This document shows positions 1-64,000 of a stretch of DNA of 64,000 nucleotides, one piece after another (the stretch's first letter is position 1; every line of letters begins with the position of its first letter). The stretch comes from Nitrosomonas sp. Nm84 (GTDB lineage: Bacteria > Pseudomonadota > Gammaproteobacteria > Burkholderiales > Nitrosomonadaceae). The stretch lies in assembly GCF_003201565.1 (NCBI RefSeq), contig NZ_QJJP01000004.1, forward strand, positions 1-64,000, written 5' to 3'. Under the pieces are notes generated by a model. That model saw nothing but the letters and a program-made list of their open reading frames with translations, did not search any database and had not been told where the DNA came from. A program made the translations under genes and the position numbers.

Positions 1-123
1 CCAAAATATCGCTACCAGCAGCATCGTTAGCATGCCCAGTTTGTAGTACTTCGAATCGTACCACAACGACATGTCGTAGCTTGCGCTCGAACTTGCGCTA
101 GTTGTGCCGTATGTTGTTGCCAT
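1..123 (-). CDS. amoC: Ammonia monooxygenase subunit C, N-terminal part (cut by window edge)
   Basis: The minus strand reads 41 open codons to the window edge. The peptide starts [13 protein letters not shown] and continues through [14 protein letters not shown] to a hydrophobic stretch ending VAIFW. This is the characteristic AmoC start: a Ser/Thr-rich leader, then the conserved [10 protein letters not shown] block before the first membrane helix. AmoC is an integral membrane subunit of the copper enzyme that oxidises ammonia to hydroxylamine. Two ATGs lie in tandem at 126 and 123. The SD (GGAGG, complement of 130-134) is 6 nt from the second ATG, so 123 is preferred. Whether this is the amoC of an amoCAB operon or a stand-alone amoC cannot be told, because amoA would lie beyond the edge. 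Confidence 0.9.
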
Positions 124-250
124 CATAGTCCTCCATGTGTTGAGTTAAGTAACGCAGTATTAAGGTTTATCAAAACATCCGTCATCTATGTAATGTTTCC
201 ATAAAACCCTCTTCTACGCGATTAAGAATAGCCGGTTGCCGCTTCTTTGC

Positions 251-270
251 AATGAGTGGATCCACTCATT
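251..270. promoter_or_regulatory. Perfect 20-bp palindrome upstream of amoC
   Basis: AATGAGTGGATCCACTCATT is its own reverse complement. It lies 128 bp upstream of the amoC start and 51 bp after the stop of the LuxR-type regulator gene. A spacer-free dyad is typical of a dimeric activator or repressor site. As an RNA it could also form a weak hairpin; the T-run that would make it a terminator is on the plus strand only, where no gene ends. It is a candidate binding site for the adjacent regulator, by position only. Confidence 0.5.
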
Positions 271-320
271 TTTATAATCACAACCTGTTTTCTATAATCT
301 TTGGTTTCTGACAAAGAGAT

Positions 321-995
321 TCAGTGTGTTGAGATCGATGCCAGATCGTTCAGAAACTGATTGCCCGGTTTTTGTACTTTTAGTCGCAATGCAAAACTAA
401 TCAGACTATTAGGACCACTAAGATCTAGTTTTCTTGAAATGTTGACGCGATGATTTTCTATCGTTTTTTTGCTTACAAATAATTTCTGGGCAATTTGCGG
501 CGTGGTGAAGCCTTCGGCTATCTGATTCAATACTCTGCGTTCTGCTTTGGTGAGGTTCGTAATTTTATCGAATGTCACCTCAATTGATGCATCCTGTTTC
601 GATTGATATCCATTGATTTCTGAGAGTTTTTCGAGACGTGCTTTTATACTGTTAATCAATTCCTCCTTGGTAAATGGCTTGGTTAGGTAGTCATCGGCTC
701 CCATATTCATACCTGTGCGCGTATCGGCACGAGTCGATTTCGCTGTAAGAAATATAAATGCGGTGGGCGGTAATTGCGGTATTTGTTTTATCCGCGAGAA
801 CACGTCAAAACCGTCTATTCCCGGCAGCATAATATCGCAAATAATAATATCCGGCGTATGTTCCAGCGCCATTTGGATGCCTTCTTCACCGGCAGGTGCG
901 CTGATGACGCGAAAACCGTAATGCGCAATGATTTCAGATATATTTTCACGTAGTGCTTGTTCGTCTTCTATTATCAGAATCAGTGAATCATTCAT
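321..995 (-). CDS. Response regulator, receiver plus LuxR/NarL-type HTH
   Basis: This 224-residue protein has a receiver domain (about 1-125) with the acidic pair E10/D11, phospho-acceptor D54 in IICDIMLPG, T84 and K106 (LTKPF). The C-terminal LuxR-type HTH (about 147-207) contains LTKAERRVLNQIAEG and IENHRVNISRKL. All residues for phosphorylation are present. It starts 9 bp after the stop of the histidine kinase gene without its own strong SD, so the two are probably translationally coupled and form a cognate pair. It is a DNA-binding transcriptional regulator. amoC follows 197 bp downstream in the same direction, making amoC a plausible target. The signal sensed is unknown. Confidence 0.9.
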   Translation of the reverse strand: MNDSLILIIEDEQALRENISEIIAHYGFRVISAPAGEEGIQMALEHTPDIIICDIMLPGIDGFDVFSRIKQIPQLPPTAFIFLTAKSTRADTRTGMNMGADDYLTKPFTKEELINSIKARLEKLSEINGYQSKQDASIEVTFDKITNLTKAERRVLNQIAEGFTTPQIAQKLFVSKKTIENHRVNISRKLDLSGPNSLISFALRLKVQKPGNQFLNDLASISTH

Positions 996-1004
996 TGTCG
1001 TTAC

Positions 1005-2909
1005 TCATAGGGGTAATTGAACCGTTACTGTGCAACCGTTACCAGATGTACTCTCAAAGCTGATATTTCCACCATGTATCATGATTAGTTTTCTTGCGAT
1101 CATGAGTCCAAGCCCGTTGCCAGGGAAAATTTTGGCATTTGATGCTCTGAAAAACGATTGAAACAGGAACGGCTGGTCTTTTTCTGGGATACCGATGCCA
1201 TAGTCCTTGATCGTTATTAAATACGCACTATCGTGGAAAGTAACTGTCAGCTCAGGGGCTGGCTTGCCTTCAGAGTATTTAAATGCATTCGACACGATAT
1301 TGCGCAAAACATTCCTTAGCAGAATTTCATCGATACTAATGATGCGGTCTGATGTGTCAAATTGATAATTGAGTTTTCTCTGTTGCCCATTGGGCTCAGT
1401 ATTAGACTCGACAAATTCATCCATGAATTGCCTGAACGGCAGGTTCTTTTTGAATAACTCTATTTTTCCTTCGTCAATTCGCCCGATATCCAGAATGTTT
1501 TCCATGAGTTCTGTCATGCGGATTATCTCCTCAGCCATGACAGCTTTATGCTTCTGAAAGAACTCAACAAAGGAGGGATTGAGGTCGATTGATTCCATTT
1601 TTAGATCCAGGAGATCAATGCTGGAACGAATGGTGGCAAGCGGTGTGCGGAACTGGTGCGAGGCTAGGCTGACGAACTGGATTTTAAAGCGATTCAGTTC
1701 GCGTTCTTTTTCCATCGCTTTTTGGTGCCGTTGTTCGGCCATCTTTATCAGCGTAATATCATTTTCAACAGCTACATAATTGATCAATTTCCCAGTTTCG
1801 TCATATACTGCAGCGATATCGAGATAGAGCCAGATCTTGTTACCACTTTTGGTGTAATTCAGAATCTCACCGGAAAATGCGTCTGTACTCTGTAGTGAGC
1901 AAGTGATTTCCCGAATTGTTTTGCTAGAAGTTTCTGGACCTTGGAGGAAATCTGCCGGATCAAGCCCCATGACTTCTTCAGATCGATACCCCAGGACTCT
2001 TTCAAAGCTGTTGTTCACCCATATAATCTTTTTTTCATGATCGGTGATCATGACGATGCCATTGGTTTTTTCAGCAACAAAGGCCATGCGCTGCAGGTCC
2101 AGCTCGCTTTTTTTTCTAGCGCTGATGTCTACACCATATTCGATTAGAAATTCTGCATCACCGTTTTCATCCAGCAGCGGATACATGTTGCGCATATAGA
2201 TTCGCTCTATGCCATCAGCATCAGTGAGTTTTTCTTCACAAGTCACGGGCTTTTTATGCATCATGCATTCTTTCATTACGCCGCTGTGTCTTGATTCGGC
2301 GGCAGGAATCTGGTTCCCGGGAGCATGATATTCACTATGATTCATTCCGGTCATCACGCCACGGCGTTCCGTGCATTTAATAGCCGCACCATTGGCGTAA
2401 ATGCAGTGGCCTTCTTTATTCCGCACGATCAATTCGGTAGGTAGTCGATCCAATATGTGATGGTAGAGATGCTCCTTCTTTTTATGACTTTCTATTTGTT
2501 TTTTCTGCGAGATATTTTGTAAAACACCATACAAACCGGCTAAATCTCCGTGATCATCAAGCATGGGGTAGATGGTGGTGGTGTGCCATTTCAGCCTGCC
2601 ATCATTCATCACAATCATAAATTCTTCGGTACACTGTGTTTTTGTTGATATGGCATGCTCAATCAATTTGCGCATTTTTTCTTTTTCAGATTCCCTGTAG
2701 AAATGGGTATTTTCAAGCAGGATTGAGCAATTGAAGTCTTTATCTAACTCATAAAAATCATATAGATAATCCGACCAAGTGATGGTGTTTGTTGTAAGAA
2801 TGCAAGACCAATCGCCGATTTCCGCTATTTTTCCGAGAAGGTGAAGTCGCTTCTGTTGAGATTCCGATGAATCGAAAGTTGTCAGATTAAAGTTAGGTTC
2901 AGAAATCAT
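1005..2909 (-). CDS. PAS-domain sensor histidine kinase
   Basis: This 634-residue kinase shows no membrane segment. Three PAS-like modules are visible (about 25-138, 148-265, 270-390), each ending in a PAC-type segment such as GVLQNISQKKQ, EYGVDISARKK and AVENDITLIKM. The HisKA region has the H-box LASHQFRTPLATIRSS with H418. The ATPase domain has an N-box (NVLRNIVSNAFKYSEGK), a G1 box (DYGIGIP) and a G2 box (GNGLGLMIARK). It is cytoplasmic, so the input is likely an internal signal such as redox state or a small ligand bound by PAS. No heme- or flavin-binding signature could be recognised. It is the likely partner of the regulator 9 bp downstream. The start lacks a strong SD. Confidence 0.9.
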   Translation of the reverse strand: MISEPNFNLTTFDSSESQQKRLHLLGKIAEIGDWSCILTTNTITWSDYLYDFYELDKDFNCSILLENTHFYRESEKEKMRKLIEHAISTKTQCTEEFMIVMNDGRLKWHTTTIYPMLDDHGDLAGLYGVLQNISQKKQIESHKKKEHLYHHILDRLPTELIVRNKEGHCIYANGAAIKCTERRGVMTGMNHSEYHAPGNQIPAAESRHSGVMKECMMHKKPVTCEEKLTDADGIERIYMRNMYPLLDENGDAEFLIEYGVDISARKKSELDLQRMAFVAEKTNGIVMITDHEKKIIWVNNSFERVLGYRSEEVMGLDPADFLQGPETSSKTIREITCSLQSTDAFSGEILNYTKSGNKIWLYLDIAAVYDETGKLINYVAVENDITLIKMAEQRHQKAMEKERELNRFKIQFVSLASHQFRTPLATIRSSIDLLDLKMESIDLNPSFVEFFQKHKAVMAEEIIRMTELMENILDIGRIDEGKIELFKKNLPFRQFMDEFVESNTEPNGQQRKLNYQFDTSDRIISIDEILLRNVLRNIVSNAFKYSEGKPAPELTVTFHDSAYLITIKDYGIGIPEKDQPFLFQSFFRASNAKIFPGNGLGLMIARKLIMIHGGNISFESTSGNGCTVTVQLPL

Positions 2910-3147
2910 TGGAAGTTATGCTATGGGTTGATAGTTCTGATACTCAATAAATTGATTATTAATAGATTTATGATGGTCTTGATGCCACGCCACGTTATGA
3001 TTTCACAGTGTGATACGGGGGGCGAATGAGAAATTCTAAAGAAATGCTGAGCAAAATGAAAATGCAATATGCGTTATTACAGAAAATGAATTTTTAGTGC
3101 GATAGCCTGAATTTCAATGACGCATATTGAAAGGATTTTCAATTCAT

Positions 3148-3175
3148 AAAAAAACAGCGCTACTGAATAGCGCTG
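3148..3175 (-). terminator. Rho-independent terminator of the YjfB-like gene
   Basis: On the minus strand an 8-bp perfect stem (CAGCGCTA/TAGCGCTG, 5-nt loop, 3155-3175) is followed directly by seven T (complement of 3148-3154). It lies 24 nt after the stop of the YjfB-like gene. Confidence 0.88.
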
Positions 3176-3198
3176 CCATAACGGAGAAAATGTAAAAA

Positions 3199-3399
3199 CT
3201 AAGCAGTCGTATTGATATTTTGCCCGAGATGCGGGGGTAGATTTTGTATGGGTTGAGTATCTGGGATCGCTTCAATCAAAGCGAGTGCGCCAGCTGCACT
3301 CAGATCCATTGCTTTTTTAAGCACGGCGATGCTGACTGCCTGGTTGGTGCTGGTTTCTGCCATTGTCGTTGCTACATTTGCTATACCTGTTACGTCCAT
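3199..3399 (-). CDS. YjfB-family small protein
   Basis: This 66-residue protein has the hallmarks of the YjfB family: MDVTGIANVAT start, central QAVSIAVLKKAMDLSAAGALALIEAIP, and the ending NLPPHLGQNINTTA. A longer frame begins at 3417, but the SD AAGGAG sits 8 nt before the ATG at 3399 and nothing comparable precedes 3417, so 3399 is chosen. The family is small, soluble and without assigned biochemical activity; in Bacillus it was annotated as a putative motility protein. It has its own terminator, so it is probably monocistronic and separate from the kinase gene downstream. Confidence 0.8.
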   Translation of the reverse strand: MDVTGIANVATTMAETSTNQAVSIAVLKKAMDLSAAGALALIEAIPDTQPIQNLPPHLGQNINTTA

Positions 3400-3533
3400 A
3401 AAAATTCTCCTTATCATTTACAGTGCTAATAGCGGCATGCGGCGTACGTTATTTTAGGAAAGGATCGAAATTTCTATAATCGATGCGCAATGAACTCGGT
3501 TGCATTGCAACAGTGTCGGTTGGTTTTTTCGGA

Positions 3534-4133
3534 TCAGTCTTTTCTTAGAAATGTTGAAAAAATTCTTTTTAAATGATCTTTCCAATCAAAACCGACTTTT
3601 ATGGGGACTTTCACCTGGAAGTCCATAGTTCCGGCATTGTTGCTATCCAGATACAAAATATACTGTCCTACTTCACTCATTCGAAATGACTGGGTGATTA
3701 CTCCGAATGGATGTTGCTGTGCAGGCACTGACAGTATTTCATGTTCTTTCTCTTTATCATCATGGAACTCTACTTTTACTAAACGCAGCGCCAGTGGAAT
3801 GTTGCGGGCCGATTCTGGATACAACAGATCAATCGTGATATTCAATGTACCAGGCTCAGGTATCTTGCCGCATTGCACAGGTATGTGCGGTGATCTGATA
3901 GTATCCTGAGGTGCTACGTAGTCATTGGGGAGATAGTATCCCGAGTAACCGACAGTGAGTGCTTCAGTTTGTATGGTACAAGCACCGCCGCGAAAGCCTT
4001 TCGGATAAGTTTCGGATAAGTCGCCTTGCGAACTTGCGTGATACAGCGCACCAAACGCTACAAAAATTGCCAAAATTCCAAACAAAATCGCAAACTGAGA
4101 CTTGCGGGATAACAACTTTGATTGAACTGGCAT
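3534..4133 (-). CDS. Membrane-anchored periplasmic protein of unknown function
   Basis: This is a 199-residue protein. A positively charged N-terminus precedes one hydrophobic segment (about 16-33, FAILFGILAIFVAFGALY), so the rest should lie in the periplasm. Two cysteines (in GGACTIQ and PVQCGKI) could form a disulfide. The middle part, TLNITIDLLYPES...LALRLVKVEF, reads like a beta-sandwich strand pattern. No enzyme motif is visible and I do not recognise the family. It lies on the same strand as the YjfB-like gene, the kinase, the regulator and amoC, but 116 bp or more separate it from the next gene, so cotranscription is uncertain. Confidence 0.7.
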   Translation of the reverse strand: MPVQSKLLSRKSQFAILFGILAIFVAFGALYHASSQGDLSETYPKGFRGGACTIQTEALTVGYSGYYLPNDYVAPQDTIRSPHIPVQCGKIPEPGTLNITIDLLYPESARNIPLALRLVKVEFHDDKEKEHEILSVPAQQHPFGVITQSFRMSEVGQYILYLDSNNAGTMDFQVKVPIKVGFDWKDHLKRIFSTFLRKD

Positions 4134-4500
4134 AACAATCCTTTTATCAATTGAGTGCGATAGTAGAAATTCTATTTATCAACGCAGATTTGCTTTTGAA
4201 GTGCAATAACATAACTGATGGTAGTGTGATTAACAAGTAATTGTACTAAAGCAGCTCGAGCCTTTTCATCGTATGGGTACGGTGTTGTGTCGTTCCCGTA
4301 CGATCCGGCTTCAGCTTGTCGCAGTACGGGGATGCTATCAGGTAGCCGATTTTGGCAGCGTAGCGCCTCGTCTGGGGCGATTTAGACTTGTGGCTTCCCG
4401 ACGAATGATGAGTTTCTAAAATTGTTTTTTGATACTATTTGCATATCATCTTGTGGTTTGCAGGGTTTTGACAGGATTCGCTATAAGGAGGCAATTGACA
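4134..4500. other. Intergenic region with a stem-loop
   Basis: This divergent intergenic region holds promoters for both flanking genes. A 10-bp stem (4268-4277 with 4295-4304; ATCGTATGGG with CCCGTACGAT, one G-U pair, 17-nt loop) is followed by a GC-richer stretch to about 4400 repeating the element GTACGG in both orientations. No coding frame was found. A decayed element or a structured RNA is possible, and neither is shown. A strong SD (AAGGAGG, 4485-4491) precedes the next gene. Confidence 0.4.
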
Positions 4501-5733
4501 ATGCCAAGAATTGAAGCAGTATTCAAGAACGCGAGCGGTGAATCATTATCGGGCTCCCTGGAAATGCCGTCTGGTGCTGTTAAATCGTATGCATTATTTG
4601 CGCATTGTTTTACCTGTTCTAAAAATAATCTGGCGGCTACACGGATTGCACGTGCTTTAGCCGATTTTGGGATTGCTGTATTGCGCTTTGATTTTACCGG
4701 ACTGGGGAATAGTGAAGGTGATTTCTCAAACACCAATTTTTCATCGAATTTGCAGGATTTATTGGCGGCGGCTCATTATCTCGAGGCGCAATATGCTGCG
4801 CCGTCCCTGTTAATTGGGCATAGTTTGGGCGGTTCCGCTGTACTCGCTGCGGCTCAGAATCTCTCGGCTGTCAAAGCAGTGGCTACTATCGGAGCACCAG
4901 CAACTGCGGCGCATATTAAACATTTATTCGCTGATTCCTATCAGCAATTAAAGAATCAACAATCGGTGCAAGTTGAGCTGGGCGGGAGAAGTTTCAAAAT
5001 TCAACATCAATTTGTCGATGATTTGGAGAATTACAATTCTGTCGAGCATATTAAATCGTTAGAAAAAGCCTTATTGATATTTCATTCGCCGCTGGATGAT
5101 GTGGTGTCTATCGACGAAGCGGCACGGATATATACTGCCGCCAGACATCCCAAAAGTTTTGTATCGTTGGATCATGCAGACCACCTCTTATCCAATCCTG
5201 AAGATTCCCGGTATGTCGCAGAGGTTTTATCGGCGTGGGCCAGTCGCTATCTGGAAACAGATCAAACTCCAGTTAAAAAAGCAGATTCGGACATGCTAGC
5301 TGTTGCGCCGGGTAATGTGATCGTGCGCGAACGAGATAAAAAATTTACGCGTGAAATCTCGATGCAACATCATACGCTAATCAGTGACGAGCCCATCGCC
5401 ATGGGAGGCGCCGATCTTGGACCGAATCCCTACGAATTGCTGCTCGCCGCATTGGGTAGTTGTACCTCGATGACGCTGCGCATGTATGCCGATCATAAGC
5501 AGCTTGATTTGCAAGATATTCAAGTCGAATTGCACCACAGTCGGATTCATGCGGAAGATTGCACCGATTGCGAGAAACAAACTGCACTCATTGACAGGAT
5601 TACGCGCGTCATTCAATTGACAGGTAATCTGGATGCGAAGCAACGCACCCGGTTATTGGAAATCGCGAATAAATGCCCTGTCCATAAAACCTTGCAAAAT
5701 AAGATACAGATAGAAACCAGTATAGTAGATTGA
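4501..5733 (+). CDS. Alpha/beta hydrolase fused to OsmC-like domain
   Basis: This 410-residue protein joins two enzymes. Residues about 1-255 form an alpha/beta hydrolase, with the nucleophile elbow GHSLGG, the acid in HSPLDDVV and a histidine in LDHADHLL. Residues about 275-410 are OsmC-like, with both redox cysteines: GSCTSMT and NKCPVH. OsmC proteins reduce organic hydroperoxides using a cysteine pair. This bifunctional architecture is known in proteobacteria; the hydrolase substrate is unknown. The start at 4501 is set by AAGGAGG at 4485-4491; upstream in-frame codons (from 4429) have no SD and lie in the promoter region. The Hsp15 gene follows 7 bp later, suggesting a stress-response operon. 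Confidence 0.88.
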   Translation: MPRIEAVFKNASGESLSGSLEMPSGAVKSYALFAHCFTCSKNNLAATRIARALADFGIAVLRFDFTGLGNSEGDFSNTNFSSNLQDLLAAAHYLEAQYAAPSLLIGHSLGGSAVLAAAQNLSAVKAVATIGAPATAAHIKHLFADSYQQLKNQQSVQVELGGRSFKIQHQFVDDLENYNSVEHIKSLEKALLIFHSPLDDVVSIDEAARIYTAARHPKSFVSLDHADHLLSNPEDSRYVAEVLSAWASRYLETDQTPVKKADSDMLAVAPGNVIVRERDKKFTREISMQHHTLISDEPIAMGGADLGPNPYELLLAALGSCTSMTLRMYADHKQLDLQDIQVELHHSRIHAEDCTDCEKQTALIDRITRVIQLTGNLDAKQRTRLLEIANKCPVHKTLQNKIQIETSIVD

Positions 5734-5740
5734 TTTTGTT

Positions 5741-6145
5741 ATGCAACCAGATGATAGCGTAGAAAAATATCGCATCGATAAATGGCTGTTCGCGGCGCGC
5801 TTTTTTAAAACCCGTTCATTGGCGGCTGACGCGATTGACCGTGGCAGGGTTACGCTGAATGATCATCGGATCAAACCTGCCAAAGTGGTTGCAGTGGGGG
5901 ATACGCTGACGATCCGTATCGGTAATGTTCAATATGTGATTACAATATTGGCATTATCCAATAAACGAGGCTCCGCAACGCAGGCGCAGCAGCTTTATAG
6001 TGAAACGGATGCAAGCCAAACACAACGAGAGATGGTAGCGGCTCGCTTAAAAGCGCAGCCTCAGCCATTTTTTACCAAAGGCCGGCCAACCAAGCGCGAT
6101 CGGCGCGTGATTGAACGAATTTTTTCGAGTGACGATGAGTTCTGA
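5741..6145 (+). CDS. hslR: Heat shock protein 15, S4-domain RNA-binding protein
   Basis: This 134-residue protein begins with an S4 RNA-binding fold (about 10-70: YRIDKWLFAARFFKTRSLAADAIDRGRVTLND) and has a basic C-terminal helix (QREMVAARLK...GRPTKRDRRVIERI). This is the Hsp15 pattern. Hsp15 binds the 50S subunit carrying a nascent chain on stalled, dissociated ribosomes and helps recycle it. It begins 7 bp after the hydrolase-OsmC gene with no obvious SD of its own, so translation is probably coupled. Confidence 0.9.
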   Translation: MQPDDSVEKYRIDKWLFAARFFKTRSLAADAIDRGRVTLNDHRIKPAKVVAVGDTLTIRIGNVQYVITILALSNKRGSATQAQQLYSETDASQTQREMVAARLKAQPQPFFTKGRPTKRDRRVIERIFSSDDEF

Positions 6146-6227
6146 GCTTGCGACAAGGAGGTTAGTGGCCTTTTTCAGCAGTCTGAACGCTACTTTTCTT
6201 ATAATGAATGCAATCAAGTGAGAGAAC

Positions 6228-7013
6228 ATGACCAATAACACTTTTAGCCTGGACAAAGACCAGTTGATTAAACAGTCTTTTGCGCAGATGGATGTGCATC
6301 TGCAAGGGACAAATTACACGCAAGCACAGAAACTGGCACTAACCTGTCGCATTTTGTTTGATAACGGGCACGACTCAGGGTTAGCAGGGCAAATCACGGC
6401 GCGTGGTGAAAAGCCGGGAACCTATTTAACGCAAAGACTAGGGTTGGGCTTTGATGAAATTTGTGCGAGCAATTTACTGCTCGTCAATGAAGACCTGGAA
6501 GTTTTACAGGGCGACGGCATGGCGAATCCGGCAAATCGCTTTCATTCATGGCTGTATCGCGCCAGACCGGATGTACAGTGCATTGTACATACCCACGCAG
6601 TCCATACGGCTGCACTCAGTATGCTGGAAGCGCCGCTGGAAATATCGCATATGGACAATTGCGTACTCTATGACGATGTGGCTTTTATACCCAAGTGGCC
6701 GGGGGTACCGGTAGGTAACGAAGAAGGTGAGTTGATTTCCAAGGCCATTGGCAGCAAACGCGCTTTATTGTTGGCACATCATGGCTTGCTGGTTGCCTGT
6801 TCGAGTATTGAAGAAACCTGCATGTTATCCATTGCTTTCGAACGGGCTGCGCGTATGCATCTGTTGGCGGCATCTGCGGGTAAGATTCAACCCATTGATC
6901 CTGATTTGGGACGAGAAGCGCATGATTGGATTCTGCGCGGACAACGCAGTGCTGTGGGTTTTGCCTACTATGCACGACGTAGTCTGAGAAAGAATGCCGA
7001 GTGCTTGGAATAA
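6228..7013 (+). CDS. Class II aldolase/adducin-family protein
   Basis: This 261-residue protein has the class II aldolase fold. Zinc ligands are seen in CIVHTHAVH and in LLLAHHGLLVA; the acidic catalytic residue is probably in the PVGNEEGELISKAI segment. Conserved early signatures are TCRILFDNGHDSGLAGQITAR and a glycine-rich phosphate-binding-like loop. Family members act on phosphorylated or free sugars, or as dehydratases; adducin-like members without sugar specificity are common, so the substrate is not assigned. A GAGAGA SD lies just before the ATG. An 82-bp gap separates it from hslR. Confidence 0.82.
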   Translation: MTNNTFSLDKDQLIKQSFAQMDVHLQGTNYTQAQKLALTCRILFDNGHDSGLAGQITARGEKPGTYLTQRLGLGFDEICASNLLLVNEDLEVLQGDGMANPANRFHSWLYRARPDVQCIVHTHAVHTAALSMLEAPLEISHMDNCVLYDDVAFIPKWPGVPVGNEEGELISKAIGSKRALLLAHHGLLVACSSIEETCMLSIAFERAARMHLLAASAGKIQPIDPDLGREAHDWILRGQRSAVGFAYYARRSLRKNAECLE

Positions 7014-7114
7014 GTTTTAATTAAGTCTGAGTGACTGAAACGGTCACTATTTTGGCTGCTAGCGCATATATGAATTGTACCGATTAGCTGTTTCAGTTAA
7101 AATCCGCTCTTCCC

Positions 7115-7191
7115 AGGCGCGTAGCTCAGTTGGTTAGAGCACCACCTTGACATGGTGGGGGTCGTTGGTTCGAATCCAATCGCGCCTACCA
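7115..7191 (+). tRNA. tRNA-Val (anticodon GAC)
   Basis: A full cloverleaf is visible. The acceptor AGGCGCG pairs with CGCGCCT. There is a D-arm GCTC/GAGC, an anticodon arm CCACC-TTGACAT-GGTGG with anticodon GAC, a 5-nt variable loop, a T-arm with TTCGAAT and an encoded CCA end. No second copy of the 3' end was found downstream, so there is no evidence for integration of an island at this tRNA. Confidence 0.97.
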
Positions 7192-7218
7192 AATCAGATT
7201 CCGCAGCAATCCATATGC

Positions 7219-7512
7219 TTAAGCTGCAGCTAGATTTGCATAGTAGTGCTGTGTAAATTGTGCTGGCGATAGATAGCCCAATCTTTCCTGTTTGTCCTGC
7301 CGGTCATAGAAGATTTTGATATATTCTGTATCATTTTTAATGACTTGTTGCCGTGTTTTGAATCTCCGATGGTGCACCAACTCGGTTTTAAGTATTCCCC
7401 AGAAGCTTTCCATTGGAGTACTACCATTGCAGCCGCCTTTACGGCTCATCTTAAGAAGCTTAACTGCTTGTTCCCTAAATTTCTGACTATATTGCGTGCG
7501 AAGTAATTCCAT
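7219..7512 (-). pseudogene. IS3-family transposase remnant (orfA-orfB deletion fusion)
   Basis: The open frame joins two unconnected parts of an IS3-type transposase. The first 20 residues (RTQYSQKFREQAVKLLK) are the start of OrfA, the helix-turn-helix subunit. From MSRKGGCNGSTPMESFWG on, it matches the end of OrfB: the catalytic-core signature MSRKGxC...MESFxxxLKTEL, then EYIKIFYDRQ and GYLSPAQF. The region between, most of OrfA and the OrfB DD part, is missing. The product would be inactive. No clear terminal inverted repeats could be found on either side. Confidence 0.8.
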
Positions 7513-7638
7513 CTCTCCATTCCTCCATTCCTCCTTCCCCCTTCATTTCGTAAATATACCTAATTCGAAAGATCAGAAATAAGTCCGTAAAGCTATTTTA
7601 ATCCTTGTAAGGTTTCTTCATTTCAGGCCGTTGGTGAT

Positions 7639-7688
7639 AAAACTGGATTTTCAGGAAACCTGTTTGTTTCCTGATACTTCCAGTTTTT
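7639..7688 (+). terminator. Long hairpin with T-run directly before the riboswitch
   Basis: The two-part stem has AAAACTGGA (7639-7647) pairing with TCCAGTTTT, and inside it CAGGAAAC (7652-7659) pairing with GTTTCCTG (7666-7673). It ends in five T at 7684-7688. This has the form of a plus-strand intrinsic terminator. No intact plus-strand gene ends nearby; the closest is tRNA-Val, with an IS remnant in between. The riboswitch aptamer starts at the next base, so the hairpin may instead belong to the leader RNA. Confidence 0.55.
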
Positions 7689-7775
7689 ATTTGAAAAGGG
7701 CAAACCTCGTGAAAATGAGGGACGCAAAGTCTAGGTCTACAGGGTTTATACCTCAGGATAGCATGACTGCCAAAT
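7689..7775 (+). promoter_or_regulatory. Cyclic-di-GMP-I (GEMM-I) riboswitch
   Basis: The core matches the known class I c-di-GMP aptamer. AGGGCAAACC is followed by a helix capped with a GAAA-containing loop, then GGGACGCAAAG, a second hairpin (TAGGTC...) and the tetraloop-receptor side GGATAGC...ACTGCC. A closing P1 helix forms from ATTTG (7689-7693) and CAAAT (7771-7775). A possible expression platform follows: CGCTA (7780-7784) and TGCA (7791-7794) pair with TGCATAGCG (7813-7821), followed by TTTT (7822-7825), which is a weak terminator shape. The first downstream gene is the subtilisin-like protease at 7889, so c-di-GMP probably controls that gene. Whether binding turns it on or off cannot be read here. 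Confidence 0.88.
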
Positions 7776-7888
7776 ACATCGCTAATTTGCTGCATGAGAA
7801 AATATGCGCGAGTGCATAGCGTTTTAACGATGATTTGTTCAAGCAGTTTCTTTCCGAAGTTTTCCCTGATGTTGAGAGGAGTCAACTT

Positions 7889-9820
7889 ATGGAAAGCAAT
7901 AAACAATCGTTACTAGCATTCGCTTCACTAATTGCTTCGTATCATCAATCAAATGTCCCTGAATTAAGCAACACCCAAATAACGCAATCCAGTTCTACAA
8001 AAGCTTTTCAATTTGTATTGTCGTGCAGTATGGTTGTAATTGCGAGTGTTTGTAGCACGATATTACCTGTACATGCCAATCCGAGTTTTGTTGATCCTGC
8101 ATCACTTAAATTTACACCTGCAAAAAAGAATGGTGGCGCAGAAGATTGGGTAAAAGGGCGAATTTTGGTTATGCCACGTGCTGGTTTGCCAGAGAAAGTA
8201 CTGGATAAGATCTTGGAGGAGCACGACGGTAAAGCCAGGAAAATTGGTCAAAGCGATTTGTACATTGTCGATTTGCCGGAGTATTCGGAAGAGGGCGCCG
8301 TTACAAAACTGAAACACCATCCGCATCTTAAGTTTGCAGAGCTTGATCGCGTTGTTACTTCCGCATTGGTTCCTAATGATCCTTATTATAACTATCTGGG
8401 GGATGCATGGCATTTGCCCAAAATAGGTGCAACCGCTGCATGGGATATTGCTCAAGGCGCGGGCATTACCATTGCGATACTGGATTCAGGTGTTGATGGC
8501 ACACATCCTGATCTTTCAGCGAATATGGTGCCGGGTTGGAATTTTAACGACAATAGTGCTGATTCCTCGGATTTAGGTGGGCATGGCACATTAGTGGCCG
8601 GCGCGGCTGCTGCCATTACCAACAATAACTTAGGTGTAGCAGGTGTCGCGGGGCAATCAAAACTCATGCCAATTCGTGTTACTGATTCGGCTGGGTACGG
8701 TTCTGTAAGTGCGATCGCGCAAGGAATTACTTATGCTACTGATAATGGAGCACGAGTTGCCAATGCAAGCTTCCTAGGGCTTAGCAATTATCCGACAATA
8801 CAAAGTGCTGCACAATACATGAAAAACAAAGGCGGTTTAGTAACAGTTTCTGCAGGAAATACGGCATCTTTGGAAAATTATCCGGTTATCACATCAATGA
8901 TTTCCGTATCGGCTACTGATGAGAATGATTTAAAATCTGGCTTTTCAAGTTATGGTGATTATGTAACAGTATCAGCACCCGGTTCTGGTATTTGGACCAC
9001 TCATAGCGGTGGTGATTACTGGGGAGTTTCCGGCACTTCGTTTTCCAGTCCAATAACCGCTGGTGTTATCGCTTCAATGATGTCGGCCAATCCGAGATTG
9101 AGCAGTGGTGAAATTGAGAATTTATTGTTTTCCACTGTGGTTGATTTAGGCGCAAGTGGGCGTGATCCTTATTTTGGCCATGGCCGGGTGGATGCTGCGC
9201 GAGCTGTACAAGCTGCAAAAATAGCCGTGCCAATCCAGGATACAGAAGCGCCCAATGTGTCGATTGTCGATCCGTTGGGGGGGGCTACTGTGCAAGATTT
9301 AGTACCCGTTGATATTCAAGCGATCGATAATGTTGGTGTAGCACGGGCTGAATTGTGGGTTAACAATACCAGTGTTGCTGTGGATAGTTCTGCACCGTTT
9401 GCGTTTACCTGGGATTCGAAGGGTGCTCAGAATGGTACGGCCAGTCTTACGGTTCGTGCATATGATGCGGCAAATAATATGGCTGCTTCGAGTATTGAAG
9501 TGAGCGTCAATAATCCAGTGCAGCCGCCGGTTGCGGATACGCAACCCCCTGTTGTACAGATCATTAATCCGGTAGCAGGCAATGTTTCCGGTAATGTCGC
9601 GATTAGTGTGAATGCATCCGATAATAGTAGCGCTTCGGGTATTTCGCTATGGATTTATATCGATGGATCGCTAAAGGCTTCCGGCACGGGCAGTACCATG
9701 AGTGCCAATTGGAATATTCGTAAAAATGTCAGAATCGGTACTCACACCATCCAAGCTGTGGCGAGAGACGCTGCCGGGAATACATCCAGTACTGCGGTAA
9801 ATGTCAACGTAGTCAAGTAA
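7889..9820 (+). CDS. Subtilisin-like (S8) serine protease, exported
   Basis: This 643-residue protein has a long N-terminal extension with a hydrophobic export segment ending near ILPVHA (about 39-62). An inhibitor-like propeptide follows (about 80-150), then the S8 domain with the full triad: D in IAILDSGVDGTHPD, H in GGHGTLVAG, S in GVSGTSFSSP. Two Ig-like/cadherin-like modules (DTEAPNVSIVDP... and DTQPPVVQIINP...) end the protein and may bind cell surface or substrate. The start at 7889 is set by GAGAGGAG (7874-7881); the in-frame TTG at 7835 has no SD. A c-di-GMP riboswitch precedes it and a terminator follows, so it is a single-gene unit. Surface-protein processing is a plausible role by inference. 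Confidence 0.92.
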   Translation: MESNKQSLLAFASLIASYHQSNVPELSNTQITQSSSTKAFQFVLSCSMVVIASVCSTILPVHANPSFVDPASLKFTPAKKNGGAEDWVKGRILVMPRAGLPEKVLDKILEEHDGKARKIGQSDLYIVDLPEYSEEGAVTKLKHHPHLKFAELDRVVTSALVPNDPYYNYLGDAWHLPKIGATAAWDIAQGAGITIAILDSGVDGTHPDLSANMVPGWNFNDNSADSSDLGGHGTLVAGAAAAITNNNLGVAGVAGQSKLMPIRVTDSAGYGSVSAIAQGITYATDNGARVANASFLGLSNYPTIQSAAQYMKNKGGLVTVSAGNTASLENYPVITSMISVSATDENDLKSGFSSYGDYVTVSAPGSGIWTTHSGGDYWGVSGTSFSSPITAGVIASMMSANPRLSSGEIENLLFSTVVDLGASGRDPYFGHGRVDAARAVQAAKIAVPIQDTEAPNVSIVDPLGGATVQDLVPVDIQAIDNVGVARAELWVNNTSVAVDSSAPFAFTWDSKGAQNGTASLTVRAYDAANNMAASSIEVSVNNPVQPPVADTQPPVVQIINPVAGNVSGNVAISVNASDNSSASGISLWIYIDGSLKASGTGSTMSANWNIRKNVRIGTHTIQAVARDAAGNTSSTAVNVNVVK

Positions 9821-9833
9821 ACCAAACCAAACC

Positions 9834-9874
9834 AAAAGTTGAGTTACTGCTCCTCGGTATGACTCAACTTTTTT
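9834..9874 (+). terminator. Rho-independent terminator of the S8 protease gene
   Basis: AAAGTTGAGT pairs with ACTCAACTTT around a 17-nt loop, with a run of T to 9874. It is 13 nt after the stop codon. Confidence 0.85.
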
Positions 9875-9941
9875 GGATTGAATAGTAAGAGATTCGTCCC
9901 GGTATTGTCTATGTTTTACTGAAGTGAATAAGACTGCTAAC

Positions 9942-10406
9942 TTACGAAGACCATGGAAACTTAAATCCGCGTTGAGTTTCTTCTTTGGAAATATTTTTTT
10001 CATCGGAAGTCATCGTATTTAAGGGGGCCTCACTATCACTGATTGCATTTTGTTGCACAGCCGATGCTTTAGGTTCCGGTTTGGTGTGAAATAGTTGACT
10101 GAGTTGCTGTGCCAACTGACTGGCTGCTTCTATACTCAACGCGATACGGCAGGACATGGTTGCATCAATGGTATCCGGTGTTTTTTCTCCGGATCTGGCC
10201 ATGCGATTTAATGTGGTGATCAGTTGCGGATCAACAAAACCAAAGTCCACGATGATAACGCGTTGTCCACCTTGCACAGCGGTGAAATTTGCATAGATTG
10301 GCTGGCTGGTATGTTGATTTTGCTGCATTTTAACGTTGATCTGTAGTGCTTGTTGGCGAGATGTATCGGCCGAGTTACCGGCTTGTGTATCACTATTATT
10401 CGTCAT
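9942..10406 (-). CDS. DUF3467-like protein
   Basis: This 154-residue protein has a middle part (about 36-110) reading QPIYANFTAVQGGQ...IVDFGFVDPQ and then CRIALSIEAASQLAQQLSQLF. That pattern resembles DUF3467, a small domain of unknown function found in bacteria and archaea. The N-terminal 30 and C-terminal 45 residues are polar and probably disordered, ending in GFKFPWSS. There is no signal peptide or membrane segment. It is downstream of the giant repeat protein on the same strand with a hairpin in between, so readthrough expression is possible. Confidence 0.6.
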   Translation of the reverse strand: MTNNSDTQAGNSADTSRQQALQINVKMQQNQHTSQPIYANFTAVQGGQRVIIVDFGFVDPQLITTLNRMARSGEKTPDTIDATMSCRIALSIEAASQLAQQLSQLFHTKPEPKASAVQQNAISDSEAPLNTMTSDEKNISKEETQRGFKFPWSS

Positions 10407-10501
10407 AATTATCTCCTTTAATTTTGAGTCTTGATTTGATTGCTATGTTCAGCGGTCAATCGGTATCGCTTTGTTTTTTTCTGAGCATACCATAACAAAG
10501 A

Positions 10502-10529
10502 CCCCTTCCAGATTTGATTCTGGAAGGGG
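10502..10529 (-). terminator. Hairpin after the giant repeat-protein gene
   Basis: A 10-bp perfect stem CCCCTTCCAG/CTGGAAGGGG with an 8-nt loop lies 36 nt after the stop. The downstream side on the minus strand is only moderately T-rich (TCTTTG), so it may be a weak terminator or an mRNA-stabilising end. Confidence 0.55.
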
Positions 10530-10565
10530 CCGTGGTACTTCAGTTCAGACTATAAAATAAAAAGC

Positions 10566-13500
10566 CTAGAGAAGCATATCATGAGTGAGATTCGCACCTA
10601 CAATTTCAACTTCAGGTAGCGATCTTTCACCAACAGATAGATCGGATCCCAATACATCGTGGTCATATCCCAATACATGGCCATACTCGTGAACGACTGC
10701 AGAGTAAAGGTCGATCATGTGTGGGTTGACATGATTGCTGCCGATAGACCAACCATAGCCGGCTGCATCGTCGTCGATAGTGATTCCCAACGAACCGTTC
10801 CATTCCGCCAGTGTTTTACCATCATCCTGATCTCCCAGGTTGCTGATATTCAAGCTGGTTTCACGAAGCGCTATCAAATCATCCGAGCTTGCACCGTGCT
10901 CTGACCAATAAGCAATTGCTTTATCGGCGACATGCCCCAATACGGCCGCGTTCAATATTGGCGCATGACCGCCTACAACAGGGTTGCCATCAAGGGTGAG
11001 AGCAGCTTTTGGCGCTAACGTAATGCCGCCGGTATCGGTTTCGTCAATCGTACCGTCTTTGCCAACATCGGTATTGAACATGTATTTCACAGTGGGCCAT
11101 GCTGCAGAGTTAGTTCCTACGGTCGTACCCACTACTGCACCTGTATCATACTTCGTTGAAATTACATACAAGGAACCATCTGCATCTGGTGTGAAATTAA
11201 TGGTTACATCACCCGCATTAACGCCAGTTCCCAATGTGATTTGATTTGCAGCAAGACTGACTTGTGTAGCAGTATCACCCGGATCAATACCATTGTTGTC
11301 AAGATCAGTGATTTTGAACAACTTGACATCGTTCTTGGTCAGGCTGAAAGCACCCACTGAACCACTGTTGTCACTTTGGTCAATAAACACGGTCATTGGA
11401 TCCGGTGCGGTACCTGGATCGGATCCATCAAATCCTTTAATGGTATTGGATAGACCTGTGTAGTAGAAGAACACACCAGGATTGGTACTGTTGATCAATC
11501 CGCTTTTTACACCATACTGGATAACACCGCCTTGCGAGGCATAAAAATCCTCGAAGTTTGGTGCGGTACCATTAATATACTGCTGAACAGTCGTGCCGGT
11601 CGGTGTAATTTGAGCAAAGTTGATGAACTTGACGTTCGCGGTATCCGTATCGGTAGCCGTTGAGTTGTCATCATCTTTACCAATCGCCGTCACTGTATTG
11701 GTGTTGGTTGGAACTGCAATACTCACTGGCACGGTCAGGTTGGCTTTAAAGTTCCAGGATTCATTTTTGTCAACTTTATAATCGCCATTCGTATCACCGC
11801 CTACATAATAATCGCCATACGAAGTGCCGGATGAGAATCCGGTGAGTAAATTAACATCATCACCTGGTGCTGCAGTACCACGATCATCTACCAATGAGGT
11901 AAGAACGAGTGCTTGATCCGTTGAAGCAGGGCTCGTATTGGTAACCACATACTGATAATTTGCTTTGCCATCAGCGGTTGTGAGTGATTCACTATCATTG
12001 AAAGTGCCGTCTTTGTTAGCATCGACAGTTTTCACAATATTGATGGCAGGCAAAATATCCCGTGCGGTGACGGTGTGATCATCATCATCGGTAGCGGTAG
12101 AGCCATCATCGTCGGTAACCACCACGGTTGCGACGTTATGGTGAGTTGCATTGGCATTGAGATCCAATGCGCGATCGATACTGAACGAGAACGATGCGCC
12201 GACGCCCAACACGACTGGCAAGCCGCCATTGGCTGCTTCCGCCGCTGCTTTCAGATCACCGAATTGGTCATCGGTCAGCGAAGTCACTGTGACTGAATCC
12301 ACCGTGCTGTTGTTGGTGATGGTGAAATCATAGGTTGCGGTATCGCCGCCTTCATTGATGGTAGCTTCGCCGGCCTTGATCAGGGTGACCGCTGGTGGAA
12401 CATCTTGTGCGGTGACGGTGTGATCATCATCATCGGTAGCGGTAGAGCCATCATCGTCGGTAACCACCACGGTTGCGACGTTATGGTGAGTTGCATTGGC
12501 ATTGAGATCCAATGCGCGATCGATACTGAACGAGAACGATGCGCCGACGCCCAACACGACTGGCAAGCCGCCATTGGCTGCTTCCGCCGCTGCTTTCAGA
12601 TCACCGAATTGGTCATCGGTCAGCGAAGTCACTGTGACTGAATCCACCGTGCTGTTGTTGGTGATGGTGAAATCATAGGTTGCGGTATCGCCGCCTTCAT
12701 TGATGGTAGCTTCGCCGGCCTTGATCAGGGTGACCGCTGGTGGAATATCGGTTCCAAGATACGAGCTGTCATCGGTATCATTAACAGTTTTAGTAATATT
12801 TGCATCGTCTTTAAAACTGCCAGTTGCCGTTCCAATGTTGGAGTATGCACCAACACTCGCAACGCCTGTAGCTTCGTAAATCCAGCTTTCGCCTAACTCT
12901 AGAACATTATCGCCATCATCGCCGCTAACGTAAGCCGGTACGACACCTTTATTGTCGCTTACGCTTACATCGGATAAATCGACGTTGCCGGCTCTGGTGA
13001 CAGTGTATGTCCATGTAACGGCGCTGTTTTCCGATATGGACAATCCATCGCTGCCGTTGGTGACTTTGTCGATGTTGATGACAGGATCTGCACCGAAGTA
13101 ATTGGCGTCATCGGAATCTGTGTCAGTGACTGTTTGTCCGTTTGAATTTACCGCTTGATAGGATATTGTTCCTGTATCTGTATGTTGCCCGCTCTGCCAG
13201 GTTGCTCCAGTGAAAGTAGGTGATACGTATATCTGTGAAGGACCAATCGAAGAGATAAGGATATTACTTCCTGCTACTGCGCCATTCAGATCAAAATCCG
13301 AGTCTGAAAGGGTAATGTTTGATAAGGTAGCGGTAAGACTGGAATTTGTTACTTCAAATTTAAATAGCGGATTGGTGCCACTGTTCATGATGGGACCGGG
13401 TGCAGTATCGGCATCTACCCACGTGGTGCCGCCATCAATAGAAACGAATTTCTGAATATCCAATAGCCCTGTTGTAGGGACTATCGCACGGTTACCAAAA

Positions 13501-14501
13501 TTTACGTTTGTTTCGGTTGGATCCACTGCCGTAATTAAAATGGGCGCTGGATTTGTGCTGGTTTGCGTCCAACCAGTTTGGTTGACTTCCCGCACACTAT
13601 ACGGATCGTTGTCGATATCGGATTTGTCCGCATCCGGTGTGACGGAGAAAGTATATGTGCCATTGGCAGCAGTGACTGTCGATGTCTCTCCGGCATCCAA
13701 TGTGCCATCGTGGTCGGTATCCAGGAATATGGTCCAATTGGCCAAGCCGACTTCGTCGTCTGCGTTGCCTGCAACATTATCGATACCATCAGCATCGCGC
13801 GTGCCGTCACCATTTTTATCGTTGAATTTCATGCCGCTGATTTCACCGGCAATAATCGCTGAAGGTGCAAGCTGTATCGATGTTGCGCCAGAGCCGCCGA
13901 TCTCAACGGTTGTTTGCAATGAACCGCCTGTCCAAGCATTGGCACCATCGGTGGGGCCGCTTCCCTGATTAGGTACTTCGCCCGGCTTGGCGATGCGCAG
14001 GCCATAGTAGATTTCGGCGAGACCATTCGTCGTCGTCACGCCGGTGTATACAAAGGTAACGGTGACCTGACCGTCCTTATTGCCTGTTCCGGTATAGGTT
14101 ACAGCGCTGACATTAGTAATATTGGCATCGACAGTGTGGAAAACACCACCACCATTTATGCCGCCACCATTGGTGAAGGTGTTATCCGCAGTAGGCGCGA
14201 TATAGGGAGTGGTTGCATCATGGGGGCCGGGTTGCCGACTAGTGTCAAAGGTTGTGATTTCGGTAAAACCACCTGCATTGGAGGTTTGCTGATAATAATT
14301 GTAGGTAATGTCAAAGGAATACGTTTGTCCATTGGTGAGGGGCGTTTGATTCGATGCTTTGTATATGAATACATGCGGAATGACTTCGCCCTCAAAATAA
14401 TTGGATTTCGCATCTGAAAGAATGTTGTTATTCCAATCCGCTACTTGTGAATCACCATCAGCCCAGTGTTGATAAACTTTATTAGTACTTCCTATTGCCA
14501 T
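10566..14501 (-). CDS. Giant SdrD-B-like repeat protein with terminal metalloprotease motif
   Basis: This is a 1311-residue protein. Residues about 1-215 are an unrecognised N-terminal module. About 220-345 is an SdrD-B-like (Cna-B-type) domain: GEISGMKFNDKNGDGTRD...VNFGN. Beta-sandwich repeats of the DUF11-like type follow (INIDKVTNGSDG, VTLIKAGEATINEGG twice, INIVKTVDANKDG). The C-terminal about 130 residues carry HEYGHVLGYDHD, a HExxHxxGxxH zinc-binding signature as in metzincins, in a matrixin-like setting. There is no Sec signal peptide or membrane anchor, so export by a type I or other route is likely if it is a surface protein. SD GGAGGG lies 7 nt before ATG 14501; the TTG at 14516 is inside the SD and is rejected. 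The downstream hairpin suggests one transcript. Confidence 0.82.
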   Translation of the reverse strand: MAIGSTNKVYQHWADGDSQVADWNNNILSDAKSNYFEGEVIPHVFIYKASNQTPLTNGQTYSFDITYNYYQQTSNAGGFTEITTFDTSRQPGPHDATTPYIAPTADNTFTNGGGINGGGVFHTVDANITNVSAVTYTGTGNKDGQVTVTFVYTGVTTTNGLAEIYYGLRIAKPGEVPNQGSGPTDGANAWTGGSLQTTVEIGGSGATSIQLAPSAIIAGEISGMKFNDKNGDGTRDADGIDNVAGNADDEVGLANWTIFLDTDHDGTLDAGETSTVTAANGTYTFSVTPDADKSDIDNDPYSVREVNQTGWTQTSTNPAPILITAVDPTETNVNFGNRAIVPTTGLLDIQKFVSIDGGTTWVDADTAPGPIMNSGTNPLFKFEVTNSSLTATLSNITLSDSDFDLNGAVAGSNILISSIGPSQIYVSPTFTGATWQSGQHTDTGTISYQAVNSNGQTVTDTDSDDANYFGADPVINIDKVTNGSDGLSISENSAVTWTYTVTRAGNVDLSDVSVSDNKGVVPAYVSGDDGDNVLELGESWIYEATGVASVGAYSNIGTATGSFKDDANITKTVNDTDDSSYLGTDIPPAVTLIKAGEATINEGGDTATYDFTITNNSTVDSVTVTSLTDDQFGDLKAAAEAANGGLPVVLGVGASFSFSIDRALDLNANATHHNVATVVVTDDDGSTATDDDDHTVTAQDVPPAVTLIKAGEATINEGGDTATYDFTITNNSTVDSVTVTSLTDDQFGDLKAAAEAANGGLPVVLGVGASFSFSIDRALDLNANATHHNVATVVVTDDDGSTATDDDDHTVTARDILPAINIVKTVDANKDGTFNDSESLTTADGKANYQYVVTNTSPASTDQALVLTSLVDDRGTAAPGDDVNLLTGFSSGTSYGDYYVGGDTNGDYKVDKNESWNFKANLTVPVSIAVPTNTNTVTAIGKDDDNSTATDTDTANVKFINFAQITPTGTTVQQYINGTAPNFEDFYASQGGVIQYGVKSGLINSTNPGVFFYYTGLSNTIKGFDGSDPGTAPDPMTVFIDQSDNSGSVGAFSLTKNDVKLFKITDLDNNGIDPGDTATQVSLAANQITLGTGVNAGDVTINFTPDADGSLYVISTKYDTGAVVGTTVGTNSAAWPTVKYMFNTDVGKDGTIDETDTGGITLAPKAALTLDGNPVVGGHAPILNAAVLGHVADKAIAYWSEHGASSDDLIALRETSLNISNLGDQDDGKTLAEWNGSLGITIDDDAAGYGWSIGSNHVNPHMIDLYSAVVHEYGHVLGYDHDVLGSDLSVGERSLPEVEIVGANLTHDMLL
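12062..12745. repeat. Perfect tandem duplication inside the giant repeat gene
   Basis: 12062-12400 and 12407-12745 are identical over 339 bp, with a 345-bp (115-codon) period that keeps the frame. Each copy encodes one beta-sandwich repeat starting near PPAVTLIKAGEATINE and ending in DDDDHTVTA. Complete identity at third codon positions means recent duplication or gene conversion. Copy number may vary between strains, and this could also be an assembly-sensitive place. Confidence 0.95.
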
Positions 14502-14680
14502 GATTATTCCCTCCAATTGGTTTTAAGACGCTTTGCCGTCGACGACTATTTCATTTTTTTGTAACGTAATGACAATGGAATTAACCTTGCACTTCGCCCG
14601 TCTTGGCATTCGTTTACTGTTATGGTTCTTTTTGTTAAGCTTAAAGTTGTATTTTTCTACATGCCGTTTTTATTCCAGTA

Positions 14681-14738
14681 AACTTCTAAGTCAAATATCC
14701 CGATAAATTGATAACTTCTAAGTCAAATATCTCGATAA
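14681..14738. promoter_or_regulatory. Pair of 26-bp direct repeats, 32-bp period
   Basis: 14681-14706 and 14713-14738 match at 25 of 26 positions (core AACTTCTAAGTCAAATATC then CGATAA). The 32-bp period is about three helical turns, so two protein units would sit on the same DNA face. They lie 180-237 bp upstream of the giant repeat-protein start and downstream of the orphan regulator gene. A regulator binding site is inferred from this geometry. Confidence 0.55.
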
Positions 14739-14860
14739 TTTTATTAAGAAATAAAAACCACTCTCTGAATGTAGCAATGTGAATCTATCATCGAACGAAA
14801 CGTTGAAGTTGGCTGAAATCTCTCAAGAGATTCGATGAATATAACTAGAATAATCAGGAT

Positions 14861-14878
14861 AAACCTCCTAGGAGGTTT
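14861..14878. promoter_or_regulatory. Perfect 18-bp palindrome
   Basis: AAACCTCCTAGGAGGTTT is fully self-complementary without a spacer. It is about 360 bp upstream of the giant gene. No T-run follows on either strand, so a protein-binding dyad is more likely than a terminator. Confidence 0.45.
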
Positions 14879-15230
14879 GTGCGTCAACCAATCGTGACTT
14901 AGCTGTGCCGTGGAATCTGAATAAATTGTTAGGTGTTAATGGTTTATCGAGTTAGCGAGTAGCTACAGTCAAGCCACTATGTTTCCATAGCCGGAATTTG
15001 TAGTCTTGATTGAATTGCCCACTTGTGGAGTGTGAATTGCTGGTATTGCATTGATGCGTCCTACAAGAAACATGGGATTGTCTAGTGTATTGATTTCGAT
15101 GAAAATTGTCGTCCGGAACAATGATTCAATATAGCTGATTGAGTTGTTCCGACAGATGAGCGCAGGATTGTTGAGAAAACGTGCCGGGAATAAAATTGGC
15201 CTTGATAAAATATTTCCTTTGATCAAGTGA

Positions 15231-15914
15231 TTATTTTTGCTTTAGTTTATGCTTGTGCACATAACTCCATAATTCCAGCTTATTGCTTACTTCAAGCTTT
15301 TCGTAGATCGATGTGAGATGGTTGCGGAGCGTACTTTCGCTGATGTTGAGTTTGTTAGAAATCACTTTGGCGGGTACGCCGGCATTTTCTATCATGGTGA
15401 AAAAAATCTTTTTCTCTTTAGGGGTGAGTTTATCGACTTTATTTTCTTCTTGAATATACTCTTTTTCGGAAGCTTGCTCAGATAGTTTGCCGATGAGTTT
15501 TTTAATATAAGTCTGATTCAACCATAGTTGACCTTCATGTACTCTTTCAATTGCTTTCAGAATCGTGTTCAACGACGCTTCTTTTTCAATGATGCCTTTG
15601 GCACCGGCGAGTATGGCTTTGTCATAGACTTCAGAGTCTTGCATCCATTTCAGAATAAGAATCTTGGCATGTGATGATGTGACCAATTGCATAATAGTTT
15701 GCGACTCCTTGTCAGAATTAAGATTCATATCAAGGAACATGACATCGGGTGATAATTTCTCAAGATTGGGAATCGCACTCGTGCAATTAGCAAAGCTTCC
15801 AACTACTTTCATCTTCGGTTGCTGTTTGTTAATCAGTATTTCCAGACCATAATGCACGATACTAGAGTGCCCAATGAGTAATACTCGGATAGGTTTTTCT
15901 GATGGATCGCTCAT
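15231..15914 (-). CDS. Atypical LuxR-type response regulator (orphan)
   Basis: This 227-residue protein has a receiver-like domain (about 9-125) and a LuxR HTH (about 160-220: KLTPKEKKIFFTMIENAGVPAKVISNKLNISESTLRNHLTSIYEKL). D62 (MFLDMNL) and K111 (IIEKEAS) are kept. The usual acidic pair after strand 1 is replaced by G-H-S (VLLIGHSS), and the Thr/Ser switch position reads ILKWMQ. Magnesium-dependent phosphorylation is therefore doubtful and it may act without a kinase; none is adjacent. The frame is open to 16055, but the alignable domain begins after ATG 15914. The SD is weak. It lies upstream of the giant repeat gene on the same strand, so control of that gene is a natural guess. Confidence 0.8.
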   Translation of the reverse strand: MSDPSEKPIRVLLIGHSSIVHYGLEILINKQQPKMKVVGSFANCTSAIPNLEKLSPDVMFLDMNLNSDKESQTIMQLVTSSHAKILILKWMQDSEVYDKAILAGAKGIIEKEASLNTILKAIERVHEGQLWLNQTYIKKLIGKLSEQASEKEYIQEENKVDKLTPKEKKIFFTMIENAGVPAKVISNKLNISESTLRNHLTSIYEKLEVSNKLELWSYVHKHKLKQK

Positions 15915-16157
15915 GATTTTTTTTCGGGAGTAACTCGTGGACAGTATATTACGGTATCGGTTGCATAAGAAAATGAGCAAGCAAGCATACTTTTTTATAT
16001 CTTTTTTATGAATTGCTAATAAATTCAACACAGAAGCTATCATGCGCCGCGTCAAATCATGTTTTGGTAGTGATTTGTCGAGTGATTACATACGCACCCC
16101 GCGTATTCCGTGAAACTCCAATAATAGACATGAATGACTATCTGGCAAGGGTTTTAC

Positions 16158-16478
16158 TTACATGGTAGACGGTAGCTGACTTTGAATACGCTTTGTCTTG
16201 GCACGTATTCTTCTGGCATCTTTAGGATCAATAACCAGCGGTCGATAAATTTCTATTCTGTCATGGGGTTGCAGTCGGTTACCGCGCTGTGTCATTTTGC
16301 CGAAAATACCGAGTTTGCTTGTTGTCAGATCAATATCGGCGAACTGATCCAGTATGCCTGAAAGGATGATGGCCTGTTCAACTGTACAATCAGTAGGTAC
16401 ATTGAGCTTCTTGAGGATCTGAATATGGGGCAGTGCGTATACAACTTCGATTTGGAAAGTGTTGTCACGGTTTGCCAT
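16158..16478 (-). CDS. ratB: RnfH/RatB family protein
   Basis: This 106-residue protein has a ubiquitin-like beta-grasp fold pattern: FQIEVVYALPHIQILKKLNVPTDCTVEQAI, KLGIFGK, LQPHDRIEIYRPLVIDPKDARRIRA. This is the RnfH (RatB) family, which is almost always next to ratA. A TTG at 16499 would extend it by 7 codons; ATG 16478 overlaps the ratA stop by 14 nt and is preferred. Function is not firmly established. Confidence 0.88.
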   Translation of the reverse strand: MANRDNTFQIEVVYALPHIQILKKLNVPTDCTVEQAIILSGILDQFADIDLTTSKLGIFGKMTQRGNRLQPHDRIEIYRPLVIDPKDARRIRAKTKRIQSQLPSTM

Positions 16479-16902
16479 AAATCGTTTCAGCCCGTTCAAT
16501 GAAGGATTCTACAAAACTATTGGCGATCATGTGAAATACCGGTCCCACGAGTTTTTCAAGAATTTTGTGTGAGAACGTGTAATGTAATCGAAATTTTATC
16601 TTGCACGCGTTTTCGGATAATGGGGTGAATTGCCAGTAACCATCGAGGTGCTCAAACGGGCCATCCAGTAGGCTCATTTCGATTAAATCGGGCGGGAAGC
16701 GTTTATTTTTTGTGGTAAAGCTGTGCTGAATGTGGTGATAGTCAATCTTAACCGTTGCATGCGTTGTTACTTCGTCTTGAGGTTCCACCACAGTCCCGCC
16801 GCACCACGGAAGAAATGTGGGGTATTCTTTAACGTTATCAACCAGTGCAAACATCTGGCTTGCTGAATATTCAACTAAAACTGATTTTTCTATTTCTGCC
16901 AT
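16465..16902 (-). CDS. ratA: RatA, START/COQ10-type protein
   Basis: This 145-residue protein belongs to the SRPBCC/COQ10 group: it starts MAEIEKSVLVEYSASQMFALVDNVKEYPTFLPWC and ends FESFIERAE-type (SFVESFIERAETIYG). In E. coli RatA was reported to bind 50S subunits and block 70S formation, while the related eukaryotic COQ10 binds ubiquinone; which activity holds here is open. It overlaps ratB by 14 nt and is divergent from smpB, with a shared 92-bp promoter region, as in many proteobacteria. Confidence 0.9.
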   Translation of the reverse strand: MAEIEKSVLVEYSASQMFALVDNVKEYPTFLPWCGGTVVEPQDEVTTHATVKIDYHHIQHSFTTKNKRFPPDLIEMSLLDGPFEHLDGYWQFTPLSENACKIKFRLHYTFSHKILEKLVGPVFHMIANSFVESFIERAETIYGKP

Positions 16903-16994
16903 AAATGTAAATCACCCCACGTTCATGAGGTAATACTGAAAAACTGATAAAATATACGACATTTTAGTGATTCTCACCCATTCCATTCTTCTGT

Positions 16995-17438
16995 ATGAGT
17001 ATAGTACAAAATAAAAAAGCCTTTCACGATTATTTTATCGAAGAGAAGTATGAGACAGGTATGGTGCTGGAAGGGTGGGAGGTCAAAGCCATTCGCGACA
17101 GCCGGGCTCAATTGAAGGAAGCGTATGTTATTATCCGCAATGGCGCGCTATACCTCATTGGATGTCATATCAGTCCGCTCAAAACGGCTTCAACGCATAT
17201 TAATCCTGATCCAGTCAGAACACGTAAGCTACTGCTGCACGCGGAAGAGATCAAGCGACTTATCGGCAAAGTTGAACGTGCCGGATACACGCTGGTTCCG
17301 CTAGATATGCATTATAAGACGGGTAGGATCAAGCTGGAAATCGGCTTGGCTAAGGGTAAGAAGCAGCATGATAAGCGCGAATCCGAGAAACAGAAGGAAT
17401 GGGAACGCGACAAGCAACGCTTGATGCGCGCCAAGTAA
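16995..17438 (+). CDS. smpB: SsrA-binding protein SmpB
   Basis: This 147-residue protein is of normal length for SmpB. Conserved blocks are [38 protein letters not shown] and the basic tail [26 protein letters not shown]. SmpB carries tmRNA into stalled ribosomes for trans-translation. The tmRNA gene itself is not in this window. Confidence 0.97.
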
Positions 17439-17497
17439 AACCATCAACAATGATTGTTCGAATTAACTTTCAGAAATAATTTTTATTCTTTACGACT

Positions 17498-18511
17498 ATG
17501 CAGAAATCGATTGCTATCTGGTTATTAATTTGTTGTGCCATGGTCTTTGCCATGGTGGTGGTGGGTGGTGTGACGCGATTGACCGACTCAGGGCTTTCTA
17601 TTGTGGAGTGGCAGCCAATTGTGGGCACAATGCCGCCGATTACACAGCAGGATTGGGATGTGTTACTGGAAAAATACCGTGCTACGCCTCAGTATCAAAA
17701 AATCAATAAAGGCATGAGTGTCGATGAGTTTAAAAGTATTTTTTGGTGGGAATACTTTCATCGTGTGCTTGGTCGGTTGATTGGATTGGCATTTTTTGTT
17801 CCTTTTGTTTATTTTCTGCTGAAAAAGCAAATAAACCGATCATTGGGAATCAAACTGGCGGGAATATTCATACTGGGCGGACTACAAGGATTCATGGGCT
17901 GGTATATGGTGATGAGCGGGTTGGTGAATGATCCTCATGTCAGTCAATATCGGCTTACCGCGCATTTGGGATTGGCATTTGTCATTTTTGCCGCTATGTT
18001 TTGGGTTGCATTAGGATTGCTGTCGCCGGAAAGAGAGAACGCACAATCGAATGAAATGATGCAAAGTTTGCGGCGATTTTCTGTTGGCCTGACGTCATTA
18101 ATTTTTATTATGGTTCTATCGGGCGGTTTTGTCGCTGGTATCCGCGCGGGCTTGGCCTACAATACTTTTCCGCTCATGAATGGGCATCTTATTCCGCCGG
18201 ATCTCTTTGTGCTGGAACCGTGGTACCGTAATTTCTTTGACAATATCACCACCGTGCAATTCGACCATCGATTGATCGCGTGGATATTGATTTTCTCAGT
18301 GCCGTTGTTCTGGTATAGATCAAGTAAGGTGGCGTTATCCAGTACTACGCGCCTTGCTTGTAATCTGTTTTTACTGATGTTGGTAATACAGGTGAGTCTG
18401 GGTATAGCAACGTTGTTGCATGTGGTGCCGATTCCTTTAGCAGCTTCGCATCAGGGCGGGGCAATGTTGCTGTTTGCAGCATCTTTGTGGGTGAGCCACC
18501 GATTGCGTTGA
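17498..18511 (+). CDS. ctaA: Heme A synthase (COX15/CtaA type)
   Basis: This 337-residue membrane protein has about eight helices. It has the signatures [23 protein letters not shown] near the start, [36 protein letters not shown] and [12 protein letters not shown], with the four heme-ligand histidines in HR and HLG/HQ contexts. It converts heme O to heme A for the aa3-type terminal oxidase, consistent with an aerobic ammonia oxidiser. The large loop between helices 1 and 2 marks the alphaproteobacterial/mitochondrial-like type. It stands alone here; the oxidase genes are elsewhere. Confidence 0.95.
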
Positions 18512-18518
18512 TGTTGAT

Positions 18519-18564
18519 AAACCTGGGTATGTCATTGATATAGCATCACCCGGGTTTAATTTTG
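18519..18564. terminator. Bidirectional terminator between ctaA and pilR
   Basis: AAACCTGGGT (18519-18528) pairs with ACCCGGGTTT (18548-18557) with one G-U pair and is flanked by AATTTT. It lies between two convergent genes and can serve both. Confidence 0.7.
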
Positions 18565-18575
18565 GAAACTGTTCC

Positions 18576-20006
18576 TCAATCTACGTCCGTCCGGTCATTT
18601 AATCCAAGTCTCTCCATCCTGTAACGTAGCGACCTGACTGTGATACCCAATGTTTTGGCTGCTTTGGTGCGGTTATAGCGACTTTGATTGAGTGCTTTTA
18701 CAATGGAATCCTTTTCCAGATGATCAAGAAAATCTTGCAAGGGTAGACCTTGATCCGAATCGATGGATAGTCCGCTAGTCGAGGTGTGTGAAACTTCTTT
18801 TTGTGTTTTGGGTAGTTGTAATTCCTCTTTGCCGATTTGTATCGTCGAACAAAATGCTAACGTACGTTCCAGTATATTTTCGAGCTCTCGGACGTTGCCA
18901 GGATACTCATAGTTCATCAACATCGCCAATGCGTCTTTTTTTAGAGTGCATAGAGGGCGTGCGGCTTCTTTGCATAACTTTGCCAAGATTACTTCCGCAA
19001 TGAGCGGAATATCTTCGGGCATTTCACGTAATGCGGGCATATCCAATTCAATGACATTCAGGCGGTAATACAAATCCTGCCGGAATTGACCGGTTTCGAC
19101 GCAATGGCTGAGTTTTTTGTGCGTAGCGCTGATGATGCGTACATCGACATTCTTTTCTTGTGTATCACCGATTCTCCGGACTTGTTTTTCCTGAATCACC
19201 CGCAACAGCTTAACTTGCATGGCCAAAGGCAAATCGGCCACTTCATCAAGAAACAGGGTGCCATCGTTGGCCGTCAGGAAGAACCCATCATGATCTTTAT
19301 CGGCGCCGGTAAAGGCGCCTTTTTTATAACCAAAAAATTCACTTTCCATTAAATTTTCAGGGATGGCACCACAGTTGACAGCAATAAACGTATGCTTGTG
19401 CCGAGCGCTTTTTGCATGAATCATGCGCGCTGCCAACTCTTTGCCACTGCCCGATTCACCGTAAATATAAATGGAGGCTTGGCTGCGCGAGAGCTTATCG
19501 ATGGTTGCACGCAGTTGGCGCATGGGTTGAGACTCGCCTAGTAACACACGTTGATCCGGTCGTATTGGTGCTGCAGATGCGGATTCAGTCAGTACGGGCG
19601 GTAGACTCAAAGCTGATTTGACCAGATCACGTAACTGTTTTAACGAGACCGGTTTGGATAAATAATCAAAAGCGCCGGCTTTGAGAGCCGCAACGGCGTT
19701 TTCTGTGGTGCTATATGCGGTGATTACGGCAACTGGCAAGTCTGAACAATGGTTGGCGATAAATTTAACCAAATCCAAGCCATCTCCATCAGGTAAACGC
19801 ATATCGGTAAGGCATAACTGAAACCGCCGCGACTGCAATAGTATTTTGGCTTCACTGATACTTTTTGCGCTGGAAACATCCATTCCCATGCGGGCTAGTG
19901 TGAGCTCAAGTAATTCAATAATATCAGGCTCATCGTCTACAATGAGTATAACAGGGGAGGGTGTATGCGGGTGTGGATGAATGACTCGCCCTTTATTCAT
20001 TGGCAT
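18576..20006 (-). CDS. pilR: Sigma-54-dependent response regulator PilR
   Basis: The product is an NtrC-family regulator of about 476 residues. Its receiver has VDDEPD and the acceptor D in LTDMRLPDGDG. The AAA+ domain has Walker A GESGSGKE, the sigma-54 contact loop GAFTGA and Walker B FLDEVADLP. A Fis-type HTH closes it (ALNQSRYNRTKAAKTLGITVRSLRYRMERL). With the membrane kinase upstream this is the PilS-PilR pair that controls pilin expression. Start candidates are ATG 20006 and ATG 20000, the latter in an ATGA overlap with the kinase stop. A frame open to 20090 runs into the kinase gene and is not used. Confidence 0.88.
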   Translation of the reverse strand: MPMNKGRVIHPHPHTPSPVILIVDDEPDIIELLELTLARMGMDVSSAKSISEAKILLQSRRFQLCLTDMRLPDGDGLDLVKFIANHCSDLPVAVITAYSTTENAVAALKAGAFDYLSKPVSLKQLRDLVKSALSLPPVLTESASAAPIRPDQRVLLGESQPMRQLRATIDKLSRSQASIYIYGESGSGKELAARMIHAKSARHKHTFIAVNCGAIPENLMESEFFGYKKGAFTGADKDHDGFFLTANDGTLFLDEVADLPLAMQVKLLRVIQEKQVRRIGDTQEKNVDVRIISATHKKLSHCVETGQFRQDLYYRLNVIELDMPALREMPEDIPLIAEVILAKLCKEAARPLCTLKKDALAMLMNYEYPGNVRELENILERTLAFCSTIQIGKEELQLPKTQKEVSHTSTSGLSIDSDQGLPLQDFLDHLEKDSIVKALNQSRYNRTKAAKTLGITVRSLRYRMERLGLNDRTDVD

Positions 20007-21610
20007 GGTTGGCTGCCTTTGCAGATTATCCTGAGATGTCCACCTGAAGAGCCCTCGATATATTCCAGTAATGCTTGATTGGCTTCGCACAGCTCACGTG
20101 CAATATATAAACCTAGACCCGTACCGCTTGTTGCAGTCGTGAAGAAAGGTTCAAAAATTTGTTTTATTTGCTGCGAATCAACGCCCGATCCATCATCAAT
20201 AATATCCAGGTGGACGGTATTTTTGTTTACTCCGGCAGACAATGCGATGTGAATACTATTGTTTTGCTTGCGACAGTGCCGCCATGCGTTACAACATAGA
20301 TTCCATATGATTTGATTCAAATGATCACGATCAAAATTAACCCAACAATTTGTCGAGACATTTACGCTGAATACGTTTGTATTGATGTGCTCGGTATGAC
20401 AAAAGACTTCAAGGAATTTATGAATAAATTCATTTGCATCAATGGGATCTGGTTCTGAGGCATTGCGTCGGTTGAGTTGCAGTACGTCGTTTACGATTTT
20501 GTTTAAGCGCTGGGTGTTATCGCAAATAATATGTATCAGACGGGTATCTGTATTATTTGCAAGTTGCTCTTCCTGCAATAGCTCGGCGGCATGGCTGATT
20601 GCGGAAAGCGGATTACGAATTTCATGCGCGATATTTGCTGTTAAACGGCCTAATGCAGCAAGTTTCAATTGCTGTAAATGTGCTTGTATGCGCCCCATAT
20701 CTTCTAGAAAAATAACAACACCATTACGAAAATCCTCCTGTATGGGTAAGAACCGGGTGCGTACCAGTGCATTGCTGTGATCTAATCGCAGCGGTTCAAA
20801 ACTAGTATGTTGGTTACTTTGCCAGCTTGTGAGCCGATTGGCGATTTCAGGCGCACGATCGGACAATTTGAGAAATTCGGCGTGATGGATAGGGACACCC
20901 AAGTTAAGTAACTTCTCGGCATAGGTATTACGGTGTCGAATGTAGCCATGTTTATCAACGATCAGTACACCCTCATGTAGATCTTGAATGACTAATTGAT
21001 TGACTTCCGCCATGTTGGCCAGATCCATACCACGTTCTTGTGCCAGTTGTTCACTGGCCAAAGTATATTTGGCCAGTTGCTGCGCTAACCAAGCTACTGC
21101 AAAGCACGCCATGCTTAATAGCCCCGCTTGCGAGTATTGGGCAGTATAGGAATCAACCATCAGTAAGGAATAGGTCTCTTGCAGCAATAAACTGATGGTT
21201 GCAATGGATGCAAAAAATAGCGCCATACGACCACGGCTAATCAAGCCTGCGCCGGCAAGCGATACCAGCAATAATCCACCCAACCCGCTTTGTAATCCGC
21301 CGCTGGCATACAGCATGACAGAGAAAAAAAGTATGTCGCCGATTACCTGAATAGCGAGTTGCCGATTAAAATCTGGGCGACGTAATTTAATGAGCAGCAT
21401 GGATACGCCGCTGAATAAGGTGTAGCTTAGGCTGGTATAAAGAAATAGTAGATGGTGATATGAACCGAAGCTGGTGAACTGAAATTGCCACGTAATGATC
21501 GTCAAAACGCTACTAATCACTAATCGATAACTATTGAAATAAAAAAGAGAGTGCCAGTACTGATGAGCATCATCATGCGCCGTGATTCCAGAACTCAGTG
21601 GTAAAAACAT
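19997..21610 (-). CDS. pilS: Sensor histidine kinase PilS
   Basis: This 537-residue kinase has an N-terminal part with about six membrane helices (YWHSLFYFNSYRLVISSVL..., typical of PilS), a PAS-like domain (VNQLVIQDLHEGVLIVDKHGYIRHRN), the H-box NIAHEIRNPLSAISHAAELL, and ATPase boxes WNLCCNAWRH, DDGSGVD and GTGLGLYIARELCE. The frame is open up to ATG 21730, but that part overlaps the coding region of the PP0621-type gene, so ATG 21610 is preferred; its SD is weak. PilS senses pilin subunits in the membrane in Pseudomonas; here this role is inferred from family and pairing. Confidence 0.85.
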   Translation of the reverse strand: MFLPLSSGITAHDDAHQYWHSLFYFNSYRLVISSVLTIITWQFQFTSFGSYHHLLFLYTSLSYTLFSGVSMLLIKLRRPDFNRQLAIQVIGDILFFSVMLYASGGLQSGLGGLLLVSLAGAGLISRGRMALFFASIATISLLLQETYSLLMVDSYTAQYSQAGLLSMACFAVAWLAQQLAKYTLASEQLAQERGMDLANMAEVNQLVIQDLHEGVLIVDKHGYIRHRNTYAEKLLNLGVPIHHAEFLKLSDRAPEIANRLTSWQSNQHTSFEPLRLDHSNALVRTRFLPIQEDFRNGVVIFLEDMGRIQAHLQQLKLAALGRLTANIAHEIRNPLSAISHAAELLQEEQLANNTDTRLIHIICDNTQRLNKIVNDVLQLNRRNASEPDPIDANEFIHKFLEVFCHTEHINTNVFSVNVSTNCWVNFDRDHLNQIIWNLCCNAWRHCRKQNNSIHIALSAGVNKNTVHLDIIDDGSGVDSQQIKQIFEPFFTTATSGTGLGLYIARELCEANQALLEYIEGSSGGHLRIICKGSQPCQ

Positions 21611-21653
21611 TAAGTGTTTTGCTTGTGATAAATGAGTGGACACGGCGGTTAAC

Positions 21654-21881
21654 TTAAGATGGAGAATTAGTATGTTGATGACAATGCTCGTGACAGCAAA
21701 AATAGCGATTACGGTCGCTGATGGCTTCACCTTTAGGCAGATGAATACCGCAATATGTGCAGCTCACCATATCTTCAATTGGCTCTAAAGGTGTTTCTTT
21801 TTTTTCTTTCCTGGATTTGCGATTATTGATTATCCAGTAAATCAGTATTGCTATGATGATGTAAAAAAATAATTTGCCCAT
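21654..21881 (-). CDS. PP0621-family small protein
   Basis: This 75-residue protein has one N-terminal membrane helix (LFFYIIIAILIYWIINN) and a Cys/His-rich tail, CTYCGIHLPKGEA...YFCCHEHCHQH, which can bind zinc. This is the family usually located directly upstream of pilS in betaproteobacteria, and the order here is the same. Function is not known. Confidence 0.8.
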   Translation of the reverse strand: MGKLFFYIIIAILIYWIINNRKSRKEKKETPLEPIEDMVSCTYCGIHLPKGEAISDRNRYFCCHEHCHQHTNSPS

Positions 21882-22219
21882 ATTAGGTATTTCTTTTATA
21901 TGACATTCATCAGAGTTTTATTTGCCATCGCTATACATTTAAGCATAGCAATTTTTTACTTTGGCAAATTGCAGATTAACTGTGGTTTAGTTGCCTTTAA
22001 GTAAAAAATGTGGGGATAGCCTGCTTAATGAAAGCAATTTCAGATAAAAATCTTCTGATAAATAGGTTAAATGTATAAACGTTGATTGTGTTACAGATGA
22101 GACAAGGATGTTTGAGAAAGTTTCTATGGTTGATAGAAATAAAGATTGTCCAACTTAATAAATTAAATTGGTACAATTTGTAAGTTTTTGTTAGGTAGTT
22201 TGAGAATAATTTCGGGTAG
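21882..22219. other. Intergenic region between PP0621-type gene and ispB
   Basis: This is AT-rich. It contains the upstream region of the PP0621-pilSR operon and the 3' side of ispB. An open frame across 21997-22242 has no homology-like pattern or SD. No clear terminator or structured element was seen. Confidence 0.5.
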
Positions 22220-23188
22220 TTAGTGGTTGCGTGTAACAGCAAAATTGGCCAACTGCAGCAGGCATTTTTTGTTTTCTGAGTCCGGTAAAGAAGCTATCGC
22301 GGTAATGGCCGTCGCGATTTCTGCTTCAGCACATTGTTTGGCATAATTTAAGGCGGTTGTTTGCTGAATGACACCGAGAACAGGCTGAAAACCATCTTTC
22401 CCACCGTCTTCAATTGCTTTGCGGATAATACTCGCTTGTTCTGCTGTGCCCACTCTCATTGCATAGATGAGCGGTAATGTAGGTTTTCCTTCAGCCAGGT
22501 CGTCGCCAAGATTCTTGCCGATGTTTTGATTATTTCCAGAGTAATCAAGCATATCGTCAATGAGTTGAAATGCGGTTCCCAGATGCATGCCATACACTGC
22601 CATGGCTTCTTCCTCTTCTGGCGTTGCATTCCCTAGAATTGCTCCCAATCGACTGGCTGCCTCAAATAATTTAGCGGTTTTGTACCGTATGACTTGCAGA
22701 TAGTTTTCTTCCGTTACATGTGGATCTCGGCAATTGAGTAACTGTAACACTTCGCCTTCGGCGATGGTATTGGTTGCATCGGCTAATATTTGCATTACAC
22801 GCATATCGCCAACTTCAACCATCATCTGAAAAGCTCTGGAGTAGAGAAAATCCCCTACCAAAACGCTTGCTGCGTTACCAAATAATGCATTGGCCGTTTC
22901 TTTGTTACGCCGCAATTCGGATTCATCTACTACATCATCATGAAGTAATGTAGCCGTATGAATAAATTCAACTACTGCGGCGAGGTTATAATGAAATTTT
23001 CCGGAATAACCGAAAGCGCCTGCGGACAGAATCACCATTGCAGGTCGTAGGCGTTTTCCTCCACTATTAATAATATATTCACTAACTTGGCGAATCAGTA
23101 AAACATGAGAATGTAACTTCTCCCGAATGACATCATCAACGATGCTCATGTCTTGAGCAATGAAACTTCTAATATATTCGATTGACAC
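22220..23188 (-). CDS. ispB: Octaprenyl diphosphate synthase
   Basis: This 322-residue protein is a trans-polyprenyl synthase. The first Asp-rich motif is LLHDDVVDESELRR and the second is FQLIDDMLDYSGN; GGKRLRPAM is the substrate-binding block. It makes the C40 side chain of ubiquinone-8, the quinone that takes up electrons from hydroxylamine oxidation. It is divergent from rplU, the standard arrangement in proteobacteria. Confidence 0.95.
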   Translation of the reverse strand: MSIEYIRSFIAQDMSIVDDVIREKLHSHVLLIRQVSEYIINSGGKRLRPAMVILSAGAFGYSGKFHYNLAAVVEFIHTATLLHDDVVDESELRRNKETANALFGNAASVLVGDFLYSRAFQMMVEVGDMRVMQILADATNTIAEGEVLQLLNCRDPHVTEENYLQVIRYKTAKLFEAASRLGAILGNATPEEEEAMAVYGMHLGTAFQLIDDMLDYSGNNQNIGKNLGDDLAEGKPTLPLIYAMRVGTAEQASIIRKAIEDGGKDGFQPVLGVIQQTTALNYAKQCAEAEIATAITAIASLPDSENKKCLLQLANFAVTRNH

Positions 23189-23344
23189 AATGTCACCTTA
23201 CAGAAAACGCTATGGTAGGAATGACAATACCCAAGTGTCAAGCATAAAGATAAATTGATTGAAGTGATCTAAATTTTCTACCACAATCAAGGGTTATTTA
23301 TGTATAATTCGCGGTTCTGTAAAAAGGGAAGTATGGAGTCAATT

Positions 23345-23656
23345 ATGTATGCGGTCATAAAAACCGGTGGTAAGCAATATCGAATTCAAGTGGGTGAGAG
23401 GCTGAAGATAGAACAGCTTAAAGCTGAAAGTGGCAGCGAGCTTGTGATTGATCAGGTACTGATGGTTGCGGATGGCGATAAAATATCGATGGGAACACCG
23501 CTCGTCAATGGCGCTAAAGTGAGCGCGACAGTGCTTGGGCAAGGTCGCCACGATAAAATTCGCATTTTTAAGATGCGCCGTCGCAAGCATTACCAAAAGC
23601 ATCAAGGGCATCGGCAGAATTACACTGAAATACAGATTACCGGTATTTCAGCTTAA
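23345..23656 (+). CDS. rplU: 50S ribosomal protein L21
   Basis: This 103-residue protein starts [18 protein letters not shown] and contains [24 protein letters not shown], which is diagnostic for bL21. The frame opens at 23300, but GGAG at 23335-23338 and the family start choose ATG 23345. It is cotranscribed with rpmA, 11 bp downstream. Confidence 0.97.
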
Positions 23657-23667
23657 GGAGTATATCA

Positions 23668-23925
23668 ATGGCACATAAAAAAGCAGGTGGGAGTTCACGA
23701 AATGGACGCGATTCACATTCCAAACGCCTTGGGGTTAAGCGTTATGGTGGTGAGTTAATTTCAGCCGGATCAATTATTGTCAGACAGCGTGGTACACAAT
23801 TTCATCCTGGGGAAAATGTTGGTATCGGCAAGGACCATACTTTATTTGCTAAAGTGACTGGAAAAGTGAGTTTCAGTATTAAGGGTGCACTAAAACGCAG
23901 GATAGCAAGCGTAACACCGGCATAA
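23668..23925 (+). CDS. rpmA: 50S ribosomal protein L27
   Basis: This 85-residue protein begins [28 protein letters not shown], the canonical bL27 start, with [22 protein letters not shown]. It reaches into the peptidyl-transferase site of the ribosome. No Firmicutes-type N-terminal cleavage extension is present. An SD AAGGAG lies before the ATG. Confidence 0.98.
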
Positions 23926-23950
23926 AGTATAAACACATAGCGTATTCAAG

Positions 23951-23980
23951 AAGCCCTATCTAAAGTGATGGGGCTTTTTT
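23951..23980 (+). terminator. Rho-independent terminator after rpmA
   Basis: AAGCCC (23951-23956) pairs with GGGCTT followed by T's to 23980. It separates the ribosomal protein operon from obgE. Confidence 0.8.
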
Positions 23981-24016
23981 GTTTGCAGGGTCATATAAAT
24001 AGTAGGAAATAGATAA

Positions 24017-26193
<2,177 letters not shown>

Positions 26194-26240
26194 CTTGGGT
26201 TGGGGATGTGCAATCAGTTTGACTCCACCCGGAGGAACTC

Positions 26241-27356
26241 GTGATCATTCAATTCGATAAAAACTCGCAACGTATCGCAGCCATCGACTGGCTACGTGGG
26301 TTTGTCATGATTCTGATGGCGCTTGATCACGCGTCATGGTTCTTTAATACGAACCGAATTTTTGCTGATTCGGTATTGCTTTACCAACCTGGCGATTTGT
26401 TTGCCACCGATCAGTTTCTGACACGCTGGATCACGCATATCTGTGCCCCCACTTTTGTTTTTCTCGCCGGTACATCCATTGCCATCAGCAATTTTCAGTG
26501 TCGTCAGCAAGGCATCAGTCAATCTGTAATTGATCGTGAATTATTGATTCGTGGTGCTTTCATTGCTTTACTGGATATCTGTGTATTTTCCCTGATTTCC
26601 GGCAAGATCGTGTTGCAAGTGTTGTACGCCATCGGAATCAGCATGATGTTGATAGTTTTTTTGCAACGCCTGGGCACGCACCTGGTTTTCTTTTTGGCGA
26701 TATTGATACTTGCAGGCAGTGAGTTATTGCTCATAATGATGTGGGAACCGGGCGGTAACGTACCGCTGTGGCTGGCGGTCACTTTTGCGCCGGTATTCGG
26801 CGAAACCTATACCGTGTTATATCCTGCGTTGCCTTGGTTGGGCATGATGATGCTGGGTTGGGTGTTCGGTGAGCGATTAATGTCAAAGCAGCTTGGTTCG
26901 TGGTCGACAGAGCACTTATTGATGGTTAGCGGCGTGGCAGCGCTGATTTTGTTTGTGGTTATCCGCAGTTTTAATGGTTATGGCAACCTATTCATGGTCT
27001 TGGAAGGAAACACGCTGGTGCAGTGGCTGCATATCAGCAAATATCCGCCCAGCTTGGCTTATACCTTGCTGGAACTGGGTTTGATGGCGGTCATTCTTGT
27101 ACTGCTAATGCGGTTAGAGTCATTCAAAGAAACTATCAATTCCAATGGTCCCGTCTTAGTCTTCGGGCAAACCGCGTTGTTTTTTTACCTTGCTCATTTC
27201 TGTGTGCTGGCGGTATTGCGCCTCGTGTTGGAGCGGAGCAGCCTGGAACAGACTTACTGGATTACTTTGTTGGTGTTGGTGATTTTGTACCCGGTCTGCC
27301 GTATCTACCGTTCATTGAAATGGCGATATCCACAAAGTTTGTTGCGTTTTTTGTAA
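26241..27356 (+). CDS. DUF1624-type multi-pass membrane protein
   Basis: This 371-residue protein has about ten membrane helices. The N-terminal RIAAIDWLRGFVMILMALDHASWF is the hallmark of DUF1624 and heparan-alpha-glucosaminide N-acetyltransferase-like proteins, which move acyl groups across the membrane; the substrate is unknown. It starts with GTG, supported by GGAGG at 26231-26235. It is 47 bp after proB and may be part of that transcript. Confidence 0.82.
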   Translation: MIIQFDKNSQRIAAIDWLRGFVMILMALDHASWFFNTNRIFADSVLLYQPGDLFATDQFLTRWITHICAPTFVFLAGTSIAISNFQCRQQGISQSVIDRELLIRGAFIALLDICVFSLISGKIVLQVLYAIGISMMLIVFLQRLGTHLVFFLAILILAGSELLLIMMWEPGGNVPLWLAVTFAPVFGETYTVLYPALPWLGMMMLGWVFGERLMSKQLGSWSTEHLLMVSGVAALILFVVIRSFNGYGNLFMVLEGNTLVQWLHISKYPPSLAYTLLELGLMAVILVLLMRLESFKETINSNGPVLVFGQTALFFYLAHFCVLAVLRLVLERSSLEQTYWITLLVLVILYPVCRIYRSLKWRYPQSLLRFL

Positions 27357-27483
27357 TATGATCAATTGGTTGCGGATATGTGCAGAACCTTCGCTTCATT
27401 CAGTTTTTATTCATGTTGACCTGTGTACATTGGTGCCATCAGGAATTAACCTGGATCAAATAACTGAAGAAAGGAGATGCATC

Positions 27484-27813
27484 ATGGAAACCAAAAAAAC
27501 AGTCTGGACCGGCTTTTTAGCAACTTTGTTATTGGCATGCGTTTTGACCGTTCCTACTTTGGCACAGGCAGGCAGAGGCCATCATGGTCACCATCATCAT
27601 GGTCACCATCACGGTCATCATCATCAGCACCATCATATGGGTGGTGGTTATAACTATACCTATAGCCAACCACGCGGTTATTACCGTCCGTACTATCCGC
27701 AACCCCGGTATAACTACTATCCAGCACCAGTTTATGGGCCGGTGTATGGTATTCCTCCTCAGATGATGATGGGCATTAGTACCGGAGATGCGAGCTTTAT
27801 GTTACGCTTCTAA
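27484..27813 (+). CDS. Exported histidine-rich protein
   Basis: The 109-residue product has a signal peptide ending TLAQA (cleavage about residue 28-29). Residues about 31-52 then contain 15 or so histidines (GHHGHHHHGHHHGH-type), followed by a Tyr/Pro/Gly-rich tail. The His cluster should bind divalent metals such as Ni, Cu or Zn in the periplasm. The start is set by AAAGGAG before ATG 27484; the frame open from 27358 has no SD. It lies upstream of a PepSY gene and a two-component system, which suggests it is a target or the buffer of a metal or envelope-stress response. Confidence 0.75.
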   Translation: METKKTVWTGFLATLLLACVLTVPTLAQAGRGHHGHHHHGHHHGHHHQHHHMGGGYNYTYSQPRGYYRPYYPQPRYNYYPAPVYGPVYGIPPQMMMGISTGDASFMLRF

Positions 27814-27822
27814 GCCAGAGTG

Positions 27823-27856
27823 CTGGTAACAGGTAGTTTGGTCAACCTGTTACCAG
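27823..27856 (+). terminator. Perfect 12-bp hairpin between His-rich and PepSY genes
   Basis: CTGGTAACAGGT and ACCTGTTACCAG pair perfectly around a 10-nt loop. No T-run follows, so it is either a partial (processing or attenuation) terminator or a stabilising 3' end for the His-rich gene mRNA. Confidence 0.5.
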
Positions 27857-27893
27857 TTCAACGCATACATCCAGTACTCAGGACTGTCAGGTA

Positions 27894-28190
27894 ATGAATA
27901 GATGGCGGGAAATTTTAGTGGTTGTGGTGGTATTGGCCGGCCCGATTGCGCAAGCATCAGCCGGCTGGCAAAATAACGCTGCCAACTATTACCGTACCAA
28001 TAGCACCATCCCTTCTGCCGGTATCACCGAACAAAAAGCAATCACCATCGCGCAACAGCGTTTCAAAGGTCGTGTGCTAGCAATTAACCATTCTGACGAT
28101 GTTTATCGCATTAAAATTCTCAGCTCTCAAGGCACAATACATATTATTTTAATCAATGCGCTGGATGGAGCAATTATATCGACCCATTAA
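27894..28190 (+). CDS. Exported PepSY-domain protein
   Basis: This 98-residue protein has a signal peptide (to about QASA) and one PepSY domain: GITEQKAITIAQQRFKGRVLAINHSDDVYRIKILSSQGTIHIILINALDGAII. PepSY proteins are periplasmic modules often placed next to PhoPQ-like systems, where they may inhibit proteases or modulate the sensor. It is followed 71 bp later by such a system. Confidence 0.85.
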   Translation: MNRWREILVVVVVLAGPIAQASAGWQNNAANYYRTNSTIPSAGITEQKAITIAQQRFKGRVLAINHSDDVYRIKILSSQGTIHIILINALDGAIISTH

Positions 28191-28261
28191 CTGCTTGTTA
28201 ATTGAGATGTCATGCAGATTCGTATCCCCTTTATTTTGAATTTTCAAGAATACTGAAAACT

Positions 28262-28948
28262 ATGCGCATCCTAGTGATCGAAGATGAAATCAAATTACAG
28301 AACCAGATTCGTCAACAACTGGAAACGGCGGGTTACATGGTCGATACATGCAATGATGGCAATGAAGGATTGTTTTTTGCCACGGAGTATCCGCTCGATG
28401 CCGCCATTATTGATATTGGATTGCCTGGAAAATCAGGGTTGGAAATTATCAAGGCACTGCGCGAAAAAGGAAGTCTGCTGCCCATTTTGATCTTAACCGC
28501 CAGAAGCAGTTGGCAAGACAAAGTACAAGGGCTTGAAATGGGCGCGGATGATTACCTGACCAAACCGTTTCAGATGGAAGAACTACAAGCTAGGGTCAAG
28601 GCACTGTTGCGCCGTTCGACCGGCATTCCACAGACGATATTGGACTGCGGTCCCATATCGCTGGATGTTACTTCCCAATCCGTCGCTGTCAATGGGGAAA
28701 CGATAGAGCTGACATCGTTTGAGTACCGCTTATTGGAAGAACTGGTGCGCCATCATGGTGAGATTCTTTCCAAACATACATTGGCCGATTATCTGTATCC
28801 GCACGATGAAGATCGCGACAGCAATGTATTGGAAGTCATGGTCGGTCGCTTGCGCCGCAAACTCGATCCAGACGGCACCCTTAATCCGATTGAAACCATG
28901 CGTGGCCGAGGTTATCGCTTTACCTTGGAGTGCAATAAATCTTCATGA
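28262..28948 (+). CDS. OmpR/PhoB-type response regulator (PhoP/QseB-like)
   Basis: This 228-residue regulator has a receiver with E7/D8, D51 (AIIDIGLPG), T (ILTARS) and K (LTKPF), and a winged-helix DNA-binding domain (about 125-224: LTSFEYRLLEELVRHHGEILSKHTL...VGRLRRKL...RGRGYRF). The frame is open from 28202, but MRILVIEDE at 28262 is the family start. Its stop overlaps the start of the sensor kinase by 4 nt (ATGA). Confidence 0.92.
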   Translation: MRILVIEDEIKLQNQIRQQLETAGYMVDTCNDGNEGLFFATEYPLDAAIIDIGLPGKSGLEIIKALREKGSLLPILILTARSSWQDKVQGLEMGADDYLTKPFQMEELQARVKALLRRSTGIPQTILDCGPISLDVTSQSVAVNGETIELTSFEYRLLEELVRHHGEILSKHTLADYLYPHDEDRDSNVLEVMVGRLRRKLDPDGTLNPIETMRGRGYRFTLECNKSS

Positions 28949-30285
28949 TGTCGTTAAATCAGCGCATTTTATTCAGTGCAACGCTGGTTTTGTTGATCTT
29001 TGTCGTAGGCATTGCATTAACGCTGGATCGCGCATTTTATGATAGTGCGCGGTTAGGGGTGCAGGATCGTTTGTTTGCCAAGCTACTGATGCTCATGGGA
29101 GATTCGGAAACAGAAGAATCCGGTGCGCTGGACGTATCGACCAACTTGCTGGACGCAGAATTAGGTCACATCAATTCAGATACGTATGCATTTATCATCG
29201 ATCAGACCAATACCATTGCCTGGCGCTCCACTTCATCGCTCAATGAGCAAATTCCAGCAGTGGCTCTGCTTGAAAAAGGCAAAAAAGAATTCGCGGAAAT
29301 CATGATCGATGGCAAGCCTCATTTTATGTACAGCTACGGAGTTGCCTGGGAAACACCATCGGGTGATTATCCACTGACCTATTTTGTCATCATTAATACC
29401 GAATTGTTTGAGGCACAGATAGAACGTTATCGTGAAGACCTGTGGGGATGGCTCAGTGTCATGGTTGTTTTGTTGCTGACCACGCAAATGGGAGTGTTGC
29501 GCTGGGGCCTGCAACCGCTGCGCAAAGTTTCTGCTGAACTGGTAGCGATAGAATCCGGCCGGCAGGAAAACCTGAAAGGGAATTATCCCAGTGAATTGAA
29601 GCTGTTAACCGATAGCATCAATTCTTTGATCAACCATGAACACAAGCAACAAAAACGCTACCGTAACGGCCTTGCAGACCTGGCACATAGTCTTAAAACG
29701 CCGCTCGCCGTTCTCCAAGGCGCGGTGAATAGCGAAGACGATGAACAATCCCGGCGCAAAACGATTCATGAACAAATCGACCGTATGGACAACATCATTC
29801 AGTATCAGCTGCGTCGTGCTGCCACTGCCGGCAGCTCGCCAGGCATGGGATTGATCATACTACGTCCGATGGTCGACCGAATTGTGGCGACCGTTGCAAA
29901 AGCGTATCGCACCAAATACCCGGAAATCGCTATCGATATCGACGATGCCATCGGCTTGCGCATTGACGAAGGTGATTTGATGGAATTGCTCGGTAACTTG
30001 GTCGACAACGCTTTCAAATGGTGCCGCCAGAGCATCCATCTGTTTGCGGGTTATCAGGAAAACTGGATAATCATCCAAGTCAAAGACGACGGTCCCGGAA
30101 TCCCACCGCATGAAATCGCCAGAATCCTGGAGCGCGGCGTGCGTGCCGATCAATCTACACCGGGTCATGGCATTGGCTTGGCGATTGTGCGCGATATCAT
30201 TCAAGTGTATGGCGGAGAACTGTCGATTGAGAATAATCCAAGCGGGGGCGCCTGCGTTACCCTGCGTTTGAGGAAGAGCAAATAA
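28945..30285 (+). CDS. Sensor histidine kinase (PhoQ-like)
   Basis: This 446-residue kinase has helices at about 8-28 and 168-188 enclosing a periplasmic domain (about 30-167). HAMP-like residues follow, then the H-box LADLAHSLKTPLAVLQGA, which is the PhoQ-type variant, an N-box LLGNLVDNAFKW, and G boxes DDGPGIPP and GHGIGLAIVRD. The periplasmic part would sense cations or envelope stress; the adjoining PepSY and His-rich proteins support metals as one input, by inference. Confidence 0.92.
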   Translation: MMSLNQRILFSATLVLLIFVVGIALTLDRAFYDSARLGVQDRLFAKLLMLMGDSETEESGALDVSTNLLDAELGHINSDTYAFIIDQTNTIAWRSTSSLNEQIPAVALLEKGKKEFAEIMIDGKPHFMYSYGVAWETPSGDYPLTYFVIINTELFEAQIERYREDLWGWLSVMVVLLLTTQMGVLRWGLQPLRKVSAELVAIESGRQENLKGNYPSELKLLTDSINSLINHEHKQQKRYRNGLADLAHSLKTPLAVLQGAVNSEDDEQSRRKTIHEQIDRMDNIIQYQLRRAATAGSSPGMGLIILRPMVDRIVATVAKAYRTKYPEIAIDIDDAIGLRIDEGDLMELLGNLVDNAFKWCRQSIHLFAGYQENWIIIQVKDDGPGIPPHEIARILERGVRADQSTPGHGIGLAIVRDIIQVYGGELSIENNPSGGACVTLRLRKSK

Positions 30286-30318
30286 CCTGTTCGCATCGCA
30301 CATTCCAATCCACTTTTT

Positions 30319-30591
30319 TTAAGCTTTTATCAACGTCCACATACCGATGATGATAAATCCAACGCCGGCGATATAATGCAGGTGTTTCGCACTGATATAG
30401 TCGGAAATGACGCTGCCTGCCAAGACACCAATTGCCGAAGTTGCGATCAATGCCAATGATGCGCCGATAAATACCGTCCATTTACTGACTTCCTTGTCGG
30501 CAGCAAACAGCATGGTCGCCAATTGCGTTTTGTCACCCAGTTCGGCAATAAATACCGTGGCAAAAACGGTTAATAATATTCTGTAATCCAT
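30319..30591 (-). CDS. Half-size GDT1/TMEM165-family (UPF0016) protein
   Basis: This 90-residue membrane protein has three helices and a single family motif, ELGDKTQLAT (the E-x-G-D-[KR]-T signature). Family members are Mn2+ or Ca2+ transporters usually built from two such halves. A one-motif protein must pair with itself or with another half; no second half is adjacent. It is convergent with the PhoQ-like kinase gene. Confidence 0.85.
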   Translation of the reverse strand: MDYRILLTVFATVFIAELGDKTQLATMLFAADKEVSKWTVFIGASLALIATSAIGVLAGSVISDYISAKHLHYIAGVGFIIIGMWTLIKA

Positions 30592-30785
30592 TTTTATATC
30601 CTGAAAATTAATGGTGTATTGATGTGGTTCGATTCAAAGCGGTGATCATATAGAAACCATGTATCTTTTTACAAAAAACAGTGATAATAAATGACTAGTA
30701 GCATGTTCTTCGTAAAAAAATCTATGGGGTTTCTGCAAAACGATCTGATAGTCAAGATTAACCCGTTCATGTAAAAGGAAAACTC

Positions 30786-31790
30786 ATGATTAAAGCTTAT
30801 GCAGCGTTTGAGTCGGGTGGAAAGCTCCAACCTTTTGAATACGATCCCGGACCGTTGGGTGAACATGATGTTGAGATAGCCATCGAGCATTGCGGCATTT
30901 GCCACAGCGATCTGAGCATGCTGTACAACAACTGGGGAATCACGCGATATCCATTTGTACCGGGGCATGAGATCATCGGTACGATCGCAGCCAAGGGCGT
31001 GCATGTCAACAATCTTGCTGTGGGACAACGCGTCGGCCTGGGGTGGCATTCCGGTTATTGCATGACCTGCCACAATTGCATGTCCGGCGATCATAATCTG
31101 TGCGCACAATCGGAATCCACGATCGTAGGCCGTCACGGCGGTTTTGCCGACAAAGTGCGCGCCGACGCTGCCAGCGTTGTGGCATTGCCAGATAGCCTCA
31201 ACGCGCAAAGTGCAGGGCCACTGTTCTGTGGCGGCATCACGGTTTTCAATCCGCTGCTGCAATTCGACGTTCCGCCTACCGCTAAAGTAGCTGTCATCGG
31301 TATTGGTGGCTTGGGTCATATCGCATTGCAGTTTTTAAGAGCGTGGGGTTGTCGAGTAACCGCCTTCACATCGAGTGATGACAAAAAGAAAGAAGCCTTA
31401 GCGTTGGGTGCGCATGATGTACTGGATACGAAGAATCCAACCGAACTGGCCGCTGCGGCTAATCGCTTTGATCTGATTCTAACGACCGTCAATGTAAAGC
31501 TGGATTGGAATGCCTATATCGCAACCTTACGTCCTAAAGGCCGTCTGCATTTCCTGGGAGTACCGCTTGAGTCGGTTGATATCAATGTGTTTCCGTTGAT
31601 TGCCAGCCAGCGCTCGGTTTCAGGTTCGCCCGTCGGCAGCCCCACCGGTATAGCCACCATGCTGCGTTTTGCCGAGCAACATAAAATCGAACCCATCATT
31701 GAAGTGTTTCGTTTTGATCAGGTGAATGAAGCACTTACCAGACTGGCAAGCGGCAAAACCAAATACCGCATTGTTTTGAGTAATCAATAA
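30786..31790 (+). CDS. Zinc-dependent alcohol dehydrogenase (cinnamyl/YahK type)
   Basis: This 334-residue MDR enzyme has the catalytic zinc site CGICHSDL and GHEIIGTI. The structural zinc loop has four cysteines (GYCMTCHNCMSGDHNLC). The NAD(P) fold is GIGGLGHIALQFLRAWG, followed by TSSDDKKKEAL, which favours NADPH. It is of the group that reduces aldehydes. It has its own SD (AAAGGA) and is monocistronic. Confidence 0.92.
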   Translation: MIKAYAAFESGGKLQPFEYDPGPLGEHDVEIAIEHCGICHSDLSMLYNNWGITRYPFVPGHEIIGTIAAKGVHVNNLAVGQRVGLGWHSGYCMTCHNCMSGDHNLCAQSESTIVGRHGGFADKVRADAASVVALPDSLNAQSAGPLFCGGITVFNPLLQFDVPPTAKVAVIGIGGLGHIALQFLRAWGCRVTAFTSSDDKKKEALALGAHDVLDTKNPTELAAAANRFDLILTTVNVKLDWNAYIATLRPKGRLHFLGVPLESVDINVFPLIASQRSVSGSPVGSPTGIATMLRFAEQHKIEPIIEVFRFDQVNEALTRLASGKTKYRIVLSNQ

Positions 31791-32196
31791 CAGATTTGTC
31801 CTGAATAAATTGTTGAATTAGGCAAAATAAGGCACACGCAACGCAGCAAACTGTCTCAAATCATTAGCTCGGTAGATTTTCGAGTATTGCGCGATTCTCT
31901 GTCTTCATAGTTAGCGAAACAAAAAGTTTGATTTGACCACAATTATCGCAATGGGAACTTTTCCGTACTGATTTACTCACTATTTTAGTAAATTTTGTAT
32001 GCCGGTTGACATTCAAAAGCGCAATCGTTGCCCAATGCCTTTATAATACTGAGTAGTATTCGATACAACAGCTACCCGATTAGCTCGGTAACTATCTGAT
32101 TAAATCAAAAAAATCAAATCTTAATACTTCTGAAAAATAGAATAAAAACCTCTTGTCTTAAATGATTGGAGGCTTCATCACTGGAAAGCTCATTTT
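31791..32196. promoter_or_regulatory. Intergenic region with TATAAT and overlapping dyad
   Basis: No gene is seen in this 406-bp stretch. TATAAT (32042-32047) runs into the perfect inverted repeat AATACT-GAGT-AGTATT (32045-32060). A TTGACA at 32006-32011 is too far (30 bp) to be the partner -35. The dyad is a candidate operator for the acyltransferase gene at 32197. Confidence 0.4.
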
Positions 32197-33378
32197 ATGA
32201 TTCATATATCACGCAAAAAAGAAATTCGTTCGCATACTTCCCTGCGAGGTTTGGCAGCTTTGATAGTTGTCTTCGTTCATTTTCGATCCTTTTTTCATTC
32301 ATCGATAGATCCCGATGAATTTACATTTTTTCTGTATAAAGGTTATCTTTGGGTAGATTTCTTCTTTATTCTCAGCGGTTTTGTCATGGCGTATGTGTAT
32401 GATATCGAACACCCGAAGCGCTATAGCATGCGTGACACGATGCATTATCTGATTGCTCGAATTGCTCGAATATATCCATTGCATCTGATATCGCTTGTGG
32501 CAACACTGCTATTTTTTATTATGGTTGCATTCATAAATTGGGGATTGGGAGAAGAGCCTTGCTGTGGATTCGATGACTCCTTACGAAATGTTGAATCATT
32601 AATAGCCAATCTATTTCTGATTCACGCATGGGGTATATTTGATTGGGTAACGTGGAATTTCCCCTCATGGTCTCTGAGTGCGGAATTTTTCTGCTATCTG
32701 ATTTTTGCTGTGCTGCTGACTATAAATGGCGACAACCGTAAGCTGGCTTTGGTTGCGCTGTCATGCACTGCAGTGCTTTTCTATTGTTTATGCATTGCTA
32801 CCAGTAGCGATGTCGATGAGAACTTTCGCTTGTCTACCATACGCGCTGCGTCGGCTTTCACGATCGGTATGATGTTGTTCTTGGGGCGTGAGGCGGTTTC
32901 TGCTGTCTCGGAAAGAAGTTTGACGTGTATTCAGATTGCTGCCTGTATTGCACTTTTTTTCTCGCTTCACTTTGGTGTAACCGATATTTTATCGATTGGT
33001 TTGATGGCCTTGATCGTTTTGGTGACCTGGGAAGATCGTGGCTATTTATGCAATTGTCTCGACACGCGCTATGTTCATACGATTGGGTTGCTGTCGTTTT
33101 CTATCTATATGTGGCATTACCTGATCAAGTTTATTGCCAAACAAGATTGGGAGAGCTTCACCGGGCTGCCCGTGCAAAGCAGTGTAATGGGATCGGTGCT
33201 ATTTGTTGTCTGCATGATTGGTTTAGTCATTCCAATCGCAGTCGGGAGCTATCGACACCTGGAAATACCCGCGCGACAATGGATTAGCTTGCGATTGAAT
33301 GGCTTACTTGAAACCAAGTATTCCAAGTATTCACCAAACTGGCAGTTGGCATTGATATCTAGTGAAAGAAAAAGATGA
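32197..33378 (+). CDS. Acyltransferase 3 (OafA/YrhL-type) membrane protein
   Basis: This 393-residue protein has about ten helices and the acyltransferase-3 start IRSHTSLRGLAALIVVFVHFRSF, containing the catalytic His, and then GYLWVDFFFILSGFVMAYVYD. Family members O-acylate surface sugars such as O-antigen or peptidoglycan. No C-terminal SGNH domain is present. It is isolated in sequence and the substrate is unknown. Confidence 0.92.
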   Translation: MIHISRKKEIRSHTSLRGLAALIVVFVHFRSFFHSSIDPDEFTFFLYKGYLWVDFFFILSGFVMAYVYDIEHPKRYSMRDTMHYLIARIARIYPLHLISLVATLLFFIMVAFINWGLGEEPCCGFDDSLRNVESLIANLFLIHAWGIFDWVTWNFPSWSLSAEFFCYLIFAVLLTINGDNRKLALVALSCTAVLFYCLCIATSSDVDENFRLSTIRAASAFTIGMMLFLGREAVSAVSERSLTCIQIAACIALFFSLHFGVTDILSIGLMALIVLVTWEDRGYLCNCLDTRYVHTIGLLSFSIYMWHYLIKFIAKQDWESFTGLPVQSSVMGSVLFVVCMIGLVIPIAVGSYRHLEIPARQWISLRLNGLLETKYSKYSPNWQLALISSERKR

Positions 33379-33505
33379 ACATATCTTTTCGGTGATTTAT
33401 CAAATCGCTAAAATTCTTCCTGATTGCCAACAAGCATCATGAGTTTCAGGAGTTGTCTGGCGATGTATGTGTCTGATGATGCATAAAATTTAACAGATGC
33501 ATATC

Positions 33506-33559
33506 CGGACTTTCAGTCCGTAACTCAAACCCACCGGCTTTGGCCGGTGGTTGTTTATT
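33506..33559 (+). terminator. Hairpin pair after the acyltransferase gene
   Basis: There are two hairpins: CGGAC-TTTCA-GTCCG (33506-33520), and CCACCGGC-TTTG-GCCGGTGG (33531-33550) followed by TTGTTTATTT. The second is a good plus-strand intrinsic terminator. The combination resembles the hairpin ends of IS200/IS605-type elements, but no transposase is present. Confidence 0.6.
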
Positions 33560-33676
33560 TAGCTAGCGAAGATGCTGTTTTTGTTATGAGCGACAGTGTC
33601 AGCATTGATCAGAATCTGTGTTGTTGGTATCGAATGAAAATTCGATTATGGGTTGTGTCTTGCAATCACAAGCATA

Positions 33677-34783
33677 TTAAGCGCTACGCATGTGATAGCG
33701 TTCCAACCAGAATTTGTACTGATCAGGAAGTATTTGCTCGGGTTGTTTAATGCCAAGATCGAGAGCCGCCTTGTAAGCCCAATGCGGATTTGCCAAATGT
33801 GCACGACCAACGAATACAATGTCCAGGTCTCCATTACGAACGGAGGCATCGGCAAGCGATGGGGTATCAAAACCCCAAGCCGATCCGACCGGAATACCGG
33901 CTTCTTCCTTTATGCGTCTGGCATAAGGGGCCAGAAAAGCCGGTCCCCAAGGAATTTTTGCTTTTGGTGTCGAAAAGCCTATGCTTACGCTCATAAAATC
34001 AAGACCGTTCTCTTTAAATTTCTTTGTCAATACAATTGCTTCCCGAAGTGTTTCTGCATCATGACCATCAAACTCCAATGCACCAAAACGTATTGTAAAA
34101 GGCAGGTTCTCAGGCCAGATCTTGCGTACGGCTCTCATAGTTTCCAACAGATACCGGCCACGATTCTCTGCATTTCCGTTATATTCATCGGTGCGCTGAT
34201 TGGTGTGACGAGAAAAAAAACTCTGCGCCAGATAGCCATGCGCAAAGTGCAATTCCAACCATTCATAACCCACATCTAGAGCCCGCTTGGCCGCTGCTAC
34301 AAAATCATTTTGCACACGAGAAATATCATCTTTTGTCATGGCGCGTGGCACTCGATTTAACGCGTCGGTTCCGAATGATGTAGCAGAAGGCGCGATCGTT
34401 TCCCAAGCATTGGGTTGATCGATCGAAATATGATCATCTCCCTCCCATGGCTTATTTGCACTGGCTTTCATGCCTGCATGGGCAATCTGAATTCCAGGAA
34501 TTGCGCCTGCCTTTTTAATTGACTGAGCAATTCTCGCATGTTCAATTGCTTGCTCGTCATTCCATAGTCCTGTGCAAGCATTTGTAATCCGTCCATCTGG
34601 GGAAACCCCGGTCGCTTCTACAATAACAAGACCAGCTCCACCTCTTGCAAGCCCTGAATAATGTGCAAAATGCCAATCATTAGGTACACCATCAATGGCA
34701 GAGTACTGACACATGGGTGGTACAGCAATGCGATTGCGTAAAGTTATATCTTTTAACTTGAACGATTCAAATAAAGTGCTCAT
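33677..34783 (-). CDS. Old Yellow Enzyme family (YqjM-type) flavin oxidoreductase
   Basis: This 368-residue FMN enzyme has the YqjM-class features PPMCQYSA, with the redox-tuning Cys, and the substrate-binding pair HxxH in LHFAHGYLAQSFFS. The C-terminal FMN phosphate site is GAWGFD and VFVGR. At the position where the class normally has HAGRK this protein reads HAGMK. It reduces activated C=C bonds with NAD(P)H; the physiological substrate is unknown. It ends with RYHMRSA. Confidence 0.93.
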   Translation of the reverse strand: MSTLFESFKLKDITLRNRIAVPPMCQYSAIDGVPNDWHFAHYSGLARGGAGLVIVEATGVSPDGRITNACTGLWNDEQAIEHARIAQSIKKAGAIPGIQIAHAGMKASANKPWEGDDHISIDQPNAWETIAPSATSFGTDALNRVPRAMTKDDISRVQNDFVAAAKRALDVGYEWLELHFAHGYLAQSFFSRHTNQRTDEYNGNAENRGRYLLETMRAVRKIWPENLPFTIRFGALEFDGHDAETLREAIVLTKKFKENGLDFMSVSIGFSTPKAKIPWGPAFLAPYARRIKEEAGIPVGSAWGFDTPSLADASVRNGDLDIVFVGRAHLANPHWAYKAALDLGIKQPEQILPDQYKFWLERYHMRSA

Positions 34784-35371
34784 CGTTTTTTCTCTTTATT
34801 TTTTATAGGTTTTAGGTTCGTAAGGTCTAATATCTGATTAATGGTCATCGCCACTGACAGTTCATCAGATTATTCTTACCAACATTAAAGCGATATATTA
34901 CTTGCCTGGAGATACCATATCAACAATCGAACACGCTGTGTTTTTATCCAGCTACAGAGCTACTCTATTGGTTGGCATATCACTGAGAACGCATCGATTT
35001 TTTAACATACTTCTAAATTAACAGATCATGCCTGCTAGTTTGGAATCTTTCATGATAAACTTATTTTAAAAAATCTATGCAACCTTCTGGAGGGAAACGG
35101 AAATGTCGGTTATGCATACTGTCATTCTTGATACACTGCGGAAGTTACATAGTTAGCAAGCTTGGTAAAAATGCAGTGAATCTAGCTATTAAAAGCCATG
35201 CAACTGTTGCTGGGATCTCTTCAGTGTGAACATAATATTTTTCATTCCTGACACGCTATCAGATGAAATTGCGGTGTAACTGAGCGCAATGCAATCTTCT
35301 ACGCTTATTTATATTTTTTCATAATCTTAATTTCCAAAAAAATAGGGCATTCGGAAAACTAAGGGAAAATT
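34784..35371. other. Intergenic region before the YfiR-type hybrid kinase
   Basis: This AT-rich stretch of 588 bp has no gene with SD or coding pattern. It is divergent: it must hold promoters of the flavin oxidoreductase and the kinase operon. No riboswitch consensus or strong palindrome was found. Poly-T/A tracts near 35310-35345 lie just upstream of the kinase start. Confidence 0.45.
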
Positions 35372-37951
35372 ATGTTTAAGATTTTAGAACACTCCAAGCA
35401 ATCAAGAGATTCTCGGTATTTTATATCGTCATTTCTATTGTTATTGTTTTCCTTTACAGTAAATAATACATATGCAACAACGCATTCGAAGGAGCATTTA
35501 TTAGCCGTATATATTTTTAAACTAGCTGAACATATTCAATGGCCTAATTCCTCTCAAAAGGATTTTTATCACTTACACCTCATTGACAAAGATAGTCAGA
35601 CAGAAGATCAGCTCAGGATAATCTCACAAATTAGAAAATTACATGGAAAAGAACTCAGAATCACTCGCAGTACTGGCGACAATATACCGAATAGTGTCGA
35701 GCTGATTTTTGTCGCCAAGAATGCAATAGAGAAATACTCGCAAGTTTTTCCGGTAACGCAAAATACAAATACGCTGCTCATTTCCAATGATCTGAATAAT
35801 GATCGGATCGCACTGATAGATTTAAGGGAAGCTTCAGGTAACAAGATTTCATTCAAAATCAATAAGGCAAATATTTTAAACCGTAACTTAAGCCTTAACC
35901 CCGACATCATTCTGTTGGGAGGTACCGAAATTGACGTTGCCCAGTTGTATAAGGAAGGGCTACAAAACCTCCAGGCTCAGGATCAATTATTACAAGTCCT
36001 AAAACAAAACATTGCCTCTCAGCAAGCTAAAGACACGCAATTGAAAGCTGATCTTACAAGAACTAAGAACGAAGAATCACGGCTTTCGCGACAATTATCT
36101 GATGCAGAGGAAAAAATAAATCAACAAAATAGTGAAATCGCAAAGCTGCAGAAAAAAATTGAAAAGGAACAAGCAGAACTAGAAATACTGAGATTGAACA
36201 CGCAAAAAATACAGGCGATGCTTATTCAAAAGAATAAAGCGATTCATGATAGCGAAGTTAGATACGGTCAGCTCAAACTGGACATAGAAGAAAAAACAAG
36301 AATTCTAGATGAAAAAAAACAGAAGATCCTGTTAGCCACCAATCAGCTTGAAAAACAAGAAGCCATCATTCATTACCAGCAGAGATTTTTATTCCTTCTC
36401 ATGGTTATCGGATTACTGACCGTACTGCTGTTGATCATAACCTTTATTGGGTACAGAAATAAAAGGCTATCGAACCAATTGCTGGAAAAAAATGCAGTGG
36501 AATTGGCACAGGCAAAAAAAATTGCCGAACATCACGCATCAGTAAAAAGCGCGTTCTTATCGAATATGAGCCATGAGTTACGTAATCCTCTCACTGCCAT
36601 TATAGGTTTTTCACATTTAATCTACAAAAACCCGATAACACCGCAAAATATCAAAGAACACTCGAATATTATCACGCGCTCAGCTAATCATCTTCTGGGA
36701 CTCATCAATGATGTTCTGGAAATGTCTAAAATTGAATCTGGAAAAATTGAACTGTATGAAGAAGACATAGATTTTCGCGGCATGATTAATGATGTAGGAA
36801 ATATGTCGAAAATTCTAGCAGAAGAAAAAAATCTGAATTTAATCTTAGATCTTTCTCCTACTTGTCCACATTTTATACGCGTAGACGCAGGTAAATTGCG
36901 TAGAATTTTTATTAATTTGATCAATAACGCAATTAAATACACTAAGGAAGGTGAAATTTCGGTGTGTATTAAATGCGAGCCAAGCGAGAATCAAAAAATT
37001 AATTTACTTTGTGAGATAAAAGATTCTGGTATAGGAATTTCAGCTGAGAATTTTGAAAAAATATTTCGTCCTTTTGAGCAAATACCAAAAGATAATCAAA
37101 GAAAAAATTCAATGCCTGGTACAGGATTAGGCCTGAGCATCAGCAAAGAGCTCATTGAGTATATGCACGGATCAATCAGTGTAGAGAGTAAACAAGGCTT
37201 TGGTTCAACATTCAGATTTAATGTCATTGTATCCAGTTCTCCGCATGAAGCGACGTCATTACAGTGCAGAACTGAAAAAATATTTCTAGGAATAAAGCCT
37301 GACCAAAAAAGAGTAAAAGCATTGATTGTTGAAGACATTAGCGATAATAGAATTTATCTGGAAAATACGCTTAATAACTTACATTGCGAAGTTGTATCGA
37401 CTGGAAATGGCGAAGAAGCAATAGAAGCAATTAAAACCCATCAATTCGATATCATTTTTATGGACATAAGAATGCCTGTTATGGATGGCATTGAAGCAAC
37501 CGAACTAATTCGCCAATTGCCAATGGGAAAGAATATTAAAATCATAGCTATAACGGCTTCAGCTTTTAAAGAAGAGCAGGAAAAAATTATGCCGCACGGT
37601 TTTGATGATTTCATTAAAAAACCGTATTTACCAGAAGAGATTCGTGATTGCCTGGCAAAGCACTTGCAGCTAGAGTTTATATATCAAAGCGACTTTACAG
37701 ACCTAGAGTCATGGGAAGATAGCAACAAGAAAGTCAAAGTTGACATAAAAGTAGAACTCAAAAAACTTACGCTGAATGAGAGACTTGATTTAGAATCGGC
37801 GGTATTGACACTTGATGTCGAAAAAACGATGAGTCTTATTGATGCGATCAAGATACAGCACCCAGAATTGGCCGATAGTTTGCGAGTACTTGTCGAAAAT
37901 TACGATTTCACGCACTTACAGTCGATTATTAAAAATATAAAAACAATCTAA
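35372..37951 (+). CDS. Hybrid histidine kinase with periplasmic YfiR-like domain
   Basis: This 859-residue protein has, in order: a signal sequence (to about 36); a YfiR/HmsC-like DUF4154 domain (about 38-190: EHLLAVYIFKLAEHIQWPN...LLISNDLNNDRIALIDLREASGNKISFKINKANI); a long coiled coil (about 200-330); a membrane helix (338-361); HisKA with H401 (NMSHELRNPLTAI); ATPase (NLINNAIKYT, DSGIGIS, GTGLGLSISKE); a receiver with D698 (IIFMDIRMPVMDG); and a helical tail (about 790-859). The periplasmic YfiR part is the input. YfiR elsewhere inhibits a diguanylate cyclase; here it is wired to a kinase. The gene is followed 32 bp later by an HD-GYP regulator, the likely output. Confidence 0.88.
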   Translation: MFKILEHSKQSRDSRYFISSFLLLLFSFTVNNTYATTHSKEHLLAVYIFKLAEHIQWPNSSQKDFYHLHLIDKDSQTEDQLRIISQIRKLHGKELRITRSTGDNIPNSVELIFVAKNAIEKYSQVFPVTQNTNTLLISNDLNNDRIALIDLREASGNKISFKINKANILNRNLSLNPDIILLGGTEIDVAQLYKEGLQNLQAQDQLLQVLKQNIASQQAKDTQLKADLTRTKNEESRLSRQLSDAEEKINQQNSEIAKLQKKIEKEQAELEILRLNTQKIQAMLIQKNKAIHDSEVRYGQLKLDIEEKTRILDEKKQKILLATNQLEKQEAIIHYQQRFLFLLMVIGLLTVLLLIITFIGYRNKRLSNQLLEKNAVELAQAKKIAEHHASVKSAFLSNMSHELRNPLTAIIGFSHLIYKNPITPQNIKEHSNIITRSANHLLGLINDVLEMSKIESGKIELYEEDIDFRGMINDVGNMSKILAEEKNLNLILDLSPTCPHFIRVDAGKLRRIFINLINNAIKYTKEGEISVCIKCEPSENQKINLLCEIKDSGIGISAENFEKIFRPFEQIPKDNQRKNSMPGTGLGLSISKELIEYMHGSISVESKQGFGSTFRFNVIVSSSPHEATSLQCRTEKIFLGIKPDQKRVKALIVEDISDNRIYLENTLNNLHCEVVSTGNGEEAIEAIKTHQFDIIFMDIRMPVMDGIEATELIRQLPMGKNIKIIAITASAFKEEQEKIMPHGFDDFIKKPYLPEEIRDCLAKHLQLEFIYQSDFTDLESWEDSNKKVKVDIKVELKKLTLNERLDLESAVLTLDVEKTMSLIDAIKIQHPELADSLRVLVENYDFTHLQSIIKNIKTI

Positions 37952-37983
37952 TGGCGAACGAACAAAAATTAAGCTAGGAAATT

Positions 37984-39030
37984 ATGAAAAATCCACCAGA
38001 TGTATTAATTGTAGATGATACGCTAGCCAATTTAAAAACGCTGGCAACTATCCTTAAAGAAGAAAACTACAAAATACACCCCGCCACCAGCGGCAAGCTC
38101 GCACTGGATAGCATTAATCATTCCCTTCCGGATCTCATTCTTCTGGATATTCGGATGCCTGATATGGATGGCTACGAAGTCTGCAAAATAATTAGAAATA
38201 TGCCTTCTTGCAACTCCATTCCTATTATCTTTATTAGTGCTTTAGATGATGTATCCGATAAAGTCAAAGCTTTTTCAATGGGTGGAAATGACTATATTAT
38301 TAAACCGTTTCGCGAAGAAGAAGTTAAAGCCAGGGTTGCTACGCATCTCAAAATAAAGTGCTATCAAGACAAGATGGAAGATCTGGTTGCCGCAGCGCTT
38401 AACGAAATCAATGCTCTGAATCATGAAATTATCGAAACCCAAGGTGAATTGCTATTCAGGTTGAGCGAGGTTTGTGAATCTAGATCACGGGAAACAGGTT
38501 CGCATGTTAAGAGAGTCTCGGAATTTTCGTATTTATTCGCAAAACATTATGGTTGCAGCAATGAAGAAGCTGAATTGATTAAATACGCTTCACCCATGCA
38601 TGATATTGGAAAAATCGGAATACCTGATTCCATTTTACACAAGGCTGGCAAGCTGGATCCGGAGGAATGGAGAATCATGCAATCTCATCCAGTGTTAGGG
38701 TATGAGATACTGCATGGCTCACCTCGTCCTCTAATAGCCCTGGCAGCACAAATAGCCTATGAACATCATGAGAAATGGGATGGGGCAGGCTATCCCCGTC
38801 AAATTTCTGGCAATGAAATAAGTTTAGCGGGACGCATCGTCGCATGCGCCGATGTCTTGGATGCGTTGTCATGCGCACGCTGTTATAAACCTGCTTGGGA
38901 GATTGATATGGTCATGACTTATTTTCGTGAGGAATCAGGAAAGCATTTTGATCCTTCCCTCGTTGAAATATTGCTTTCACAGCAAAAAGAATTTTTGAAT
39001 ATAATAGATTTGTACCAAGACAAACTTTAA
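37984..39030 (+). CDS. Response regulator with HD-GYP phosphodiesterase (RpfG-type)
   Basis: This 348-residue protein has a receiver with D11/D12 pair (VDD), D55 (LILLDIRMPD) and K107 (IIKPFR), joined by a helix to an HD-GYP domain. Visible motifs are H206-D207 in MHDIGKIGIPD, HHEKWDGAGYP (261-271) and CADVLDAL. All metal and GYP residues are intact, so it should hydrolyse c-di-GMP. One variation is A268 in place of the more usual S in GSGYP. It is cotranscribed with the YfiR-type hybrid kinase, which is a probable phosphodonor. Confidence 0.93.
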   Translation: MKNPPDVLIVDDTLANLKTLATILKEENYKIHPATSGKLALDSINHSLPDLILLDIRMPDMDGYEVCKIIRNMPSCNSIPIIFISALDDVSDKVKAFSMGGNDYIIKPFREEEVKARVATHLKIKCYQDKMEDLVAAALNEINALNHEIIETQGELLFRLSEVCESRSRETGSHVKRVSEFSYLFAKHYGCSNEEAELIKYASPMHDIGKIGIPDSILHKAGKLDPEEWRIMQSHPVLGYEILHGSPRPLIALAAQIAYEHHEKWDGAGYPRQISGNEISLAGRIVACADVLDALSCARCYKPAWEIDMVMTYFREESGKHFDPSLVEILLSQQKEFLNIIDLYQDKL

Positions 39031-39136
39031 TCAAAAGCATTACAGGCAAGAATTTCATCTGGAGTTGGAACTATCCTCATTTCCCAGAACTTGGAATTTT
39101 CCAATTTCAGGCATTCTGATGGTTGAATCCACGAAA

Positions 39137-41254
39137 TCAATAGCCTTTTTGCAGTGTCAACATCATAGACGCTGGTTCTGTCCAGAACAGACCAGGTTGT
39201 AAAAAATTACGCCGACTCAGCTCATCATCTGCGAGTGCTAGAAGATTATGTCCATCAAGGCGTACATAAAGATCCCGACCGAGTTGTTTTGATAGGCCCA
39301 CATTCCATAATGCCGACGTATCGTATGCATCATCTGGGACTGTAATATTAAGTTTTGCTAATTCATGCTTAAGGCGATCAAAGCTCCAGTTTACAACCAG
39401 TGAACTGGAAGCTTGAAAACCGTTACCCCATTTTTTGTCTAAAATAAGCTTGGACTGATGATCTGGAAATCGATAGAAAACCCGAGCAGTGCTGGCAAAA
39501 TTACGGTCTGTCGTGCCATAACTGTGTAATAGTGTGACGTTGAAGCTATCTGATGTGTAGCGAAGCGTTGCGTCAATTCCTGCATTGCGATAACCATTAT
39601 TGTAATGATCACCCTCACTGTTAGCCCGCCAGTTTAGCCAAGGGGTAACAGTGGCATGAATTTTATCGGTTGGATGATGCTCGTAGGTCAACTCGAGGTT
39701 ATCGACCTTATCGGGTAAAGCCCCTACATGACCGTAAGCGATACGAAAATCGCGTATATCATCTTCGGTTAAGAATCGAACCGCTCTACTGTAAACAACC
39801 TGTAGGGAATTATTATGCTTCAGATCTTTAGTGATAGCGAAACGAGGAGATAGCGATGTGCTGGAATGTTCATGAAAGTCGACACGGCCTCCTGCAAAAA
39901 CGGCCCAATCTTCGCGTGGCTTCCAGTTGATTTCACTAAATATTCCATGATTCAGGATCGTCCAAGGTTCTACTTTACCCGATGTTAGCATAATGGCTTG
40001 ATGATCCCGATCACCTTTTTCAAGGCTGCGCATGCCTAGCCGATTATGCCGAAATTCATAACCCAAAGCAGCTTTAATATTGGAGTCCTGGGGTTCCCAA
40101 CGAATCAGATTACGTGAAACCAAATGATCTTCACGATCGGAACGGCTGGTAAAAACACTTACAGGTGCATTTTGAGCAGAATCCAGCATGTCATAAGAGG
40201 CATTGAGCTCCAGTCGAGTTGCCTCATTGAGTTTGATTTTTCTTGTCAACGAAGCCGTGGCTTGTTGATAAAAATATTGTATTCCATTCGGAAAATCAGC
40301 ACTGAGACCAGGAACCGGTGATGCACTGGCAAGCGGCAAGGCCGTATCGACGGGATTCTTGATACCACCGCGCACATATCGTATCCATGCACTCCACGAT
40401 TCGTCGTCATACTGCGCATGAAACTTATATTTGTTCTGATCTTCGTAGTTTTCCCGCAAATGTGGATTTTGATACGGCACAGGCGAACCGGCAAGAACCT
40501 CGCGTCCATCAAATGTCATACCGGATTGACCTGAAAACAAATGCGCCGAATCACGCGAAACGCCTGGTTGCCAGGCCACGCCCGCATAAATAAACAACCC
40601 CCTGTTATCACCTAACCGCCGCCCATGCCGAAATTCCAGTGTGCTTAAAAACTCATTAAACCCCTGACGTAAATTGATATCCGTACCTGAAAAGCTCAAG
40701 CCGGTATGCGTGGTCACATCGATCAGACCCGTGGTCGCACCATTTCCGCGAATCGATCCGCCAGGCCCGCTTAATACACCGATATGTTGAATATCGCCTA
40801 ATAATGGGATATCGCGCTCTGTATTCGTGCCGCGTTGTGCGACGTGACGCGATTCCAGGCCGTTGACAACATAGAGCAACCGAGAATTCCCCATTTCACC
40901 GCGCATACCAATATTTGGCACGCCAAAATTATCATGGACGACATAAGCGCCGGGCACCAAAGCTTCCAGTGCTTGATTAAGGTCTCTAAATCCATGGTTT
41001 TTTAGCTGATTGCCCTGAATTAATGTAACTGAGCCAGGGATTTCTTTTTGCGATGTTGGTGTTAAGGAAACAGACGGGAAAAACTTTACACTTGAAAGTT
41101 CAGTTAAGGGCAAAGCTAATAATTCCTGCAATACGCGGTTATTACCTGGTCTTTTCGTGGGATGAGACCGACTAGTGGCCCCAGTTGCTTGCAAATTGTA
41201 ACTGCAAAATAATAAAAAAATAGAAAGTTGCGCTAGTAAGATTTTCTTGCCCAT
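39137..41254 (-). CDS. TonB-dependent outer membrane receptor
   Basis: This 705-residue protein has a signal peptide (MGKKILLAQLSIFLLFCSYN...). A plug domain (about 60-190) has GSVTLIQGNQLKNHGFRDLNQALEALVPG, GMRGEMGNSRLLYVVNGLESRHV and IGVLSGPGGSIRGNGATTGLIDVTTH. A beta barrel follows, and the protein ends with an aromatic residue (LTLQKGY). The N-terminal LALPLTELSSVKFFPSVSLTPTSQKEIPGSVT reads like the TonB-box region. The ligand is not readable. It is convergent with the HD-GYP gene, 106 bp apart; receptors of this kind often accompany YfiR-type signalling genes, so it may be the outer-membrane partner. Confidence 0.88.
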   Translation of the reverse strand: MGKKILLAQLSIFLLFCSYNLQATGATSRSHPTKRPGNNRVLQELLALPLTELSSVKFFPSVSLTPTSQKEIPGSVTLIQGNQLKNHGFRDLNQALEALVPGAYVVHDNFGVPNIGMRGEMGNSRLLYVVNGLESRHVAQRGTNTERDIPLLGDIQHIGVLSGPGGSIRGNGATTGLIDVTTHTGLSFSGTDINLRQGFNEFLSTLEFRHGRRLGDNRGLFIYAGVAWQPGVSRDSAHLFSGQSGMTFDGREVLAGSPVPYQNPHLRENYEDQNKYKFHAQYDDESWSAWIRYVRGGIKNPVDTALPLASASPVPGLSADFPNGIQYFYQQATASLTRKIKLNEATRLELNASYDMLDSAQNAPVSVFTSRSDREDHLVSRNLIRWEPQDSNIKAALGYEFRHNRLGMRSLEKGDRDHQAIMLTSGKVEPWTILNHGIFSEINWKPREDWAVFAGGRVDFHEHSSTSLSPRFAITKDLKHNNSLQVVYSRAVRFLTEDDIRDFRIAYGHVGALPDKVDNLELTYEHHPTDKIHATVTPWLNWRANSEGDHYNNGYRNAGIDATLRYTSDSFNVTLLHSYGTTDRNFASTARVFYRFPDHQSKLILDKKWGNGFQASSSLVVNWSFDRLKHELAKLNITVPDDAYDTSALWNVGLSKQLGRDLYVRLDGHNLLALADDELSRRNFLQPGLFWTEPASMMLTLQKGY

Positions 41255-41829
41255 TTTCTGCTATTCTCTTTCTCATGAAAATAAACATACAAAAAATAGT
41301 TCCTTAACTCAAACAGTTTAGTATCGGATTATGCATCAATCAAGATCATATCTAACACATTCCGCAAATTTATGAAATATGAAAACCACACGTGATCTCA
41401 CAGAGCACTAATTTGGTGAGAATTGTAAGAAGATTCAGGCTATATTAATTAAATCAAGCTGGTTCCAATAAGATAAATCTGCTTCATACAGCAAGGATGT
41501 GATCCTGTTATGGTTGCATCTGATATATTTTCTTGGTTAATCACTTTATTGTAAAAAAATAAACTTGTTACGTCCCCAGTTGTTACTGCGACACATAGCA
41601 ATATCAGCGTACTTTATGGGTGTTTTTATGTCAGTACCGCTTGCAGGAAACATTGCGACACCGATGCTATCGATATCATATTCTATGTTTACTTATTAAA
41701 AGTAAAGGCTCTGATAGAATATGAGGGATCTTCTTGGATACTATACATCTGAGGTAATGGAATGGACGCCCGCTATCTTAAACGGCATCGAAGTGCCAAA
41801 GCAGTGATGCAATAAAGCCCACCAAATAG
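41255..41829. other. Intergenic region with little recognisable content
   Basis: This is AT-rich. The short frame at 41762-41812 (MDARYLKRHRSAKAVMQ) has no SD or known pattern; it may be decayed mobile-element DNA. No repeat or structure was recognised otherwise. Confidence 0.4.
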
Positions 41830-41922
41830 TTATGGAGTCACGTCCATCTTCATTTCCGCTAATTCCTGCTTAACTCTGGATGGCTCTAATTCAAGCTCAG
41901 TCAGCGGTTTCTGATGCTTGCC
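41830..41922 (-). pseudogene. IS3-family OrfA remnant
   Basis: The minus strand gives GKHQKPLTELELEPSRVKQ then ELAEMKMDVTP and a stop. This matches the middle of IS3-type OrfA, whose conserved pattern is E-L-E-x-x-R-L-R/K-x-E-L-A-x-x-K. It is about 30 codons long, truncated at both ends. It begins exactly where the PEP-CTERM gene ends. Confidence 0.65.
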
Positions 41923-43337
41923 TACTGTAGCGGGTTCACTTCGTTTGTCGTGCAAGTTTCTTTTCTGCGACGCGCTACAAGACCCAACAGACCAAGTCCT
42001 GTCAACAGCATAATGTAGGCTTCTGGTTCTGGCACTGGCGTAATCGACAAGTGTGCACCTGAGTTGTCGAATGTGAAGTTCGTTCCCAGCCCTGCGTTTA
42101 AACCGTGGAAGCTGACCGTTAAGCTATCCCATCCAGTAATATTATCGGCGAGCAGAAAATTCCAATGATTACCCGCTGAAGCTTGAAAGCCATCGATAAA
42201 ACTGAACAGAACATTGCCTCCGGTAAAATCGACATTGCCGTTAATGGCCAACACGTCATAGAGTCCAGTTCCCGTTCCGGCAATTTCAAAATTAAGATTG
42301 CCGCTGCTGTGAAAATCGCCGTTGAACGTTAATGTACCTGGGGAATTGCCTGGATTGACACTGGCTCCGCTAGCGATGGTAACATCACCTGTGAATGAGC
42401 CGGCTCCGCTCACACTGCCGTTATTGATCTGCAAAGATGCCTGACTGAAGCTGCCGTTATTAATGGTTTCACCGGCATCTTGGGTGAATACGCCAGAACC
42501 GTTAATTGTTTTGGAATTCTCAAGCAGACCGGTATTGGTAAATTTGCCACCATTTTCCAGGGTACCCGTGTTAATTAGGGTACCACTGTTGTCAATTACA
42601 CTCTCTCGAAAATCAGACAAGTCGTTGACAGTATTGCTAAGGATACCCTCATTGTTTAGGATGCCTTCGTTGTTCAGATGGCCGCTGTTGATCAGCGTGT
42701 TATTATTGTTTAGGGTGCCTTGGTTACCGAATCCATCTTCCTCGCCATTGATCAAGGTGCCGTAGTTAGTCAGTTTGCCATCAGTGTTGTTGGCCAGAAA
42801 GCCTGGGTGGTCGAAAAACCCTGCGTTATTCAGGGTGCCGTAATTGTTTAGGATGCCGCTGTTGTGCAAGGTTTGGCCGTTTATCAGTCGACCGTCGATG
42901 TTGTTAGTCAGAATGCCGTAATTGGTCAATCTGACACCCTCAAAAATGAATAGTGAACCGCTATTGTTCAAAGTGCCATAATTATCCGATATGAGATTAT
43001 AGACCAGCTTGTTATTATTATTTAGAGTACCTGTAATGGTGTTGGTTAAGACACCACTCTCTATGAACCCGCTGTTATTTAAGATACCATCATTAATCAG
43101 CGTTCCGTCGCTCAGCCCGCCATTGTTGTTCAAAGTACCTTTATTGGTCAGTGTACCGTCTATGACTATGTCACCATCGGAATCAAAAATGGCGAGATTT
43201 TCTGCATCTGAATCAGAGATAACGATTGTGTTGCCAATGGGATTCGGATTCGGAGCAATCTGATAGGCTTGTATAAGAGTGGAGGTGCTTGTAAGCGCGA
43301 TACTTGCCAGTAGCATAGAAATCTTTGTCATGTTCAT
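41922..43337 (-). CDS. PEP-CTERM surface protein with Asn-rich repeats
   Basis: This 471-residue protein has a signal peptide (MNMTKISMLLASIALTSTST). About 20 tandem units of the type GxLxNxGTLNNNG follow (about 45-300), predicted to form a beta helix; then TGDVTIASGASVNPGNSPGTLTFNGDF, a pattern of autotransporter-like proteins. The end is a PEP-CTERM sorting signal: VPEPEAY, a hydrophobic helix and ARRRK. Exosortase would anchor or process it at the cell surface. The last residues (ETCTTNEVNPLQ) are beyond the usual end and may come from mobile-element DNA next door. SD AAGGAAA. Confidence 0.88.
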   Translation of the reverse strand: MNMTKISMLLASIALTSTSTLIQAYQIAPNPNPIGNTIVISDSDAENLAIFDSDGDIVIDGTLTNKGTLNNNGGLSDGTLINDGILNNSGFIESGVLTNTITGTLNNNNKLVYNLISDNYGTLNNSGSLFIFEGVRLTNYGILTNNIDGRLINGQTLHNSGILNNYGTLNNAGFFDHPGFLANNTDGKLTNYGTLINGEEDGFGNQGTLNNNNTLINSGHLNNEGILNNEGILSNTVNDLSDFRESVIDNSGTLINTGTLENGGKFTNTGLLENSKTINGSGVFTQDAGETINNGSFSQASLQINNGSVSGAGSFTGDVTIASGASVNPGNSPGTLTFNGDFHSSGNLNFEIAGTGTGLYDVLAINGNVDFTGGNVLFSFIDGFQASAGNHWNFLLADNITGWDSLTVSFHGLNAGLGTNFTFDNSGAHLSITPVPEPEAYIMLLTGLGLLGLVARRRKETCTTNEVNPLQ

Positions 43338-43401
43338 GATGTTTCCTTTTATTGATGTCTATAGATTCAGACTCAAAATGATTTATAAGAATCATGGGTG
43401 G

Positions 43402-43487
43402 AGCGTTGAAGAACTGTCTGCGTTGCCGCCAAGGTGTTAAAAACAGGCTCAAGATGTTCATTGGTCACGTATAAACTGCGCATTCTC
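43402..43487. repeat. Interspersed small repeat, truncated copy 1
   Basis: GCGTTGAAGAACTGTCTGCG, then GTTGCCGCC and GTGTTAAAAACAGGCTCAAG and so on, matches the left half of the repeat at 47981-48128. The right end is missing. It lies in the 333-bp region between the PEP-CTERM gene and the dioxygenase gene; the rest of that region (43488-43670) shows nothing else. Confidence 0.75.
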
Positions 43488-43670
43488 GCTATACCCGAAA
43501 TGACAGTCATTTAAAAGCCTTTTCATTGATGAACTCTAAACCATCAGTGATCATAGAATATCTTCTGTAATTTATAGACTACTAAAATTTTTAGTGAGAT
43601 AGCTTGAGGTAAATCAATAAGAATCTGGATTCATTAGCAATATTCAGATTTTTTCTGACTTTGCTGGTGA

Positions 43671-44489
43671 TTAGATTCGCCATAAGAAGGCGCTGGCTTT
43701 TTTTCCTGTGACCTTGCCTTCAAATGCCAGTCCGGCATTTGCTTGGGAAAGCCCAAAACAAACATGCAGCGGTAATAAATGCTCTTCCCTGGGATGGCAA
43801 TAGCGCGCAAAAGGTGCTTGATCCCAATGGATGAGTCGGGTTTCACGTTCTTGCACCGAAAGTTCCGGGTTGGTGCAGGTATCGATCAGCCAGTGTTCGA
43901 AAGCTTCATTTTTTGGATCAGGCGCATTGGCAGTTGGCGAGAAAAAGGCCCTGAGGTTGTGAAAGGAAAAACCGGAACCAATGATCAGTACGTTTTCCTG
44001 TCTTAATTCCGTCAAGGCTTTGCCAATTGCGATGTGCGCTTCGGCGCTGAGATTACTCAGCAATGATAACTGCACACAAGGAATGGTGGCGTCCGGGAAC
44101 ATGATTTTCAGCGGTACGTACAAACCATGATCAAAGCCGCGATGATTATCGAGTTTGGCTGCGATCCCGCCTTGTTGCAACCAGTGGTGCATTTTCTCGG
44201 CGAGAATCGGATCGCCGGGTGCGGGATATTGGATTTGATACGCCGCCGCGGGGAAACCGCGATAGTCGTAGAGCAATGCAGGTGTTTTGCCACTGGTAAT
44301 GGTTACGACAGTTTCTTCCCAATGAGCGCTGATTACTATGATTGCCGAGGGCTTGCCGAGCGTTGGTGCTAAATTTTCCAGGAAACTGACCATATCCTGG
44401 TGGTTTGCATCGCCAAGCAGCGGCAGGGGACCCGCACCGTGGGGAATAAATAGTACAGGACTTAGCATGGCAGCCGGATATTGATCCAT
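43671..44489 (-). CDS. DODA-type extradiol ring-opening dioxygenase (YgiD-like)
   Basis: This 272-residue protein belongs to the class III extradiol dioxygenase family: FIPHGAGPLPLLGD, VISAHWEE, DNHRGFDHGLYVPLKIMFP and GSGFSFHNLR supply the metal-binding His and Glu residues. YgiD-like members open 3,4-dihydroxyphenylalanine in E. coli. Its natural substrate here is unknown. It is downstream of chrA with a 20-bp gap on the same strand, so it may be cotranscribed with chrBA. Confidence 0.88.
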   Translation of the reverse strand: MDQYPAAMLSPVLFIPHGAGPLPLLGDANHQDMVSFLENLAPTLGKPSAIIVISAHWEETVVTITSGKTPALLYDYRGFPAAAYQIQYPAPGDPILAEKMHHWLQQGGIAAKLDNHRGFDHGLYVPLKIMFPDATIPCVQLSLLSNLSAEAHIAIGKALTELRQENVLIIGSGFSFHNLRAFFSPTANAPDPKNEAFEHWLIDTCTNPELSVQERETRLIHWDQAPFARYCHPREEHLLPLHVCFGLSQANAGLAFEGKVTGKKASAFLWRI

Positions 44490-44509
44490 CTTGTCGATGT
44501 TTCCATATT

Positions 44510-45874
44510 TTACAGAATCAGGGTTTTTATCACCAATCCAATGATAGCACTGGCAGCAATCACGTGAATGACACCGAGTTTGAATTTAAACAGTGCAATG
44601 GCGGCAGCCAGCGAAATCAACGCCGAAATCCAGTCGAATGCGCCATCGAAGCCCGCAGGCCATAGTACGTGGTAGCCGAAGAATAGTGCCAGATTCAGAA
44701 TCACACCCACGACAGCGGCGGTGATCGCCGTCAGGGGTGCGGTGAATTTCAGGTCATTATGCGTGGATTCCACCAGCGGGCCGCCCGCCAGGATGAAAAT
44801 GAACGACGGCAGGAACGTGAACCAGGTGACCAGGCAGGCTGCGACAGTTCCGGCCAGCACTACCGATTCTGCTCCGAAAACGGCTTTGACATAGCCGCCT
44901 ACAAAGCCGACGAATGCGACCACCATAATCAGCGGACCGGGTGTGGTTTCACCCAATGCCAGACCATCGATCATTTGCTCGGGCGTGAGCCAGCTATAGT
45001 ATTCCACCGCGCCTTGGTACATATAAGGCAGAACCGCATAGGCACCGCCAAAAGTGACCAGCGCTGCCTTGGTAAAGAACCAGCTCATTTGCGTCAACGT
45101 GTGTTCCCAGCCGTAGGTGGTGGCGAGCAATCCCATTGGAATAGCCCACAGCAGTGCGCCGATCACCGCAATGAGCGCCAATCGTGGCCAGCGATGTTGC
45201 GCATGTTCCGGTGTCGGCGTGTCGTCGTCAATCAATGCTGCGCCGAAGGATTCTTTGGCTTTGCCATGACCGCCACCGGCCCTGAATTTATCCGGTGCAA
45301 TACGGCCACCCACAAAACCAATCAACGCGGCTGCTATGACGATGATTGGGAATGGCACGTGCAGCGCGAAAATCGCGACAAACGATGCCGCTGCAATGGC
45401 CCACAGTACATTGTTTTTCAATGCCCGAGAACCAATGCGGTGAGCCGCCTGCACCACAATAGCCGTCACTGCCGGTTTGATACCGTAAAATAAGCCTGAA
45501 ACAAGAGGGACGTCGCCGAAGGAAATGTAGATCCACGACAGCACGATCAATATGGCCAGCGAAGGCAGCACGAATAGCGCACCGGCGACAATCCCGCCCC
45601 AGGTTCGATGCATCAGCCAACCGATATAGGTAGCGAGCTGTTGCGCTTCCGGTCCAGGTAGCACCATGCAGTAATTGAGTGCATGCAAAAAGCGTTTTTC
45701 GGAAATCCAGCGGCGATTGACCACCAATTCCTGATGCATGATTGAAATTTGCCCCGCTGGTCCGCCAAAGCTGATAAATCCTAGCTTGAGCCAGAATAGA
45801 AATGCCTGCCAGAAACTGACAGAAGGCGCCACGGTAGTGGTCGGTTCAAGCGAAGAAGTTTCAGGCTGATCCAT
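44510..45874 (-). CDS. chrA: Chromate efflux transporter ChrA
   Basis: This 454-residue membrane protein consists of two homologous CHR halves: the first contains LKLGFISFGGPAGQISIMHQELV and PGPEAQQLATYIGW, the second FFTKAALVTFGGAYAVLPYMYQ and GLALGETTPGPLIMVVAFVGF. It exports chromate. It overlaps chrB by 14 nt. Confidence 0.95.
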   Translation of the reverse strand: MDQPETSSLEPTTTVAPSVSFWQAFLFWLKLGFISFGGPAGQISIMHQELVVNRRWISEKRFLHALNYCMVLPGPEAQQLATYIGWLMHRTWGGIVAGALFVLPSLAILIVLSWIYISFGDVPLVSGLFYGIKPAVTAIVVQAAHRIGSRALKNNVLWAIAAASFVAIFALHVPFPIIVIAAALIGFVGGRIAPDKFRAGGGHGKAKESFGAALIDDDTPTPEHAQHRWPRLALIAVIGALLWAIPMGLLATTYGWEHTLTQMSWFFTKAALVTFGGAYAVLPYMYQGAVEYYSWLTPEQMIDGLALGETTPGPLIMVVAFVGFVGGYVKAVFGAESVVLAGTVAACLVTWFTFLPSFIFILAGGPLVESTHNDLKFTAPLTAITAAVVGVILNLALFFGYHVLWPAGFDGAFDWISALISLAAAIALFKFKLGVIHVIAASAIIGLVIKTLIL

Positions 45875-46811
45875 CGTTTGCGGCTCCTTGTTCGAAATTT
45901 TTCAGCAAACCGTCAAATACCGAGCTTGCTGTTTTTAAAAGCTTATCATCGTCGCCAATGGCATGACATAATCCCGCCAACACGCTCTCAATGCCGACGG
46001 CTTCGGGCAGTTGTATGCCGCCGACATCCAGGTAATGCACCAAAGTACCGAGCCGTTTCAGTCCGATCTGCTCCAATCCGAAACTCTCCAGCAGTACTTC
46101 AAACGTAACGCGGTGGTCGATATGCGTAAATCTTGCGCCATCGAAATCAAATCCAAGCGCATCTGCGGGACAGTCTGATGGTGATTTCAGCCACAGAAAT
46201 TTGGCTTTTTTATCGATAAAACTGCGTATTAACCAGGCGCTGGCCAAACGATCTACCCAAGGGCGGTGACGGGTTGCCCATATGCGACCTTGAAAATCGC
46301 TGATCTGGAGACGGTTTATCGTGCGGCGGCTGATCGCATGCGGTTCATCGGGTGTCAGTGCTTGTGCGGTGGCCAGCTCCAGTTCTTGCAATGCGGTGTC
46401 AACTTGCTGCTGATGATTATTGGGAAAAAAATCAATAGCGATCAGACTGGTAAATGCTTTGCGTAATTTGCGCGTTTGCTTGAGTTTCTCCTGTGCGGTA
46501 TCGCTGTTTAGCCCATTGCGCACATCAATGATTTCAGTCAGCAACTTGATGTAATCTCCACTGCGATCAAATAAGTGTACCAGCTCGGTGTGGTCAGGCT
46601 CATTGACATGCAGCACATAGGCAGTGCCGCCGCTTAACTGTACATCGGCAGCAATCATGTTCAGCGTGTTGCAGCAAGATTCCTGATCCGGCATTAAATA
46701 CACGCCATCGCGCAATACAGCGGCACCGGAGGCTTTTAAGGTGCGCCACGAGCGCATGCGCACGGTGGCATTTTCAGTGGGTAACGATAGGATCAGCGCG
46801 ATCAGTTTCAT
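45861..46811 (-). CDS. chrB: Chromate resistance protein ChrB
   Basis: This 316-residue protein has an N-terminal ChrB domain (LSLPTENATVRMRSWRTLKASGAAVLRDGVYLMP) and a C-terminal domain (about 170-310: RIWATRHRPWVDRLASAWLIRSFIDKKAKFLW...FDGARFTHIDHRVTFE). ChrB is a chromate-responsive regulator in other bacteria. Just upstream, TGTAGA (46814-46819) and TCTACA (46844-46849) form an inverted repeat with a 24-nt spacer, a weak candidate for its operator. Confidence 0.92.
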   Translation of the reverse strand: MKLIALILSLPTENATVRMRSWRTLKASGAAVLRDGVYLMPDQESCCNTLNMIAADVQLSGGTAYVLHVNEPDHTELVHLFDRSGDYIKLLTEIIDVRNGLNSDTAQEKLKQTRKLRKAFTSLIAIDFFPNNHQQQVDTALQELELATAQALTPDEPHAISRRTINRLQISDFQGRIWATRHRPWVDRLASAWLIRSFIDKKAKFLWLKSPSDCPADALGFDFDGARFTHIDHRVTFEVLLESFGLEQIGLKRLGTLVHYLDVGGIQLPEAVGIESVLAGLCHAIGDDDKLLKTASSVFDGLLKNFEQGAANDGSA

Positions 46812-47028
46812 AGTGTAGAGATTATGACATATCTGTATCAGTGTCTACAATATAGTGTTGTGTGAGTCTTCTGCATCGAATAGTCAAGATGGTTGCAATC
46901 GTGGAATCGATATTATTTATTTACAGTTTGCAGCAGGCATTTCACCGGATATTAAGCGATCATTCTCAGTATGATATTCTATTCGTGTAGGGGGGTATTA
47001 TTTTAAAAACGAATGGAGGGTCTTTAAC

Positions 47029-47886
47029 ATGAAACACTATATGAAACAGCTGGTCATGTCTGTTTGCACATGCTTACTACTGGGTAATATTCATTTGGCT
47101 GCAGCTGATACCGCCAGCGATACTGAAATTTTGCTGAATTGGGCTGAGAATACTTATCCGGAGTACTTTCCAACGCATCAGGCCACACAGAATATTGATC
47201 CTTGGCTGTACAGGTTTTATCCTGAAACAGGCATTTATGCCGGCGTAAACAGGACCGACAATAACGTCTACGCGCTGGGAGGACCATGGGGAGATACGCC
47301 AACATTAATCGACACACTGCCTAATTTGGTTGCTCTTGCAGGTTCCGGCAACAGCAGCATTCCTGCTTGTAATACCGCGAGTGCACCGGCTGGAATGCGT
47401 TATGCTCAGAATGGCAATATCGTTGATATCACCACGGACGGACAATGTATTCCATTGCCTACCAGCAACAACGTGTGCCAGGCACCCCAGCAAACGACAG
47501 AAACAGGGATTTCCGTATTGACTAGCAGCACGGTTATCTCATCCAGATTCGAAGGGTTCAAAATTGATATTCCTGGTATTCCGAATCCATTCGAGTCTTT
47601 TGCCAGTAATTTCTCCAACAGCAAACATTGCACCATCAACGTGCCCGCCGAAGGAGCCAATCTGATTATAAACTCCGATGTCTGTTATGACATGACTGCA
47701 CAATTTGGCAGTGAATTTGAAAATATTCCTGGAATCACGATTACTCCGCCGATTACCATGGCGAGAAAAGATACCACGACCAGCCAGACCGTGCCGGATT
47801 GTTTTGCTACCGATGCGGATACTATTTTCAATACAGTTACCAACGAATTCTGGATCAGGAAGGATGGCGTTTTCGAGAAACAATAG
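47029..47886 (+). CDS. Exported protein of unknown function
   Basis: This 285-residue protein has a signal peptide (to about AAA, residue 26). An N-terminal module (about 30-95) has the pattern LLNWAENTYPEYFP...DPWLYRFYPETGIYAGVN...VYALGGPWGD; this module is found in many exported beta- and gammaproteobacterial proteins but has no known function. The rest has six or more cysteines and no recognisable domain. GGAGGG SD before ATG 47029. Confidence 0.75.
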   Translation: MKHYMKQLVMSVCTCLLLGNIHLAAADTASDTEILLNWAENTYPEYFPTHQATQNIDPWLYRFYPETGIYAGVNRTDNNVYALGGPWGDTPTLIDTLPNLVALAGSGNSSIPACNTASAPAGMRYAQNGNIVDITTDGQCIPLPTSNNVCQAPQQTTETGISVLTSSTVISSRFEGFKIDIPGIPNPFESFASNFSNSKHCTINVPAEGANLIINSDVCYDMTAQFGSEFENIPGITITPPITMARKDTTTSQTVPDCFATDADTIFNTVTNEFWIRKDGVFEKQ

Positions 47887-47916
47887 TCATCAATTTCATC
47901 ATTACAGATCGTAAGG

Positions 47917-47960
47917 AACGCAACGTTTTTAGTCGCATCAATTGACACAAACGTTGCGTT
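47917..47960 (+). terminator. Perfect 12-bp inverted repeat after the exported-protein gene
   Basis: AACGCAACGTTT (47917-47928) and AAACGTTGCGTT (47949-47960) are perfectly complementary with a 20-nt spacer. There is no strong T-run. It lies 31 nt after the stop codon and 20 bp before a copy of the small repeat. Confidence 0.5.
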
Positions 47961-47980
47961 CTGTGGTGGTCTCCGCTTAC

Positions 47981-48128
47981 TTAACAGGCCATTGAAAAAC
48001 TATCTGCGTTGCCGCTACGGTGTTAAAAACAGGCTCAAAATGCTCATTTATTACGCATAAACTGCGCTTTCCCTCCTGTTTTTGCCTGGTATCGGCTGCC
48101 TCGAAAACGTTTTCCAATGGCTTGTTAA
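47981..48128. repeat. Interspersed small repeat with terminal inverted repeats, copy 2 (MITE-like)
   Basis: The element is 148 bp. The left end TAACAGGCCATTGAAAAAC and the reverse complement of the right end (TAACAAGCCATTGGAAAAC) match at 17 of 19 positions. Internally it has CTGCGTTGCCG, GTTAAAAACAGGCTCAAAA and TTTGCCTGGTATCGGCTGCC. No transposase is encoded. This is the architecture of a MITE. It agrees with copy 3 (51143-51289) at about 85% of positions by eye. Confidence 0.85.
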
Positions 48129-48197
48129 GCCCTGCCAGAGTTTTCCTCCAAATAGTGCAATTCGGGTATATTTCCAAATAAAACAAAATCGAAGAAC

Positions 48198-48318
48198 AGC
48201 ACCGCTAATCAAAAGCTGGTGGCGAATGTCCGTGTTGAGTTGACCGGAAAGAATCTAGCCTGCCGGTGTCCGCACGATGCCCATCCGAAGATATTTGTCA
48301 TGTTGCTGTTCTGTTTTA
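48198..48318 (+). pseudogene. Decayed DUF4326-like fragment
   Basis: One frame reads VELTGKNLACRCP and a shifted frame reads DICHVAVL, together resembling the end of DUF4326 proteins (pattern LxGKxLxCxCxx...CHxDxLLE). The two parts need a frameshift, and the upstream part is missing. The neighbouring small repeat could have disrupted it. Confidence 0.3.
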
Positions 48319-48349
48319 GCTGGTCAATAATAAAGAGGGAATAGTCAAA

Positions 48350-48550
48350 ATGATTGAATATGAGCTGTCAATATTTCTATTGATTATAAGCACCGTGATC
48401 ATGGTACAGATTGCTTTTAGAGATTTTTTTATGAATTGGCTGAGTGTTTCAACGGAGACTTATGCCAAGTGGTTGTTCTATCTTACCAGCATACAACTTA
48501 TTGTGATTATTGCTGCATCCATGCACTCGATCATTGATGCTCATCAATAA
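48350..48550 (+). CDS. Small two-helix membrane protein
   Basis: This 66-residue protein has hydrophobic segments about 6-27 and 42-60 separated by a short polar loop (FFMNWLSVSTETYAKW). An SD-like AGAGGGAAT lies 7 nt before the ATG. I do not recognise the family. Composition and SD favour a real gene, but short membrane-like frames can arise by chance. Confidence 0.5.
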   Translation: MIEYELSIFLLIISTVIMVQIAFRDFFMNWLSVSTETYAKWLFYLTSIQLIVIIAASMHSIIDAHQ

Positions 48551-48776
48551 ACAATTAATAGAGATTCTGGTCATGTGTTGGGGTGTGGGGCGGGGGATTG
48601 ATTCTATTTTTAGGAAATAACGCCGGGGAATGTGATATAAGATCAGAATTGAGATTGAATGGCTTGATTGACCGCTAAAAATTCGTGCAGTAAATTTATT
48701 ATGGCAGAGTTTTAGGCATATAACCTTTGATTAAATAATTAATACACTTATTAATCAATTTATTGATAATATTTGA

Positions 48777-48861
48777 TGGTGCCCAGAAGAGGACTCGAAC
48801 CTCCACACCCGAAGGCACATGGACCTGAACCATGCGCGTCTACCAATTCCGCCATCTGGGC
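48777..48861 (-). tRNA. tRNA-Leu (anticodon CAG)
   Basis: On the minus strand the acceptor GCCCAGA pairs with TCTGGGC. There is a D arm with GGTAGACGC, the anticodon loop TTCAGGT gives CAG, and a long variable arm (TGCCTTCGGGTGT) is typical of leucine tRNA. A T-loop TTCGAGT and an encoded CCA end are present. It is divergent from rnr, 58 bp away. Confidence 0.95.
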
Positions 48862-48919
48862 GATGCAGCAGCCTAGTCAGGCTGCGAAAGAACGCGTAAT
48901 TCTATAGGAAACCACTGTT

Positions 48920-51145
48920 TTGTCAAATAAGAAGAAGCAAAAGCTGCGTAATCTGGATCCGCATTATCAGCGCGAAAAAGAACGCTATGAGCATCCATTG
49001 CCAAGTCGGGAATATATTTTGCAGATTTTGCAACAGCAAGGAATCCCGACTGCCGAGCATGCATTACAGAAAATACTGTCGATTACTAAAAAAGAAGAGG
49101 CGTTATTCAATCGTCGACTGACGGCGATGATTCGTGAAGGTCAGATTTTCCGCAACCGCAAAGGCGATATTTGCGTCATGGAAAAACTGAATTTGATCAA
49201 AGGCAAAATCCAGGGTCATGCAGATGAATTTGGCTTCCTGATTCCGGATGACGGTAGCCCGGATCTGTATCTGAGCGCCAAGGAGATGCACAAAGCGTTG
49301 CACGGTGATCGGGTTTTGGTGCGTGAAATCGGGCTGGACCGGCGCGGACGCCGGGAAGCCGTCATTGTGGAAGTGCTGGAATCTACCAATACACAGTTGG
49401 TAGGACGGTTACATATCGATCACGGTATTTTGTTTGTGGAGGCCGAAAACAAGCGCATCAGTCAGGATATTCTGATCGCCCAGGAGCATTCGCTCAAAGC
49501 CAAGGCGGGCCAGGTTGTCATGGTGGAAATTATCCAGCAACCCAGCAAACAAACACAGCCTATCGGTAAGATTATTGAAATTCTTGGCGACTACACGGCG
49601 CCTGGCATGGAGATTGAAATTGCGTTGCGTAAACACGATCTTCCGCATGTTTTTTCTCCCGAGCTTGAGAGGCTGTCAGCTAAATTCCCCAAGAATGTGT
49701 TAAAAAAAGAATTGGCGGGGCGCAAAGATATTTGCCACTTACCGCTGGTGACCATTGACGGCGAGACTGCACGGGATTTTGACGATGCCGTTTTTTGCGA
49801 AAAGGAAGACAAGGGATATCGGCTGTATGTAGCGATTGCGGATGTCAGCCACTATGTAAAACCACATGACGTGATTGATGAAGAAGCGTTGAATCGCGGC
49901 AATTCCGTTTATTTTCCACGCCGCGTCATCCCGATGTTGCCCGAGGTTTTATCGAACGAGTTATGTTCACTCAATCCGGATAAAAAGCGCCTCTGTATGG
50001 TGTGTGAAATTCAGTTTGAGGCGAATGGTGACATACTGGATTATTCATTTTATCCGGCTGTGATGTGCTCACATGCACGGCTGACCTATACGAAAGTAGC
50101 TGCAATGCTGGCTAATCCCAAAGGTGCGGAAGCTAAGGAACACGCAAAGTTGTTACCGCATTTGCAACTCATCTATAAACTATTCAAGGCTCTACTGAAA
50201 GCGCGTAAAAAACGCGGGGCGATTGATTTTGAAACCATTGAAACACAAATGTTTTTCAACGAACACGGAAAAATCGAGAAGATTGAGCCGGTACAGCGTA
50301 CCGAAGCGCATCGCCTGATTGAAGAATGCATGTTGGCAGCCAATGTTTGCGCCGCAGACTTTCTGCAGAAACATGGTCAAACGACGCTGTACCGTATTCA
50401 TGAAGATCCAACACCCGAGAAAGTCGTCGCCTTGCGCAATTTTCTCAAGGAATTCGGTATTCAATTGGGCGGAAAAACTAAACCCAGTGCCAAAGATTAT
50501 GCGCAGACGTTGCTTAAAATATGCGACAGGCCGGATGCGCAATTGTTGCAAACAGTCATGCTGAGATCTTTGAAACAGGCTGTTTATAGTCCCGACATTA
50601 CCGGGCATTTCGGGCTTGCTTACGAGTCCTATACACACTTTACTTCGCCGATCCGCCGCTATCCTGATTTGCTGGTACATCGCGCGATTAAGGCGGTACT
50701 CGCCGGTGAAATCTATCAGCCTGGAGATTGGCAAGAATTAGGCAAGCATTGTTCAATGACCGAGCGGCGTGCCGATGACGCAACGCGTGATGTCGAATCC
50801 TGGCTCAAATGTTTTTATATGCAGGATAAAATCGGTGAATGTTTCGACGGTGTAATCAGCAGCGTGACGGGGTTTGGCTTGTTTGTGGCTTTGGACAATG
50901 TGTATGTGGAAGGGCTTGTACACATTTCAGAACTGCCGAGTGATTATTTTCATTTCGACGCCACCAAACATAGCTTGCTGGGCGAACGTAGCGGCAAACA
51001 ATACCGTCTTGGCGACCGGTTGCGCGTCAAATTGGTTCGTGTCGATCTGGAAACCAGTAAAATCGATTTTGTATTAGCGGATCCGGATAAAAAACCGCTT
51101 CGATCGAAAGTAACGGCTTCATCCAAAAGCAAGAAAGCGCGCTAA
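48920..51145 (+). CDS. rnr: Ribonuclease R
   Basis: This 741-residue RNase has an N-terminal winged helix (about 20-80), cold-shock domains, the RNB catalytic domain with DGETARDFDDAVF and HFTSPIRRYPDLLVHR, and an S1 domain near 640-720 (GVISSVTGFGLFVALDNVYVEGLVHISEL), ending in a lysine-rich tail. It degrades structured RNA 3' to 5' and works with SmpB/tmRNA. The start codon is TTG (48920) with AGGAA upstream. The stop codon lies in the first bases of a small repeat. Confidence 0.96.
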   Translation: MSNKKKQKLRNLDPHYQREKERYEHPLPSREYILQILQQQGIPTAEHALQKILSITKKEEALFNRRLTAMIREGQIFRNRKGDICVMEKLNLIKGKIQGHADEFGFLIPDDGSPDLYLSAKEMHKALHGDRVLVREIGLDRRGRREAVIVEVLESTNTQLVGRLHIDHGILFVEAENKRISQDILIAQEHSLKAKAGQVVMVEIIQQPSKQTQPIGKIIEILGDYTAPGMEIEIALRKHDLPHVFSPELERLSAKFPKNVLKKELAGRKDICHLPLVTIDGETARDFDDAVFCEKEDKGYRLYVAIADVSHYVKPHDVIDEEALNRGNSVYFPRRVIPMLPEVLSNELCSLNPDKKRLCMVCEIQFEANGDILDYSFYPAVMCSHARLTYTKVAAMLANPKGAEAKEHAKLLPHLQLIYKLFKALLKARKKRGAIDFETIETQMFFNEHGKIEKIEPVQRTEAHRLIEECMLAANVCAADFLQKHGQTTLYRIHEDPTPEKVVALRNFLKEFGIQLGGKTKPSAKDYAQTLLKICDRPDAQLLQTVMLRSLKQAVYSPDITGHFGLAYESYTHFTSPIRRYPDLLVHRAIKAVLAGEIYQPGDWQELGKHCSMTERRADDATRDVESWLKCFYMQDKIGECFDGVISSVTGFGLFVALDNVYVEGLVHISELPSDYFHFDATKHSLLGERSGKQYRLGDRLRVKLVRVDLETSKIDFVLADPDKKPLRSKVTASSKSKKAR

Positions 51146-51289
51146 CAGGTTGTTGAAAAACTATCTACGTTGCCGCTGCGGTGTTAAAAGCAGGCTCAAA
51201 ATGCTCATTTATTAAGCATAAACTGCGCTTTTTCGCCCGCTTTTGCCTTGCATCGGCTGCCTCGAATACGTTTTTCAACGACCTGCTAA
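51143..51289. repeat. Interspersed small repeat, copy 3 (MITE-like)
   Basis: The element is 147 bp. The left end (51143) reads TAACAGGTTGTTGAAAAAC and the reverse complement of the right end TTAGCAGGTCGTTGAAAAAC, so terminal inverted repeats of 19 bp are conserved. The body matches copy 2. The element's first three bases are the rnr stop codon, so it sits directly at the 3' end of rnr and could act in termination or mRNA stability. Confidence 0.85.
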
Positions 51290-51363
51290 TCCTTAAATTG
51301 TTTTACAATATGCGGTTAGTAAGCATTATTTAGCAGAGTTTCCAGGTTTGTTAATAAAGGATT

Positions 51364-52104
51364 ATGTCCAGCACTCGCCTTATTTTTGGTTTTCATGCGG
51401 TTACCAGTCGTTTGCGGCAGAATCCGGATAGCATCAAAGAGATATTTATTGATGCCATGCGCGGTGATCAGCGTGCACGCGACTTAATCAAACTCGCTGA
51501 AAGCCGGAAAATTCATTATGTTTCTTGTGAAGGATCAAAACTCACCAGCATGACCGGTAGCGACCGTCATCAAGGGGTCGTGGCCAATATCGATAGTACC
51601 CGCAGTTACGTCGATATCAACGATGTGCTGGATACATTGACCGAACCTGCACGGCTGTTGGTATTGGATGGAATCCAGGACCCGCACAATTTAGGCGCCT
51701 GTTTGCGCGTTGCCGATGCGTTTGGGGTGCACGCAGTGATTGCGCCGAAAGACCGAGCGGTTGGACTGACCGCGGCTGTATATAAAGTTGCCAGCGGTGC
51801 CGCGGACACTGTGCCTTACATTGCTGTCACCAACTTGGCACGTACACTGAAGCAGTTGAAAGAACAGGGTGTTTGGATTTTTGGCACTGCGGAAGATGCT
51901 GAACATGACTTAACGCAGTTCCAGATCAAGGGCGCTGTCGCTTGGGTGTTTGGTTCCGAAGAAAAAGGATTGCGGCGCTTGACTCGCGAGAGCTGCGACC
52001 AATTGGTGAGAATTCCAATGCAAGGCAGTATCGAAAGTTTAAATGTTGCCGTCAGTGCGGGAATTTGTCTTTTTGAAACGCATCGCCAGCAATCTTCGGT
52101 CTGA
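51364..52104 (+). CDS. rlmB: 23S rRNA (guanosine-2'-O-)-methyltransferase RlmB
   Basis: This 246-residue SPOUT-family enzyme has an N-terminal substrate-binding domain (about 1-75), then motif 1 DPHNLGACLRVADAFG, motif 2 VFGSEEKGLRRL and motif 3 IPMQGSIESLNVAVSAGICLFE. It methylates G2251 of 23S rRNA. It follows rnr as in many proteobacteria (rnr-rlmB). Confidence 0.95.
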   Translation: MSSTRLIFGFHAVTSRLRQNPDSIKEIFIDAMRGDQRARDLIKLAESRKIHYVSCEGSKLTSMTGSDRHQGVVANIDSTRSYVDINDVLDTLTEPARLLVLDGIQDPHNLGACLRVADAFGVHAVIAPKDRAVGLTAAVYKVASGAADTVPYIAVTNLARTLKQLKEQGVWIFGTAEDAEHDLTQFQIKGAVAWVFGSEEKGLRRLTRESCDQLVRIPMQGSIESLNVAVSAGICLFETHRQQSSV

Positions 52105-52207
52105 TCTGTGTTCCTGGTAAAATACATCGAATTTTCAGACAACGGCAATCCACATTACGTGCTGTAATTCAGCTCAAGCAACCTATTGATATCGCTTATT
52201 TTCAACT

Positions 52208-53965
52208 ATGACTCCATCTGATTGTCCAAATTTTAAAGCACATTTTGTCGAACTTTTTCGTGAGGCATCCAGCGCCATTACGACACTGGATGACGCGCTT
52301 CGTATTGAACTGACGCGCACCAAACAGGCTAGTCATGGGGATTATTCGTGCAATTTAGCCATGCAGCTAGCCAAACCCTTGCATAAAAATCCGCGTGAAA
52401 TTGCCAATTTGCTCATTGCTGCACTGCCGTCCTCGCCTTATTTAGAGAAAGTGGAAATAGCAGGCGCAGGGTTTATCAATCTGTTTTTGAAAAATTCCGC
52501 CAAACAGCAATATTTACATCACGTTTTGCAAAGCAAGAATGCGTTCGGTCATAGTGGTTTTGGTCAGGAAAGAAAGATTCAGGTGGAATTTGTCTCAGCC
52601 AATCCGACCGGGCCATTGCATGTCGGTCATGGGCGCGGTGCGGCCATCGGTGCCAGCCTTTCGAATATATTGACAGCGGCGGGCTTCAATGTGTCGCGTG
52701 AATTTTACGTTAATGACGCGGGGCGTCAGATGGATATCCTGACGCTGTCCACTTGGTTACGCTATTTGGAACTGAATCATGTGTATACGCCTTTTCCGGC
52801 GAATGCTTATCAGGGTGAGTATGTTAAAACCATGGCGCAACTGATCTTCCAGGCACATACTGATCGCTACGTGCACGAATCGGCCTTGTTGTTGGATGGT
52901 TTGCCGGAAACGGCTCACACTACGGCGGTCGATACCGACGAGCATTTGGATCAATTGATTGCGAATGCAAAAAAAATCCTCGGCCAGGATTATGCTTATC
53001 TGCACAATTTTGTCCTGACAGAACAATTAGGGGATTGCCGCAATGATTTAATGGAATTTGGCGTGGAATTCGATACTTGGTTCTCAGAACAATCATTGTT
53101 TGATAGTGGTCTTGTCGCGCATACCATTCAATTGCTTGAGAAGAAACATTACTTGTATCAGCAAGATGGCGCCACCTGGTTTCGTTCAACGGATTTCGGT
53201 GATGAAAAAGACCGGGTTGTGCAACGAGAAAACGGGCAGTTCACCTATTTTGCTTCGGACATTGCTTACCATCTGAATAAATTTGAGCGGGGCTTTGATC
53301 AAGTCATCAATATCTGGGGTGCGGATCATCATGGTTATATTGCGCGGGTGAAAGGTGCTTTGCAGGCGCTGGAATTGGATCCTGCGAGACTGGAAATCGC
53401 GTTGGTGCAATTTGCGGTACTCTATCGAGACGGCAAAAAAGCGTCCATGTCGACGCGCTCCGGTGAATTTGTCACACTGCGAGAGTTACGTCAGGAAGTC
53501 GGCAAGGATGCCGCGCGATTTTTTTATGTGATGCGTAAAAGCGACCAGCATTTGGATTTTGATTTGGATCTGGCCAAATCGCAAAGCAACGACAATCCAG
53601 TTTATTATGTCCAGTATGCGCATGCCCGCGTGTGCAGCGTTCTGGCACAATGGGATGGCGATATGAGCGATCTGGTTGAAGCCGATATGGGAGCATTGTC
53701 CAACCCGGTAGAACTGGCTTTGCTGCAGAAATTGATCGATTTTCAGGATACTGTGGAAATGGCTGCCAAGGAATTTTCACCGCATCTGATTGCCTTCTAT
53801 CTCAGAGAATTGGCCAGTGAATTTCATAGTTATTATAATTCAACGCGTTTCCTGGTACCTGAAATTCCACTGCTGCATGCACGCTTGGCGCTTATTGCAT
53901 CCGTTCGGCAGATACTGAATAATGGTCTTGGGTTACTGGGTGTTAGCGCACCTGATAAAATGTAG
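52208..53965 (+). CDS. argS: Arginyl-tRNA synthetase
   Basis: This 585-residue class I synthetase has an N-terminal domain for the tRNA D-loop (about 1-110), the HIGH-type motif NPTGPLHVGHGRGAAIG, a KMSKS-type site read as KASMSTRSGEF and a C-terminal anticodon-binding DALR domain. Length and motifs are normal. It charges tRNA-Arg. Confidence 0.97.
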   Translation: MTPSDCPNFKAHFVELFREASSAITTLDDALRIELTRTKQASHGDYSCNLAMQLAKPLHKNPREIANLLIAALPSSPYLEKVEIAGAGFINLFLKNSAKQQYLHHVLQSKNAFGHSGFGQERKIQVEFVSANPTGPLHVGHGRGAAIGASLSNILTAAGFNVSREFYVNDAGRQMDILTLSTWLRYLELNHVYTPFPANAYQGEYVKTMAQLIFQAHTDRYVHESALLLDGLPETAHTTAVDTDEHLDQLIANAKKILGQDYAYLHNFVLTEQLGDCRNDLMEFGVEFDTWFSEQSLFDSGLVAHTIQLLEKKHYLYQQDGATWFRSTDFGDEKDRVVQRENGQFTYFASDIAYHLNKFERGFDQVINIWGADHHGYIARVKGALQALELDPARLEIALVQFAVLYRDGKKASMSTRSGEFVTLRELRQEVGKDAARFFYVMRKSDQHLDFDLDLAKSQSNDNPVYYVQYAHARVCSVLAQWDGDMSDLVEADMGALSNPVELALLQKLIDFQDTVEMAAKEFSPHLIAFYLRELASEFHSYYNSTRFLVPEIPLLHARLALIASVRQILNNGLGLLGVSAPDKM

Positions 53966-53989
53966 TCGAGTTAATACACAAGGAAACTC

Positions 53990-54781
53990 ATGAGTCGAGA
54001 TTACAAAGCCCGAAAATCTTCAAAATCCGCGGATGAAAAAGGCGGTTCAGCATTTTTTGGGGGATTCGTTGGTTATGCGTTAGGTCTTATGAGTGCGATC
54101 GGCATATGGTTGTATCTTAACTATGCGCCGAGTCCTTTTTTATCTACCGAGAAAGTTGCGGGCTCATCTGCAAAAAGTGAACCGCAAGCAGTACCTGCTG
54201 AGCAACTCAAAACACCAGCAAAACCCGTTCAAGAAGAGCCGTTAATTGCAGTCGAAGAAAAACCCCGGTTCGATTTTTATAAGATACTGCCAGGCATCGA
54301 TGAACCGGAAATTTATCAAACAAACAAACAGGCCGATGCGCGACCCGTTCAGCCACCTGTTGCTACTGCTAAAATCCCGGAAAGCAGCAGTAAGCCGGTT
54401 GAAATTGTGCGGCAACCTGCTCCAACACATCCCGTCGTCAGTCCGATTGAGACCAAACAACAATCTGCATTAGTTCAACCGCGCAATTTCCCAGAAGCTG
54501 TGCAACAGCCTGTAGCGCCGCCGCAAGTTAAACAAGTTAAATCGACAGAGAAATACTTTCTACAGGCTGGATCATTCAAGAAAAATGATGAAGCAGAAAA
54601 CCTGAAAGCAAGGCTCGCATTGCTGGGCGTATTGGCATCCGTGCAACCAATTGATTTAGCAGATAAAGGGGTTTGGTATAGAGTACGTGTCGGGCCTTTT
54701 GCTAAAAAAGAGGATGTTGATCAAACGAGTGCTTCCTTAAGAGAAAACGGAATCGCCACTCAATTTATTAAAACGCCCTAA
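53990..54781 (+). CDS. SPOR-domain cell division protein (FtsN-like)
   Basis: This 263-residue protein has one N-terminal membrane helix (about 22-43, FFGGFVGYALGLMSAIGIWLYL), a Pro/Gln-rich linker (about 55-185) and a C-terminal SPOR domain (about 185-262: KYFLQAGSFKKNDEAENLKARLALLGV...YRVRVGPFAKKEDVD). SPOR domains bind denuded peptidoglycan at the septum. Its place after argS is standard in betaproteobacteria; true FtsN identity is not shown. Confidence 0.9.
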   Translation: MSRDYKARKSSKSADEKGGSAFFGGFVGYALGLMSAIGIWLYLNYAPSPFLSTEKVAGSSAKSEPQAVPAEQLKTPAKPVQEEPLIAVEEKPRFDFYKILPGIDEPEIYQTNKQADARPVQPPVATAKIPESSSKPVEIVRQPAPTHPVVSPIETKQQSALVQPRNFPEAVQQPVAPPQVKQVKSTEKYFLQAGSFKKNDEAENLKARLALLGVLASVQPIDLADKGVWYRVRVGPFAKKEDVDQTSASLRENGIATQFIKTP

Positions 54782-54877
54782 TGATTCAGAATACTTATTT
54801 ATCGGTTTGCAGTTTTCCAGAATTTCATATCAATCGAAGTGGGATAGTCAATTAGGTCATTTGTTTAAGGAGTTAAG

Positions 54878-55516
54878 ATGAATTATCGTCAATCGCTTGT
54901 AGTTTTCTTTTTATTATTGAGTTTTGGTTTGATCAATAGCTTGAGTGCGCGCGCTGATATCGTTGAAGGTAAGGACTATACGGTTTTGACTAATCCTCAG
55001 CCGACGCAGGATGCTAACAAGATCGAGGTGCTGGAGTTTTTCTGGTATGGCTGTCCACATTGTTATAGCTTGCATCCGCATCTTAAAACATGGCTGTTGA
55101 ACATTCCCGGTGATGTCAGTTTTCGGTATGTTCCGGCGATTCTCCGTCCCAACTGGGTAGCGGCTGCAAAAATATATTATGCGATCGAAGCGATGGGAAT
55201 AGCGGATGTGTTACACGATAAAGCCTATGACGCCATTCATCGTGACAAAATTGATTTGAATAATGAATCAGTATTGTTTGATTGGATTGAGAAGCAGGGT
55301 ATCGATAGGAAGAAATTTGAAACCACTTATAAGTCTTTCGGTATACAGAATCAGGTAGCAAGATCAACGCAGATGACGCGGCAGTATCAGCTGAATGGTG
55401 TTCCCGCTTTGGTTGTGAATGGGAAATACCTGACCAGTGGAAGAATGGGTGGTACGCCACAAGATACGATTAAAACTCTGGAACTGCTGATTGAGAAAGC
55501 GCGCAAAGAAAAATAA
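54878..55516 (+). CDS. dsbA: Thiol:disulfide interchange protein DsbA
   Basis: This 212-residue protein has a signal peptide (to about SARA), the active site C59-P-H-C62 in EFFWYGCPHCYSLHP, and the cis-Pro loop VPALVVNGKY. It introduces disulfides into periplasmic proteins. AAGGAG SD precedes the ATG. It lies next to msrA. Confidence 0.95.
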   Translation: MNYRQSLVVFFLLLSFGLINSLSARADIVEGKDYTVLTNPQPTQDANKIEVLEFFWYGCPHCYSLHPHLKTWLLNIPGDVSFRYVPAILRPNWVAAAKIYYAIEAMGIADVLHDKAYDAIHRDKIDLNNESVLFDWIEKQGIDRKKFETTYKSFGIQNQVARSTQMTRQYQLNGVPALVVNGKYLTSGRMGGTPQDTIKTLELLIEKARKEK

Positions 55517-55558
55517 GCGGATAGAATATATTGATTTGACGGGTCGAATAAGACGTTA

Positions 55559-56023
55559 ATGGCAACGGATAAAATCATTTTTGGAGCAGGCTGTTTCTGG
55601 GGCGTTGAGGCAACCTTTCGCAATATTAAAGGTGTCGTCAACGTCACTTGCGGATATTCTGGCGGACACACTGACAATCCAACGTATGAAGCGGTATGCA
55701 CCAATACTACCGGTCATATTGAAGTGGTGTTGGTGGAATATGATCCGGCAGAAGTAGGCCTTGAAGTGCTGCTGGAATATTTCTGGAATTGCCACGATCC
55801 GACCACGCAGGATCGTCAAGGCCCTGATATAGGTTCGCAATACCGTTCGGTTGTCTTTTTTTTCACACCGGAACAAGAACGCATCGCTGAAGAATCCAAG
55901 AATAGGCTGCAAGCCAGTGGCCGCTGGCAAGACCCCGTTGTCACTCAAATTTTACCGGCCGCTCGATTTTACGTGGCTGAAGCATATCATCAGAATTATT
56001 TTAAGAAGCGCGGTATAGGCTAA
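55559..56023 (+). CDS. msrA: Peptide methionine sulfoxide reductase MsrA
   Basis: This 154-residue enzyme has the catalytic Cys12 in GAGCFWGVEATFR, and QDRQGPDIGSQYRSVVFFF. This is the short form; it lacks the C-terminal resolving cysteines of E. coli MsrA, so regeneration must use C41 or other internal cysteines. It repairs oxidised methionine. It is 42 bp after dsbA. Confidence 0.95.
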   Translation: MATDKIIFGAGCFWGVEATFRNIKGVVNVTCGYSGGHTDNPTYEAVCTNTTGHIEVVLVEYDPAEVGLEVLLEYFWNCHDPTTQDRQGPDIGSQYRSVVFFFTPEQERIAEESKNRLQASGRWQDPVVTQILPAARFYVAEAYHQNYFKKRGIG

Positions 56024-56170
56024 CTCCCGGTCAATTAATATTTGGCCGTGCCGATGATAAGGTTTTTGCGATGCTTGTAAGGTAGCTCTTTACTGAATAA
56101 TAGGTATAACTGATTTTGTAGCGAAGGTATTGGAACTCCTTGCGGCATATACGACCACTTTCTTTCATAG

Positions 56171-57790
56171 ATGATTATGGCTACAGAATTACGATATAAA
56201 GAGAATTCATCGTGCATTGGTGATGTTGCATCGACAAAGAAAAGGCCGACAACCTCCACCAAAGAAAATCTGTTAAATGCGATGAGTGACGATCCAAATC
56301 TTCCGTCATTGGGTGGATCCATCTCTTATATTATTCAATTATCTTCGTCGGAAGACGAGTCAATACGACAATTGTCGCATTTTATATTGTCGGATGTTTC
56401 ATTGGCGCAGAAAATTTTAAGCTTGTCCAATTCGATAACTTTTCGTACCAGTTCTACGCAAGCAATTACCAGCATCACTAAGGCAATCTTTCTGCTTGGT
56501 TTTGATACTGTTAGGACGTGCGCGCTAGCCATACTATTGGTTGATGGTATGATGTCGGGTAAGCGCGCAGAGTATGTGCGTACCGAATTGATCCATGCGC
56601 TGGCGGCTAGCATGATAGGCCGGGAACTTGCTAGGCATAGTCAATTTAAGGATGGCGAAGAAATCGCCGTGGCTGCGCTATTTAAAAATATAGGTCGATT
56701 ACTGCTCGCCGCACACGATCACGATAAATACGAAGCGATGATGGCTTGCATCGAACAAGGTACACACACGCCAGAGCAAGCATCGATGCATGTGTTGGGT
56801 TTCAGTCTTAGTGATTTTACAGAAACGATTCTGGAAAAATGGAATATTCCGGCTATCATTATTCAAGCAATTAAGAATAAATCCGCGGGCACCTTGAACG
56901 CCCCGAAGAATAAACAGGAATGGATGCAACAAGCTACTGAATTGAGTGATAAAGCAGTACCGCTGATCGTTAAGGCCGGTGAATCAGGAAATTTGGAGCT
57001 GGAAAATAAATTGCTTGTACGGTTTGGTAAAGCGCTTGATCTCAGCAAATCTAAGCTGGACTTATTGATCAACGATGCAGCAGAAGAAGCTGCTGCGCTA
57101 CAAGTCAATGCAAATCTATTGCCGGCTGTGAAAAATGGCAAAATCAGCGCAGATATGAAAGATATAGAACTGCATTTACATGATGGTGAAGATGTATTAG
57201 CTGAGCTGATACTTATGGATACCGCTGCCGATGATGTGCAAGTTGTTCAACGCTATCCCAGTGGTAAACCGCATAATGCCTCTGTATTATTATCGGTAGC
57301 GGTTCAAGATGTTGCAGAAATGATGGTCGCCAATAATTACAAGCTCAGCGAGTTGATCATGTTGATTCTTGAACATTACTATACTAGTCTGGGTTTTCGC
57401 TTTGTCACACTCTGTTTAAGGGACGAGCAGAAACATCAATACCGGGCACGTAGCTCCATAGGAAGGAATGACCCTGAATATCTAAATGCCTTCTGCTTCC
57501 CGGCGATTCTGTCAACGGATTTGTTTTATCTTGCGATGGCGAGAGACATTGATTTATTTATTTCAAATGCTGTAGAGCCTAAGGTTCGAGAATTACTGCC
57601 GCCTTGGCACCAAAATTTATTACCAGACACGCGTAGCTTTATTGTGCTTCCCTTGACTTTCAATAAAAAACCTATTGGATTTATCTATGCCGATCGTGAA
57701 TTTGCTGCACCCGAAGGGATAACACCTGAAGAAACAAGGCTCATCAAGACGTTAAAAGGGCAAATATTGACAGCTTTAAACTTGAAATAA
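56171..57790 (+). CDS. HDOD-domain protein with C-terminal GAF-like domain
   Basis: This 539-residue protein has an HDOD domain (about 40-230: LPSLGGSISYIIQLSSSEDESIRQLSHFILSDVSLAQKILSLSNS...IGRLLLAAHDH). This is a degenerate HD fold found in signalling proteins, without clear metal-binding HD residues. The region about 385-535 is GAF-like (LSELIMLILEHYYTSLGFRFVTLCLRD...IVLPLTFNKKPIGFIYADREF). No catalytic site is visible, so an adaptor or sensor role, often in c-di-GMP or stress signalling, is likely. It is followed 25 bp later by gmk. Confidence 0.8.
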   Translation: MIMATELRYKENSSCIGDVASTKKRPTTSTKENLLNAMSDDPNLPSLGGSISYIIQLSSSEDESIRQLSHFILSDVSLAQKILSLSNSITFRTSSTQAITSITKAIFLLGFDTVRTCALAILLVDGMMSGKRAEYVRTELIHALAASMIGRELARHSQFKDGEEIAVAALFKNIGRLLLAAHDHDKYEAMMACIEQGTHTPEQASMHVLGFSLSDFTETILEKWNIPAIIIQAIKNKSAGTLNAPKNKQEWMQQATELSDKAVPLIVKAGESGNLELENKLLVRFGKALDLSKSKLDLLINDAAEEAAALQVNANLLPAVKNGKISADMKDIELHLHDGEDVLAELILMDTAADDVQVVQRYPSGKPHNASVLLSVAVQDVAEMMVANNYKLSELIMLILEHYYTSLGFRFVTLCLRDEQKHQYRARSSIGRNDPEYLNAFCFPAILSTDLFYLAMARDIDLFISNAVEPKVRELLPPWHQNLLPDTRSFIVLPLTFNKKPIGFIYADREFAAPEGITPEETRLIKTLKGQILTALNLK

Positions 57791-57814
57791 ATACAGACTC
57801 GATATTGATATAAA

Positions 57815-58432
57815 ATGATTAAAACTGCAGGTTGTTTATTCATTATTAGCGCGCCTTCCGGTGCCGGAAAGACCAGTCTGGTCAGGGCATTGCTTCAGTT
57901 AGATACCCATCTCAGCCTATCGGTTTCGCATACTACGCGCCTGCCGCGTTCGGAAGAAATGGATGGCAAGGACTATCATTTTGTGGATAGCGATACATTT
58001 CGGAAGATGCTGATCAATGGAGAATTTCTGGAGAGCGCGGAAGTGTATGGCAATCTGTATGGCACTTCACAACAATGGATCAACGAAGCTATCGCATCTG
58101 GGCAGGATATCTTGCTTGAAATAGACTGTCAGGGTGCAAAACAGGTGCGCCAGATTTTTCCTCAATCAACAGCTATTTTCATTCTTCCTCCATCAATCGA
58201 AACCCTGGCTACGCGCTTAAAAACACGGGCACAAGATAATTCAGAAGTGATTCAGAAACGGCTTGCTGCAGCACGTGAGGAAGTCAGTCATATCGGTGAG
58301 TTTGATTATGTTATTATTAACAGCAAACTGGAAGAAGCGCTGAGTGATCTGATTTGTATCATCAAGGCGGAGCGCTTAAGTAAAGATCGGCAAGTGGTAA
58401 AATATCAATCACTCATTACCCAGCTATTGTAA
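57815..58432 (+). CDS. gmk: Guanylate kinase
   Basis: This 205-residue protein has the P-loop [16 protein letters not shown], then [32 protein letters not shown] and [12 protein letters not shown]. It phosphorylates GMP to GDP. It is followed by rpoZ and spoT as in most proteobacteria. Confidence 0.97.
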
Positions 58433-58512
58433 GTTTTTATAAAGAATGGCGTAGCTTGCTAATTCTTTGTTGTAAAATCCAATTGTTATTCCTAATATCC
58501 GAGATAAAAACC

Positions 58513-58719
58513 ATGGCACGAATTACTGTAGATGATTGTTTAAAGAGAATTCCTAATCGTTTTGATATGACGCTGGTTGCCACTACGCGCGCCAGACAAT
58601 TGGCTATCGGTTCAGCACCTTTGGTCGAGCCCGCACGCGATAAACCGACAGTTATCGCACTGCGTGAACTGTCACAAGGTAAAATAGGGTTGGATATTCT
58701 CAATCCGAAAAACATGTAA
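58513..58719 (+). CDS. rpoZ: RNA polymerase omega subunit
   Basis: This 68-residue protein begins [31 protein letters not shown], the canonical omega start. The frame opens at 58456 but the family start is 58513. It is the usual partner of spoT. Its stop lies 229 bp before the spoT start, a longer gap than typical. Confidence 0.97.
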
Positions 58720-58948
58720 TTGTGCATTCAACATTCTTGAATATGGAATGCATTGATTTGATCTATGTTTTGACTGATAAGAACTGAGTATCAATCAGAC
58801 TATTCGATGCATCGTATCACCACACCGCACCACTAGAACTTGGTTTCGGAAATAAGCAAAAATTACTTGCTTTCATTCCAAGTAGAGATCAGTTCAAGAA
58901 AGAAAGCTTAGAATTTTTCTTAAACAGACCTCTGGTTTGTGATCCACA

Positions 58949-61084
58949 TTGAAAAATACTGATAGCACATCAAAGTCTATGCCTGAAGCAGAACTTCTAT
59001 TTTCCGAGACATCTCAATATCTTAAATCCGAAGATGTTGCTCAGCTTAGAAATGCCTATTTGTTTGGCCAAGGCGCTCATTCCGGGCAGTTCCGCAAATC
59101 GGGCGAACCTTATATCTCGCATCCTTTAGCGGTGGCTAGGATTCTTGGCACTTTACATTTGGATGCACCCACTCTGACGGCCGCGTTATTGCATGATGTC
59201 GTAGAAGATACGGACATCTCCAAAGCCGAAATCAGTGAACGGTTTGGTGAGCCCGTGGCGGAATTGGTGGATGGCGTTTCTAAACTGACCAAAATTGAGT
59301 TCCAGACACAGGAAGAAGCCCAAGCTGAGAATTTTCGCAAGATGCTTTTGGCGATGGCGCGGGATGTTCGGGTGATACTCATCAAGTTGGCTGATCGGTT
59401 GCACAATATGCGCACGCTTGGTGTGATGGACCAAGTAAAACAACGCCGTATTGCCCGTGAAACGCTGGAAATTTATGCACCCATTGCGCATCGTTTAGGG
59501 CTGAATAATATCTATCAGGAATTGCAGGAGCTGGGTTTCCGATATTCCTATCCTCTGCGCTATAAAGTGCTGGTGAAAGCGACCAAAGCAGCGCGTGGTA
59601 ACCGTCGTGAGGTCGTTGGCAAAATTCTTGACGCCATTGATCTCAAGTTAAAAGAGGTGGGGCTGGATGCGGAAGTGACCGGACGTGAAAAACATTTGTA
59701 CAGCATTTACATGAAGATGGTAGATAAGCATTTGTCATTTTCAGAAGTTCTGGATATTTATGGATTTCGTGTCATCGTCAAAGATATTTCTTCATGCTAT
59801 GTCGCGTTAGGTATGCTGCATAGTTTGTACAAGCCGATTCCGGGAAAATTCAAGGATTACATTGCCATCCCTAAGAACAATGGTTACCAATCGTTGCACA
59901 GCACTTTGCTGGGGCCGTTCGGTATACCGATAGAAATGCAGATTCGTACCGCCGAGATGCATCGAATTGCTGAAAACGGCGTGGCTTCACATTGGCTGTA
60001 TAAAAGCTCGGATGACGATTTTGATGATCTGCACCCGGAAACCAGTCAATGGCTGCAGAGCCTAGTGGAAGCACTGAGTGGTTCGACAGATTCTTTGGAA
60101 TTTCTGGAGCATCTTAAAATTGACTTGTTTCCCGGCGATGTGTATGTGTTCACGCCACAGGGAAAAATCATGACGTTGCCAAGAGGATCGACGGCGGTTG
60201 ATTTTGCCTATGCCGTGCATTCCGATGTGGGTAATTGCTGTGTGGCTGCTAAGATCAACGGTGAGAATGCGCCGTTGCGCACCCTATTAAAAACGGGTGA
60301 CCGGGTGGAAATCGTTACTGCACCTTACGCCAAGCCCAATCCCTCGTGGCTCAGTTATGTGGCAACGGGAAGGGCACGTTCGCATATTCGTTATTTCCTG
60401 AAAAACATCCAATACGACGAATCGGTCAAGTTGGGTGAACGCATGCTCAATCAGGCGCTACTGTCTTTTAATATCAATCCGGATACGATTAATGAAACGC
60501 AGTGGGAAAAATTAGTACGCGACAGTGGCGTTAAATCGAAAGATGAATTACTGGCTGAAATGGCTCTGGGCAAGCAGTTTCCTGCTGTCGTGGCAAAACG
60601 CCTGACTTTGCCGCTGGAATCGGTGTCCAATGAGCAAACAGCAGGTCCGATTACGATATTGGGAACTGAAGGATTGACGGTGCAGTTTGCCAAATGCTGT
60701 CGCCCCATTCCAGGCGATGCCATTGTGGGGATAATTAAAAAGGATCACGGTCTCGTCATTCATACGCATGATTGCGCAATCATAGCCAATAGTCAGAAAA
60801 GCTCGGAAAGTTATCTGGATGTGGCGTGGGGAAAAGATATCACCAGAACCTTTGAAGCTAACATCAAAGTAACGGCAGTAAACAAGCAGGGGGTGTTAGC
60901 CCGGGTTGCCGCCGAAATAGCCAAAGCGGAATCGAATATCGACGACATTGCGATGGAAAGTGATGGGGATTACACGCGAATGCGCTTTATTTTACAAGTG
61001 AATAATCGACACCATCTCGCACAAATTCTGCGCAGCCTGAGACGTATCAAGGATGTTGCCAGAATCATCCGAATTAAAAGTTGA
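58949..61084 (+). CDS. spoT: Bifunctional (p)ppGpp synthetase/hydrolase SpoT
   Basis: This 711-residue enzyme has an HD hydrolase domain (about 30-190; HDVVEDT and KLADRLHNMRTL), a synthetase domain (about 240-370; IPKNNGYQSLHSTL), a TGS domain (about 400-465; VYVFTPQGKIMTLPRGSTAVDFAYAVHSD) and a C-terminal ACT domain (about 640-710). The HD residues are intact, so hydrolase activity is expected. The listed start is TTG 58949; ATG 58979 is an alternative and neither has a strong SD. It controls the stringent response. Confidence 0.95.
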   Translation: MKNTDSTSKSMPEAELLFSETSQYLKSEDVAQLRNAYLFGQGAHSGQFRKSGEPYISHPLAVARILGTLHLDAPTLTAALLHDVVEDTDISKAEISERFGEPVAELVDGVSKLTKIEFQTQEEAQAENFRKMLLAMARDVRVILIKLADRLHNMRTLGVMDQVKQRRIARETLEIYAPIAHRLGLNNIYQELQELGFRYSYPLRYKVLVKATKAARGNRREVVGKILDAIDLKLKEVGLDAEVTGREKHLYSIYMKMVDKHLSFSEVLDIYGFRVIVKDISSCYVALGMLHSLYKPIPGKFKDYIAIPKNNGYQSLHSTLLGPFGIPIEMQIRTAEMHRIAENGVASHWLYKSSDDDFDDLHPETSQWLQSLVEALSGSTDSLEFLEHLKIDLFPGDVYVFTPQGKIMTLPRGSTAVDFAYAVHSDVGNCCVAAKINGENAPLRTLLKTGDRVEIVTAPYAKPNPSWLSYVATGRARSHIRYFLKNIQYDESVKLGERMLNQALLSFNINPDTINETQWEKLVRDSGVKSKDELLAEMALGKQFPAVVAKRLTLPLESVSNEQTAGPITILGTEGLTVQFAKCCRPIPGDAIVGIIKKDHGLVIHTHDCAIIANSQKSSESYLDVAWGKDITRTFEANIKVTAVNKQGVLARVAAEIAKAESNIDDIAMESDGDYTRMRFILQVNNRHHLAQILRSLRRIKDVARIIRIKS

Positions 61085-61164
61085 TTGAGCAGGACTGATT
61101 TACGGTGATGTGGAATCAATTTGCAGGTTTTTTTGTCACACGACACTGATTTTGGAGAAAATGA

Positions 61165-62427
61165 ATGATCCGCCATACACTGATGTTATTTGCACTAAGC
61201 GTTCTGCTGCTACTGGTTGCATGCGCATCTAAAACTCAGGAGAAGAAACCTGTGGATTCGGCGGCTGGGTCAAAGATTGCCACACCTTTTGAGCAGCTAT
61301 CCTTGAAAACATCGGGAAAAACGGTTCTTGAGGATGCCGGAAAATTCATCCTGATTGAGGGCAGCAAGTGCATGCAGCGCGAAAATGGCGCGGAGGCTGC
61401 AACTATTCTGCAATGGATCGAAATGCCTAGCTACGTGGATAATGGCACGGTCGTGCTAAATGGCTGGGATTTGCGTTATCTGCAAAGTGAACGCGAAGTC
61501 AATTCGATGCGTGTTGACATTACGCACAGCAAATTGGTGAAGAATACAGGATCTGCCATGCTGATGTTTGAAGTACAAGGCAAATTGACCGATCAGAACC
61601 ATAAAGACGCGTACGAATTTTGTGTGTTTTATAGCGCATTCGGCTATCACTCAGCCTGGTTTAATGCCACGATAGAGAGCGATTACAGTGGTATTGAGAT
61701 GTCGGCGCTGCAAAATAAAAACCAAGGCGCGGTTGCCACGCTGGAAAATACCGGCAGCAAAGGTACGCTCAAAGGCAACGATGCGATTGCGATCATGCCG
61801 CGCGGATTTGATTTTCAATTCGATGACACCTTTGAATGTAAATGGCGTTTCTCTTCCTGCAAATGGGCGGATCGTGCCGATTACCGTTTGTTGCAGGCTG
61901 CTTACAGCCTGTCCCAAACCGGCATTTCACCTAATCCGGACGGCAGTCCGCACTGGGTTACTCAGACCATTTTTAAGGATAACGCCACACGCACGCACCG
62001 AATTAAAACACGTGCTGCGTTGATTCGCGGCAGCAGCGTCAAATTGCGCCCGGATTTTCTGGCGCTGAATCCGCGCTCGACAAACACCGGCGACTGCCGC
62101 AAAAACTCTGACGGCATTGTCCGCACCCAAACATTCCGTATCAATGACTTACCCTACGATTATGCGGTACCGATGCTGACAGGCTGGGATCTTTCCTACG
62201 AATGCGAAAATCAGCAGGTACAACGAGCTGGCATCTGGATCCATGACATCCATTTTGACCCAAGATCCAGCAGCATGGAATATAAAGTGTCGTCGATTCT
62301 GCGCGACCAAGACGGCGCACCCGGCTTTAATGCTGCGCACCGCATCACGGTACTGGGGCTAAATCGCATACTCCCACCGGCTCAGCGCAGCGCACCGGAA
62401 ATCAATATCAGGATTAGAGGGCACTGA
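61165..62427 (+). CDS. Lipoprotein of unknown function
   Basis: This 420-residue protein has a lipobox in LLLVACASK (lipidated Cys about residue 20). Two similar halves are suggested by ITLIEGSKCMQRENG...VVLNGWDLRYLQSEREVNSMRV (about 50-110) and NTGDCRKNSDGIVRTQ...MLTGWDLSYECENQQVQRAGI (about 305-350), both with GWDL-type repeats, so an internal duplication is likely. No enzyme motif is visible. It lies 80 bp after spoT. Confidence 0.75.
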   Translation: MIRHTLMLFALSVLLLLVACASKTQEKKPVDSAAGSKIATPFEQLSLKTSGKTVLEDAGKFILIEGSKCMQRENGAEAATILQWIEMPSYVDNGTVVLNGWDLRYLQSEREVNSMRVDITHSKLVKNTGSAMLMFEVQGKLTDQNHKDAYEFCVFYSAFGYHSAWFNATIESDYSGIEMSALQNKNQGAVATLENTGSKGTLKGNDAIAIMPRGFDFQFDDTFECKWRFSSCKWADRADYRLLQAAYSLSQTGISPNPDGSPHWVTQTIFKDNATRTHRIKTRAALIRGSSVKLRPDFLALNPRSTNTGDCRKNSDGIVRTQTFRINDLPYDYAVPMLTGWDLSYECENQQVQRAGIWIHDIHFDPRSSSMEYKVSSILRDQDGAPGFNAAHRITVLGLNRILPPAQRSAPEINIRIRGH

Positions 62428-62514
62428 CGGGCAGTCAGCGCATTTAAGGCAAAGCTGGGTTGCTACATTCCAATTTGTTCTCAATTTTCCCGCTGTTGTA
62501 ACCAACGTCTGCCT
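62428..62514. other. Gene-poor stretch with decayed reading frame
   Basis: Between the lipoprotein gene and the M28 peptidase gene (62428-62855) only the remnant at 62515-62790 and a short C-terminal-like peptide on the minus strand (YRLTHKGRRWLQQREN, about 62485-62540, in another frame) are seen. This looks like residual DNA of lost genes. Confidence 0.4.
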
Positions 62515-62790
62515 TTATGAGTCAAGCGATAGCGTTGCGTTGGGCTGCACGGTGTTTCCATCAGACTCGACCACATATCTTGATGAGCGGTTGTAGCGCT
62601 CTTCTTTTTGCGCATCTCCTTTGGCAAGTGCTTCAAAAGTCCTTGAAAAGGAAGTCTTCATTAGTCTATTGAGTGCATAGCTGGCATAGACTTTGATCTT
62701 TGGTTTGTTTGGATTAGAACCAAAATCAAAATCGCGATCCAAAGACTGAATACCATAACAGTTGTTGAGGCTAACCTTAAGCTTATTCAT
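62515..62790 (-). pseudogene. P-loop ATPase N-terminal remnant (degenerate)
   Basis: The 91-residue reading frame starts MNKLKVSLNNCYGIQSLDRDF and has YASYALNRLMKTSFSRTFEALAKGDAQKEERYNR. This resembles the first about 80 residues of an AAA-type ATPase found in defence-like genes, where the family reads YAPNGxMKTSFAKTF. Here the Walker A motif is spoiled (ALNRLMKTS: Gly lost). The frame ends after about 90 codons, so the rest of the ATPase is missing. Identity of the family is from memory of its pattern only. Confidence 0.4.
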
Positions 62791-62855
62791 AACGCGCCCC
62801 TAAGCTCTTCCCTGTTTAATCATTCGACAAAATAGAATATCGAACCATAGCGCCA

Positions 62856-64000
62856 CTAACGTTCAACCAAAATCACCTCAACCGTCTCCACTTTACCATC
62901 CCGCCGATATCGCAGTTCAGTTTTTTCCCCTGCCTTAAGCGTTCTTAAAATATTGGCATACGACGCCAAATCACTAATCGGTTGCCCAGCCAGTTGAGTC
63001 AAAATATCGCCTTGTTGTAGTCCCGCGAGCTGCGCCGGAGAGTCGGGGATGACGCTGTCCACGCGCACGCCGTCGCCTTGGTAGGAGAAGTCCGGCACGG
63101 TGCCGAGGCTGGTTTTGCGTTTGTCTTTGGTTTTTGCTTCTGTGGACTCGTCTTGCGTGTTCTGCGATTGTAAGGTAACGGTCAACGGTTCGATGCGGTT
63201 CGCCAGATATTCGGTAGCTTCCTTGAGGATGGCGGCGACTTTGACCAGTCCGGCGGTGTCGATTTTATCCACGGTGTCGCCGGGAGCGTGGTAATCCTCG
63301 TGTGCGCTGGCGAAAAACTGCACGGCGGGGATGCCGGCTTTGATGAATGCAGCCTGGTCGCTGGAGCCGAAATCATCTTGCACAGCATTAACGGGAATGC
63401 CGGTGACAAAGCCTGCGCCGCGGAAAACGTGCACCAATTCACGCGCACTGCCGGTGCCAAACAGGGTGACCGGATTGTTGCCCAGTCGTCCGACGGTATC
63501 CAGGTTCAGCATGGCCGCAATTTTTTCCACTGGAAAGTCTTTGGTGTTGTTGATGTAATGCTTGGAGCCGAGCAAGCCGGCTTCTTCACCGGTAAACGCT
63601 ATAAAAATGATGGTGCGTTCCGGCTGCCATTTGGGAACGATTTGCCGCGCCAGCTCCAGCATGACGGCGATGCCGCTGGCATTATCGTCCGCGCCGTAAT
63701 GAATTTTTCCTTGGTGGGCTGCGCGGACATCCGGCCAACCCATGCCTAGATGGTCATAATGTGCGCCGATGATGAGGCTTTGCCCGGCGAGTTGCGGATT
63801 GGTACCCGGTAAAATGCCGATGACATTGCGTAATGCGATGTTGCCTTTCGGTGCGCCGACATCCTGTTGCCAGTTCTGAAAATAACTGTTGTCATCACCG
63901 CCCGGCACCAGGTCAATCTGCTGAAATTGCTTGGCGATATAGGTTGCCGCGGTATCCAGTTCAGGGCTGCCGAGTTCGCGCCCCTTGAATGCCGCACTGG
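62856..64000 (-). CDS. M28-family zinc aminopeptidase with PDZ domain (5' end beyond window)
   Basis: The coding frame stays open through the right edge; in-frame codons upstream of the GTG at 63908 read [20 protein letters not shown], the conserved N-terminal part, so the true start is beyond 64000. The M28 metal ligands are visible in [36 protein letters not shown] and [16 protein letters not shown]-terminal PDZ domain ([28 protein letters not shown]) closes the protein. It releases N-terminal residues from peptides, probably in the periplasm. Confidence 0.92.

Follow-up and report, generated by a model that had tools for sequence, protein, structure and literature searches.

A hybrid histidine kinase, an HD-GYP phosphodiesterase and a TonB-type outer-membrane protein encoded side by side in Nitrosomonas sp. 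Nm84 probably constitute a trans-envelope signalling unit, in which a receptor-coupled kinase would receive its signal through a periplasmic rod and control the HD-GYP enzyme. We hold this reading with moderate confidence, based on computed evidence from the domains of the proteins, the YfiR fold of the periplasmic part of the kinase, a predicted continuous helix, heptad-quantised spacing and genetic linkage. The window (i.e. the whole 64-kb stretch of DNA that was analysed) contains three open reading frames at this locus: a YfiR-coil-TM hybrid histidine kinase (859 aa; 35372..37951, + strand; ORF, Pfam and orthologues), a response regulator with an HD-GYP phosphodiesterase domain that begins 32 bp downstream of the kinase stop codon (348 aa; 37984..39030, + strand; PF00072 and PF13487), and a TonB-dependent-receptor-type outer-membrane protein (705 aa; 39137..41254, - strand; PF07715 plug, 4.9e-11). 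The ORFs, the Pfam matches and the YfiR fold match bear out the domains and gene order given in the original prediction, and the minus-strand ORF agrees with its placement of the receptor gene as convergent to the kinase/HD-GYP pair, outside the kinase operon. Pfam analysis of the genes around the kinase identified the HD-GYP regulator, the receptor, an FMN oxidoreductase and a PEP-CTERM protein, and no YfiB lipoprotein among the adjoining genes. The PEP-CTERM protein (41922-43337, - strand), which carries repeated N-rich sequence, adjoins the receptor gene.

The kinase begins with a signal peptide, followed by a YfiR-like periplasmic domain (residues 43-182; 35498..35917, + strand) that matched PF13689 (YfiR/HmsC-like) at 48.1 bits against a curated cut-off of 24.9 (1.6e-12). 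The domain ends in the family signature INKANILN..L..NPDIILLGGTEIDVA, which is conserved among fused relatives. A sequence search of the Nm84 domain against solved structures returned nothing useful, and the YfiR family profile produced weak YfiR matches only. The nearest solved structures to the model of the domain were all YfiR (Foldseek about 1e-7), with a Z score of 16.8 and an rmsd of 2.8 A over 143 residues. The HisKA and HATPase_c kinase core (36545..37222, + strand; Pfam) is followed by a receiver domain (37322..37648, + strand; PF00072, 1.2e-25), and Pfam together with a residue check identified the phospho-acceptor His (about residue 401, in a SHELRNP box), the ATPase domain and the receiver Asp. 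There was no Pfam match to PAS, HAMP or GGDEF anywhere in the protein, and a plasmid search with the kinase matched the kinase core as its sole part. The adjoining regulator was assigned a receiver and HD_5/HD by Pfam, its best solved relative being 4mcw (E 1e-57), which we take to be PmGH. The HD, HDIGK, HH-E and DG-GYP residues are all kept; the active site is therefore intact in its metal-binding and GYP residues, as originally claimed, and the enzyme is predicted to destroy c-di-GMP.

Between the YfiR domain and the kinase core lies a predicted periplasmic coiled coil (residues 189-340; 35936..36391, + strand), assigned from the AlphaFold2 model, the hydrophobic period and the absence of proline, which leads into a single transmembrane helix (residues 341-359; 36392..36448, + strand) with a mean hydropathy of 3.09 over 19 residues. 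AlphaFold2 placed the coil and membrane helix in one unbroken helix (189-384), with pLDDT of 91-94 over about residues 210-320; the model is a monomer prediction built from 20 relatives, and the YfiR domain was well predicted in it. Pfam and this model thus corroborate the earlier description of a YfiR-like domain covalently joined by a coil and one helix to a hybrid kinase. The hydrophobic period of the Nm84 coil is 3.50, with a periodicity score that is weak taken alone (z 0.4). At 0.1485 nm per residue, the coil of about 152 residues would measure about 22.6 nm, which is near the typical periplasm width, a general value rather than one for Nitrosomonas. A second model, that of a GGDEF fusion, contained a 145-residue rod helix, with a low-confidence break at 313-323, before the membrane helix.

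The original prediction contrasted the fusion of YfiR to a kinase with the usual separate YfiR; the fusion is real here, but fused relatives occur in other genomes. Searches yielded 88 fused YfiR proteins, 71 with distinct linkers, from five phyla (Proteobacteria, Campylobacterota, Bacteroidota, Ignavibacteriota and Lentisphaerota) and with a histidine kinase, hybrid histidine kinase or GGDEF as output. Most of the first 26 fused YfiR domains end in INKANILN...ILLGGTEIDVA. The linker to the membrane helix was 142-226 residues long in the 71 distinct fusions (median 165) and had a median of 163 residues in the 52 fusions with the signature; proline was absent from the linker in all 52, and the hydrophobic period was 3.46-3.56, the coiled-coil value, in 51. 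In a tree, the first 26 fused domains formed one clade, all on one side of a 100/100 branch, with long-branch warnings and with one ‘solo’ row on the fused side that was cut by a contig end. Repeated independent YfiR fusions were rejected on the basis of this grouping. The Campylobacterota (L101, L105, L108, L112 and L114) have a two-gene form, a TonB-type receptor followed by YfiR-coil-GGDEF, the latter a receptor-linked diguanylate cyclase as one protein. Divergent fused kinases from the family of G376 (L228-L236) are without the GGTEID signature, have prolines in some linkers and have no receptor nearby, possibly reflecting a different input.

The distance between YfiR and the phospho-accepting His was counted in residues from the second Gly of GGTEID. 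This distance is 217 residues in the Nm84 kinase. Of the 41 kinases in which it could be measured, 40 differed in steps of 7n or 7n+4: SHE-box kinases gave 217, 224, 231, 238, 280 and 294 (7n) and 235, 249 and 270 (7n+4), while AHE..NTP-box kinases gave 219, 226, 233, 240 and 254 (7n+2) and 230 (7n+6, again +4). The 4-residue step corresponds to a stutter, a type of discontinuity known from coiled coils (PMC6798134). The one exception, L181 (3024-4964; 253 residues), has about 40 extra residues between the membrane helix and the kinase and is left out of a 40/40 tally by a length filter that was chosen after it was seen; four fused kinases with a domain inserted ahead of the kinase were set aside. 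Tested on distinct lengths, which are not fully independent, the register rule had a P below 1e-5 (about 4e-6 with L181 counted). The first 26 proteins revealed the rule and a second batch then conformed to it, and control distances from the same proteins (inside YfiR, within the kinase core, and from the His to the receiver Asp) were spread with no such rule. The GGDEF fusions measured 256 and 270 residues, 14 apart.

A rod length that changes by whole helical repeats is expected if the rod carries a signal mechanically, and the rod length and register rule together support a mechanical transmitter that spans the periplasm and links the kinase to an outer-membrane receptor. The regular spacing could also reflect structural tolerance rather than signalling, with a stable coiled coil accepting whole-heptad insertions and deletions. 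Such changes are favoured in any long coiled coil, and the fused YfiR domains are one clade; however, the rule crosses the membrane helix to the His in two kinase classes, even though the position of the membrane helix shifts between kinases, and register through to the His goes beyond what tolerance confined to the periplasmic coil would demand. We consider tolerance an unlikely explanation.

Within the genus, the fused kinase was found in 4 of 37 Nitrosomonas genomes (G000, G030, G006 and G019), with orthologues in other genomes at 71% and 60% identity over the N-terminal part; the remaining YfiR matches in the 37 genomes were free-standing proteins of about 200 aa. Relatives of the receptor (E below 1e-20) occurred in exactly the same four genomes, with identities of 81% in G030, 67% in G006 and 30% in G019. 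The co-occurrence was significant (Fisher P = 1.5e-5), with fewer independent events than four genomes because some of these are closely related. A lack of co-occurrence between receptor and kinase, named in the original prediction as a refuting result, was looked for and not found. The kinase and HD-GYP genes are adjacent in three of the four genus genomes (Nm84, L024 and L025) and in a gammaproteobacterial MAG (L098), where receptor, kinase and HD-GYP follow in that order and are all codirectional. In G006, a 5.9-kb stretch with IS4/5, IS21, IS1595 and GGDEF genes separates the receptor gene and the HD-GYP gene, and these former neighbours have therefore apparently been pushed apart; the receptor of G019 is on a separate contig, and an HD-GYP gene is located three genes downstream. 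The co-occurrence of receptor and kinase, along with the adjacency of kinase and HD-GYP, supports the single functional unit originally proposed. An alternative is that the kinase signals to other regulators, the adjoining HD-GYP protein being no phosphotransfer partner and the grouping a product of local inheritance, as elsewhere most fused kinases precede other receivers or kinases and not HD-GYP. We find this doubtful given the adjacency of the two genes at the loci above and the presence of an HD-GYP receiver protein within three genes at 8 loci, some of them unrelated (L213, L215 and L239).

In its 3.47 Mb, the Nm84 genome encodes just some 10 plug proteins, and the chance of a receptor adjoining the kinase is therefore a few per cent; chance adjacency was rejected based on this scarcity, the co-occurrence in the genus and the free-standing YfiR loci. 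YfiR was present in 94 of 398 genomes in a phylum sample. Among 31 free-standing YfiR loci, a sample that leans toward high-scoring YfiR, a TonB-type receptor was located within three genes in 22, and the next-door gene encoded a kinase in 18 and a GGDEF protein in 6 (24 together). Signature fusions had a receptor within three genes in 32 of 52 cases. These counts indicate that receptor, YfiR and output are a widespread set, of which the Nm84 locus is the fused form. The Nm84 genome also has YfiR genes that are free-standing, two in number: the first adjoins an intact receptor, the second a fragmented one. At the latter (L027, 5834-8492 of contig C2), the second YfiR lies beside a receptor in several frames and adjoins the intact receptor-YfiR pair, an apparent case of one receptor copy decaying. 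The complete genome G006 holds seven YfiR genes (L025, L074-L078), with a TonB-type receptor next to all six free-standing ones, unlike most of the genus, which has few or no YfiR genes.

The sole Pfam match in the Nm84 receptor was the PF07715 plug (43.5 bits versus a cut-off of 23.9); neither an STN signalling domain nor a barrel profile was matched. Its matches to curated families were weak and mixed as to ligand class, with 47 bits against the TOL_0244 family (cut-off 645). An unusual LPLTELSSVKF element sits in the TonB-box region, and the N-terminal LLALPLTELSSVKF element before the plug (41078..41131, - strand) is a degenerate form of the LSLEELMNIEV motif found in YfiR-linked receptors, which mostly have an LSLEELMNIEVxSAS-like element just before the plug. 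Across five genomes, such an element was present in 11 of 13 linked versus 4 of 17 unlinked receptors (P 0.0025). It was found in none of the 7 unlinked receptors of the Nm84 genome, where ordinary TonB-box-like sequences mostly occurred. Because of its periplasm-facing position, we infer that the element is a candidate contact for YfiR.

The main weakness of the trans-envelope model is that a receptor within three genes is lacking for 20 of the 52 fusions with the signature, mainly members of the family of G376 and in some cases at contig ends; their input may come from unlinked receptors or from another source. These fusions favour a reading in which the tethered YfiR senses a periplasmic condition (a small ligand, peptidoglycan or another lipoprotein), with the receptor as an independent transporter that either is controlled by the same response or feeds into it, and the coil as a spacer that brings about no YfiR-receptor contact. 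The same reading draws on the substrate-binding proteins among the further structural neighbours of the YfiR domain and on the fact that what sequesters canonical YfiR is a lipoprotein, YfiB, rather than a TonB-type receptor (PMC3375315). It is harder to reconcile with the matching presence of receptor and kinase across the genus, the receptor-YfiR pairs across phyla and the enrichment of the N-terminal element in linked receptors. A disulphide redox switch was excluded, as the periplasmic part of the Nm84 kinase is without Cys. Overall, we regard sensing by YfiR independent of the receptor as rather improbable.

In the receptor-coupled model, we infer the receptor contact, the role of the ligand, the polarity or direction of the effect, the route of phosphotransfer and the c-di-GMP outcome. 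A parallel continuous coiled coil, of sufficient length to span the periplasm, would hold YfiR at its end, where it could reach the periplasmic face of the receptor, the probable site being either the plug or the N-terminal LxLxxL element. The receptor, through its ligand or its transport state, would alter the YfiR domain or the contact between the two, and a rotation or register shift would run along one helix, via the membrane, into the dimerisation helix of the kinase and set the kinase/phosphatase balance. Phosphate may then move via the kinase's own receiver, straight to the HD-GYP regulator, or both, and the phosphorylated regulator would show changed c-di-GMP breakdown. More tentatively, and with somewhat less than even confidence, we suggest a widespread and so far undescribed class in which TonB-type receptors with a dedicated N-terminal LSLEEL element dock on a rod-tip YfiR, and the receptor state is carried mechanically, with the register fixed, along >20 nm to kinases or diguanylate cyclases that are interchangeable.

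The original prediction also pointed to a c-di-GMP riboswitch alongside the unit. A c-di-GMP-I riboswitch (70 bits; 7689-7774, + strand) is present within the window, but a link to the signalling unit was rejected: it lies 27 kb from the kinase locus, directly upstream of an S8 subtilase gene with bacterial Ig domains (7835-9820, + strand). The subtilase, probably an exported protease, is likely controlled by c-di-GMP through this riboswitch.

To our knowledge, the route from an outer-membrane event to the cytoplasm has been settled in only a few systems. Should the rod model be true, the YfiR family would be added to these, the mechanism being a simple physical one. Many YfiR kinases and cyclases that lack annotation would gain an input and an outer-membrane partner, and receptor occupancy would be tied to c-di-GMP and, through it, to attachment and biofilm, in this case in an ammonia-oxidising Nitrosomonas. 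YfiR-kinase modules are already known: Malone et al. 2012 (PMC3375315) described divergent YfiR-YfiN modules, histidine-kinase outputs among them, mentioning neither TonB nor fusion. No paper on a YfiR-receptor set or a YfiR fusion was found in the literature searched, nor was the fused, register-locked, receptor-linked form found described there; new here are the rod lengths across 71 fusions and the heptad-quantised YfiR-to-His distances.

The YfiBNR system of Pseudomonas aeruginosa shares with the Nm84 locus a periplasmic regulator of YfiR fold and an inner-membrane transducer tied to c-di-GMP. However, its YfiR is separate and soluble rather than fused to a kinase, YfiN has a periplasmic PAS and HAMP-GGDEF in place of the long coil and HisKA/HATPase/REC, and the YfiB lipoprotein in its operon holds the outer-membrane place taken in Nm84 by a TonB-type receptor. 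The NCBIfam families TOL_0243 YfiR-like (NF053591) and TOL_0244 receptor (NF053590), judged to be neighbours by their consecutive locus numbers, represent a pair of the same kind as the Nm84 genome's own (L027 YfiR, 9.3e-36), curated as separate proteins without a fusion or rod described. FecA/FpvA-type receptors are TonB-type outer-membrane receptors that signal across the periplasm, as proposed for Nm84, yet they use an STN domain and an anti-sigma factor partner, whereas the Nm84 receptor has no STN and would partner a YfiR-tethered kinase. Response regulators of the RpfG/PmGH type combine a receiver with an intact HD-GYP, as in Nm84, where the difference lies in the YfiR-fused partner kinase. 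Finally, YF1 (PMC6798134) and BvgS (PMC5829827), like the Nm84 kinase, have a helical linker, and there its length modulo 7 sets kinase output; those tuned linkers are short and cytoplasmic, whereas the register of the Nm84 type spans a periplasm-length rod and continues through the membrane.
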